Source of the DNA: Candidatus Hebobacteria bacterium | GTDB lineage: Bacteria; Armatimonadota; Hebobacteria; Hebobacterales; Hebobacteraceae | DNA length: 37,730 nucleotides | Assembly: GCA_029821495.1 (NCBI GenBank) | Contig: JALGTG010000016.1 | Coordinates: 1-37,730, forward strand | Reading direction: 5' to 3' | Shown: positions 1 to 37,730 of the stretch, one piece after another | Layout of the letters: every line of letters begins with the position of its first letter | How positions within the stretch are numbered: the stretch's first letter is position 1 | Program-made: the position numbers and the translations under genes | Notes under the pieces: generated by a model | Database searches by the model: none | What the model was told of the DNA's origin: nothing | What the model saw: only the letters and a program-made list of their open reading frames with translations

Positions 1-457
1 CCTCCCACCGCCTTTCCGGCGTCACCCGATCCAGCGCCCTGCCTATAAGCCGCTTCTCCCGCTTCGTCTCCGGCGCCGAGTACTTCGCCTCTTGCGTGCG
101 TGCCAGTCGCAGGCGCTGCACCCCGAACTCGCGCGCGCCCACCTCAATCGGCACAGGCGCCTTCCCCATCTCCCCACCGACATACTTCCAGTAGACTGTT
201 GCATGATGCGCGCCCGGCAGCGTCTTCAGCGATACTGGTAGCACCAACCCAAACGCGCCGCCGCTCGGCAGAAACTGATACGACCTCCCCTCCCACGAGC
301 ACGCCGCGCGCAGCAGCTCACCGTCAGGCTCAAACCGCATGAAGATCACCTCGCCAACGCGCGGCCGCTCCGGGGCGACAGTGATCGCCGGCCCGCCCGC
401 AGCCTCCGCGGCCCCAGACGCAAGCAGCGCGCACGCGCACGCGACTGCAGCCCTCAT
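1..457 (-). CDS. Partial secreted M23-type metallopeptidase (N-terminal part)
   Basis: The reverse strand is open from an ATG at 457 to the window edge, about 152 codons without a stop. The product starts with a short Ala/Cys-rich signal-like segment (MRAAVACACALLASGAAEAA). A beta-rich stretch follows with motifs such as CSWEGRSYQFLPSGG, then EFGVQRLRL and RVTPERRWE just before the edge. This pattern (a processing or inhibitory beta domain, then a T-P-E-R-x-W element ahead of the LytM domain) is typical of secreted M23 peptidases that cut peptidoglycan cross-links. The catalytic domain itself lies outside the window, so the family call is inferred from the N-terminal region only. The ATG overlaps a TGA of a short upstream reading frame (ATGA). 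Confidence 0.55.
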   Translation of the reverse strand, partial: MRAAVACACALLASGAAEAAGGPAITVAPERPRVGEVIFMRFEPDGELLRAACSWEGRSYQFLPSGGAFGLVLPVSLKTLPGAHHATVYWKYVGGEMGKAPVPIEVGAREFGVQRLRLARTQEAKYSAPETKREKRLIGRALDRVTPERRWE

Positions 458-793
458 CGCAGTGTGACGACGAACTTCTCGACCACATGGTCCGGGTGAT
501 ACCACTCTCTTGCGCGGCACAGTCCATCCGCTCCTAAGTCCCGTTCTCGATTCACACATCGAACATCCGCTCATGCTCGCTCCAGAAACCTCTGATTGAC
601 AACCTGATGCAGCCCGTGAAAAGCAGCGTCTGCCCTCTCAATTTGAAGTACCACAGTCTCCTCGTTCAGTAGTCCCCCGTAGCGACGACATGCACCTTCC
701 CGCCCGCCTGCATACACCCGCCGGCCACTCCAGGCGTGTGCCTCACCCGTCGCGCCTCCGCGCGCCGACCCTCGCGGCGCGCAGCAACGCGTG
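458..793. other. Intergenic stretch without a supportable gene
   Basis: Several short GC-rich frames are open here on the minus strand. One ends in EKFVVTLR at the ATGA overlap with the downstream peptidase, and another ends in LHQVVNQRFLERA. None has both a convincing start and a recognisable domain. It may be a decayed gene, but no call is justified. Confidence 0.3.
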
Positions 794-2092
794 TCACATC
801 CGACTCAACGCCTCACCTATCACGCCCAAAGCCCCATCCAGGCGGAACGCCTGGTAGTACTTCCCCATCACCTCCGCGATTGCACCCAGCACCACTCCCT
901 CCCCCTCCTCACCCGCGGCTCTCATGTTCGCGTACAGCTTCCTCCGCGCCGCCACCACCTCCGGCTTCGCCCACACATACCGGCACCCCGTCCTCACCAG
1001 CCATCCCTGCCGCTCGCGCGTCAGCTCCTCGAAACCCTTGCCCTCTTCCTGCGGTTGCCGCCACTTCTCCCACCGCCCGCTCGCTACCACCGCCGACTTC
1101 AGCGCCTCCACCATCCCCGACTCCTCCGCCACCTTCCCGTCTCGGGACAACACTGCCTCACGCTCAGCCAACTGCTCCAGCGCCCCGTACTCCGCCTCCG
1201 TGAACTCCGGCCCCACATTCGCCCCTCCCATCCCCGCCTCCGGATACGCCTCCGGATTCGACACCGAATCCGTGTAATGCCCCTTGATCGCGGACCCATA
1301 CTCCGCCGCAGCTCCCACCAACTCCCGCGCCACCGCCGGATCGAAATCAGTCGTATGCAGGTCAGTTCCCACCTTCCCCACCACGAAGCACGGCCACACA
1401 TCGTCCAGCTTCCGTGCCCGGAGGCCATCCTTCAAGCCGTCCAGGAACTGGCGAAACACCGATAGATCTGCCAATCCCCCATGCACCTCCTCCGTCCCCA
1501 CTTCATAGCTCACCGGCGGCAATCCCTTCTCCCGCCGGTGCATCTCCGCGAACTCGATCAGCTCCAGCGTCCGCTCCACCACCAGCTCGATCGGCATCAC
1601 CTGATCCTTCGGCAGCGTCCGGTCCACCGTAGGATCCACGTGCAGCAGGTCATACCCCGCATCCAGACACGCAGCCAGCGACGCCTTCACCCCCTCCATC
1701 GCCCGGTCCAGGGGCCACTCCTCCCGCGTCTGCACATCCTTCAGCCACGGCCCCCCGTGGTCCAGCCCGACCACCATCGGCCCCTCATACCCCGCCCCCT
1801 GCGCCTCCTCGCGCACGAGCCCCATGAACTCCTCCTGAGTCCAACCCGTATACCCACCATCTATGTCCACCTGATTCAGAGTCGCCGCGAAGAACAGCGG
1901 CGCATTCGCCTCCTTCGCCGCCAGCAGCGCCGCCTTCACCACCGCCTCCGAGTTCGGGCAGATCGCCAGCACGGTGGGAACTGGGCCTTCCTCACCGAAG
2001 CCCCTCCGCAGCGCGCCCAGAATCGCGTCGGCCAAAGCTAGCCCCAATCCCTCAGCACGCCTCCGAATCGCACTATCATCAGCCCGCGCCAT
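794..2092 (-). CDS. GatZ/KbaZ-like tagatose-bisphosphate aldolase, non-catalytic subunit family
   Basis: 432 residues, close to the usual 420-440 of the GatZ/KbaZ family. These TIM-barrel proteins stabilise the class II D-tagatose-1,6-bisphosphate aldolase GatY/KbaY in cytosolic sugar catabolism. Recognisable segments are an N-terminal PTVLAICPNSEAVVKAAL, the VVGLDHGGPW loop, DLLHVDPTVDRTLP, YEVGTEEVHGG and the GGANVGPEFTEAEY segment near residue 290. The ATG at 2092 has a strong AGGAGGT site about 7 nt upstream. No GatY partner is in the window, so the enzyme may act alone or on another sugar phosphate. The gene lies beyond the terminator that closes the acetyl-CoA operon and is probably transcribed separately. 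Confidence 0.82.
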   Translation of the reverse strand: MARADDSAIRRRAEGLGLALADAILGALRRGFGEEGPVPTVLAICPNSEAVVKAALLAAKEANAPLFFAATLNQVDIDGGYTGWTQEEFMGLVREEAQGAGYEGPMVVGLDHGGPWLKDVQTREEWPLDRAMEGVKASLAACLDAGYDLLHVDPTVDRTLPKDQVMPIELVVERTLELIEFAEMHRREKGLPPVSYEVGTEEVHGGLADLSVFRQFLDGLKDGLRARKLDDVWPCFVVGKVGTDLHTTDFDPAVARELVGAAAEYGSAIKGHYTDSVSNPEAYPEAGMGGANVGPEFTEAEYGALEQLAEREAVLSRDGKVAEESGMVEALKSAVVASGRWEKWRQPQEEGKGFEELTRERQGWLVRTGCRYVWAKPEVVAARRKLYANMRAAGEEGEGVVLGAIAEVMGKYYQAFRLDGALGVIGEALSRM

Positions 2093-2321
2093 GAACCTAC
2101 CTCCTGCGGCTGCTCTATTCAGCGTGGAAAGCCGCGAATCCCCTTAGCGGCTGGTTGATGCAGCGACTCGTCGCCGAGATGAAACGGCTCGGCCCGCGCA
2201 TCAGAACCTTCCGGGAGCCAATCCCACAGCCCCCGCGCGCTCTTCGTCGGCTGCGGCCGGCCCATCCTCGGCCTCATCTTCGACATCCCCACCTACAGCT
2301 TCTGGGGCCTGTGGCAAAACC
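2093..2321. other. Intergenic region upstream of the GatZ-like gene
   Basis: This stretch should hold the promoter of the GatZ-like gene, since a terminator lies just beyond it. No clear -10/-35 pair is visible. The plus strand has short open frames, including one reading ALFVGCGRPILGLIFDIPTY, which could be a gene remnant. There is no start, ribosome site or recognisable family to support it. Confidence 0.3.
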
Positions 2322-2345
2322 GTAGGGCAGGGCGAATCCCCTGCC
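2322..2345. repeat. Palindromic repeat (GGCAGGG stem)
   Basis: A GTAGG lead-in is followed by GGCAGGG (2326-2332), a 6-nt loop and CCCTGCC (2339-2345), a perfect 7-bp stem. Lead-in and stem type match the repeats concentrated in the hyp locus 20 kb away, so I place it in the same family. Confidence 0.6.
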
Positions 2346-2362
2346 GATCACCCCAAGCAAAA

Positions 2363-2389
2363 CAGGGCAGAAGACGCGCTTCTGCCCTG
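2363..2389 (-). terminator. Rho-independent terminator of the acetyl-CoA operon
   Basis: A perfect 11-bp inverted repeat, CAGGGCAGAAG (2363-2373) and CTTCTGCCCTG (2379-2389), encloses a 5-nt loop. Read on the minus strand it is followed at once by TTTTGCTT. It begins about 30 nt after the stop of the DUF166 gene, which is where the end of the long minus-strand transcript is expected. The T-tract separates it from the hyp-locus repeats, which lack one. Confidence 0.75.
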
Positions 2390-2420
2390 CTAACAGCGTC
2401 TGCCTGAAGCCCTCCCTCTT

Positions 2421-3116
2421 CTAGCTCCCCTTCCGCGCCTCCTCCAGCGCCTCCCTCACCCGATCTCGGATCAGGTACAGCGACGCGTGCATCACCGTCT
2501 CACCTGTTGCCGGGTCCATGCTCATCGACGCCAGGCACGGATACCCATGATGCAACTGCCCCGCCTTCTCCGGCAGCGAATCGTCGGCCGGCAGCCCCAC
2601 CAGCTTCTCCCCCACGAAGTCCGTCAGCCCGCACGGCGACCCCCGCACCACCTCCACCGCCGCCACCTCCCCGCCCTCCACCCGCAGCCTCAACGTGGGC
2701 TTCCCAGTCCTGAATTGATCGCAGAACTCCGCTACGGCCGGCGTGCCCGGGTCGAGCGCACAGAACGGCTTCGGAAACGCCGACTCGATGTCATTGCTGG
2801 CGCACGCCTGCGTCACCTGTCGCTGAAGACCGGGCTTGATCCAGTTCGGATCCTCGATCGGCGCGATCAGCGCTCGCGTGCTGCCACCGCCAACCATGTT
2901 CGGGATCTCGAGCAGCAGCTCAGGATGAAGGTTGATCGCAATGATGACGTCGCCGGCCCCCAGCTCCGAGGGCAGATACTCCGACGCGTCATCCAGCACC
3001 GGCGGCAGCGAACTTGGCACTTGGTAAACGTCGACGCTTCCCGGCGAAACCGCCGACAAGTGCGCGAACACCCGCCCGAAGTAGTGCCCCCCAACGTGGA
3101 TGATCTCTACACGCAC
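2421..3116 (-). CDS. DUF166 family protein (annotated in archaea as thymidylate synthase-like)
   Basis: 231 residues matching my memory of the DUF166 family, best known from methanogens, whose function is not established. Visible traits are an N-terminal RVEIIHVGGHYFGRVF strand-loop, AINLHPELLLEIP near residue 60, APIEDPNWIKPGL near 85 and several cysteines in conserved-looking contexts (QACASNDIESAFPKPFC, SPCGLTDF, YPCLASMSMDP), which would suit metal or cofactor binding. The start is a GTG with AGGAGG about 8 nt upstream. The gene sits 16 nt after acsE and is the last gene before the terminator, so it is very likely cotranscribed with the CODH/ACS genes. That context suggests a role in methyl or corrinoid metabolism, but this is inference. 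Confidence 0.7.
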   Translation of the reverse strand: MRVEIIHVGGHYFGRVFAHLSAVSPGSVDVYQVPSSLPPVLDDASEYLPSELGAGDVIIAINLHPELLLEIPNMVGGGSTRALIAPIEDPNWIKPGLQRQVTQACASNDIESAFPKPFCALDPGTPAVAEFCDQFRTGKPTLRLRVEGGEVAAVEVVRGSPCGLTDFVGEKLVGLPADDSLPEKAGQLHHGYPCLASMSMDPATGETVMHASLYLIRDRVREALEEARKGS

Positions 3117-3132
3117 TGCCCGTCCTCCTGCT

Positions 3133-3930
3133 TCATCCGGCCGCCGATGCCCGGTACGCCTTCAGAAAATCATCCGCGTACACCGCCCGGTTCATCAGCA
3201 GCTCGGCCGTGATCATAGCGTCCATCAACTCCGTGTCCAGCACATCCACTATGGCCGCGTCCATCCCGGCCGCCAGCGCCATCACCAGGTACGTCCGGTT
3301 GATCAGCTCCCGCTGCGTCGTTCCCTGCGACACATTGCTCAACCCCAACACCGTCTTCGGCGGCGGGTCGGACAGCAGCTTGACGCTCCGGATCGCCTCC
3401 AGCACATGCCCCGGCGTTGGCTGCGTCACATTCACCGGCAGTATCACCGCATCGATCATCAGCCGATCCGTCGGCAGCCCCTTCTCCATCGCCGCGGCCA
3501 CCGCCCGCAGCGCAATCTCGCTCCGCCCGTTCGCATCGCGCGGTATCCCGTTCTCGTCAATCGTCAGCGCAATCAGCGAGGCCTCATACTCGATCGCCAT
3601 CGGAACGTACACATCCAACTGCTCTTGCTGGCCCTTCGCGGAGTTGATGATCGCCCCCGGCCCCGACAGCTCCAGCCCGCGCCTCATCACCTCGGGCTTC
3701 GTCGTGTCGATCGCCAGCGGCGCATCCGTCACCTCCCGGATCGCCTTCACCAACCACTCCATCGCCGCCAGCGGCTCCGCCGCCGCCGGGCCCACATTCA
3801 CATCCAGCGCCTGCGCCCCTGCCTTGAGCTGCTCCCGCGCCAGCCCCTGAATTGGCTCTGGATTCTGCTCCTTGATCGCGGCCGCGACCGCCCTGAACAT
3901 CCCGTTGATGCGTTCACCGATGGCGTACAT
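3133..3930 (-). CDS. acsE: 5-methyltetrahydrofolate:corrinoid/Fe-S protein methyltransferase
   Basis: 265 residues, the normal size for AcsE (MeTr). The enzyme moves the methyl group from N5-methyl-THF to Co(I) of the corrinoid iron-sulfur protein AcsCD, joining the methyl branch to acetyl-CoA synthesis. It is a single pterin-binding TIM barrel: MYAIGERINGMF at the N terminus, ALDVNVGPAA (about 39-48), LAIDTTKPEVMRRGLE (about 72-87), GAIINSAKG near 95 and the TVLGLSNVSQGTTQRE loop near 200. The ATG has a strong AGGAGGG site that overlaps the end of acsD. Position between acsD and the DUF166 gene supports the call. Confidence 0.95.
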   Translation of the reverse strand: MYAIGERINGMFRAVAAAIKEQNPEPIQGLAREQLKAGAQALDVNVGPAAAEPLAAMEWLVKAIREVTDAPLAIDTTKPEVMRRGLELSGPGAIINSAKGQQEQLDVYVPMAIEYEASLIALTIDENGIPRDANGRSEIALRAVAAAMEKGLPTDRLMIDAVILPVNVTQPTPGHVLEAIRSVKLLSDPPPKTVLGLSNVSQGTTQRELINRTYLVMALAAGMDAAIVDVLDTELMDAMITAELLMNRAVYADDFLKAYRASAAG

Positions 3931-3934
3931 GACC

Positions 3935-4906
3935 CTATCCCTCCTGCTTGACGAGTGAATCGATTGTGTTACGCACTATCTCCACCGCACGCGGATGCCA
4001 CATCACCAGGATGTGCGTCCCCGCATGCAGGAAGCAAGTCGCCGTTGTCGCCTCCCACGCAATCCCCCGCTCCGCCGCATCCCCCCACTCCGGCGCCGTC
4101 GCCTCATCCGCGCGCGCCTCCTTCGCCTTCCAGCACTCCGGCCCCACTAGAGCCAGCATCGGCATCGACAGCGTACGGTCCGCCGAGAGCGCCGCCAACC
4201 GTGTCCGCTCCATGATTGAGTACGCGTACTCCATCCCATACCCCAGGCCCCCAGTTGCCTGGTACATCACAATCCGCGACAGATCCAGCCCCATCTCCGA
4301 CACCAGGATGTTGACCTGCTTCTGAATATTGATGTCCAGCGGCGCCTCCGCCAGCAGCTTGTGATTGTCCGCTATGCACGCCGCCGTGATCGTCCTGTAG
4401 TTGTCCTCCGTCGCCGTCCCCAGCAGACAGTTCTCCCCCGCCGCCACCTCGCTGCATCGCGGCATGATCTCGTTGTCCTTATCCGCCTCGCCGCATCCCC
4501 AGATTATCAGCGGAACCCCCACCGCCTCCATCACCGCCTTCACTGTCTGCGCACACTCCTCCGCAGAGCGGTCCTGCTGGTCGGGATGCGCTCCCACCAG
4601 ATGCAGCGAGATCATGTCGGCCCCGAACTCATCTACGCACTTCCGTGCCCACCCCGCAACGTCACCGCACACATCCCCCACCGCCTCTTGCATCGGCCCC
4701 GGCCACTCCTCCGGAGGCACGTCGAGAACCTCCATCGCAATCGCCGGCCGGTGTGGCATCTCTCCCTCGAAGTGCAAGAACGGCAGCGCGGTCTCTCCCC
4801 CAACCGTCACCGTGGACAGGCGCGTGCCCCCCTCATCCGCGGTCGCGCCTATCGTCACCGTGTTCACCGCACTGCTTGACTTCTCCACAGGCATCTCGAA
4901 TGGCAT
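3935..4906 (-). CDS. acsD: Corrinoid/iron-sulfur protein small subunit
   Basis: 323 residues from the ATG at 4906 (a GTG directly upstream at 4909 is an alternative). AcsD is the delta subunit of the CODH/ACS system. With AcsC it forms the heterodimeric corrinoid protein that carries the methyl group between AcsE and AcsB. It is a TIM barrel without its own iron-sulfur cluster. Family segments include PHRPAIAMEVLDVPPEEWP, FGADMISLHLVGAHPD, PLIIWGCGEADKD, INIQKQVNILVSEMGLD and MYQATGGLGYGMEYAYS. It stands immediately upstream of acsE, with 4 nt between coding regions, and downstream of the BioD-like gene. Confidence 0.94.
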   Translation of the reverse strand: MPFEMPVEKSSSAVNTVTIGATADEGGTRLSTVTVGGETALPFLHFEGEMPHRPAIAMEVLDVPPEEWPGPMQEAVGDVCGDVAGWARKCVDEFGADMISLHLVGAHPDQQDRSAEECAQTVKAVMEAVGVPLIIWGCGEADKDNEIMPRCSEVAAGENCLLGTATEDNYRTITAACIADNHKLLAEAPLDINIQKQVNILVSEMGLDLSRIVMYQATGGLGYGMEYAYSIMERTRLAALSADRTLSMPMLALVGPECWKAKEARADEATAPEWGDAAERGIAWEATTATCFLHAGTHILVMWHPRAVEIVRNTIDSLVKQEG

Positions 4907-4934
4907 CACTCTCTACCTCTCTCAGGGTCCTTCA

Positions 4935-6008
4935 TCACCCCCGCCTCACCCCAACGACGTCTAGCAGTCTGTCCATGTCCACATGCTCTTGAAACAGTGC
5001 CCGCGCCCGCCTCACCTTCGCGTCCTCTCTCACCCGGATCCGCCCCGTCATCTGCTCCACACGCGCCACCGTCGCCAGCGTGTCGTGCGGAGCCAGCAAC
5101 AGCGGCACCCCAAGCTGTTGCGCGCGCTGCACAATCACCCCGCTCGGGTAGATGTTGCCCGTCAGCACCACCGCCTTCGTCGCCGTCTGCAGCGCCGCCA
5201 GCTGTATGTCCGCGCGGTCGCCTCCCGTTATCACCGCTTTGTCAGCCAGCTGCCGGAAATACTTGGCCGCACTCGCCACCCCCATTGCCCCAACGACGAA
5301 GTGCACGATCAGCTGGTCCAGAGCCTTCTCACAGCAAAGCAGCTTCGCTGGCAGATGCTCCGTCAGGTCCCGCACCGTCACCGCACCCAGCAGGTCGTCC
5401 TTCGGCAGCGCCCCCAGCACCGGAATCCCCCGCGCGGCCAAGTGCTTCCCCAGCGGCCCCGCAAGCGCCTCCCGGTCGTCCGCTCCGACGAAGTTGAAGA
5501 TCACCCCCCGCAGCCGCTCGCCCATCAGCCGCTGCGCCAGCAGCACCTCCTCCACCGTCACATCCGCCGCAGACTTCGCCACCACCAGCACCGCAGCATC
5601 CAGTAGCTCCGAGACCGCGGGCGCAGACAACCCCAGCACCGAGCCCCGCGCCAGATCCCCCACCCCCCCGGCCAACACCACATCCCGCCCCTCCGCCACC
5701 CGCGCATACGCCTCCGTGATCCGCTCCCCCAGACCCGCCACCTCGCCCCGCATCGCCCGCTCCATCAACTCGCCAGTCAGCAGCACTGGGCAGATCGCAT
5801 CCAGCGGCGTCTCCGGATTCAGTCGCCTTGTGATGAAATACGCGTCCTCATCGGTCGTTGCCCCCGCCACCTCGTGCGGCAGCGTCCCCAGCGGCTTGAA
5901 ATACCCCACCCGCAGCCCCGCCTCCCGCAACTCCATCCCGAGCGCGAGCGCGGTCAGCGACTTCCCCGAAAACGAGTCTACCGATACTACGTACACTGGC
6001 TGACTCAT
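4935..6008 (-). CDS. BioD-like P-loop NTPase with C-terminal DRTGG domain
   Basis: 357 residues. The N-terminal half is a P-loop domain like the BioD-like region of some phosphate acetyltransferases, with a variant Walker A in VVSVDSFSGKSLTALALGM and VGYFKPLGTLPHEVAG. The C-terminal half has the DRTGG signature, KAVITGGDRADIQLAALQ (about 258-275) and VLTGNIYPSGVIVQRAQ. There is no phosphotransacetylase catalytic domain. Its ATG overlaps the acsV stop (ATGA), so the two are probably translationally coupled. Many acs clusters carry a nickel-insertion ATPase (CooC/AcsF) in this neighbourhood and none is present here. The protein could be a stand-in or an acetyl-phosphate/nucleotide sensor; both are inference. 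Confidence 0.75.
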   Translation of the reverse strand: MSQPVYVVSVDSFSGKSLTALALGMELREAGLRVGYFKPLGTLPHEVAGATTDEDAYFITRRLNPETPLDAICPVLLTGELMERAMRGEVAGLGERITEAYARVAEGRDVVLAGGVGDLARGSVLGLSAPAVSELLDAAVLVVAKSAADVTVEEVLLAQRLMGERLRGVIFNFVGADDREALAGPLGKHLAARGIPVLGALPKDDLLGAVTVRDLTEHLPAKLLCCEKALDQLIVHFVVGAMGVASAAKYFRQLADKAVITGGDRADIQLAALQTATKAVVLTGNIYPSGVIVQRAQQLGVPLLLAPHDTLATVARVEQMTGRIRVREDAKVRRARALFQEHVDMDRLLDVVGVRRG

Positions 6009-7906
6009 GCTGTTAGCTCCAGCTTCTCCGCCACCGAGGGGAACAACCTAAGGTCAGTGTGCGGCAGGAACAGGCCCGACACATAGGCGTCCATGTAGCT
6101 CGGAACCACACTCAGCTCGAAATTGGTCATTCGCCGTGCCAGCCCCTCCATCCGCTGCCGGGCATCTCTCCCCAGCAGCGCCAGCCGCGCCCCAGCCACC
6201 GCCGTATTCCCCACGAAGCGAATCCGGTCGAGCGCGACGTCCGGCAGCAGACCGATCAACACCGCACTCTCCGCATCCAGGTAGTTCCCAAATGCTCCGG
6301 CCACCAGAATCTGCTCCAGGTCCGACGCCTCCAGACCAAGCCCGTGCAACAGCGTCTCCGCACCCGCGTAAACGGCCGACTTCGACCGAATCAGATTCTG
6401 TATCCCATCCTCCCCAATCGAAATGTCGTCCGCTCGTCCCACCTCCTCCCCCCACACCAGGACGAACTCGGGGCGCTCATCCCGCACTCGCACGCGCTCA
6501 CTCCGAAAGTCCAGGTTTATCCGCCCCGCCCGGTCCAGTGCCCCCGCCCGCAGCAGCGTCGCCAGCGTGTCCACCAAACCCGACCCGCAGATCCCTCGGG
6601 CCTTGGCCCCTCCAATCGTCATGTACTCGACCTGATCCGTCTCCCGGTCGTACGATACCCGCTCCATCGCACCCACGGTCGCGTACATCCCGTACTCCAC
6701 GCCCGACCCCTCGAACGCCGGCCCCGCCGAGCACGAGCAGCACATCAGCCATTCCCGGTTGCCAATCACCATCTCCCCGTTCGTCCCCATGTCCAGGAAC
6801 AGAGTCAGCCGCGACGACTCCCCCGCTCCCACCGCCAACACCCCTGCCGTCACGTCCCCTCCCACGTAGCTCCCCACACACGGCGCCAGATGCACCGGCG
6901 CTTCCGGATGGATTCCCAACCCCACTTCCCTCGCGCGAAGCGTCGGCGGCGAGCTCACGGACGGCACGTACGGCTCCCGCCGGATCGCGGCCGGATCGAC
7001 CCCCAGAAGAAGGTGAGTCATCACTGTGTTCCCCACGCACGCCGCGGCTACGATCTCTCTGACATCGATTCCCCGCCGCTCCGCCAACTCCCGCACACAC
7101 CGGTTGACAGTGTCCCGCGCCGCCTCTCGCAGTTGAGCCAGACCGTCCGGGTGCTCCTGCGTCCAGATTATCCGGGATATCACATCCTCGCCCTGCGCCA
7201 CTTGGTCGTTCAGCGACGCACACGCATCCACGAACCCACCCGTCGCGGTGTCGATCAGATGGACCACCACCGTCGTCGTCCCGATGTCCACCGCCACCCC
7301 ATAGCTGCCCCTCCCCTCACAGGCCTCGATCCCGAAGACTTCTCCTTGCCCACCGAAATCCCCCACCAGCGCTTCTATCTCCCAGTTCTCAGCCGGGCCC
7401 ACCGCCGCTAGCGACCGCAGCGCCCCCAGCCCAACCTCGATCCCGCCGAACCTCCCCTCCGTCTCAACACGCAGCGACTCCACCAGCCGCTCCGCATCTC
7501 CCCGGCCGCCATCTTGCCCCGGCGGGCCCACTCTCAGCGCGCGTCGCGACGCCAGGGGAGTCTCCGCCTCCCTGACCGCCGTCTCCACTTGGCCCTGATC
7601 CATCAGGATCTGAAGCTCGCCCCGCTGCGACTCTACCGGCACCTCCACCACCAGATCGTCCTCCACCGTTGCCTGGCAGGCCAGCACCATCCCCTCCCCC
7701 AGCTCCTCCTTCGAGAGCTTATCGCCTGCTTGCCCACCGGTCCGGCCCAGCGTCACCATCACCTTGCACTTGCCGCACACCCCCTGCCCCCCGCACGCCG
7801 AGTCAATCGCCATGCCGGCCTCGTTGGCGACATCCAGAAGAGTCCTCCCGGACTCCACCTCTACGCACGCGCCGTCCGGCATGAAGACTACAATATGGCT
7901 GCTCAT
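6005..7906 (-). CDS. acsV: Reductive activator of the corrinoid Fe-S protein (RACo)
   Basis: 633 residues from the ATG at 7906. I rejected the 44-residue upstream extension because it runs into acsC coding sequence and MSSHIVVFMPDG is a normal ferredoxin-domain start. RACo uses ATP to drive Co(II) of AcsCD back to the active Co(I) state after accidental oxidation. Residues 1-90 form a plant-type [2Fe-2S] ferredoxin domain with cysteines at 38, 44, 47 and 77 (SACGGQGVCGKCKV and LACQA). A linker leads to an ASKHA-type ATPase with YGVAVDIGTTTVVVHL, CVGNTVMTHLLLG, LFLDMGTNGEM and VAGAFGNYLD. The gene lies between acsC and the BioD-like gene, the usual acs setting. Confidence 0.93.
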   Translation of the reverse strand: MSSHIVVFMPDGACVEVESGRTLLDVANEAGMAIDSACGGQGVCGKCKVMVTLGRTGGQAGDKLSKEELGEGMVLACQATVEDDLVVEVPVESQRGELQILMDQGQVETAVREAETPLASRRALRVGPPGQDGGRGDAERLVESLRVETEGRFGGIEVGLGALRSLAAVGPAENWEIEALVGDFGGQGEVFGIEACEGRGSYGVAVDIGTTTVVVHLIDTATGGFVDACASLNDQVAQGEDVISRIIWTQEHPDGLAQLREAARDTVNRCVRELAERRGIDVREIVAAACVGNTVMTHLLLGVDPAAIRREPYVPSVSSPPTLRAREVGLGIHPEAPVHLAPCVGSYVGGDVTAGVLAVGAGESSRLTLFLDMGTNGEMVIGNREWLMCCSCSAGPAFEGSGVEYGMYATVGAMERVSYDRETDQVEYMTIGGAKARGICGSGLVDTLATLLRAGALDRAGRINLDFRSERVRVRDERPEFVLVWGEEVGRADDISIGEDGIQNLIRSKSAVYAGAETLLHGLGLEASDLEQILVAGAFGNYLDAESAVLIGLLPDVALDRIRFVGNTAVAGARLALLGRDARQRMEGLARRMTNFELSVVPSYMDAYVSGLFLPHTDLRLFPSVAEKLELTA

Positions 7907-7949
7907 AGCAACGTGCCAATCCCGATCCGCCGCTCGCCGCCCCCGCCCC

Positions 7950-9293
7950 TCAGCCCTCGGGCGACCAGGCCGTCCGCAAGAAGCTGGGAATGCCCGACGA
8001 CTCCCGCGGCCCCACGACGACCGTCCACTCCAGCCCAAGCTCCTCTTCCAGCTTGCCGCTCAACACCGCAACATGGCCGGGGAGTATCAGCTTCCGGTGC
8101 TTCACCTTGCTCCCCACGCCACACGCCTTCACCCTCTCGGCAATTGTCTCCGCAGTGAACTTCTCCGCAGCCCACGCCGTCAGCACCGACGTTCCCTCCG
8201 TGTCCACCACCACCGCCCACGCGGGTACCCGGCTCGCCTCCACGTCCCCCTCAACCGTGAAATACGTCAGCGAGAAGTTCGTCGTCACCAGCACCGGGGA
8301 GTTCTCGTCCGGGCTGCCGATCTCGTACAGCCCCTCCTCAATCTGCAGCGGCTTCTGTGGGTCCGTGTATATGTTCTGCCTCACTGTGAACAGCGCAAGC
8401 AACTGCCACGGATCGGCCTTCTCCAGCACCACGATCCCCGCGTACTTCGCTATGTAACTCGCCGCCTCTTGCACTTCTCCCTGCGCATCGTTGCCCCGGG
8501 GGAACGCTATCGTTGGAAAACCGAACGGTCGAAACCGCTTCCTCAGCGCAGCCCTTCGGATCGCAGTCTCGTTCGCCAGCACCTCCGCCGGCGTCCGCGC
8601 CCCCGAGTCCAGCACCAGGTCCGTCGCCCCTGCCCCCTGCGCCTTCTCCGAAAGCTCGGCCAGCGAAGACAGATCGCTCCCCCGCACCGCCAGCGCACAG
8701 CCGTGCTCCTTCGCAAGAGCGGCCATCGCCTCGATGTTCTCCGCCGTCCCAGCATAGATCAGCGGCTTCTTCTCCGCACACGCCTCCAGGGCTTTCCCCA
8801 TCACCTCCGGGTCCTCGTTCATGAGGATGAAGGGCACCGCAGACTTCTCAGCCACCACCTTCGCAGCCCCAACAAACGCCTCCCCCTCCCCCCGCAGCGC
8901 AACCGCGTCCAGCCGCAGCGTCTGCCCCACGCGCTCCAGCGCGACCTCCCCCACCTCCTCAACGCGCTTCGCCAATTCCTCCGCCGGCAGCCCCGCATCA
9001 ACCAGCACCGCTATTCCCGTGGGGTGGTAGAATGTCTCCTCGTGCCGGAACAGCACTGTCTCGTTCCCAATCTCGAGCTTCCGCTCCCCGGCCCCAACGG
9101 TGATCAGCTTGATCGGCGGCGCCGACGCCCCATCCAATGCCGCCTTCGCATCATCCGAAACATGGGGACACTGATCCAGCGACGCCTGCTTCTGCGCCAA
9201 CTTCATCGCGAACGCGAGGCACGTAGGAACCCCGCAGTCGCCGCAGTTTGTCTTCGGCAGTTGCTTGAAAATGTCCAAGCCCGTCAGGCCCAC
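7950..9293 (-). CDS. acsC: Corrinoid/iron-sulfur protein large subunit
   Basis: 447 residues. AcsC is the gamma subunit of the corrinoid protein: it holds a low-potential [4Fe-4S] cluster and the corrinoid cofactor and passes the methyl group to AcsB. The N-terminal cluster domain has four cysteines in TNCGDCGVPTCLAFAM plus the later QCPHV. A TIM barrel follows, and the C-terminal corrinoid-binding domain contains TNFSLTYFTVEGDVE and LILPGHVAVLSGKLEEELG. The start is GTG with GGAGGT 7 nt upstream. About 40 nt separate it from acsB and from acsV, consistent with one operon. Confidence 0.95.
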   Translation of the reverse strand: MGLTGLDIFKQLPKTNCGDCGVPTCLAFAMKLAQKQASLDQCPHVSDDAKAALDGASAPPIKLITVGAGERKLEIGNETVLFRHEETFYHPTGIAVLVDAGLPAEELAKRVEEVGEVALERVGQTLRLDAVALRGEGEAFVGAAKVVAEKSAVPFILMNEDPEVMGKALEACAEKKPLIYAGTAENIEAMAALAKEHGCALAVRGSDLSSLAELSEKAQGAGATDLVLDSGARTPAEVLANETAIRRAALRKRFRPFGFPTIAFPRGNDAQGEVQEAASYIAKYAGIVVLEKADPWQLLALFTVRQNIYTDPQKPLQIEEGLYEIGSPDENSPVLVTTNFSLTYFTVEGDVEASRVPAWAVVVDTEGTSVLTAWAAEKFTAETIAERVKACGVGSKVKHRKLILPGHVAVLSGKLEEELGLEWTVVVGPRESSGIPSFLRTAWSPEG

Positions 9294-9332
9294 AGTTCTA
9301 CCTCCATTGACAGTGTTCCAGAAGCGGCCAGG

Positions 9333-11564
9333 CTACATCAGCGAGTCCATCTTCAGGGCCGGATGGTCCCGCTCTTCCAGCCACGGCATCAGCTCCTCTA
9401 TCGTCGTCGCCACCGTCTCGTCGGCGATCTTGTCGTACAGACCCTCGAGCCCCATCTCCTCCGCACGCGCCTTGATCCGATCCGCCAGCGCCTCCTTCAA
9501 CTCCTTCGGCATCCACAGCACCCGCGGCAGCCCTCCCTCCGCCGAGATGAACTTCCGGCTCACCACGTACAGCCTCCCGATCCCCAGGAATCCCGGCGTC
9601 TGCATCCCCCCGCCCACAGTCCCGGCCAGCGTCGTGAACGCCATCCCGCACGGCGTCATCCCCGGATACTCCCGGTTCACTATCATCACCCCCGGCACTG
9701 TGCCCTCGGGGGATGGCAGAATCGCCATGATGCACTCGAAGCACCCGCACGACGTCATCGGGTCCTCCATCAAAGAGTACGCGTTGAACCTCTCCACCGT
9801 CTTGTTCGATGTCTGATACACGAACTCGTTGACCCCCTCCCACTGCCCCTTCACCTCGTCTATCACCTTCCCCTTAACCACCGGCTGGTTAGCCCCCGCC
9901 GGATTGATCTCGTACGCCGCCCTTCCATCCAGCCAGTTGTACGCCCCGCACAGCCCCAGCCGCTCCGGGCTGATCACGCACACATGGTTCGGCGCATACG
10001 ACTGACACAGCGTGCACGAGTAGAAAATGTCCACACTCTCGTCCGTCATCCCCGCCACCCGTTCATCCCGCGCATCCCACACCGGCCGCGCCTCCTCCAG
10101 CACCTTCTGCATCGCGGCCTCATCCGTGAAGATCGTCACCTGCACCTTGTCCACGAGAGCCGGAAACTTCTGCATGTACTCCGCCCTCAGCAGCTCCCCC
10201 AAATGCCGCAGCCGCAGGCCGGACTTGAAGGCGTCCTTCGATATCCGCACCCAGGCCAGATTCCGCTGGCCCATATGGAACAGCCCCATCGCGTGGTTCA
10301 GTAGCTCGTGCACCTGCCGCTCCAGAATCGGCTCGAAGTCCTCCTGCATCTTCCGGCCGGCAACCTCTACGTAGATCCCCAGCGGCATCGCTCCGCCCAA
10401 CTCTGCACTGTCGCAGTCCGGACCCACCAACTCGATCTTCCCGTCCTCCACCTCATCCATAGGCCGCATCCGCAGGTACTCGAACGCGGTCGTGTACTTG
10501 CCCCCAAACTGCACCTGCATATCATCCCGCCGCACCGTCTCCCCCTCGAATGCCGCCGCCACCGGCACCGGGATGTCGATCTTCGACACCGTCACCTTCA
10601 CCCCGCGCACCTCCACACACGTCTCCACTATCCGCTGCCGGTCCAGCTCCCTCACCAGCGCTTCGTACGTCGTCACCCCGCTCGGCCTGATCTCTGGAAT
10701 CTCCGTGTCGCAGATCACCGGAAACCCCATGCTGATCGCCCCCGCCCCGCTCGCATACTTCAGATCGTCGATATCCCCCAGCCCCAGCCCAAACGCGAAG
10801 ATCCTCGCCCGCGTGTAGTCCAGGCACTCCTTCCACTGCCCCTTCTTGTGGCCCCCGAACGTCAGCGCCCCTCGGATCGCCCAGTTCAGCGCGTATATGA
10901 TCGACTCCGTGTCCGGCCCCAGCGGCACGATGTAACGCCCCCACCACGCCTTCCTCAGGTCTCCATCCTCCGTCTCGGACGCGTCCTTCGGCAGCACCGC
11001 GGCCTCTATGAGCTGGTCTCTCATCGTCTGCCCTTCGTGGTTGCCGATCAGGAAGGTCAGGATGTTCCGCTTCTGCAGCTCCCGAATCACATGCACCGCA
11101 GTCTCCGTGTCCGGCGCCGCACCCACCACGGCCGCAAACCCCGGCAGCCGTCCGTCCACGAGCTGGATTCCCAGCGTCCGCAGAATGGTGTCCGAGATAA
11201 ACCCCTGCCAGCCTTCCAGCGGCTCCTCCCCCTCCAGATAGGCGATCGCCTTTATCAGCTCCTCCGCCAGTAGCGTGGCCATCCCCGCATCCAGCGTCGC
11301 CGGCAGATAAGGCAGCCAGAGCCTCTCCGATGGCTCCTCAGACAGCAGCCCCTTCGCCGCCTCCAGCTCCGCTCGCGCCTCTCCCAGGGTCTTCACCTCC
11401 AGACCCAGCAGCGCATAGGCCATCGGCATGAAGAACGCAGTCTCCGGAAACTCCAGAGCCTGTCCCTCTCCATGCTTCTCGATGGCGGCCTTCAGCTTCT
11501 CCTCGGCCTCGGCCACGATTCCATGCGACCCGCGAACTGCTGCAGCAGCAACCGCTTTAGACAT
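9333..11564 (-). CDS. acsB: Acetyl-CoA synthase subunit of CODH/ACS
   Basis: 743 residues, near the roughly 730 of bacterial AcsB and longer than archaeal CdhC because the N-terminal CODH-docking domain is present. The enzyme condenses CO, a corrinoid-bound methyl group and CoA to acetyl-CoA at the nickel A-cluster. The A-cluster ligands are visible: SCTLCQSYAPNHVC then GLCGAY gives C-x2-C-x8-C-x9-C for the [4Fe-4S] part, and MTSCGCFECIM near residue 605 supplies the Cys-Gly-Cys that binds the distal nickel. The ATG at 11564 has a GGGAG site. It lies between metF and acsC. Confidence 0.97.
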   Translation of the reverse strand: MSKAVAAAAVRGSHGIVAEAEEKLKAAIEKHGEGQALEFPETAFFMPMAYALLGLEVKTLGEARAELEAAKGLLSEEPSERLWLPYLPATLDAGMATLLAEELIKAIAYLEGEEPLEGWQGFISDTILRTLGIQLVDGRLPGFAAVVGAAPDTETAVHVIRELQKRNILTFLIGNHEGQTMRDQLIEAAVLPKDASETEDGDLRKAWWGRYIVPLGPDTESIIYALNWAIRGALTFGGHKKGQWKECLDYTRARIFAFGLGLGDIDDLKYASGAGAISMGFPVICDTEIPEIRPSGVTTYEALVRELDRQRIVETCVEVRGVKVTVSKIDIPVPVAAAFEGETVRRDDMQVQFGGKYTTAFEYLRMRPMDEVEDGKIELVGPDCDSAELGGAMPLGIYVEVAGRKMQEDFEPILERQVHELLNHAMGLFHMGQRNLAWVRISKDAFKSGLRLRHLGELLRAEYMQKFPALVDKVQVTIFTDEAAMQKVLEEARPVWDARDERVAGMTDESVDIFYSCTLCQSYAPNHVCVISPERLGLCGAYNWLDGRAAYEINPAGANQPVVKGKVIDEVKGQWEGVNEFVYQTSNKTVERFNAYSLMEDPMTSCGCFECIMAILPSPEGTVPGVMIVNREYPGMTPCGMAFTTLAGTVGGGMQTPGFLGIGRLYVVSRKFISAEGGLPRVLWMPKELKEALADRIKARAEEMGLEGLYDKIADETVATTIEELMPWLEERDHPALKMDSLM

Positions 11565-11626
11565 GCCAGTCTACTCCCTATCTGTAGGACGGAGTCCATT
11601 CACCCCGCCGAACTCGCTTCTCCCCT

Positions 11627-12538
11627 TCACAGCCCCGCCGCCTCCAACACCGCCGGCACGTGATGCCCCCATCCCAACGGCATTATATGAACCCCCTGAC
11701 ACCGCGGCTTCAATCCCCGAATCAGCCGCCCCGCAATGTCAATGCTTGTCTTGGCCTTGAAATCCGCCTTCTTCCCCTCCCCCTTCGCGGCCTTGTCCTT
11801 CTGCCCCGCCTCTGCCATCTCTTTGATAAGTCCATCCGGCACATTCACCCCTGCCACATTGGCATTCATGTACCGCGCCATCCCGGCCGACTTCAGCAGC
11901 ACGATCCCCGGGAAGATCGGCACCTCGACATCTGACACCCGCTCCATGAACCCCGCGAACGTCTCGACGTCGTACACCGCCTGCGTCTGGATGAACCGCG
12001 CCCCCGCACGCACCTTGTTGTGCAGCTTGTAGACCTGCGGCTCTACCGGGTCCGCCCCCGGCGTTACGATGGCCCCCAGAAACAGATCCGCCGGCGCACC
12101 CTCCAGCTCGCCTCCGGCCAGATCCTGCCCCTCCACCAGCCCCTGCGCCGCCTGCAGCAGCGACACCGAGTCCAGGTCGAAAACGGGCCTCGCCTCCACA
12201 TGGTCGCCCAGCACCACATGATCCCCCGTCAGACACAGCACGTTCCGTATCCCCAGCACGTACGCGCTCAGCAGCTCGCTCTGGAGCGCCAGCCGGTTCC
12301 GGTCCCGGCACACCATCTGCAGAATCGGCTCCAGCCCCATCTCTTTCAGCAGCGCACACGTCGCCAGCGAGCTGACACGCATGCAGGCCGCCTGCAAATC
12401 GGTAACGTTGATCCCGTCCACCCGGCCGCGCAGCAGCTCTGCCTCATCCTTCACGTGCTCCATGCTAACGCCCTTTGGCGGCGCTACCTCACACGTGACT
12501 ACGAACTTCCCTGACTCAACCGCTTCCCTAAAGCTCAT
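11627..12538 (-). CDS. metF: Methylenetetrahydrofolate reductase, MetF type
   Basis: 303 residues forming one TIM barrel of the MetF family, which reduces 5,10-methylene-THF to 5-methyl-THF with FAD. Segments seen are FVVTCEVAPPKGVSMEHV (near residue 12), GINVTDLQAACMR, PILQMVCRDRNRLALQSE, NVLCLTGDHV, GARFIQTQAVYDVETF and IFPGIVLLKSAGMARYM. The glutamate of the CEVAPPKG strand matches the catalytic acid position of the family. It stands 43 nt downstream of metV; together these form the MetVF-type reductase of acetogens. No Hdr or RnfC2-like electron carrier is adjacent, so the electron donor is not settled by this window. Confidence 0.93.
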   Translation of the reverse strand: MSFREAVESGKFVVTCEVAPPKGVSMEHVKDEAELLRGRVDGINVTDLQAACMRVSSLATCALLKEMGLEPILQMVCRDRNRLALQSELLSAYVLGIRNVLCLTGDHVVLGDHVEARPVFDLDSVSLLQAAQGLVEGQDLAGGELEGAPADLFLGAIVTPGADPVEPQVYKLHNKVRAGARFIQTQAVYDVETFAGFMERVSDVEVPIFPGIVLLKSAGMARYMNANVAGVNVPDGLIKEMAEAGQKDKAAKGEGKKADFKAKTSIDIAGRLIRGLKPRCQGVHIMPLGWGHHVPAVLEAAGL

Positions 12539-12581
12539 CCGACCACAATCTCCTGTCGCCCAGCCGCCACCGACTCCCTCA

Positions 12582-13286
12582 TCACCGCGGCTCCTCGGCC
12601 TCCTCCATAACCTCCGGCGCCACTAGCTCCAGTGCCCACAAGCTCGTCCGCCGTCGCTCCCCGCCCGGCAGCATGTTCCGGAAGTTGCGCAGCGGCGGCA
12701 TATCCTTCAGCCGCTCCGCTCGCCCCAGCTTCGCCAGGCGCTCGTATATCCGCATCCACCCGCATTCCACCGTCGGGTCCACCTCACACATCCCATCGCT
12801 CGGGCCTCCGCAGCTCCCGTACAGCAGCGACTTCGAGCATGCTGTGTACGGACAGATCCCGCCCGTGTAGTCCAGCATGCAATTCCCACACTCCGCACAC
12901 CGCGGCTCCGACCGCCACAGACCCGAGAAACCCCCCGCGTAGACCGAGTTCGTCGCCGGGTGTACCGGCTTCTCCACCGCCGCCGCAACCGTCTGTATCC
13001 CAACCCCGCAGGCCGCCACCACAATCCCCTCCGCCGCCTTTACCGCCTCCATCTGCTGCATCAGCATCAGCGCCACCAAGCCCTGATTGCACGTCATATC
13101 CACCCGCGCCATCCCCGTCACAACCTTCCCGCCCTTCTCCAACTCCGCCACCATCGCCGCCGTGTGTTCCTCATCCGATACCTCGCACCCGGCCGAGCAC
13201 CCGTCGCAGGCCACCACGAACACTCGCTCCTCGCTGCCCAGAAACCCCAGTATCTCATCAATCGGCTTCAGCTCCGATGCGATCAT
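12582..13286 (-). CDS. metV: MetV, zinc/Fe-S partner of MetF
   Basis: 234 residues, rich in cysteine, of the methylenetetrahydrofolate reductase C-terminal (MetV) family, a small subunit that passes electrons to MetF. The first half has VVACDGCSAGCEV, an MTCNQGL loop and IVVAACGVGIQTV. The second half holds a dense cluster, RCAECGNCMLDYTGGICPY followed by TACSKSLLYGSCGG, then CEVDPTVECGWMRIYERL. The cysteine spacing is that of a ligand set for zinc and/or [4Fe-4S]. Its ATG overlaps the stop of the hydrogenase protease gene (ATGA), tying the hydrogenase and methyl-branch genes into one coupled transcript. Confidence 0.92.
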   Translation of the reverse strand: MIASELKPIDEILGFLGSEERVFVVACDGCSAGCEVSDEEHTAAMVAELEKGGKVVTGMARVDMTCNQGLVALMLMQQMEAVKAAEGIVVAACGVGIQTVAAAVEKPVHPATNSVYAGGFSGLWRSEPRCAECGNCMLDYTGGICPYTACSKSLLYGSCGGPSDGMCEVDPTVECGWMRIYERLAKLGRAERLKDMPPLRNFRNMLPGGERRRTSLWALELVAPEVMEEAEEPR

Positions 13287-13759
13287 ATCGGCCTCTCCTC
13301 ACTGGCCGCCAGCTCCAGCTCCTCCCGCAGTCGCGCCGCAAGCAGCGGCAGCGACTCCACCACCGGCGCCGACAGCTCCGTCCCCCAGCCCGCACTCTCC
13401 GGCTCCACCCCATAGATCACCACTTCCCCCACCCTCAGCCCGGCCTGCTGCAGCAGGCCCAGCGCATCCAGCACCCCGTGCTCGTGCACGGAAAGCGCCG
13501 GCGCCGTCCGGTCCGCCACCTCCCGCAGCGACAACCGGGAAATCGCCCCCGGCTCCTTCCCCCCCCGCACCGCGTCTATCACGATCAGCTTCCCGATCTC
13601 TCGCCACTGCGACAGCGCCTCGAACACCGCCGTCCCCCCGTCCACCAGCTCCGCGTGCTCGCCGAAGTTCGCGCCCGACAGCGCCCGCACCACATGCACC
13701 CCCACTCCCTCGTCCTGCCGAAGCAGGTTGCCCACCCCCAGCACCACAACGGAGCTCAT
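13283..13759 (-). CDS. [NiFe]-hydrogenase maturation endopeptidase
   Basis: 158 residues from the ATG at 13759; another ATG at 13771 adds four residues. This HyaD/HybD/HycI-type protease removes the C-terminal peptide of the hydrogenase large subunit after nickel insertion. The N-terminal VVVLGVGNLLRQDEGVGVHV motif carries the family's nickel-sensing acid (Glu in RQDEGVG). LIVIDAVRGG supplies the second acid and SVHEHGVLDAL the histidine. The start overlaps the large subunit stop (ATGA), which suggests coupled production of protease and substrate. A longer frame reading upstream was rejected because it only shadows the large subunit gene. Confidence 0.9.
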   Translation of the reverse strand: MSSVVVLGVGNLLRQDEGVGVHVVRALSGANFGEHAELVDGGTAVFEALSQWREIGKLIVIDAVRGGKEPGAISRLSLREVADRTAPALSVHEHGVLDALGLLQQAGLRVGEVVIYGVEPESAGWGTELSAPVVESLPLLAARLREELELAASEERPI

Positions 13760-15327
13760 AGCGCTCGACATGTCGTCAGCTCCCTGCCCCTCGGCGTCAG
13801 CATGTGAACCGAGCACGCCAGACACGGATCGAACGAGCGCACGATCCGAACCACCTCGAACGGATTCTCCGCATCCCAAATCCGCGTCCCGATCAGCGCT
13901 TGCTCGATCGGCCCCGGCTTCCCCTCATCATCGTGGGGCGACGCATTCCACGTCGTCGGCACCACCAACTGGTATCGCGTCAGCCTGTGGTTCTCCACCT
14001 CCGCCCAGTGCCCGAGTGCCCCCCGCGGCGCCTCTGTCAGCCCCATCCCACTCCCCGCCTCCGGCGGCTCACGCCACTCGCACACCGGCTCCCCGGGCAT
14101 CAGCTCCAGCGCCCACCCGGCCATCGCATTCACCACCCGCCGCGCCTCCAGCGCTCGCGCCGCATGTCGCCCCAGCACCGAGAACAGCGCCTCCGGCCCC
14201 GCCCCAAACCGCGACAGAACTCCATCCACCTCGCCCCTCGCCTCCTCATCTCCGCTCGCGTACGACACCAACGCCCGCGCCAGCGGGCCCACCTCATACG
14301 GCTCCCCGTCGTACCGCGGCGCCTTGATCCAAGAGTACCCCGTCTCCTTCTCCGGCGCGGGCACCGTCTCTCCCTCCGAGGGATGCCGTCCCGAAGTGCT
14401 ATCCTCGAACCACGAATGCTTCACATACTCCGCTATCTTGCTCGCCTCCACCGGCTCCAGCTTCAGATCGGCTCCCACCCGACCCGCGGCGAACAGCCGC
14501 TCCCGATTCAGCAGGTCCCTCTCCCCCGTCTCCAGCTCCAGCCCCCCATAAGACAGCCATCTCTTCACCCCACCCCCGATCTCGAAGTAATCCCCATACG
14601 CCTCCGCCACCGCCAACACATCGGGAACATAGATGTCCTCGACAAACCTGCGCACCGCCCCCAGCTTCGACAGGAACGCAGCCACCTTGTCCGCCGTCGG
14701 CGTCTCCGTGCACCCGCCGACTACGATCCCCACCTGGTGCGGCATCTTCCCACCGAACACCGACACCATCTCATGCGCCACACGCCGCGCCTCCAGCGCC
14801 TGCACGTAGTGCGAGGCCGCCTCCTGGTTCCCCGCCTTTGAGAGGCGGTAATCCCCCTCGTACCGCGGCATGAACGGCGCCAGCTCTCCCCGCTTGATGA
14901 AATCTCGCAGCCCCACCAGCTTCTCGTCCGCCCCCGCGTAGTCCGCCGCCGCCGCCACATCTACATAATCCAGCGCCGCCAGGTGGTAGAAGTGCAGGAT
15001 GTGCGACTGCAGGAAGTTCGCGCCCAATATCAGGTTGCGCAGCACTCGCCCATTGGCCGGTATCTGCCCGTCAATCCCAAAGCACGCGTCCAGACACAGC
15101 GCCGAGGCCATCGCATGGGCTACCGGGCACACTCCGCACACTCGCTGCGACAGCAGCGCCGCATCTCGCGGATCCCGGCCTCGCAGCATCAGCTCGAATC
15201 CCCGGAAGAGCTGCGCCGAGCACCGCGCCTCCTTCACCTCACCCCCATCCGCCACCACCTCCACCTTCAGGTGCCCCTCAATTCGCGTTATCGGATCGAT
15301 CGAAATCGTCTGCCGTCCAGAAGACAT
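13756..15327 (-). CDS. [NiFe]-hydrogenase large subunit
   Basis: 523 residues, an uptake-type (group 1-like) catalytic subunit. The nickel ligands are in the N-terminal RVCGVCPVAHA (Cys64, Cys67) and the C-terminal DPCLACSVH (Cys502, Cys505). All four are ordinary cysteines, so it is not a NiFeSe enzyme. After His508 a 15-residue tail remains (MLTPRGRELTTCRAL), the peptide the neighbouring protease would remove. RIEGHLKVEV near residue 15 is also conserved. The gene starts 3 nt after the small subunit stop and overlaps the protease gene. Together with a small subunit lacking a Tat signal, the enzyme should be cytoplasmic and could feed H2-derived electrons into the surrounding C1 pathway. Confidence 0.95.
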   Translation of the reverse strand: MSSGRQTISIDPITRIEGHLKVEVVADGGEVKEARCSAQLFRGFELMLRGRDPRDAALLSQRVCGVCPVAHAMASALCLDACFGIDGQIPANGRVLRNLILGANFLQSHILHFYHLAALDYVDVAAAADYAGADEKLVGLRDFIKRGELAPFMPRYEGDYRLSKAGNQEAASHYVQALEARRVAHEMVSVFGGKMPHQVGIVVGGCTETPTADKVAAFLSKLGAVRRFVEDIYVPDVLAVAEAYGDYFEIGGGVKRWLSYGGLELETGERDLLNRERLFAAGRVGADLKLEPVEASKIAEYVKHSWFEDSTSGRHPSEGETVPAPEKETGYSWIKAPRYDGEPYEVGPLARALVSYASGDEEARGEVDGVLSRFGAGPEALFSVLGRHAARALEARRVVNAMAGWALELMPGEPVCEWREPPEAGSGMGLTEAPRGALGHWAEVENHRLTRYQLVVPTTWNASPHDDEGKPGPIEQALIGTRIWDAENPFEVVRIVRSFDPCLACSVHMLTPRGRELTTCRAL

Positions 15328-15330
15328 TGC

Positions 15331-16266
15331 CTACTCTTCCTCCGCTGCCTGCGGTCGCCGCACCGCCACCAGTTCCCCCGTCCCCTCCTCCCGCACGATC
15401 CGCGGGAGTTCCCCCAGCCCGATCTTCGCATAGATCGGACACGATACATCGGGGAAGAACGGCTCCACACAGCCATGGCACGGCGATCCGGCCTTCACAC
15501 ACCAACTTACCCCGCCGTTGAACTCCCGCTCCGGGCAATCCGCGTGCGTCCACGGCCCCTTGCACCCCAGTTCGTACAGACATCCCGGCTCCCCAGGCGC
15601 CTTTGCGAACTTGTGCGCCTCAAAATCACCCCGCCTCTGACACAAGTCGTGCACCAGCCGGCCGTAGAACCGCTTCGGCCGCCCCGCCGTATCCAACGCC
15701 TCCGCCCCGGGCAACCCGAACAGCAGCGCCTGCGCCACCGTCCCCGTGAACCAGTCCGGGTGCGGCGGACACCCGGGCACATTTATCACCGGCCTCTCGA
15801 TCCCAGCCTCCGACAGAGCCTCAGAAACCCCCACAGAGCCGCTCGGATTCGGCTCCGCCGCGTGCATCCCACCATATGACGCGCACGTCCCCAGCGCCAC
15901 GATCGCAGATGCCCCCTCCGCCAACTCCAGCGCCCGCGCGTGCATCGTAGTCGCCTGCCCCCCCTTCTTCGCGGCGCGCCCGTACAATCCACCCGCGGCC
16001 GTCGGCAGCGCGCCGTCAACCACCAGCAGATACCCCTCCTTGGACTCCTCCGTCGCTGCCAGAATCTCCAGCGCCACCTCCCCCGCCCCTGCCATCACCG
16101 TCGGCTGGAACCGCAGGCTCACATGATGCCCGGGCGCAAGCTGATCCACCACCAGATCGCGGATGTTGGGTGCCACTCCGTTCAAGACCGACACCACACA
16201 CCCCGAGCACGCCGAGGCCTGAAACCAGACCGCCGGATGCTCCGCTACTCCTTCAGAACTCCCCAT
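15331..16266 (-). CDS. [NiFe]-hydrogenase small subunit, no Tat signal
   Basis: 311 residues from the ATG at 16266, chosen because AGGAGA stands 7 nt upstream; two ATGs further up (16281, 16284) are alternatives. It carries three iron-sulfur clusters. Proximal ligands are Cys20, Cys23 (SACSGC), Cys128 (GTCASYGG) and Cys166 (PGCPPHP). Distal ligands are His206, Cys209, Cys229 and Cys235. Medial ligands are Cys244, Cys263 and Cys266. A further cysteine, Cys256, occupies the place of the proline that gives classical group 1 enzymes a [3Fe-4S] medial cluster. There is no twin-arginine leader and no C-terminal membrane anchor, so the heterodimer is soluble and cytoplasmic. The electron acceptor is not encoded next to it. 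Confidence 0.93.
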   Translation of the reverse strand: MGSSEGVAEHPAVWFQASACSGCVVSVLNGVAPNIRDLVVDQLAPGHHVSLRFQPTVMAGAGEVALEILAATEESKEGYLLVVDGALPTAAGGLYGRAAKKGGQATTMHARALELAEGASAIVALGTCASYGGMHAAEPNPSGSVGVSEALSEAGIERPVINVPGCPPHPDWFTGTVAQALLFGLPGAEALDTAGRPKRFYGRLVHDLCQRRGDFEAHKFAKAPGEPGCLYELGCKGPWTHADCPEREFNGGVSWCVKAGSPCHGCVEPFFPDVSCPIYAKIGLGELPRIVREEGTGELVAVRRPQAAEEE

Positions 16267-16293
16267 CACATCTCTCCTCATCATCCCGTAGCA

Positions 16294-16309
16294 GGGACAC
16301 TCCTGTCCC
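16294..16309. repeat. Short hairpin between folD and the hydrogenase small subunit gene
   Basis: GGGACA (16294-16299) and TGTCCC (16304-16309) enclose a 4-nt loop, preceded by GTAGCA. The GTAG lead-in resembles that of the hyp-locus repeats. It lies 28 nt upstream of the chosen small subunit start and has no T-tract, so it is not an intrinsic terminator. Confidence 0.45.
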
Positions 16310-16317
16310 GACCCTCC

Positions 16318-17241
16318 TTATCCCTCCACCTGCCACTTCGCCGCTGCCAGCGTGTTCCGCAGCAGTATCGCCGTCGTCACCACCCCCACTCCGCCCGGCA
16401 CCGGCGTGATGGCCGCCACCTTCTCCTTCGCGCCCTCGAAATCCACATCCCCGTACGTCTTCGTCTTCCCCGTCTCCTCGTCTTTCACCCGGATCGTTGC
16501 CACGTCAATCACGATCGCGCCCGGCTTCAGCATATCTCCCGAGATCAGCCCTGGCTTCACCCCCACCGCCGTCACCAGGATATCCGCCCGCCGCGTATGG
16601 GCCGCCAGGTCGCCCCGCTCGCTCGTCCCGATATGGCACACCGTCACCGTCGCCCCCGCCAGCCTGTCCGTCTTCCCCTCCGCATCGGCCGTGATGTACT
16701 TGTCCACCAGCAGCAGTGCCGCCGGCTTCCCCACAATCTCGCTGCTCCCAACCACCACCACTTCCTTCCCGTACGCGTCAACACCCGACGCCCGCACCAG
16801 CTCGATCACGCTCATCGCCGTGCATGGTGCCAGCCGCGGCTGCCCCAGAACGACCCGGCCCAGGTTGGCCGGACTCACCCCGTCCACATCCTTCCGCGGA
16901 TCAATCAGCGCCTGCGCCGCCGCCCCGTCCAGCCCCTTCGGCACCGGCATCAGCAGCAGCAGGCCGTGAACGCTCTCGTCCGCGTTACATCGCGCGATCG
17001 CCGCCTCCAGATCGGCCTGCGAGGTGTCCCCCGCAAGCTGATCGAGTTCATACCCGATCCCAACTGCCGCGCACGCCTTCTCCTGCGCGCCGGCGTAGAA
17101 CTTCGCCCCCGGATTGTCCCCAGCCAGTATCGCCACCAGCTTCGGGCTGACACCCTTCGCCTTCAGCCCCTCCACCTCGGCCTTCACGCCCGCGCGGATC
17201 TCCTCCGCAATCGGCTTCCCCTCCAGCAGCTTTGCACTCAC
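16318..17241 (-). CDS. folD: Methylene-THF dehydrogenase (FolD) with altered cyclohydrolase site
   Basis: 307 residues of the FolD family, which oxidises or forms 5,10-methylene-THF with NAD(P). The substrate segment reads AGDNPGAKFYAGAQEKAC; aligned on E. coli FolD (GDNPASQIYVASKRKAC) the catalytic lysine four residues after the tyrosine is Gln. The glutamine of the usual VQLPLP strand is Leu (LLLLMPVP). The aspartate of KDVDG and the nucleotide loop GSSEIVGKPAA are kept. The lysine is known to be needed for the cyclohydrolase step, so this protein is probably only a dehydrogenase; the upstream fchA would do the other step. The GTG start overlaps the fchA stop (GTGA). Confidence 0.93.
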   Translation of the reverse strand: MSAKLLEGKPIAEEIRAGVKAEVEGLKAKGVSPKLVAILAGDNPGAKFYAGAQEKACAAVGIGYELDQLAGDTSQADLEAAIARCNADESVHGLLLLMPVPKGLDGAAAQALIDPRKDVDGVSPANLGRVVLGQPRLAPCTAMSVIELVRASGVDAYGKEVVVVGSSEIVGKPAALLLVDKYITADAEGKTDRLAGATVTVCHIGTSERGDLAAHTRRADILVTAVGVKPGLISGDMLKPGAIVIDVATIRVKDEETGKTKTYGDVDFEGAKEKVAAITPVPGGVGVVTTAILLRNTLAAAKWQVEG

Positions 17242-17879
17242 TCTCCCTCACCTTTCATACGCCGATTCACCTTCTCCCACACCTCCCCCGCCAGCCGCCT
17301 CCCCGCATCCAGCCGCGGCGCCATCTCCTGCCGGCACTCCGCGTTGTAGCCATCATCCTTGATATAGGCCAGGTTGATCTCCACGTTCAGTGCCGCGCAC
17401 TCCATGGCCGCCAGCGCGAACTTCGCCGCCACCCCCACGTCGGTAATCAGATTCGGGTTCCCCTTCTCCACCAGCTCCGACGCGATCTCCAACACCCTAT
17501 GACAGGCCCCCACCGCTGCCCTCGGCACCTCCGCCGCCCCCTTCAGTGCCTCCTGCATCGCCGCCCGTCGCGCCGACTTCTGCTCCTCCGTCTCCCGCGG
17601 CATCTTCTGCGCCGCCGCGACCTCGCCATAGGCCTCCGTATCGGCCTGGGTTAGCCGCTCCAGCTCCCCCCGCAGCCGCTCCGACTCCCCGAGCAGACCC
17701 CGAACATCCTCCTCCACATCCGCGAACTTCTCCCTCCCCACCGTGAAGTTCCCCACCATGCTGTTCAGCGCCGAGCCCAGCGCCCCAACCAGCGCCGCCG
17801 CACTGCCCCCTCCGGGGGTCGCCCCCCCGGACGCAAGCGCATCTGTATACGTCCTCAACGGCTCCTCAAGATATCCCAT
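17238..17879 (-). CDS. fchA: Methenyltetrahydrofolate cyclohydrolase (FTCD-C family)
   Basis: 213 residues from the ATG at 17879. A much longer in-frame extension exists, but it runs through palindromic repeats and fhs coding sequence and was rejected. FchA opens 5,10-methenyl-THF to 10-formyl-THF, or the reverse in acetogenesis, and is an all-helical protein of the formiminotransferase-cyclodeaminase C-terminal family. The glycine-rich N-terminal motif LASGGATPGGGSAAALVGAL is diagnostic. GKGNPNLITDVG-like sequence (EKGNPNLITDVGVAAKFAL) and ALNVEINLAYIKD near the C terminus also fit. It overlaps folD by four bases, and the two proteins probably act in series. Confidence 0.92.
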   Translation of the reverse strand: MGYLEEPLRTYTDALASGGATPGGGSAAALVGALGSALNSMVGNFTVGREKFADVEEDVRGLLGESERLRGELERLTQADTEAYGEVAAAQKMPRETEEQKSARRAAMQEALKGAAEVPRAAVGACHRVLEIASELVEKGNPNLITDVGVAAKFALAAMECAALNVEINLAYIKDDGYNAECRQEMAPRLDAGRRLAGEVWEKVNRRMKGEGE

Positions 17880-17890
17880 ACTGCCTCTCT

Positions 17891-17944
17891 GTTCGGCAGG
17901 AGCTTGTCTCCTGCCACTGTAGGGCGGGGTCTCCGCGCCCCGCC
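17891..17944. repeat. Two palindromic repeats between fhs and fchA
   Basis: Two adjacent hairpins fill almost the whole fhs-fchA gap. 17891-17915 begins GTTC and pairs GGCAGGAG with CTCCTGCC. 17918-17944 begins TGTAG and pairs GGCGGGG with CCCCGCC. The same two types occur together inside hypD (24261-24321). Neither has a T-tract on either strand. Confidence 0.8.
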
Positions 17945-17950
17945 ACCCTG

Positions 17951-19645
17951 CTAGAACAACCCCACTACACGACCCTCGCTGTCTATGTCCACCTTCAGCG
18001 CAGCCGGCTTGCTCGGCAGCCCCGGCATCGTGCTGAATGTCCCCAGCAGCGGGTACAGGAACCCCGCGCCCGCGCTCGGCCGGATATCCCTCACCGGCAC
18101 GCGGAATCCCGTCGGCCGGCCTTTCAAGTTCGAATCGTGTGACAGCGACAGGTGCGTCTTCGCCATACAGATCGGCAGCTTGTCCAGCCCCCACCGCGTG
18201 AATGTCTCGATCTTGCGCTCCGCCACCCGATCGTAGTCCACGCCGTCCGCGCCGTAGATCTTCATCGCGATCGCCTCGATCTTCTCCTTGATCGAAGCCT
18301 CGTCCGGGTAGAGCAGCTTGAAGTCCGACGGCTTCTCACACGCCTCGGCCACCGCCTCCGCAAGCTCTGTGCCGCCCTCGCCGCCCTTCGCCCACACCTC
18401 CGAGAGATACGCCCCCTCCGCCCCCGCCGCCACCGCGCGCTCCCGGATCAGCTCCACCTCCGCGTCCGTATCCTCCGTGAACCGGTTCACCGCCACCACC
18501 ACCGGCACGCCGAACAACCGCGCGTTCTCTACATGCTTCTCCAGGTTCGCGCACCCCTTCGCCAGCGCCGGCAAGTTCTCTGCCACCAGCTCCGGCGGCA
18601 GCGGCTTCCCGGGCCTCACGTTCCCCAGCCCTCCGTGCATCTTAAGCGCCCGCACAGTCGCAACGATCACCACACAGTCCGGCACCAGCCCGCTCACGCG
18701 GCACTTGATGTTAAGGAACTTCTCCATCCCGCAGTCCGCTCCGAACCCCGACTCCGTCACCACATAGTCCGCCAGCTTCAACGCAAGCCGATCCGCGATA
18801 ATGGACGAGTTCCCGTGTGCGATGTTCGCGAACGGCCCCGCATGCACGAACACCGGCGTGTTCTCCAGCGTCTGCATCAGCGTCGGCATCAGCGCGTCCT
18901 TCATCAGCACGCACATCGCTCCCGCGGCCCCCAGCTGCTCCGCCGTCACCGGCTCCCCCTCATACGTTTCGGCTACGATGATCCGTCCCAGACGCTCCCG
19001 CAGATCTCTCAGATCGGTGGCCAGCGCCAGGATCGCCATCACCTCGCTCGCCACCGAGATGTCGAATCCCGTCTCCCGCGGCACCCGCGTCTGCCCGCCC
19101 AGCCCCGACACGATGTTGTACACCCCCCACTTGTCGTTAAGGTCGATCACCCGCCGCCACGAGATCGTTCGCGGATCAATGTTCAGCTCGTTCCCGTGCT
19201 TCAAGTGTGCGTCGACCATCGCCGCCAGCAGATTATTCGTGATGCTCACCGCATGCACGTCCCCCGTCAAGTGGAGGTTGAAGTCCTCCATCGGCACCAC
19301 CTGTGAATGTCCCCCGCCGGCCGCCCCGCCCTTGATCCCGAACACCGGACCCAGGCTCGGCTGTCGGATGCACGTCATCACTTTCTTGCCCACCACCCCC
19401 AGCGCCTGAGAAACCCCAATGGTAGTGACCGTCTTCCCCTCCCCCAGCGGCGTCGGCGTGATCGCCGTTACGTCGATGTACTTCCCCGTCGGCCTATCCT
19501 TGAGCCCCGCCAGGACGTCGAGGTGAACCTTCGCCTTCCACTTACCGTACAAGTCTAGGTCGTCTTCCTCAATCCCGACCGCCTCTGCAATCTGCAGGAT
19601 CGGCTTCATCGTCGCCGCTTGGGCGATTTCAAGGTCGCTCTTCAT
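17951..19645 (-). CDS. fhs: Formate--tetrahydrofolate ligase
   Basis: 564 residues, the normal size of bacterial formyl-THF synthetase. It activates formate with ATP to 10-formyl-THF, the entry step of the methyl branch. The P-loop-like TPLGEGKTVTTIGVSQALG lies near residue 65. Other family segments are RQPSLGPVFGIKGGAAGGGH, the LTGDVHAVSITNNLLAAMVD stretch, GETGFDISVASE-type sequence (PRETGFDISVASEVMAILAL), VTESGFGADCGMEKFLNIKC and LPICMAKTHLSLSHD. It lies 51 nt after acsA. No formate dehydrogenase is in the window, so formate must come from elsewhere in the genome or from outside. Confidence 0.97.
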   Translation of the reverse strand: MKSDLEIAQAATMKPILQIAEAVGIEEDDLDLYGKWKAKVHLDVLAGLKDRPTGKYIDVTAITPTPLGEGKTVTTIGVSQALGVVGKKVMTCIRQPSLGPVFGIKGGAAGGGHSQVVPMEDFNLHLTGDVHAVSITNNLLAAMVDAHLKHGNELNIDPRTISWRRVIDLNDKWGVYNIVSGLGGQTRVPRETGFDISVASEVMAILALATDLRDLRERLGRIIVAETYEGEPVTAEQLGAAGAMCVLMKDALMPTLMQTLENTPVFVHAGPFANIAHGNSSIIADRLALKLADYVVTESGFGADCGMEKFLNIKCRVSGLVPDCVVIVATVRALKMHGGLGNVRPGKPLPPELVAENLPALAKGCANLEKHVENARLFGVPVVVAVNRFTEDTDAEVELIRERAVAAGAEGAYLSEVWAKGGEGGTELAEAVAEACEKPSDFKLLYPDEASIKEKIEAIAMKIYGADGVDYDRVAERKIETFTRWGLDKLPICMAKTHLSLSHDSNLKGRPTGFRVPVRDIRPSAGAGFLYPLLGTFSTMPGLPSKPAALKVDIDSEGRVVGLF

Positions 19646-19695
19646 TCCGTCGCGCTCTCCCTCTTTGGCTTCTCTCAGCCGCCTCGGCAGATCAG

Positions 19696-21630
19696 CTAGC
19701 TCGCGGCGGCCGGCTCTTTCTCCTCATACATCATCGGCCGTAACTTCAACGCCGCCCGCTTCTCGTTCATGTGCTCGATCATCATCCGCGCCGCCGCAAT
19801 CGGGTCCTTCTCGAACGCCCACCTCGCCCCCACCTCCTCCTCCATCTCCTTGGTCAGATAGTCGTAGACTGCCTGCGAACCCTCCACCGGCAGCGGCGCC
19901 CCGAACACCGTGAAGATCCCCGAAGCCACGACATACATGCCGATCGAAACCGCCTTCTCCGACATCCACTCCGGCGCCGCCCCCGCCACCGGCAGCTCGC
20001 TGATGTCCTCCCCCAGCCCCCCTTCGTTCACCATCTCACAGCACGCAACCAGAATCCGGCTGTTGTCTACACACGACCCCACGTGCAGCACCGGCGGAAT
20101 CCCTACCGCTTCACAGATCTCCTGCAGCCCGCGTCCCGCATATTCCCGCGCCGCCTCCGGCGCCAGCAGCCCCTCCTTCGCACACGCAATCGCCGAGCAC
20201 CCCGTCTGCACCACCAACACATCGTTCCGGATCAGTTCCTTCACCATCTCCACGTGCCCATAGTCCACCGGCTGCACGTTCGGGTTGCAGCACCCCACCA
20301 CTCCCGCCACCCCTCGCAGTCTCCCCTCGATGATCCCGTTGTTCAGTGGCCGGTACGAAGGCCGGAACCTCCCCCCCAACATCCGAAACACGTACTCCGC
20401 AGTGAATCCGGCCACCAGATCCATCGTGTGCTCGGGGATGTTCACCGACTCCTTCTTCCGCTCTGGGAACTTCTCTATCGCAGCGCTCACAATCTCCCGC
20501 GCCACCTCCAGCGCGCGCTCCTCGTCGAACTCGATATGGCGTGCCCCCGGGATCCTGCCTTTGGGAGACGTAGTGATCAGCTCGCTGTGGAAGCACTTAG
20601 CCGCCTCCCCCAGCCCCGGCATCAAACACTGAACGTCCACCACCATCGCCTCCACCGCACCGGTCGCCAGCGCCAGCTCCTGCTGCAGGAAGTGCCCCGC
20701 CGACGGAATCCCCTGCCGCATAAGGATCTCGTTCGCCGTGCAGCAGATCCCGCTCAGCTGAATCCCCTTCGCCCCCTTCTCTTCAGCCAGCTTCAGCAGC
20801 TCGGGCTCGCGCGAAGCCTCTACAATCATCTCCGACAGTATCGGCTCGTGCCCGTGCACCACGATGTTGACCTTGTCCTCGCTCAGAACCCCCAGGTTCA
20901 CCTTCGCCCGAATCGGAACCGGCGACCCCAGCATCACGTCCTGCAGGTCTGTCCCGATCATCGAACCGCCCCACCCATCGCTGAGCGCGGTCCGGATCCC
21001 ATGGCGCAGGATGTTGCGGTAGTCCGCGTCGACCCCTATATGCGTCCGGTGCATGCACTCCACGATCTCCCGGTCGATCCCCCGCGGCATCACCCCCGCC
21101 TTCCGCCACACCTCCTGTCGCGGCTCCGGGGCCCGCGCCATTAGCTTCAACTCCCCCCCTTGCTGCCCGAACTCCGCTAGCGCTCGCTCCGCCAATCCCA
21201 GCGCAATCTCCCCCGACGACTTCCCCTCCGTCTCCACTCCATATTCCGCCGCCACCTGCCGCAGCTTCACCTCGTCCTTGATCCCGTAGTCCTTCGCCTT
21301 CCCCTCCGCCATCAGCATGAACGTATGGGCCACATCTCGGCCGTGGTCCGAGTGAGCGGCCGCCCCGCCGGCGATCATCCTCAACAGATTTCGGGCCACA
21401 ATCGTGTCCGCGGTCGCACCGCACACCCCGATCTTCTCTCCCTTCGAGGTGGTAATCGCCCGACACGGACCCATACTGCACAGACGACAGCAAATCCCTT
21501 GCTTGCCAAAGCGGCACTGCGGCTGCTGCAACTCCCAGCGATCCAGCGCCGTTAACATCTCCGCCGCCTCCGCCGCGCCCAGCGCCTGCTGGCTTGCCAC
21601 GTCTCTCATCCGCTCTGCGTTATCACCCAT
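19696..21630 (-). CDS. acsA: Anaerobic Ni carbon monoxide dehydrogenase
   Basis: 644 residues from the ATG at 21630, with GGAG 9 nt upstream; a TTG at 21645 would add five residues. AcsA/CooS reduces CO2 to CO at the Ni-4Fe-4S C-cluster and hands CO to AcsB. The N-terminal cluster region reads QCRFGKQGICCRLCSMGPCR and supplies the B- and D-cluster cysteines. C-cluster and proton-path segments include IVVHGHEPILSEMI, LSGICCTANEILMRQG, GVVGCCNPNVQPVDYGH, VQTGCSAIACAKEGLL and VLHVGSCVDNSRIL. The gene heads the run of Wood-Ljungdahl genes and follows cooT. Confidence 0.97.
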   Translation of the reverse strand: MGDNAERMRDVASQQALGAAEAAEMLTALDRWELQQPQCRFGKQGICCRLCSMGPCRAITTSKGEKIGVCGATADTIVARNLLRMIAGGAAAHSDHGRDVAHTFMLMAEGKAKDYGIKDEVKLRQVAAEYGVETEGKSSGEIALGLAERALAEFGQQGGELKLMARAPEPRQEVWRKAGVMPRGIDREIVECMHRTHIGVDADYRNILRHGIRTALSDGWGGSMIGTDLQDVMLGSPVPIRAKVNLGVLSEDKVNIVVHGHEPILSEMIVEASREPELLKLAEEKGAKGIQLSGICCTANEILMRQGIPSAGHFLQQELALATGAVEAMVVDVQCLMPGLGEAAKCFHSELITTSPKGRIPGARHIEFDEERALEVAREIVSAAIEKFPERKKESVNIPEHTMDLVAGFTAEYVFRMLGGRFRPSYRPLNNGIIEGRLRGVAGVVGCCNPNVQPVDYGHVEMVKELIRNDVLVVQTGCSAIACAKEGLLAPEAAREYAGRGLQEICEAVGIPPVLHVGSCVDNSRILVACCEMVNEGGLGEDISELPVAGAAPEWMSEKAVSIGMYVVASGIFTVFGAPLPVEGSQAVYDYLTKEMEEEVGARWAFEKDPIAAARMMIEHMNEKRAALKLRPMMYEEKEPAAAS

Positions 21631-21787
21631 CCTGTATTGCTCCAAGGCGTCTTTCGCTGTTTCTCATCCCGCGGCCACACAAACACGCCTGATCCCCAGG
21701 CGCGCCCATGCCCCGCGGTCCTTCATGGCGGCTCTTACCACCTTGACTTACCCCGCTCGGGCCACCACATATCCCCCAGCCGCGCCA

Positions 21788-21979
21788 TCATGGCAGTGGC
21801 TCCAATACTACGCGATGCTTCAGCAGATCGATGTCCTTGATCCGTCCCCGTACATGCGCCTGTTCCCCAAACAGAGTCGCGAGCCGGTACCCGTCCCCCT
21901 CTGGCCTAATGGACGTCACGTCCTCCAGCACCAGCTCTTCACCTTCTGCTGTCGCAAGAAAAACCTTGGACTCGCACAT
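21788..21979 (-). CDS. cooT: CooT-family small nickel-binding protein
   Basis: 63 residues from the ATG at 21979. CooT proteins are small cytoplasmic nickel binders linked to CODH maturation, with an N-terminal Met-Cys that takes part in nickel binding. Here the protein begins MCESKVFLATAEGEELVLED and continues with LATLFGEQAHVRGRIKDID and HRVVLEPLP, a compact beta-barrel pattern. An upstream in-frame start adding 16 residues was rejected because CooT proteins begin at Met-Cys, and GGAG stands just before this ATG. It lies 157 nt upstream of acsA on the same strand, which strongly supports a role in supplying nickel to AcsA. Confidence 0.85.
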   Translation of the reverse strand: MCESKVFLATAEGEELVLEDVTSIRPEGDGYRLATLFGEQAHVRGRIKDIDLLKHRVVLEPLP

Positions 21980-22252
21980 CTCTCCACTGCACGCGCGCTC
22001 GGCCACTGCTGCAAGCACACCGGCCAATCGCGGAAACGGTCACTGCGGCGGATGTCGCCCTGCGTGGTCGCTCCGTTGGCATTCACACAGAACTGCCCGA
22101 CCCCGCGGCCGGGCTGATCCTGGGCACACGCCAATCGTCCTCACTACTTCGCCCCCACCCCGCCATTTCCCTCTCCCCCTCGCCCCGGAAATCGCGCCCC
22201 GCGTGGCGCGAGCATGCCATTGCATGGCCGCCGCCGCTTCCGCGCACGCCCC
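21980..22252. other. Gap between hypE and cooT, no feature recognised
   Basis: Short GC-rich frames are present but lack a recognisable product. I looked for cobalamin, nickel and THF riboswitch signatures and for CODH-type regulator sites and saw none that I can support. It could contain the promoter of cooT-acsA, since this is the longest gap ahead of the Wood-Ljungdahl run. Confidence 0.3.
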
Positions 22253-23404
22253 TCAGCAAATCCGCGGCATCTGCTCCCCAACGTGACGGTCCAGAATCCG
22301 CCGCGTCCCCAACACCGTCCGCAGCAGCACCCTCCCCCCGCGGCCCTCGCTCACCCGCCCGATCACCGCCGCCTCTCCGCCCAACGCGTGCCCCCGCAGC
22401 ACACCCAAGGCCGCCTCCGCCTCCCCCTCTCCCACCATCACCACCATCTTCCCCTCATTCGCGGCATACAACGCGTCCAGCCCCAGCAGCTCGCACGCCG
22501 CCGCCACGCTCTCCCGCACCGGCACCGCCGACTCCTCGATCTCGACCTCCACCCTCGACTGCCGCGCGATCTCGTTCAAAGCCGTCGCCAGCCCTCCCCG
22601 CGTCGGATCTCGCAGCACGTGCACACCAGATACGGCCGCCAGCAGCTCCGCCACCATACCTGCCAGCGGCGCGCAATCGCTCACAATCGCAGACTCGAAC
22701 TCCAGCCCCTCCCTCTTCGACAACACCGCCAGCCCGTGATCCCCGACGGGGCCGCTTACCAGCACCACATCCCCCGGTCGCGCCCCGGCCCCTGAAACCT
22801 CCACCCCGTCCGCCACCTCGCCCACCCCGGAAGTCGTGACATACACCCGATCCGCGCTCCCCACCGGCACCACCTTCGTATTCACCCCGGCCTCCGCCGC
22901 CGTCCCAGCCATCGACTCCACCACCCGCTCCAGCTCCGAAATCAGCAGCCCCTCCTCCAGGATGAAGCTCGCGCTCAACGCCACCGGCCGCGCCCCCGCC
23001 GCCGCCAGATCGTTCACCGTCCCACACACCGCCAGCTTCCCAATGTCCCCACCCGGGAAGAAGATCGGATCAACCACGAACGCATCCGTCGTGAACACCA
23101 AGCGAGTGCTGTTCTGTAGGGCGGGTATGTCGGCCGCCGAAGGCGGACGCATGCCCGCCGGCCGTTGCCGTTCTCCGCGTCGGGCCTGGCCATGCCCGCC
23201 GGCCGTTCCCGTAGGGCAGGAGCGTGTCTCCTGCCCACCTCCCCCCCGTTCGGCAGGAGCTTGCTCCTGCCCAAAGAGGATCCGCGCGCTATCATCCCCC
23301 GCCGGCTCCCCCGTCCCCAGACGTGACACAAACACGCCCTCCACCAACTCCCCCATCAACTCCCCCCCATCCCCATGCGCCAGCAGCACCCGCTCCTCGC
23401 TCAC
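22253..23404 (-). CDS. hypE: Hydrogenase maturation protein HypE with repeat-derived insert
   Basis: 383 residues, about 50 more than usual. HypE dehydrates the carbamoyl group received from HypF to the cyanide ligand of the [NiFe] site, ending on its C-terminal cysteine (here PRIC). The start is a GTG at 23404 overlapping the hypD stop (GTGA), with AGGAG 8 nt upstream. The N terminus ERVLLAHGDGGELMGELVEG and later FTTDAFVVDPIFFPGGDIGK, SASFILEEGLL and VLRDPTRGGLATAL are typical. Residues about 43-97 are encoded by palindromic repeats inserted in frame between DDSARI and RLVFTTD. The family's TGDTKVV motif is reduced to NTKVV after EAG, a loss in the nucleotide site. Confidence 0.92.
   Translation of the reverse strand: MSEERVLLAHGDGGELMGELVEGVFVSRLGTGEPAGDDSARILFGQEQAPAERGGGGQETRSCPTGTAGGHGQARRGERQRPAGMRPPSAADIPALQNSTRLVFTTDAFVVDPIFFPGGDIGKLAVCGTVNDLAAAGARPVALSASFILEEGLLISELERVVESMAGTAAEAGVNTKVVPVGSADRVYVTTSGVGEVADGVEVSGAGARPGDVVLVSGPVGDHGLAVLSKREGLEFESAIVSDCAPLAGMVAELLAAVSGVHVLRDPTRGGLATALNEIARQSRVEVEIEESAVPVRESVAAACELLGLDALYAANEGKMVVMVGEGEAEAALGVLRGHALGGEAAVIGRVSEGRGGRVLLRTVLGTRRILDRHVGEQMPRIC
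23111..23272. repeat. Array of palindromic repeats inside hypE
   Basis: Four elements lie end to end: 23111-23165 (TGTAGGGCGGG lead, long stem closing with CATGCCCGCC, suffix GGCCGTT), a degenerate relative to 23207, 23208-23236 (GGGCAGGAG with CTCCTGCCC) and 23247-23272 (GGCAGGAG with CTCCTGCC). The whole tract is free of stops in the hypE frame and equals about 55 codons. Confidence 0.8.
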
Positions 23405-24564
23405 CGATCCATCTCCTGCCCTCGATACCGATACCACGCCTGACACGCCCCCTCGCTCGACACCATACACGCCCCCACCGGCCTCCTCGGCATGCACTCC
23501 CTCCCGAACAGCCCGCACTCCGGTGGCTCTATCGCTCCCCTCAGCACATCCCCGCACCGGCACCCGGCCGGCTCCGCCGACGCAGGCAACTTCACCTCGA
23601 ACCGCCGCGCCGCATCGAACTCCGCCAGCCCCTCCGCCAGCTCATACCCGCTCCCCGCTATCGTCCCCAGCCCCCTCCAACGCGTGTCCGCCACCCGGAA
23701 CACCTCTGCCATCATCTCTTGCGCCTTCCGGTTCCCCTCCGGTCGCACCGCGCGCTTGTACTCAATCTCCACCTCCGCGCGCCCCTCCGCGATCTGCGCC
23801 AGCAGCATCCGCACTGCCCCCAACACATCCGCCGCCTCGAATCCCGCCACCACACACGGCTTCCCTGGCCGGGCAGGCCCCCGCGCCGCCACCGGCCCAT
23901 AGGCCTCGCTTCCTATAATCACGCTCACATGCCCCGGACAGATGAACCCATCGATCTTGACATCCGACTCGAGCAGAGCCGTCATCGCTGGCGGAATCAG
24001 CTTGTGCGCGCACAGCACCGAGAAGTTCCCCAGTCCCCTCCGCTTCGCTTCCAGTATCGCGAGCGCTACCGCCGGCGCCGTCGTCTCAAAGCCGATCCCG
24101 AAGAACACCACCTCCTTCGCCGGCTCCCGCGCCGCCGCCTCCACCGCGTCCATCGGCGAGTATACGACCAGCACCTCCGCCCCCTCCGCCCGCGCCTGCT
24201 CCAGGCTCTTCTCCGTCCCCGGCACCCGCACCATATCCCCGAACGTCGCCAGCCTCACACTGTAGGGCGGGGTCTCCGCGCCCCGCCGTCCGGTCCGTTC
24301 GGCAGGAGCTTGCCTCCTGCCACTTCCCCCCAGCGCGATGAAGAAGTCAATCTGCTCCTGCGGAGTCACACACACCGGGCACCCCGGCCCCGAAATCAAC
24401 CTCACCCCCTCCGGCAGCGCCTCCCGTATCCCGTGCCGCGCAATCGCCACCGTGTGCGTCCCACACACCTCCATCAACGTCGCTGGCGGAGCATCCATCC
24501 TCCTCAACCGCTCCGCCATCCTCCGCACCAACTCCGGTCGCCTAAGCTCGCTCAGCCTATCCAT
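23401..24564 (-). CDS. hypD: Hydrogenase maturation protein HypD with repeat-derived insert
   Basis: 387 residues, about 20 more than usual. HypD is the [4Fe-4S] scaffold on which, with HypC, the Fe(CN)2CO unit is built. Seen are MEVCGTHTVAIARHGI (first essential cysteine), LISGPGCPVCVTPQEQID, ATFGDMVRVPG, FFGIGFETTAP, FICPGHVSVIIGSEAY and cluster cysteines near the C terminus (AGCRCGD, PPECGLFGRECMPRRPVGAC). Residues about 80-102 come from two palindromic repeats between FFIALG and VRLATFGD, on a loop between conserved blocks. The ATG at 24564 follows a repeat by only a few bases. Its stop overlaps the hypE GTG start. Confidence 0.93.
   Translation of the reverse strand: MDRLSELRRPELVRRMAERLRRMDAPPATLMEVCGTHTVAIARHGIREALPEGVRLISGPGCPVCVTPQEQIDFFIALGGSGRRQAPAERTGRRGAETPPYSVRLATFGDMVRVPGTEKSLEQARAEGAEVLVVYSPMDAVEAAAREPAKEVVFFGIGFETTAPAVALAILEAKRRGLGNFSVLCAHKLIPPAMTALLESDVKIDGFICPGHVSVIIGSEAYGPVAARGPARPGKPCVVAGFEAADVLGAVRMLLAQIAEGRAEVEIEYKRAVRPEGNRKAQEMMAEVFRVADTRWRGLGTIAGSGYELAEGLAEFDAARRFEVKLPASAEPAGCRCGDVLRGAIEPPECGLFGRECMPRRPVGACMVSSEGACQAWYRYRGQEMDR
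24261..24321. repeat. Palindromic repeat pair inside hypD
   Basis: 24261-24287 pairs GGCGGGG with CCCCGCC after TGTAG; 24297-24321 pairs GGCAGGAG with CTCCTGCC after GTTC. It is the same pair, in reverse order, as the fhs-fchA gap. In the hypD frame they read GRRQAPAE and RGAETPPYS. Confidence 0.85.
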
Positions 24565-24568
24565 TGCC

Positions 24569-24714
24569 GTTCTGTAGGGCGGGCACACCGATGCCCGCCG
24601 GCCGTTCTGTTGGGCAGGGGCTTGCCCCTGCCATTGTAGGGCGGGGTCTCCTGACCCCGCCGCCTCCCCTCGTTCGGCAGGAGCTTGTCCGCCTCGGGCG
24701 GGCTTGCCTCCTGC
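24569..24714. repeat. Repeat array filling the hypC-hypD gap
   Basis: Four elements occupy nearly the whole gap. 24569-24605 has TGTAGGGCGGG and GCCCGCC with suffix GGCCGTT. 24605-24632 pairs GGCAGGGG with CCCCTGCC. 24635-24661 pairs GCGGGGTC with GACCCCGC. 24672-24714 is a GGCAGGAG/CTCCTGCC element whose loop is split by a second small hairpin (CCGCC-TCG-GGCGG) flanked by GCTTG on both sides. Confidence 0.8.
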
Positions 24715-24724
24715 CCCATACGCC

Positions 24725-24946
24725 TCAATCGCTCACCCCGCCAAACATCTCCTCAAACAACCTCAACGTCTCCTTCGCCTCCTCCGGCTCCAGCCTCTCT
24801 ATCGCAATCCCCGCGTGCACGATCACATAATCCCCAACCTCAACCTCCACCAGATCAATGCGCGCCGCTCTGCGCACGCCCCCCTCCTCCACCTGCGCAA
24901 CCGGCCCCTCTATCTCAACCACCTTCATCGGCACCGCCAAACACAT
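24725..24946 (-). CDS. hypC: Hydrogenase maturation chaperone HypC
   Basis: 73 residues, the normal size. HypC chaperones the large subunit and, with HypD, carries iron during cofactor assembly. The essential N-terminal cysteine follows the start Met (MCLAVPMKVVEIEG), and the compact beta-barrel continues with VGDYVIVHAGIAIERL and EAKETLRLFEEM. It lies between hypF and hypD, the usual hypFCDE order. Both flanking gaps consist of palindromic repeats. A GGGAG site stands about 11 nt upstream of the ATG. Confidence 0.95.
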   Translation of the reverse strand: MCLAVPMKVVEIEGPVAQVEEGGVRRAARIDLVEVEVGDYVIVHAGIAIERLEPEEAKETLRLFEEMFGGVSD

Positions 24947-24966
24947 CAGCCTACACTCCCGCTTAC

Positions 24967-24993
24967 TGTAGGGCGCGGTCTCCCGACCGCGCC
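24967..24993. repeat. Palindromic repeat upstream of hypC (GGCGCGGTC stem)
   Basis: TGTAG lead-in, then a perfect 9-bp stem GGCGCGGTC / GACCGCGCC around a 4-nt loop. The stem sequence differs from the GGCGGGG copies on both arms at once, so pairing is kept. Confidence 0.85.
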
Positions 24994-25009
24994 GCCATCC
25001 CCTGTCTTG

Positions 25010-25099
25010 TCATTCTGAGCCACACGCCAATAATCCCGCCGCCGCAACCACCGCCTGCCCCAAACTCATCCCCCCATCATTCGGCGGTACCTCCCTTCT
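25010..25099 (-). pseudogene. Orphan second copy of the hypF 3' end
   Basis: This stretch encodes REVPPNDGGMSLGQAVVAA followed by AGLLACGSE and a TGA. The last 18 residues of the shared block match the real HypF C terminus exactly. It lies just downstream of the hypF stop, beyond a palindromic repeat, and in another frame relative to hypF, so it cannot be read through. Eleven of the 18 shared codons differ and every difference is synonymous. There is no ribosome site or usable start. It is best called a gene fragment left by recombination with another hypF. Confidence 0.7.
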
Positions 25100-25100
25100 T

Positions 25101-25124
25101 GTTGGGCAGGAGCTTGCTCCTGCC
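25101..25124. repeat. Palindromic repeat directly after hypF
   Basis: GTTGG lead-in with GGCAGGAG pairing to CTCCTGCC. It sits between the hypF stop at 25126 and the orphan hypF tail, marking the junction of the duplication. Confidence 0.85.
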
Positions 25125-25125
25125 A

Positions 25126-27633
25126 CTATCGCCGCGACGCGGCAACGACGGCCTGTCCGAGGCTCATCCCTCCGTCGTTCGGAGGGACCTCGCGATGGAC
25201 ATGGCCCCTCAGTCCCTCCTCCTCCAGCAGCTCCACCAACCTCCCCACCAGCCGCGCATTCTGCATCACCCCGCCGCACAGCACCACATCCCTCGGCCCG
25301 CCTTCCTCATGCAGCCGCCGGCACGCCTCCACCGTAAACCGCGCCACCGTCTCATGAAACCGCCCCGCAATCTCGCCTCGATCTACCCCCTGCTCAACAT
25401 CCTCCACCACCCCCCTCACCACCGCCCTCGCATCAACCACACCATCCACAATCTCATACTCGTACGCTGTAGGGCGGGCATGCCCATGCCCGCCGGCCGT
25501 TGCCGTTCTGTAGGGCGGGGATGTCTCTGCATCCCCGCCGCGCCGTTCTCTAGGGCGGCCATACGCCGCAGGCGCATCGCCGCCGCTCCCCGCTGTTCGG
25601 CAGGAGCTTGCTCCTGCCCCTGTGGGAGCCCGGCCCTCCGGGCGATTGGCTGCCCCGGCCATCCCCTCCAACTCCATCGCCGGCTGCCCCTCATACGTCG
25701 CCTCCGGCGTGCACCCCAACATCGCCGCCACCGCATCGAAGAACCGCCCCATGCTCGAACACGCCGGGCTGTTGATCCCCCGCTCCACCTGCCTCCCCAC
25801 CACCCGCATCTCCTCATCCTCTATATACGGCATCAACACCCGCGCCTTCGCCACCCCCTCCTCCGGCCCAAACGCATCAACCAGGTGGCTCAACGCCATC
25901 CGCGCCGGCCGCCGAATCGCCCCCTCCCCGCCCGGCATCGGCACCGCCCGCAGATGCCCCGCCCGCTCGAACCTCCTCCGGTCCGCAACCAGAATCTCCC
26001 CTCCCCACACCGTCCCATCCGCCCCGTATCCCGTCCCATCATAGGCCACACCAATCACCGGCCCCTCCAGCCCCAGCTCCGCCATCACACTCACCACATG
26101 CGCGTGATGATGCTGCACCCCCACCAGCCTCACCCCCTCCAGCGACTTCGCCCACTGCGTCGAGAGATACCCCGGATGCAGATCATGGGCCACCACCTCC
26201 GGCTTCGTCTCGAACAGCTCCTCGAAATGCCCCACCGCCCGCCCGAAGTACTCCAGCACCTCCGCCGTATCGAGATCCCCGATGTGCTGGCTCAGAATCG
26301 CCTCCCCCGCCCGCACTAAGCAGAACGCGTTCTTCGTCTGCCCGCCCACCGCCAGCACCGGCGGACCCTCATAGTCCACCGTCACCGACCGCGGCACATA
26401 GCCCCGCGCCCGCCGCACCGGAATCACCAGCTCGCCTTCCACGCGTATCACCGAGTCATCACACGGCACCGCGATCTCTCGGTTGTGCGACAGGATGTGA
26501 TCCGCAATCGGCCCCAGCTTCACGCGCGCCTCTTCATCCTCGTGGATGATCGGCTCCTCCGCCAGGTTCCCGCTCGTCATCACCAGCGCCGGCGGCGACT
26601 TCTCCAGCAGCAGCCGATGCAGCGGCGTGTACGGCAGCATCACCCCTACCGTATTCTGCCGCGGCGCAATCCCCTCCGCCAGCCCTCCATCCTCCTTGGC
26701 GGACATGATCACCACCGGACTCTCCGGCGACATTAGTAGTTGCTCCGCGCGTTCCCCCACCTCCGCCACCCGCCGCGCCTCCGCCACATCCCGCACCATG
26801 ATCGCGAACGGCTTCAGCCCCCGTCCCTTCCGCGCGCGCAGCGTCTCCACCGCCTCCGCGTTCCGCGCATCGCACGCCAGGTGATATCCCCCCAACCCCT
26901 TGATCGCCACCACCTTCCCCTCCCCCAGCAACCGCGCCGCCTCCTCTAGGGCGCGCATATGGGTCGGGCAGTAGCTTGTCTCCTGCCCATGCATTGGTTC
27001 GGCAGGAGCTTGCCTCCTGCCATCTTCTGTAGGGCGGGGTCTCTGTGCCCCGCCGCTTTCCTCCAGTATCACCTCCGGCCCGCACTTCGGACACGCCACC
27101 GGCTCCGCGTGGAAACGCCTGTCTCCGGGGTCGCCATACTCGCGCCTGCACTCCTCACACATCTCGAACGCCGCCATCGTCGTCTGCGGCCGGTCGTACG
27201 GAATCCCGCGCACGATACTGAACCGCGGCCCGCAGTTCGTGCAGTTCGTGAACGCATACCCGAAGCGCCGGTCGTGCGCATCAGCGATCTCCCGCGCGCA
27301 CTCCTCGCACACCGCCACATCCGGCGGAATCAGCGCCGTAGGCCGTGGCGCGCCGACACCCTCCACGATGCGGAACCCCTCCGCCACCACCGGCTCCCCC
27401 TCCCGCGCCTCCACCGACGCGATCCGTGCCAGCGGCGGCGCCTCCCTCTCCAGGCGCCGCTCAAACTCCTCCACCCGCGGCCCATCCCCCTCCACCTCAA
27501 TGATCACCCCGGCCGCTGTGTTCCTCACCGACCCGGACAGGCCCAGCGATGCGGCCAGCCGGTAGACGAACGGCCGGAAACCCACTCCCTGGACAGTTCC
27601 CTTCACTCGCACTTCGCGTCCGGTAGTCTTCAC
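25126..27633 (-). CDS. hypF: Carbamoyltransferase HypF with two repeat-derived inserts
   Basis: 835 residues against a usual 750-780. HypF makes carbamoyl-AMP from carbamoyl phosphate and ATP and loads HypE. Domains in order: acylphosphatase-like (1-90; TVQGVGFRPFVYRLA), zinc fingers (about 109-184; CEECAREI, NCTNCGPRF, CEECRREYG, CPKCGPE), YrdC-like (about 230-420; VVAIKGLGGYHLACDARN) and Kae1-like (VQHHHAHVVSVMAE, GVAYDGTGYGADGTVWGGE, SSMGRFFDAVAAMLG). Residues about 193-229, between fingers and YrdC, and about 661-722, between MELEGMAG and AYEYEIV, are repeat-encoded and account for the extra length. GTG start; the ribosome site is weak. The tail EVPPNDGGMSLGQAVVAASRR is repeated downstream. 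Confidence 0.94.
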   Translation of the reverse strand: MKTTGREVRVKGTVQGVGFRPFVYRLAASLGLSGSVRNTAAGVIIEVEGDGPRVEEFERRLEREAPPLARIASVEAREGEPVVAEGFRIVEGVGAPRPTALIPPDVAVCEECAREIADAHDRRFGYAFTNCTNCGPRFSIVRGIPYDRPQTTMAAFEMCEECRREYGDPGDRRFHAEPVACPKCGPEVILEESGGAQRPRPTEDGRRQAPAEPMHGQETSYCPTHMRALEEAARLLGEGKVVAIKGLGGYHLACDARNAEAVETLRARKGRGLKPFAIMVRDVAEARRVAEVGERAEQLLMSPESPVVIMSAKEDGGLAEGIAPRQNTVGVMLPYTPLHRLLLEKSPPALVMTSGNLAEEPIIHEDEEARVKLGPIADHILSHNREIAVPCDDSVIRVEGELVIPVRRARGYVPRSVTVDYEGPPVLAVGGQTKNAFCLVRAGEAILSQHIGDLDTAEVLEYFGRAVGHFEELFETKPEVVAHDLHPGYLSTQWAKSLEGVRLVGVQHHHAHVVSVMAELGLEGPVIGVAYDGTGYGADGTVWGGEILVADRRRFERAGHLRAVPMPGGEGAIRRPARMALSHLVDAFGPEEGVAKARVLMPYIEDEEMRVVGRQVERGINSPACSSMGRFFDAVAAMLGCTPEATYEGQPAMELEGMAGAANRPEGRAPTGAGASSCRTAGSGGDAPAAYGRPRERRGGDAETSPPYRTATAGGHGHARPTAYEYEIVDGVVDARAVVRGVVEDVEQGVDRGEIAGRFHETVARFTVEACRRLHEEGGPRDVVLCGGVMQNARLVGRLVELLEEEGLRGHVHREVPPNDGGMSLGQAVVAASRR
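25468..25650. repeat. Repeat array inside the 3' half of hypF
   Basis: Five elements in tandem: 25468-25501 (GGCGGGCATG with CATGCCCGCC, suffix GGCCGTT), 25505-25540 (GGCGGGGATG with CATCCCCGCC), 25544-25583 (GGCGGC-type long stem), 25595-25618 (GGCAGGAG with CTCCTGCC) and about 25621-25650 (TGTGGGAGCCCGG with CCGGGC). All are open in the hypF frame over some 60 codons. Confidence 0.85.
26946..27055. repeat. Repeat array inside the 5' part of hypF
   Basis: A degenerate TAGGGCGCGCAT element, 26967-26989 (GGGCAG...CTGCCC), 26998-27022 (GGCAGGAG with CTCCTGCC) and 27029-27055 (GGCGGGG with CCCCGCC). In the hypF frame they read peptides such as GRRQAPAEP and GQETSYCPT, stop-free, between the last zinc finger and the YrdC domain. 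Confidence 0.85.
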
Positions 27634-27637
27634 GAGT

Positions 27638-28420
27638 TCAGTCTACCCGCTGCTCGCGCGCATGCGCGCGCATCTCTGCCCCCGGACGCCGCCACTGTGG
27701 TGCCGCCCGCGCAAGGGCGAACACCCGCACCTCACCCGCCCCCGACCTCCTCAGCACCCGCGCGCACTCCCTCATCGTCGCTCCCGTCGTGAAGAGATCG
27801 TCTATCAACAGCACCCGCTGCCCCTCGATCACCTCCGTCAGCCGTGCCGCAAACGCGCCCCGCACATTCCCCGCACGCGATGCCGCCGGCAGGTCCACCT
27901 GCGGCAGCGTCGGCCGCGTGCGCTCCAGCAGCGCCTTCAGCGGCTTCCCGATTGCCCCCGCAACCGCCTCTGCCAGCACCTCCGACTGGTTGAACCCCCG
28001 CTCGCCAAGCCTCGACGCGTGCAGCGGCACCGCGCACACTACATCCACAGTCTCCGGCTTCAGCCCCTCCGCCGCTTCGCCCGCCAGCCCCTCCACCATG
28101 ATCGCTCCCAACGGCTTGCCCACCACCAACTGGCCTTCGTACTTGAACCTCCGGATCGCCTTCGCCAGCGGCCCCTCGTAGTAGGCCGCGCTCCGCGCCA
28201 CCGAGAACGGCCGCTGTCCACCCCGGCGGCACCGCGCGCATGTCGGCGCGCCCCGCGCTCTTGGGTCGAACGGCTCGCCGCATACCTCACACACAGGCGG
28301 CCGCACCAGCTCGATCGCGGCCCGGCACTCCTCGCATATCGGCTCCCGCCGCAGCAGGCCGCATGCCTCGCAGCGAGGAGGGTACAGCAGATCCAATATC
28401 CCGCGCCAGAAGGGGTGCAT
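27638..28420 (-). CDS. ComF family phosphoribosyltransferase-like protein
   Basis: 260 residues. ComF proteins have an N-terminal zinc-ribbon and a type I phosphoribosyltransferase fold; they are tied to DNA uptake in competent bacteria, though the reaction is unknown. The zinc-ribbon cysteines are in PPRCEACGLLRREPICEEC, then VCEVCGEPF and CARCRRGG. RRFKYEGQLVVGKPLG, the VPLHASRLGERGFNQSEVLA segment and the PRPP loop QRVLLIDDLFTTGATMREC near residue 210 are diagnostic. The stop lies only a few bases before the hypF start, so the two genes are probably cotranscribed, which looks incidental in function. Confidence 0.92.
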   Translation of the reverse strand: MHPFWRGILDLLYPPRCEACGLLRREPICEECRAAIELVRPPVCEVCGEPFDPRARGAPTCARCRRGGQRPFSVARSAAYYEGPLAKAIRRFKYEGQLVVGKPLGAIMVEGLAGEAAEGLKPETVDVVCAVPLHASRLGERGFNQSEVLAEAVAGAIGKPLKALLERTRPTLPQVDLPAASRAGNVRGAFAARLTEVIEGQRVLLIDDLFTTGATMRECARVLRRSGAGEVRVFALARAAPQWRRPGAEMRAHAREQRVD

Positions 28421-28522
28421 GGGCTTCCTCGCCTCGACTTCCGCACCCGCGCCCGCAGTCCTGCCGATCCGCCTCGCGCTGCGAAGCCCTCGTCGCGGGG
28501 GAAAGGCGCTGGCAGGGATGCG

Positions 28523-29995
28523 CTAGTCGGCGTGGTGGGCGGGGTCAGTGTCCGGCTCTGGGGCCGGCCCCTCCGCGCGCGGGGTGAGCAGAACGCGCAG
28601 CAGCGACGGCGCGAAGAAGCTGGTGACGACGGACATCAGGATGACCTGGGCGTAGACATCGTCCGGTATGATGTGCTTGTTGAGGCCGATGAGGGCGATC
28701 ACGATGCCGACCTCGCCCCGGGGGGTCATGCCCACCCCCACCGCCATCGCCTCCCGGAACTTCATGCGGTAAGCCGCCAGGCCGCACCCGACCACCTTGC
28801 CGATGATGGCGAGCAGAGTCATGATCAGCCCGACCTTCAGCACCCCCCAGCCCAGCAGCAAGGGGACATTGACCTTGGCGCCCATGGTCACGAAGAAGAT
28901 AGGGACGAACAGCTCGTAGATGGGCTGCATGGAGCGGCGCAGGTCGGGGGCCTCGCGCAGCTCCGCGAAGATAACGCCTGCGAAGAAGGCGCCGATGATG
29001 GCCGCCAGTTGGATTACCTCCGCAAGCGCGGCGAACCCGAAGCAAACAGCGATGGCCAGGGAGAAGAGTACTCTCTCATTGCTCGCCCGCGTCACGGAGT
29101 AGAGCCGAGGGCGCAGCCGCTGCACGGCCGATCGGGCGAGCAGGAAAGTGACCGCTAGGGCGCCCACAGCGGTGCTCAGGAGAATCAGGATCTCCGAGCT
29201 GGAGATGGCGCCAGCCGCGATCCCCGACACGACCGCCAGCACCAGCATGCCCCCGACGTCGTCGAGCACGGCCGCCCCCAGGATCACCCGCGCCACGCGG
29301 GTGCCTAGCTGCTCCATGTCCTGTAGGACCCGGGCGGTGATGCCGACGCTGGTGGCGGTTAGTGCAGCCCCCACGAATAGACACTCTCCCAAGGGCCGGC
29401 CCAGCACGTGCATCAGGCCCGCCCCCAACCCGAACGGGATACCCATGCCGGCGATCGCGACCGCCGCCGCGAGACCTCCCACCCGCAGCAGCTCTGCCGG
29501 CTCCAGCTCCATGCCAACGATGAACAGCAGGAAGATCACGCACAGCTCCGCAAAGCTCTCCAGAAAGGGCGCGAGCTCTCTCCCGCCCCCGGGACCCTCC
29601 ACATAGCTGACCCACCCCAGAAGGTGCGGCCCGATGATCATCCCCACCAGGATCTCCCCGACTACGGCCGGCTGTCTGATCCGAAGGCAGATCTCCCCCG
29701 CGATCTTCGCGAAGAGGAAGAGGAGGAACAGGTCGAACAGCAGCCGCGCAGTCTCCGGCAGCGCCCCCGCTTCGCCCGACGCTTCGGACTCCTGGCCCGC
29801 GGCGGCCGAGTGGGCGATCCCTGCGACCAGGGCTACGCCCGCCGCCAGCAAGAGCGTTGACAAGAGACGGCGCCGAGGTCCTCGCGGAGGCCGATAACCG
29901 CGCGGCCGTTCGGAGCAACGCGCGCCTGCGGCCTCCTGCGTCGTTCGTGATGTCATGCCATCCTCTGAGACCACCCCTCGCACCTCGCGCGTCAT
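28523..29995 (-). CDS. CPA2-family cation:proton antiporter (Kef/NapA type)
   Basis: 490 residues from the ATG at 29995, with GGGAGAGG 5 nt upstream; a GTG at 30031 and an ATG at 29956 are alternatives. It is an integral inner-membrane Na+ or K+/H+ exchanger. An Arg-rich N terminus leads to a first hydrophobic segment (LLSTLLLAAGVALVAGIAHS), then about twelve more membrane helices. Family landmarks are QPAVVGEILVGMIIGPHLLG, the LTATSVGITARVLQDM stretch and VILGAAVLDDVGGMLVLAVV with the ion-binding Asp-Asp pair, then GMTPRGEVGIVIALIGL. There is no RCK/TrkA domain at the C terminus. It stands at the upstream end of the minus-strand block. Confidence 0.9.
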   Translation of the reverse strand: MTREVRGVVSEDGMTSRTTQEAAGARCSERPRGYRPPRGPRRRLLSTLLLAAGVALVAGIAHSAAAGQESEASGEAGALPETARLLFDLFLLFLFAKIAGEICLRIRQPAVVGEILVGMIIGPHLLGWVSYVEGPGGGRELAPFLESFAELCVIFLLFIVGMELEPAELLRVGGLAAAVAIAGMGIPFGLGAGLMHVLGRPLGECLFVGAALTATSVGITARVLQDMEQLGTRVARVILGAAVLDDVGGMLVLAVVSGIAAGAISSSEILILLSTAVGALAVTFLLARSAVQRLRPRLYSVTRASNERVLFSLAIAVCFGFAALAEVIQLAAIIGAFFAGVIFAELREAPDLRRSMQPIYELFVPIFFVTMGAKVNVPLLLGWGVLKVGLIMTLLAIIGKVVGCGLAAYRMKFREAMAVGVGMTPRGEVGIVIALIGLNKHIIPDDVYAQVILMSVVTSFFAPSLLRVLLTPRAEGPAPEPDTDPAHHAD

Positions 29996-30221
29996 GGCCT
30001 CTCCCGATCGCGTCTCCCTGGCCGCCTCCACAACGGGCCTTCTCGCAATGAGGCTGCGCCGGGTGGGTCACTCGCCCACTCCTTTCCTCGCCGCCGCAGC
30101 CGGCTCCTGCATGGCCGCGATCGGATCATCCGCGCGCCCGGAAGCTGCGCGTACATGGACCGCGACATACCCCGTGGTCGGCACGGCCGTCATCCCATCA
30201 TCCCTCAGCGCTCCGCGGCTT

Positions 30222-30249
30222 TGCCCTCCGCTGGGTGTTGTGCTAGAAT
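30222..30249 (+). promoter_or_regulatory. Possible sigma70-type promoter of the ADP-ribosylglycohydrolase gene
   Basis: TTGCCC (30222-30227), a 16-bp spacer and TAGAAT (30244-30249) lie 21-48 nt ahead of the chosen ATG at 30270. The -10 differs from consensus at one base. The region is the gap between two divergent genes, so a promoter is expected. Confidence 0.4.
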
Positions 30250-30269
30250 GCCGCGCGCGAGAGAGTGCA

Positions 30270-32171
30270 ATGGTTACGCTGTCGGAAACCGAGTACCGGG
30301 ACAGAGTGCTGGGTGCCTGGCTGGGAAAGCTGATCGGGGGCGCCCTGGGCGCGCCCCTCGACGGTAGACGCCAGACGCAGGAGGTCGCCGGATACCCGGA
30401 ACCCCCCGAACGCCTCCCCACTGCGACGCAGCAGGGAACGGACTTCCAGTTGGCCTGGCTCCGCGCCCTCCAGATGGCGGGGCCGCACCTCGTCCCTGAC
30501 GACCTTGTGATGGCATGGCTGAAGCACCTGGTGCACGCCCGCAGCGAGTTCGCATACGCCCGCGCCAACTTCCGCCGCGACGTCGAACCGCCTGTCTCGG
30601 GGGTCTTCGATAATCCCTTTCGAGAGGCCCTCGGCGGAGTCGCCCGCGCCGACCTCTGGGGGATCATCGCGCCCGGCGACCCCGAACGGGCCGCTTCTTA
30701 CGCCCTGCAGGACGCCATGCTCGACCATGCCGGCCCGGGAGTTCAAGGCGCGCTATTCCTGGCCGCAGTGGTCAGCGCGGCCTTCGTTGAGCCCGATGTC
30801 TCCCGCCTCGTCGAGGTGGGCCTCGGCCTCTTGCCGGAGGATGCCAGAGTCGCGCGCGCCGTGCGAGATGTCTCTCGATGGCACGGTGAGCACGCACACT
30901 GGGCGCGCACCAGGGAAATGCTACTGCGCGCCTATGCGTCCGAGGATCTGCGCGACAGCACGATCTGCACCGCGCTCATTGCCCTCTCCCTGCTGCATGG
31001 CAAAGGTGATTTCGGCCTCACGCTGGCCACTGCCGCCAGGTGCGGCTGGAGCACCCTAGCCACCTGCGCGGCTGCCGGCGCCGTCCTCGGCGCTCTCCTC
31101 GGCGCCCCCGAAATACCGGACAACTGGCGCCAAGCCATCCGCGGCGAGCTGACCGCGGGATGCGATGTCGTCGGCCTCCCCCGCACCACAAGGGCGTCCC
31201 TGCTGGCCGAGCACACGGCCGAGATCGGACGCCTGGTCATCCGATCGGAGTCCGTGGGTCGAGTCCATCTCTCCGAGGAGCCCCCCGACGAACCCTCCAA
31301 ACTCTCCCTCCCCGAGGGCTCCGCCCTCATTCATCCGCTCTCGATCGGTCCCTACGTCAACTCCTATCGCAGGGGCCCGCTCGAAATCCACATCGACTAC
31401 GGCGGCAGACCAACCATCGGCTACGACGTGCCGCGCCGCCTCACAGTCGCAATCGCCAACACGGCCACACGCAGCCTCGATCTCAAGGTCCAGATGTCAG
31501 CGCCATCGGGTTTCGTGGTCACCACCGGCTCCGGTGCCCTCACCCTCCCCGAGGATGGCTCCGTCTCCTTCACTCTAACCATCAGCGCACCCCAGGAGCA
31601 CGCCGAGATCGCAGCCGTCAACCCCTGCACGCTCTTCCTATCGGTGGACGATGGCTCCGAGCTCACTGTGCCCATCACGCTGGTGGGAGAGGCGCTCTGG
31701 TATGCCGCCGGCCCCTACGGGGACTTCGAGGAAGCGCACGCCCCCGAGCAGCCCGGCATCCTCGCCGGCGACACCCCGCTCAGCGCCGAGGGCTGGCAGC
31801 GGCTCTCCGTAGCCGAGCCGGCGGTCAATCTCCTCGCCGACCTCGAGAGCGAGCGCGGAACCCACTACGCGGCCACAGACTTCTTCGTGCCCCGGCTTCG
31901 CCAGGCGCGGCTCCGCGTCGCCTGCAATGACGGAACCAAGGTCTGGCTCAACGCCCAAGAGGTCTTCCTCCAACACGAGCACCGGCCCGTCTCCCCTCTC
32001 AGCGCCGACGAGTTCGAGGTCGCCCTGCGCGAGGGCTGGAATCGGCTCGTCATCAAGATGGCGCAGTGCTCCCCGCGGCGCTTCCTCGCCGCGGCGCTCA
32101 AGGACCTGGATGGACAGCTCCTCGTCGAGGCCGTCAACGCCCTGCCCCGCCCTCGGCCCGCTGGCACATAG
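30270..32171 (+). CDS. ADP-ribosylglycohydrolase-fold protein, degenerate metal site, plus beta domain
   Basis: 633 residues from the ATG at 30270; a 105-residue upstream extension crosses the divergent promoter region and was rejected. Residues 1-330 follow the ADP-ribosylglycohydrolase fold: YRDRVLGAWLGKLIGGALGAP, then TDFQLAWL, VFDNPFREALGGVARADLWG, GALFLAAVVSAAFVE and LLHGKGDFGLTLATAARCGW. The metal-binding acids are eroded: the Asp-Asp-Thr before DFQ is QQG (54-56), and the usual GWDTDCN is GWSTLAT (about 258-264). Residues about 360-633 add two beta-rich parts, one ending near GEALWYAAGPYGDFEEA and one resembling a carbohydrate-binding jelly roll (RLRVACNDGTKVWLNAQEVF). Probably a non-catalytic or altered protein. 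Confidence 0.8.
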   Translation: MVTLSETEYRDRVLGAWLGKLIGGALGAPLDGRRQTQEVAGYPEPPERLPTATQQGTDFQLAWLRALQMAGPHLVPDDLVMAWLKHLVHARSEFAYARANFRRDVEPPVSGVFDNPFREALGGVARADLWGIIAPGDPERAASYALQDAMLDHAGPGVQGALFLAAVVSAAFVEPDVSRLVEVGLGLLPEDARVARAVRDVSRWHGEHAHWARTREMLLRAYASEDLRDSTICTALIALSLLHGKGDFGLTLATAARCGWSTLATCAAAGAVLGALLGAPEIPDNWRQAIRGELTAGCDVVGLPRTTRASLLAEHTAEIGRLVIRSESVGRVHLSEEPPDEPSKLSLPEGSALIHPLSIGPYVNSYRRGPLEIHIDYGGRPTIGYDVPRRLTVAIANTATRSLDLKVQMSAPSGFVVTTGSGALTLPEDGSVSFTLTISAPQEHAEIAAVNPCTLFLSVDDGSELTVPITLVGEALWYAAGPYGDFEEAHAPEQPGILAGDTPLSAEGWQRLSVAEPAVNLLADLESERGTHYAATDFFVPRLRQARLRVACNDGTKVWLNAQEVFLQHEHRPVSPLSADEFEVALREGWNRLVIKMAQCSPRRFLAAALKDLDGQLLVEAVNALPRPRPAGT

Positions 32172-32205
32172 CCCCGCGCGACTCGGACCCCGATCGGCAA
32201 GCAGG

Positions 32206-32883
32206 TCACTCTTTCTGTTGCGCCGCCAGATGCCTCTCCAGCAACTGCTCCAGCCGATTCGCCGACAGCCCCTTCCCGCTCGCCACCACTTCCCCGTCTA
32301 TCATCACCGTGGGCGTCATCATCACCCCATGCCGATCGGCCTCCGCTGATAGCATGTCGTGCTTCCGCACCACTACCCGCCCAGGATGGCGGTCCGCCAG
32401 GCGCCGCGCGATTCGCTCCGCCTGGATACACTTGAAGCACGGGAAGACCACCCCGAACTCCTTGATCCCGTAGAAAATCTTGATCTCGACCGCCCCTTCC
32501 TCCACCGCCTCTTCATCCTCCCGTTCGGGGGTCGCGCGGGCAGGGTGTCTGGCCGGCGCGCGCACCGCCATATCGGGGATGTTCAGGTGCGGCTCGCATC
32601 GCCGCGCCACCTCCTCCGGACAGTGCTTGACCTCCCAACACGGGATCAAGTCGAGCAGCCGACGGATGCCGACCGTAGTCAAGCTGTGGCCGTGAATCAA
32701 CTCGGAAATGCAGCGGACCCACACCAGGTCCTGCTCGCTGTACACCCTCTGGTCTGAGCCCGGCTTCCGCGCCGGCCGAATCAGCCCCTCCTGTTCGTAG
32801 ATCCGCAGCGTCCGGGCGCTCAGCCCCACTTCCTGCGCCGCCGCCCCTATCGCATACACCGCCTTGCCGGCGTCTCGCTCCAT
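32206..32883 (-). CDS. MerR-family regulator fused to a thioredoxin/glutaredoxin-like domain
   Basis: 225 residues from the ATG at 32883, which has a strong AGGAGG site; a longer start was rejected. Residues 1-75 are a MerR helix-turn-helix (VYAIGAAAQEVGLSARTLRI, YEQEGLIRP, QRVYSEQDLVWVRCISEL). A linker with a Cys (DLIPCWEVKHCPEE) leads to a C-terminal thioredoxin fold: EIKIFYGIKEFGVVFPCFKC with a CxxC redox pair, and the cis-proline loop MTPTVMIDGEVVASG. The DNA-binding part could thus respond to a redox or metal(loid) signal sensed by cysteines. It is divergent from the DGC/aquaporin operon and is its likely regulator. Confidence 0.88.
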   Translation of the reverse strand: MERDAGKAVYAIGAAAQEVGLSARTLRIYEQEGLIRPARKPGSDQRVYSEQDLVWVRCISELIHGHSLTTVGIRRLLDLIPCWEVKHCPEEVARRCEPHLNIPDMAVRAPARHPARATPEREDEEAVEEGAVEIKIFYGIKEFGVVFPCFKCIQAERIARRLADRHPGRVVVRKHDMLSAEADRHGVMMTPTVMIDGEVVASGKGLSANRLEQLLERHLAAQQKE

Positions 32884-33044
32884 GCCTCCTGCTCCTCTCC
32901 CCCTCATACCCTCGCACCCGGAAGTAATTATTGTCAAGCGCCTTCACACAAATTTCATGCGTTGCACACGCGGCCGCGCCTGGGACCTCCCTACACTGCA
33001 GTTGACCGTGAATCCAGGACTGCAAGCGACTGAGGAGGACGCCA
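32884..33044. promoter_or_regulatory. Divergent control region of the MerR-Trx and DGC/aquaporin genes
   Basis: The gap has an AT-rich core (32920-32960) unlike the surrounding DNA, with TTGACA on the minus strand (32937-32932), which overlaps TTGTCA on the plus strand. Further on, TGCAGT (32997-33002) and ACTGCA (33019-33024) form a perfect inverted repeat with a 16-bp spacer just before the DGC ribosome site; it is a candidate operator for the MerR protein. No clean MerR-type 19-bp promoter was found. Confidence 0.4.
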
Positions 33045-33473
33045 ATGCCAGAAGAGCACGACTTCAAGGTGGCGGTGCTGCCGTGCAACGGCATAGGCCG
33101 GCTCGTCTCCACTGTGGTGCGACTGGCCGGCTATCGCATCAAGAAGACGCGCCCCGACGAGGTCGTCCTGCTGAGCAGTGGGCGGCTCGCAGTGAAAGAC
33201 CCGGAGCACCTCGCCGCCTTCCAGAAGTACCCGGTGCTGGTGATAGACGGTTGCCGGCCGCACTGCGCGAGCTTCATGGCCGACGAGCTCGGCAAGGCCC
33301 CGGCCGCCCGCGTCTACGTAGCCGATGTCGCTGCCGACAACCGCATCTCCGTCGGCGGCGAGAAGCGCCGCGGCCTCACCCGGAAGGGCGAGAAGCTGGT
33401 GGATGCTCTCGCCAACAAAGCGGTTGAGCAAGTCGACCGCATCATCGCCGACGAAATGCTGAGCACGCTCTGA
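33045..33473 (+). CDS. DGC-domain putative zinc-binding protein 1
   Basis: 142 residues of the DGC family (putative zinc-binding proteins named for an Asp-Gly-Cys motif). The signature is VLVIDGCRPHCASFMADELG near residues 66-85. An upstream VAVLPCNGIGRLVSTVVRLA supplies the N-terminal cysteine, and LLSSGRLAVKDPEHLAAF joins them. The motif layout predicts a small cytosolic protein with three cysteines for metal or metalloid. AGGAGG stands 8 nt before the ATG. It opens a plus-strand operon with a second DGC protein 11 nt on. The family's biochemical role is not known to me; a metal(loid) role is inferred from neighbours. Confidence 0.8.
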   Translation: MPEEHDFKVAVLPCNGIGRLVSTVVRLAGYRIKKTRPDEVVLLSSGRLAVKDPEHLAAFQKYPVLVIDGCRPHCASFMADELGKAPAARVYVADVAADNRISVGGEKRRGLTRKGEKLVDALANKAVEQVDRIIADEMLSTL

Positions 33474-33484
33474 GGAGGACAACG

Positions 33485-33883
33485 ATGGCTGATAAGGTTT
33501 GCCTGCAACCATGTCTCGGACTGCGAAAGGAGGCCGTGCTCGCCCGGCAGGCGCTCTACGTCGTTCACGAAGATATGTTGCCCGACCAGACCGTGCTCGG
33601 CTGCGGCCCGGCCCTCAACGCAAACGTCCAGGAGGACCTGGACTTCATCGACCTCTACCCGGTGCTGGCAGTCGAAGCCTGCGACCTGGACTGCGCGACT
33701 AGGCTCGTCGACAAGAAAGAGCGGAAGGCCGCGCGCACGATCCGCATCACGGACCTGGCGAAGGAGTTGAACCTGGACCTCGACTCCCTCCCGGCGGAGC
33801 ACGTCGAGGCCGACGATCCCGCAGTGCAGGCCGTCGCCAAGAGAATAGGCGAACACGTCAAGCAGCTGCTCTCCAGCTCGTGA
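33485..33883 (+). CDS. DGC-like putative zinc-binding protein 2
   Basis: 132 residues, a diverged relative of the preceding protein. KVCLQPCLGLRKEAVLARQA matches the N-terminal cysteine region, TVLGCGPALNANVQEDLDFI the central part, and VLAVEACDLDCATRLVDKKE the DGC motif, with Glu-Ala-Cys in place of Asp-Gly-Cys. Two further cysteines (VCLQPC, LGCG) give it a richer ligand set than protein 1. A strong AGGAGG site lies before the ATG. The tandem arrangement suggests that the pair may act as a heteromer. Confidence 0.72.
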   Translation: MADKVCLQPCLGLRKEAVLARQALYVVHEDMLPDQTVLGCGPALNANVQEDLDFIDLYPVLAVEACDLDCATRLVDKKERKAARTIRITDLAKELNLDLDSLPAEHVEADDPAVQAVAKRIGEHVKQLLSSS

Positions 33884-33896
33884 GCCAATGGAGGCA

Positions 33897-34781
33897 ATGC
33901 CAGTGAAGCGACCGAACAAGCTGTGCGGCGAGTGCCTCAGCGAGTTCCTCGGCACGCTCATCCTCGTGTTCTTCGGCGTCGGCGCCGTCAACACTGCCGT
34001 CCTCGCCGGCGCCCAGCAGGGCCTCTGGCAGGTGGCCGTAGTGTGGGGCGTCGCCATCGGCCTCGCCATCTACACCGTGGGCGCCGTCAGCGGAGCCCAC
34101 ATCAACCCGGCCATCACACTGGCCATGGTGGTCTGGCGCGGATTCCCCAAGCGGAAGATCGCCCCCTACATCGGCGCCCAGCTCGCCGGCGCATTCGCCG
34201 GCTCTCTCATTCTCTACGGGCTCTTCCACGGCATGATCGCCCACTTCGAAACCGCCAACGGCCTCGTGCGCGGCATCCCGGGCAGCCAGCTCTCGGCGAT
34301 GGTTTTCGGCGAGTACTTCCCCAACCCCGCGATGATCGGCACCACCGCGGAGGCCTTCGGACAAGTGTCACATCTCACCGCCATGTTCGGCGAGGCGATA
34401 GGCACCGCGTTCCTCGCCTGCTTCGTCTTCTCCCTCACCGAGCCGCGCAACTCCGGGGGGCCCAGATTCATGGCCCCGATCTTCATCGGCCTCACCGTTT
34501 CCATAATCATCTCCATCATTGCCCCGCTCACCCAGGCGGGCCTCAACCCCGCGCGGGACTTCGGCCCGCGGCTCGTCTCCTACATCTTCGGCTGGGGAGA
34601 CATCGCCATCCCCGGACCCCGGGGCGGATTCTTCACGGTTTACATCCTCTCGCCCGTCATCGGCGCAGCCTTCGGCGCCGGCGTCTACCAGCTCCTCGTG
34701 CGGCGGTATCTGCCGGGCCAACAGTGGTCGCAGCTCGATCAGACGCAGCAGCAAGGAGAGGAGGCGGCCGCAGCCGGCTAG
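33897..34781 (+). CDS. MIP-family channel (aquaglyceroporin type)
   Basis: 294 residues from the ATG at 33897, which has GGAGG 3 nt upstream; an ATG at 33888 adds three residues. This is a six-helix inner-membrane channel with two half-helices. Both NPA motifs are intact, SGAHINPAITLAMVVW near residue 67 and AGLNPARDFGPRLVS near 215, with the selectivity-filter Arg after the second. It starts FLGTLILVFFGVGAVNTAVL. Aquaglyceroporins let small neutral solutes pass, including glycerol and the uncharged acids of As(III) and Sb(III). The position between DGC-type proteins and opposite a MerR-Trx regulator favours a metalloid rather than a glycerol role. No glycerol genes are nearby. Confidence 0.92.
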   Translation: MPVKRPNKLCGECLSEFLGTLILVFFGVGAVNTAVLAGAQQGLWQVAVVWGVAIGLAIYTVGAVSGAHINPAITLAMVVWRGFPKRKIAPYIGAQLAGAFAGSLILYGLFHGMIAHFETANGLVRGIPGSQLSAMVFGEYFPNPAMIGTTAEAFGQVSHLTAMFGEAIGTAFLACFVFSLTEPRNSGGPRFMAPIFIGLTVSIIISIIAPLTQAGLNPARDFGPRLVSYIFGWGDIAIPGPRGGFFTVYILSPVIGAAFGAGVYQLLVRRYLPGQQWSQLDQTQQQGEEAAAAG

Positions 34782-34796
34782 CGAAGAGATGCCAGC

Positions 34797-35531
34797 ATGA
34801 CGAAAGCTGAGAAGGAACAAGCTGGTGCCGCCGTGATCCTCGTGCCCTCCCGCCGGTGCGACGGCGTGGGCTGCGAGATCGCGCGGCGCGCGGTCGAACT
34901 CGTCGCCGCAGCCACCCCGGAGGCCGCGGTGGCCGACGCCGAAGACTGCCCTCGCTCGCGCAAGCGCTTCATCGTCGCCGTTGATGGCTCCAGCAGATGC
35001 TCTGCTTCAGAAGTCCTCGCCGACTGCGGCATCCGCCCGGCGGCAGTCATATCGGCCCCTGCCGTGCTGGCGCGTGCAGGACTGGTGAAGCGCGGCATCG
35101 ATCCTCGGGACCGCGTTGGCGAGCTCGCGCAAGAGGTCGCACGCGCCATCGAAGGCTCCCTCCGAGTGGTCCTTGAGGAGCTGAGAGACCGGCGGCGCTA
35201 CGAAGAGGAAATGGTGCCCGTCTTGAAGCGGTTCCGGGGCATTTGGACCAAGTTCGAGGCCCTCCCGCCTCCGCCCAACGGCGGTCCGCCCGAGCCGGAT
35301 AGCAAGCAGGCCGGCCTGCTGGGCAAGCGCGCCCGCAACCTCTTCGTCCGATTCGATGAACTCGTCCCGCCCGCCCAATGGGCCGAGCCCCACGACCTCT
35401 TCCAGGACGCCCTCCTCTGCATCGCCTATGCCTGCGAGGGATGGACCTCAGGCGACGAAGAGCGCTGGTCCCACAACTCCGAGAAAGCCCGCCTCCAAAT
35501 CGATCCCCTCCTGAACCGGCTGGAGGGCTAG
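34797..35531 (+). CDS. DGC-like protein 3 with extra helical C-terminal domain
   Basis: 244 residues. Residues 1-100 resemble the DGC proteins upstream: VILVPSRRCDGVGCEIARRA corresponds to the N-terminal cysteine region, and FIVAVDGSSRCSASEVLADC to the motif region, with Asp-Gly-Ser-Ser-Arg-Cys. From about residue 105 a helical, charged region follows (RVVLEELRDRRRYEEEMVPV), then a Pro-rich linker and a C-terminal part with PHDLFQDALLCIAYACEGW, which I do not recognise. It follows the aquaporin gene by 15 nt and ends the cassette. The family link is weaker than for the first two. Confidence 0.6.
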   Translation: MTKAEKEQAGAAVILVPSRRCDGVGCEIARRAVELVAAATPEAAVADAEDCPRSRKRFIVAVDGSSRCSASEVLADCGIRPAAVISAPAVLARAGLVKRGIDPRDRVGELAQEVARAIEGSLRVVLEELRDRRRYEEEMVPVLKRFRGIWTKFEALPPPPNGGPPEPDSKQAGLLGKRARNLFVRFDELVPPAQWAEPHDLFQDALLCIAYACEGWTSGDEERWSHNSEKARLQIDPLLNRLEG

Positions 35532-35686
35532 CCTCTCCCCGCCTCATCCCCCTCTCCGGCAGGTGCTCTCACCCACGCCCTGAAACCAGATATGCGCGAT
35601 CGCGCGCTGCGGCGCTCGCTCGCCTGCACTCTCATTCGCATAGTCTTTCAGAGCAAGAGGCAGATCGCAAAGGAGGACGCCCACCG

Positions 35687-36034
35687 ATGAAGATAGTCCA
35701 TTCTTCGGAAGTTCAGGCACAGGCCGTGGCTGAGAGCGGCGCGCGCAACACCACCATCCGCTGGCTCCTGTCCCGCCCCGAAGGAGCCCCCAACTTCGCC
35801 ATGAGACTCTTCGAGGTCGGCCCCGGAGGCTCCACTCCCCTCCACGAGCACGCCTGGGAGCACGAGGTCTTCATCCTCGAGGGACGGGCCGAGGTCGTCC
35901 AGGACACCGGCCCCACACCCATCGCCCCCGGCGACGCCATCCTCATCCTGCCGGGAGAGCGCCATCAGATCCGCAACGTGGGCGACACCCCCATGCGCCT
36001 GCTCTGCATCATCCCCCTCCCCGAGGAGGACTGA
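35687..36034 (+). CDS. Small cupin-domain protein
   Basis: 115 residues from the ATG at 35687, with AGGAGG upstream; the open frame extends much further 5' but only overlaps the preceding gene. It is a single cupin barrel with both motifs: GGSTPLHEHAWEHEVFILEG (His, His, Glu metal ligands) and GDAILILPGERHQIRN (last His). The C terminus is RLLCIIPLPEED. The substrate cannot be read from the sequence. It is separated from the metalloid-like cassette by about 155 nt, so it may have its own promoter, though none is clear. Confidence 0.87.
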   Translation: MKIVHSSEVQAQAVAESGARNTTIRWLLSRPEGAPNFAMRLFEVGPGGSTPLHEHAWEHEVFILEGRAEVVQDTGPTPIAPGDAILILPGERHQIRNVGDTPMRLLCIIPLPEED

Positions 36035-36083
36035 ATCCCTCGGTTGCTCTCCGAGAAGCGGGACGCGGCCGCTCTCCCGCCGC

Positions 36084-37574
36084 CTACTTGACGTACCCCA
36101 GCGCCCGCAGCCGCTTCTCCATCTCCGCCGTGAGTTCAGTCTCGCTCGCCTCCGGCAGCGGCGCTAGCTCCACCTCCGGGTCCAGGAAGTCCAGCGGCGG
36201 GCGGCGCTGCTCCGCCGCGAAGACCCGGAAAGCCGCCAGCATCTCCTCCGCCACCTCCGGGTGCTGCTCGATGACGTTCTCCCGCTGCCCGGGGTCCCCC
36301 GCCAGGTCATACAGCGCCCGCCACTTCCCGTTCCCCCACAGCATCAGCGCCCACTCCGGCCTCCGCACCAGATAGCTCGGCGGCTCGCCGTCCGAGCGGC
36401 AGAACACACGCTCGTGCGCTCGGTCAGTCAGGCCCGCCATCAGCGGCAGCAGCGAGCGACCCTGGACCCCGTCCCTTGGATATGGCACCACCAGCGTGTC
36501 GAAGATTGTGGGCAGCAAGTCGATTGCCTGCGTGAGTCCGCGCACAGTTCGGCCTCGCTGAGCCCCGGCGGGGAACCGCATCAGAAGCGGAATCCGCGCC
36601 ATCTCCTCGTAGACCCCCCGCTCGTGCCACAGATACCCGTGCTCGCCGAACCCCTCCCCGTGGTCCGCAGTGACGACAAACAGCGTCTTGTCGAAGACCC
36701 CCGCCTCCCGCAGCAATCGCTCCACCTCCCCGACCGCCCAATCCGCATACCGCAGGTTCGCGTCGTACAGGTTGATCCATTCCGGCAGCGGCGGGTGCAG
36801 GCACGTCCGCAGCACTTCCCGGTCCCCCACGGGAAAGGCGAAGTCCCCCGCCTCGAAATCCGGCGGCTCCTGCCCGGCAAACAGAGCCGTCATCTCCTCC
36901 GGCTGAATGTACGGCTGGTGCGGCGGGTCGAAGTGGATGTACGCGAAGAACCGCGACCCGCCGTTCCTCCGCAGCCAGTCACCGATGAGCCCCAGCAGCG
37001 GCTCCGGCGAGGTGAGTTCCTTCCAACTCCTCACCAGTGGATCTACGTCCCCCTGGTCGTACGTCTCCCGAAAATCGAGTCCGATCCCCGCTCCCGGCGA
37101 CGCATTCGGGTTCGAGCTGAACAGCACCGTGCGGTAACCGGCCTCTCCGAGTCCCTTCGCCATAGTGAACGTCCCGTCCATCAGGTGCCGGTTCCCGCTG
37201 GCCAAGTGGCTGTCGCTGTACTGAGAGGCGAAGAGCGAGGCAGTTGATTCCTTGGTGCGTGGGAACTGGCAGAAGTGACCCTCGAAACGCACCGACTCCC
37301 CGGCCAGCCTATCCATGTTCGGCGTCGTGTCGCGCGGGTATCCGTAGCACCCGACGTGATCGGCGCGCGCCGCGTCGATCACCACCAACACGACGTTCGC
37401 GCCGCGCGCTGCTTCTCGGATCCCCTCCACTCGCGGCTCGTCTGACGTGAACGGAGCCGGGGCGAACCCGACTGATGGGCGACGCAAGACGACCCCGGCC
37501 CCAACCGCCGCGGCCAGCGCAGCCGCCAACACCCACCACAGCCATCTTCTCCTGCCTCTATCGTCCATCGCCAT
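36084..37574 (-). CDS. Membrane-anchored sulfatase-fold (alkaline phosphatase superfamily) hydrolase
   Basis: 496 residues. An N-terminal Arg-rich segment and one hydrophobic helix (WLWWVLAAALAAAVGAGVVL) anchor the protein with the enzyme domain outside. The fold is shown by NVVLVVIDAARADHVGCYGY (metal Asp67), VVTADHGEGFGEHGYLWHE and a C-terminal YDLAGDPGQRENVIEQHPE tail. At the nucleophile position the sequence is FCQFPRTKESTASLFA, so Thr107 replaces the Cys/Ser of the formylglycine motif C/S-x-P-x-R. A formylglycine-dependent sulfatase is thus unlikely; a Thr-based phosphohydrolase or phosphotransferase is possible. The first ATG was kept; the third residue is also Met. Confidence 0.85.
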   Translation of the reverse strand: MAMDDRGRRRWLWWVLAAALAAAVGAGVVLRRPSVGFAPAPFTSDEPRVEGIREAARGANVVLVVIDAARADHVGCYGYPRDTTPNMDRLAGESVRFEGHFCQFPRTKESTASLFASQYSDSHLASGNRHLMDGTFTMAKGLGEAGYRTVLFSSNPNASPGAGIGLDFRETYDQGDVDPLVRSWKELTSPEPLLGLIGDWLRRNGGSRFFAYIHFDPPHQPYIQPEEMTALFAGQEPPDFEAGDFAFPVGDREVLRTCLHPPLPEWINLYDANLRYADWAVGEVERLLREAGVFDKTLFVVTADHGEGFGEHGYLWHERGVYEEMARIPLLMRFPAGAQRGRTVRGLTQAIDLLPTIFDTLVVPYPRDGVQGRSLLPLMAGLTDRAHERVFCRSDGEPPSYLVRRPEWALMLWGNGKWRALYDLAGDPGQRENVIEQHPEVAEEMLAAFRVFAAEQRRPPLDFLDPEVELAPLPEASETELTAEMEKRLRALGYVK

Positions 37575-37706
37575 CCCGCTCTGTCGAGTCTACCCGTCCG
37601 CGGAAGCGCTGTAAAGTGCCCTGGCATCCCCTTGCGGCAGCCCACACCCGCCCGGCCTGCAGGACAAACCTCCCCCTCCGTCGAACACTCCTACCATATA
37701 CAAGGC

Positions 37707-37726
37707 GCCTAAGGCCGCCTAAGGCC
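37707..37726. repeat. Tandem 10-bp repeat upstream of the sulfatase-fold gene
   Basis: GCCTAAGGCC occurs twice in direct succession at the right edge, about 130 nt before the sulfatase-fold start. On the minus strand a TATGGT that could serve as a -10 follows it. It may be an operator, but the window ends here. Confidence 0.4.
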
Positions 37727-37730
37727 ATTG

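Follow-up and report, generated by a model that had tools for sequence, protein, structure and literature searches.

Introduction

The closest described counterparts of the elements reported here are the GTAG-tagged REPtrons of Stenotrophomonas and Pseudomonas (PMC2817692, PMC3733652), in which a tag is followed by a perfect stem of 7-10 bp with a loop of 2-8 nt, many copies are present, a RAYT gene is accompanied by an inverted pair of REPs, and one genome can hold several REP families with family-specific RAYTs. REPs are also known from within genes; in Opitutus terrae, Thauera and others, in-frame REPs or REP clusters add 20-82 residues, and REPs have been reported earlier in replication and repair genes (PMC3733652). 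In Escherichia coli, the tag GTAG is contacted by residues Q95, D100/E100 and R104 of the transposase, residues that other groups conserve in part (PMC6006769, PMC8266576), and in S. maltophilia cleavage is abolished by a GTTG tag (PMC8266576). HUH Y1 enzymes acting on single-stranded hairpins are likewise found in the IS200/IS605 elements IS608 and ISDra2, whose single-strand transposition is coupled to replication (PMC6006769).

Here we analyse a stretch of 37,730 nt (the window) from Candidatus Hebobacteria bacterium (GCA_029821495.1 JALGTG010000016.1:1-37730), for which an earlier note had described a family of palindromic repeats saturating the hyp locus. The elements share the listed features of the Stenotrophomonas and Pseudomonas REPtrons, but differ in that GTTC and GTTG tags occur as well, in their mostly head-to-tail and strand-biased arrangement, and in a host that is probably a member of the Armatimonadota. 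REP/RAYT systems and in-gene REPs are thus already known; what is unusual here are the tags, the unidirectional arrays, the density in the hyp region and the strand bias.

Results

Each hairpin consists of a 4-nt tag (GTAG, GTTC or GTTG, others being rare) and a perfect stem of 6-10 bp that starts with GGCG or GGCA; the loop is usually 2-8 nt and sometimes contains a nested palindrome or a foreign segment. A head-plus-stem search of positions 22,253-27,633 gave 18 tagged hairpins, among which the minus-strand call at 24,697 is spurious; two further copies lie at about 26,967 (degenerate) and at about 23,175 (a half copy). The 23.1-27.1 kb interval holds about 17 clear and 1-2 degenerate hairpins, in line with the 16-18 initially counted in 5.4 kb, and the tag is on the + strand in every clear one.

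The hairpins lie within and between minus-strand genes, namely hypE (22256..23395, full open frame 22253-23563; NCBIfam TIGR02124, 391 bits; dN/dS 0.16-0.20), hypD (23404..24564, with a probable ATG at about 24564 and the frame open to 24588; TIGR00075, 430 bits; dN/dS 0.13-0.20), hypC (24728..24934, predicted by a gene caller and identified from sequence) and hypF (25126..27633, 835 aa; TIGR00143, 788 bits; dN/dS 0.13-0.24). In hypE, an in-frame array of three REPs (23116..23271, +; about 162 nt net insertion; absent in the relatives G001 and G007) is composed of GTAG-GGCGGG with a long nested loop (23116-23159), GTAG-GGCAGGAG (23211-23235) and GTTC-GGCAGGAGC (23248-23271). The two-REP array in frame in hypD (24262..24321, +; about 57 nt net insertion) contains GTAG-GGCGGGG (24262-24287) and GTTC-GGCAGGAG (24297-24321). 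Between hypC and hypD there are four REPs (24574..24715, +), GTAG-GGCGGGCA, GTTG-GGCAGGGGC, GTAG-GGCGGGGTC and GTTC-GGCAGGAG, the last with a nested palindrome in its loop, and between hypF and hypC there are two (24968..25124, +), GTAG-GGCGCGGTC (24968-24993) and GTTG-GGCAGGAGC (25101-25124). The C-terminal linker of hypF carries four REPs in frame (25469..25618, +; members 25469-25494, 25510-25539, 25550-25584 with a CTAG head, and 25595-25618) and is about 165 nt longer than in G004. The linker between the zinc-finger and YrdC domains of hypF has a 90-nt net insertion in frame (26967..27054, +), made up of the degenerate copy (26967-26987), GTTC-GGCAGGAG (26997-27021) and GTAG-GGCGGGG (27029-27054).

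The few hairpins claimed for the rest of the window held up only in part: GTAG-GGCAGGG (2322..2345, +) is clear, as is a pair formed by GTTC-GGCAGGAG and GTAG-GGCGGGG (17891..17944, +; hairpins at 17,891 and 17,919) upstream of a methenyltetrahydrofolate cyclohydrolase-like gene, while position 16,294 has a weak hairpin, GTAG-GCAGGGAC, that does not belong to the main families.

The number of elements in the genome is far above chance. In about 690 kb of genome stretches, enriched for hit-bearing contigs (688 kb searched), 180 elements were found against 9 in the reversed sequence, or 138 against 2 under a strict definition; 94 of the 180 have GTAG tags and 70 have GTTC or GTTG. Genome-wide there are 254 instances of the core GGCRGG-N4..14-CCYGCC, compared with 58 for a mirror control, and 14 of these cores are in the hyp region, where an even spread would place 0.45 (Poisson p about 1e-16). 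The suffix GGCCGTT is indeed recurrent and follows 17 GGCG-type elements in the 688 kb. These are short (20-40 nt), GC-rich, high-copy palindromes, as expected of REP elements.

The two arms of the stem do change together. Across 54 copies, 97.9% of cells pair, compared with 80.8% in shuffles, and the covariation score is 0.476 against 0.130, a value reached by 0/500 shuffles; sliding the partner arm abolishes the signal. The transposases supply the main explanation. The earlier note had drawn a parallel to REP/BIME elements and Rickettsia palindromic elements and suggested a search for RAYTs, and the genome proves to encode seven Y1 transposases, all of which score above the cut-off of NCBIfam NF047646 'REP-associated tyrosine transposase' (99-128 bits versus 80) and keep the H-x-H and Tyr motifs. 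All seven loci are flanked by an inverted pair of hairpins of the type seen in the window, each with its own stem: doublets of GTAG-GGCGGCATC/GGCGCGATC at the C267 locus, GTAG-GGCGGGTATTCGCC at C309, GTGG/GTAG-GGCAGGAG at C71, GTTG-GGCAGGAGC and GTAG-GGCAGGAC/G at C24, GTTC-GGCAGGAG at C27, GTTC-GGCAGGAGC at C272 and GTTG-GGCAGGGGC at C224. In the RAYT tree, GGCG-type REPs go with a clade of C267, C309 and the G003 transposase (99/97) and the GGCAGG type with all others, among which C272 and C224, flanked by GTTC or GTTG tags, form a distinct branch (98/98). Because the stems match RAYT lineages, stem covariation is mainly a record of REP-RAYT co-evolution in several families. The compensatory change that had been proposed is thus real as covariation, but mostly reflects divergence between families with different transposases instead of point-by-point repair, and the idea of one mobile family is rejected, since the stems divide with the RAYT clades.

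The BIME half of the REP/BIME parallel did not survive either. Among neighbours within 150 bp, 63 have the same orientation and 3 the opposite one, which is not the alternating inverted arrangement of BIMEs or REPINs; inverted pairs occur mainly at RAYT loci. E. coli REPs share the GTAG head and an HUH Y1 transposase, but there the copies alternate (10/10 close neighbours are opposite), and in five 50-kb samples of strain K-12 (250 kb) they are spread 15 versus 12, without strand bias. In this genome, by contrast, the tag outside RAYT loci is on the C-rich strand in 130/138 copies, and in 124/126 where |GC skew| exceeds 0.1; counted by locus, the figure is 38/40 (p=1.5e-9). The skew is not lowered by masking the REPs. 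Relatives are biased more weakly in the same direction (G001, 52/69; G008, 42/56), the G001 figure being weaker evidence because of many local skew reversals in that genome. No earlier report of REP strand bias was found in the open-access literature that was searched.

The four in-frame arrays across hypE, hypD and hypF (57-165 nt) have net insertions of 162, 57, 90 and 165 nt, all multiples of 3 and without a stop, which correspond to 19-55 added residues. The same-family genomes G001, G004, G007 and G003 have shorter linkers at these sites. Compared with solved homologues, the HypF insertions fall between the zinc-finger and YrdC domains and in a loop of the Kae1 domain, the HypD insertion in a loop, and the HypE insertion in an N-terminal loop. 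In the AlphaFold model of HypF, the N-linker insert (residues 196-223) has pLDDT below 50, as does most of the C-linker insert (residues 664-722), and the rest of the fold is mostly confident; the model thus predicts the inserts to be disordered loops. The HypF C-linker of G001, G004 and G007 contains an older, partly decayed in-frame GTAG-GGCAGGAG-CGTGT REP, and a single REP is present in the HypF N-linker of G006. REPs have thus been inherited within HypF and the arrays renewed at the same places. Unlike the known cases in Opitutus terrae, Thauera and others, the four arrays seen here share one operon and affect three of its maturation genes, and relatives allow inherited copies to be told from renewed ones. 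REPs are also present within a DNA polymerase III alpha-like frame and a DinB-like frame, replication and repair genes being hit in those organisms as well.

With at most 150 candidates scored per genome, so that the counts are lower bounds, a covariance model detected at least tens of copies in each member genome of the family and in one further genome from the order, and few or none elsewhere in the phylum. RAYT genes number seven in this genome and 0-1 in family members. A search of G001, G004 and G008, relatives that carry REPs and have assemblies 74-86% complete, gave no RAYT, so either some of their REPs are relics or the gene escaped detection. The nearest named hypF is that of Candidatus Hebobacterum abditum (Armatimonadota, 68% identity), which is consistent with the probable placement of the host; a literature search found no earlier report of a REP/RAYT system in the Armatimonadota.

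Discussion

The elements are very probably REPs that belong to several sub-families and are moved in trans by their cognate RAYTs, whose genes lie at other sites in the genome. Other identities have to be weighed against this. Like Rickettsia palindromic elements, they are inserted in frame into protein genes, including those of HypE, HypD, HypF and the two replication- and repair-like frames, which would also suit another family that spreads by in-frame peptide insertion independently of a RAYT. However, the same elements flank the seven RAYTs, many copies genome-wide lie outside called genes, GTAG-tagged REPs in genes have already been described (PMC3733652), the host is not rickettsial and the sequence appears to differ, all of which makes such a family highly improbable. 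It is just as hard to credit that the hairpins are RNA elements of the hyp operon (terminators, processing sites or attenuators) kept for their RNA structure. There are hairpins with covarying stems between the hyp genes, and REPs can acquire such roles (PMC3733652), but the hairpins are also present within reading frames, have a single-strand tag, border transposase genes, are found on both strands relative to genes across the genome, and are mostly absent from the orthologous hyp loci of relatives. A MITE of a DDE transposase, which would have terminal inverted repeats and a target-site duplication, is unlikely because each element is one hairpin with a tag and is linked to RAYTs. A decaying hyp operon that simply collects insertions would explain the density and is compatible with REP identity, though at most the density and not the nature of the hairpins. 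HypE is without 5 residues ahead of the conserved TKVV motif, and amino-acid changes in this lineage exceed those of G004 (HypE, 24 versus 10; HypD, 27 versus 17; HypF, 54 versus 34), while the comparison against G001 goes in the opposite direction (14 versus 18); most comparisons thus show somewhat faster evolution of the Hyp proteins in this lineage. Nevertheless, all frames are open, the insertions preserve the frame, dN/dS values of 0.13-0.24 indicate purifying selection on hypE, hypD and hypF, and an intact [NiFe] hydrogenase large subunit is encoded in the window. Based on the low dN/dS and the intact subunit, we argue that the Hyp proteins with inserts are probably functional, and we regard decay as rather unlikely.

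As an alternative to replication, the strand bias might follow from gene direction or from the avoidance of stop codons. GTAG holds an in-frame stop in one sense frame, and the in-gene copies are 16 antisense and 2 sense. Yet GTTC and GTTG, stop-free in both directions, are biased nearly equally (53/58), so that the bias extends to all three tags, and, RAYT loci aside, 52/52 elements in antisense and 65/73 in sense gene surroundings carry their tag on the C-rich strand. Moreover, opposite-strand genes of one contig show opposite coding-strand skew, and the skew is therefore positional, not coding-driven. We reject both versions of this alternative as improbable.

Replication-coupled insertion or retention may instead underlie the bias. 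The G-rich strand is usually the leading strand. Most rpoB and rplB positions in relatives support this polarity and the dnaA position in G001 is loosely consistent with it, but in the genome studied here rplB is found on the C-rich strand, against it; a 16S search in G001 gave no match. If the G-rich strand is leading, the tags are opposite to the strand expected for insertion into the lagging template, and the bias is not what one would expect from a simple IS608-like model. This would set the elements apart from IS200/IS605, as does the lack of a transposase within the element. The cuttable strand would then not be the lagging template, and retention of copies hidden from the RAYT would be as plausible as directed insertion.

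All seven GTAG-flanked RAYTs of this genome and relatives (C267, C309, C71, G002, G003, G005 and G007) keep a W-Q motif, while C272 has W-A and C224 W-S, the tag-contacting glutamine being absent in both. Since C27 (GTTC) and C24 (mixed tags) retain the glutamine, and C272 and C224 are sisters, a tie between glutamine loss and GTTC/GTTG tags is suggestive only. These tags depart from the canonical GT(A/G)G, and with the S. maltophilia result in mind, some of the GTTC/GTTG families may use altered recognition or be dead. A cleavage site predicted from tag complementarity (GA for GTTC, CA for GTTG) was rejected, the upstream flanks being mostly CC or CT.

In the most likely scheme, a RAYT, as an HUH Y1 nuclease, would recognise a tag (GTAG, GTTC or GTTG) in single-stranded form together with the hairpin, cut beside it and join it to a new single-stranded site. 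Copies would build up head to tail; where they keep the frame and lie in surface loops or domain linkers, they would be tolerated and inherited. Current mobility of the REPs and this cleavage chemistry are what we infer. Tentatively, and with more doubt than confidence, we propose that REP copies enter or survive in one fork orientation only, with the tag on the C-rich strand; if the G-rich strand is leading, the cuttable strand would be hidden from the single-stranded lagging template, and RAYT cutting would purge copies in the opposite orientation. In parallel, loss of the glutamine that reads the tag would have moved the branch of C272 and C224 from a GTAG guide to GTTC/GTTG.

Finally, these observations extend REP/RAYT systems with several families to an uncultured lineage that branches deeply. 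The GTTC and GTTG tags offer natural variants of a transposase guide with a candidate residue change, and the strand bias is strong enough to probe the gain and loss of RAYT sites at the replication fork. As the arrays within genes show, enzymes under continued purifying selection can be lengthened by 19-55 residues through a selfish hairpin.

Two copies of the 3′ end of hypF (window 25030-25200) flank the GTTG-tagged REP hairpin between hypF and hypC (25101-25124), and both contain EVPPNDGGMSLGQAVVAA. Compared with the hypF gene of a relative, G004, the downstream copy is the more similar, matching at 94% over 50 nt; for the copy that hypF itself now ends in, the figure is about 81% across a longer alignment. 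This difference suggests recombination at the GTTG REP.

HypE (window about 22256-23100) lacks five residues, present in all aligned relatives, directly before the conserved TKVV motif; in the alignment its own sequence reads AGVNTKVV versus V-ICGDTKVV in the relatives. The [NiFe] hydrogenase large subunit (window 13804-15204, minus strand; 494 bits to PF00374) is intact.

Elsewhere in the genome, several in-frame REPs occur both in a DNA polymerase III alpha-like frame (L050:1-1497, minus strand) and in a DinB-like frame (L023:545-2122, plus strand); a REP array forms the end of contig L050. No REP-associated tyrosine transposase (RAYT) was detected in the genomes of the relatives G001, G004 and G008, although each holds dozens of these REPs. 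The copies there could be relics, the transposase gene could have been overlooked, or a mobiliser of a kind not recognised here could be responsible.

GC skew is very strong in the window (1-37730), at about -0.31 across 1-22 kb. On the G001 contig it flips sign locally many times, as if segments had been inverted.

Further recurrent hairpin families occur in the genome (e.g., in stretches L010 and L014), for example with stems starting GTTTCGGG and CGCAGGTT; some of them lie close to RAYT or REP loci. Within some REP loops (L049, L048, L023 and L052) there are recurring segments of 28-34 nt, such as CTTGTTTACCCGGGCCTTGCCGCAGGGC or GGAGTTTACCCTGAGCGAAGTCGAAGG; by their appearance they are repeats in their own right, lying inside the REP hairpin.

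Follow-up and report, generated by a model that had tools for sequence, protein, structure and literature searches.

Antisense, in-frame GTAG-type REP elements within a hypE gene of Candidatus Hebobacteria

REP elements of the GTAG type have been described inside coding genes, either single or clustered, and some of the clusters encode 43-82 residues (Di Nocera et al. 2013, PMC3733652). The targets of such intragenic elements include DnaE2 and DnaE, and head-tail REP dimers are rare (PMC3733652). In the REP-RAYT systems or REPtrons described by Nunvar et al. 2010 (PMC2817692), a transposase gene is accompanied by two inverted flanking REPs with a GTAG head, and the REPs are described as mostly extragenic. 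A third precedent is provided by the Rickettsia palindromic elements (RPE), which, according to the short account given where they are cited in PMC3733652, are palindromes read in frame in many unrelated genes and tolerated there. Here we describe a case found in a 37,730-nucleotide stretch of Candidatus Hebobacteria DNA, hereafter called the window, in which an array of REP elements lies inside the hydrogenase maturation gene hypE. The gene and the array are as follows:

22253..23404, minus strand: hypE coding sequence with a likely GTG start, 383 amino acids, ending in PRIC; assigned by TIGR02124, the start used by relatives and alignment.
23111..23275, plus strand (heads on the plus strand, antisense to the gene): REP array in hypE, 165 nt, a multiple of three.

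The encoded protein scores 391.9 bits against the NCBIfam hypE equivalog profile TIGR02124, well above the cut-off of 251.6, and its C-terminal end reads MPRIC. Translation probably starts from the GTG at 23404, where close relatives begin with VSEERVLLAHGDGG or a near match. This codon is residue 54 of a longer open reading frame that opens at 23563 (22253-23563) and has 53 residues 5' of the real hypE start.

The original prediction held that this HypE is about 50 residues too long, with the excess in the loop before the FTTD strand, and that four palindromic repeats without a stop codon encode the excess. Both claims are borne out. The loop that runs from GDDSA to FTTD has 64 residues in the window HypE vs 9-18 (median 11) in all other aligned homologues, which amount to more than 100 sequences; about 53 extra residues are thus confirmed between GDDSAR and FTTD. 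The insert is unique to the window HypE in that alignment, and the relatives lack the residues in question instead of conserving them in a repeat-free form. Compared with the 335 codons of hypE in the closest relative (L050, CP070816), the 383 codons found here can be accounted for by a gain of 53 (the insert) and a loss of 5 (a separate deletion). The dN/dS ratio of HypE against this relative is 0.19, which indicates purifying selection outside the insert.

Translation of the array yields FGQEQAPAERGGGGQETRSCPTGTAGGHGQARRGERQRPAGMRPPSAADIPALQN, residues 44-98 of HypE counted from the GTG at 23404. On the coding strand the three frames are free of stops, while stops are found in two of the three frames of the other strand. 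Four hairpin units can be distinguished:

23113..23163, plus strand: REP unit 1, headed by GTAG; its long hairpin, GGCGGGTATG...CATGCCCGCC, contains an inner CCGCC-GGCGG stem and has a fold of -32.5 kcal/mol.
23176..23204, plus strand: REP unit 2, GTCG head, decayed hairpin with a fold of -11.0 kcal/mol; CATGCCCGCCGGCCGTT is common to units 1 and 2.
23208..23236, plus strand: REP unit 3, GTAG followed by GGCAGGAGCGTGTCTCCTGCC.
23245..23272, plus strand: REP unit 4, GTTC followed by GGCAGGAGCTTGCTCCTGCC.

Two simpler descriptions of the array were considered. Origin as an ordinary tandem repeat was rejected, as Tandem Repeats Finder reports nothing there. The other candidate was a transcription terminator; the array lies inside a gene that is conserved on both flanks.

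Each unit has the architecture of a REP element: an unpaired head (GTAG, GTTC or GTCG) is followed by a GC-rich hairpin of the GGC...GCC type. The window contains 17 such headed units. In an unbiased sample of 812 kb, 24 of 90 GGC[AG]GG hairpins carry a GTAG, GTTG or GTTC head, when uniform chance predicts about 0.35 for each head; many of the heads are GTTC or GTTG, which makes the consensus looser than GTAG. A 69-nt stretch of the hypE array has 52 matching places in the 3.0-Mb genome at E<=0.001, and the reversed pattern of the core motif, used as a control, has no match in any of the 41 genomes searched; hence, the matches of the array cannot be attributed to chance. The core motif itself has 36 exact matches in the genome of the window and is present in 7 of the 41 genomes, all from one order. 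Genome-wide repeat analysis was carried out on about 1 Mb sampled by contig. These sequence features identify the insert as a small array of GTAG-type REPs. A second type of repeat, represented by TTCTTCGCTTCGCTCAGAATGAC and the like, is also found in the genome (L128, L142, L213 and L241), and ILRCVQNDS-like peptides of that type occur in frame in a polymerase gene (L140).

The possibility that the array is an oddity of HypE was rejected, as the same units are found in hypD, in hypF and elsewhere. The other sites in the window are:

24261..24321, plus strand (gene on the minus strand): REP pair in frame in hypD.
25469..25618, plus strand: hypF site a, three REP units in frame.
26963..27054, plus strand: hypF site b, three REP units in frame.
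17891..17944, plus strand: intergenic REP pair between the open reading frame 17951-19645 and the FTCD_C (cyclodeaminase) gene 17238-17879.
24574..24661, plus strand: three REP units, intergenic, between hypC and hypD.
25101..25124, plus strand: one REP immediately 3' of the hypF stop codon, with a version of the hypF 3' end on either side of it.

In close relatives the sites of the inserts in hypE, in hypD and at both places in hypF are empty. All four of these window arrays keep the frame, and homology is present on either side of each; if each had one chance in three, the probability of this outcome would be 0.012. A separate observation concerns the hypF 3' end (EVPPNDGGMSLGQAVVAA), of which two copies with diverged codons flank the single REP (25037-25200). 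Recombination between two strains could have produced the duplication, or the join could be chimeric.

A plausible source of mobility exists in the same genome. Seven open reading frames encode Y1 transposases (Y1_Tnp), six of them with the HxH motif, and five of the seven genes are flanked by two inverted REP copies, as is typical of RAYT genes. The two Y1 proteins that were tested against the NCBI model NF047646 (REP_Tyr_transpos) gave 108 and 128 bits (cut-off 80), and one Y1 protein matches the solved TnpA-REP structure 4er8. Transposases from the genome itself are the probable means by which the REP elements spread.

REP units in open frames are also detected outside the window. They are found in a DNA polymerase III alpha gene (L140), in a TIGR03960-like radical SAM protein (L143), in a gene without an assigned family (L144) and in the linker between two glycosyltransferase domains (L235). 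In an order-level relative (L023), hypE has an in-frame REP too, but a different one, read as GQEARSCPTG near the C-terminus, and the polymerase genes of genomes G004 and G007 have in-frame REPs in the same linker as the genome of the window. Three genera of the family have in-frame antisense REPs in a DNA polymerase III alpha gene, in the linker that follows the PHP domain (L140 1-1434, L287 3-2861 and L291 692-4057). The in-frame count obtained outside the window is biased: an array there was taken as intragenic when it lay in an open frame, and gene calls came from a simple codon model, so that the in-frame excess is partly a matter of ascertainment.

Tight intergenic arrays were examined for genes split by a REP. 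In the four with at least one named flank (GidB/unassigned gene, GyrA/archease, aconitase/SRP54-type GTPase and PurH/SHMT), no split gene was found, and the flanks are different genes, not halves of one; in a fifth flanking pair (L194) one side gave no family. Of the REP sites checked in the nearest relative (G001, CP070816, a closed genome; L278-L286), none lies inside a gene; hence, so large a share of intragenic REPs seems to be a peculiarity of the genome of the window. This difference is left unaccounted for by the REP-insertion explanation proposed below.

When orientation was examined, arrays inside genes proved to be antisense in 10 cases and sense in 1, while those between co-directional genes are antisense in 7 and sense in 14 (Fisher p=0.003; the hypD array was counted as intragenic). 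Omission of the arrays of the unverified genes L131 and L144 leaves p=0.014. Arrays outside genes have a mean of 2.64 open frames when read antisense vs 2.10 when read sense, and openness therefore explains part of the orientation bias.

The effect of the insert on the protein was modelled with AlphaFold2. The predicted fold matches the crystal structures of HypE, including those of the HypE-HypF and HypC-HypD-HypE complexes. Confidence (pLDDT) exceeds 90 in much of the HypE core and falls below 50 over most of residues 48-97. The simplest reading of the model is that the insert forms a disordered surface loop, most likely tolerated rather than selected.

The explanation that we favor, with a probability of roughly 0.88, is that the RAYT system inserted REP elements into hypE and that selection then spared the copies that preserve the frame in tolerant loops. 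REP units would have been copied or moved into the gene by a RAYT via a single-stranded intermediate, and the array may either have grown inside hypE or have arrived as a block. Its retention would be favored by a tolerant surface loop, a length that is a multiple of three and an antisense reading that is open in every frame; in other words, the array may have survived because it adds whole codons to a loop that can accommodate them and brings no antisense stop. The outcome would be a HypE protein with a disordered loop of 53 residues.

A second change in the protein was missed by the original prediction:

22880..22885, minus strand: junction of a 15-nt in-frame deletion in hypE, with D to N at GDTK; AGV|NTKVV vs QVRVICGDTKVV.

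The earlier claim that conserved motifs on both sides of the insert stay in one frame is only partly right: the single frame does continue through to PRIC, but GDTK has lost its G and D together with the preceding strand. Five residues (RVICG) are missing, and NTK stands in place of GDTK. The latter motif is kept at 109 of 109 other HypE loci examined (three of which are duplicates of one another) and is lost only here. In the structure prediction, residues 176-185 fall below a pLDDT of 50, whereas the same stretch follows a strand in an insert-free control (the HypE of a relative), in which only the C-terminal tail is below 50. Because the separate deletion removed part of the GDTK motif, production of an active HypE by the organism is in doubt. 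By its sequence the protein is a HypE by descent whose activity is uncertain; it may be impaired, and the cause need not involve REPs. An assembly error in the 15 deleted bases is also possible.

These observations lend some support to the view that hypE is decaying, in which case the array and the GDTK deletion would both be marks of relaxed selection and cyanide ligands would no longer be made. Loss of an otherwise invariant motif, poor prediction of residues 176-185 and the presence of inserts in hypD and hypF as well are consistent with decay. We consider it unlikely, however, as the frame of hypE is intact to PRIC, the dN/dS ratio is low, and the HypE score is far above the profile cut-off. 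Furthermore, the genes for the large and small [NiFe]-hydrogenase subunits and for the maturation protease look intact in the same window, and a search of the genome found no replacement HypE, the next match being 36% identical.

A quite doubtful speculation goes further than the REP-insertion explanation: RAYTs would drop antisense cassettes, open in nearly all frames, into genes as a regular source of new protein segments, and recurrent sites, for example the hyp genes and the linker of DNA polymerase III alpha, would be kept since the loops usefully alter their proteins.

An artefact of assembly or strain mixing is an improbable source of either the array or the GDTK deletion. The draft assembly is repeat-rich and consists of 317 contigs, and the doubled hypF 3' end, with its diverged codons, adjoins a REP; on the other hand, the units of the array are mutually diverged and the frame is kept, and in-frame REPs recur in further genes and in genomes that were assembled separately (in hypE of G008 and in the polymerase genes of G004 and G007). 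Co-option of the loop for a function such as binding to a HypD or HypF partner with a matching insert is very improbable: HypD, HypE and HypF, which belong to one pathway, do all carry arrays, but the insert is low in predicted order and is not conserved in relatives, unrelated genes also carry REPs, and the inserts have no peptide in common beyond the repeat itself. Lastly, very stable hairpins in the mRNA strand might suggest that mature HypE has a normal length because the segment is excised from the RNA or the protein or is bypassed by the ribosome, but this can hardly be credited: inspection of the 165 nt showed no intron or intein signature, and no removal is needed because the insert is already in frame and free of stops.

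Insertion of REP elements by a RAYT system, the reading we prefer, places the hypE array among the systems introduced above, with likenesses and differences. The resemblance to RPE is one of behavior only, namely that in-frame palindromes are tolerated in unrelated genes; the lineage is different, and the repeats described here come with RAYT genes. As in REPtrons (PMC2817692), a transposase gene lies between two inverted REPs and the head is GTAG. In contrast to them, about a fifth of the arrays found here are intragenic (in a sample partly chosen for repeats), and the heads are also GTTC and GTTG.

There is also a close likeness with the intragenic GTAG REPs of PMC3733652, which share a GTAG-type head followed by a hairpin, residence in coding genes and a DNA polymerase gene among the targets. 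They differ from the elements described here in that ours belong to Armatimonadota-affiliated MAGs and have stems of the GGCAGGAG and GGCGGG types, and that the window arrays run head-to-tail in the same direction, whereas head-tail dimers are rare in that study. Two aspects go beyond that report: three genes of one maturation pathway carry REPs, and an antisense bias was tested. A limited literature search found no report of REPs in Armatimonadota. In-frame intragenic REPs are hence already known in other bacteria, and the present array clearly adds a further case, from a lineage with no report in that search.

With this case, the range of translated REP elements now includes an uncultured lineage that has its own RAYTs. 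The case also provides a simple, testable reason for the survival of intragenic REPs, namely that in antisense orientation they mostly leave all frames open. It further yields natural insertion variants of HypD, HypE and HypF, proteins of known structure. Finally, a DNA polymerase III alpha gene is a repeated target of REPs, both in this study and, independently, in genomes already published, and this recurrence merits a proper count.
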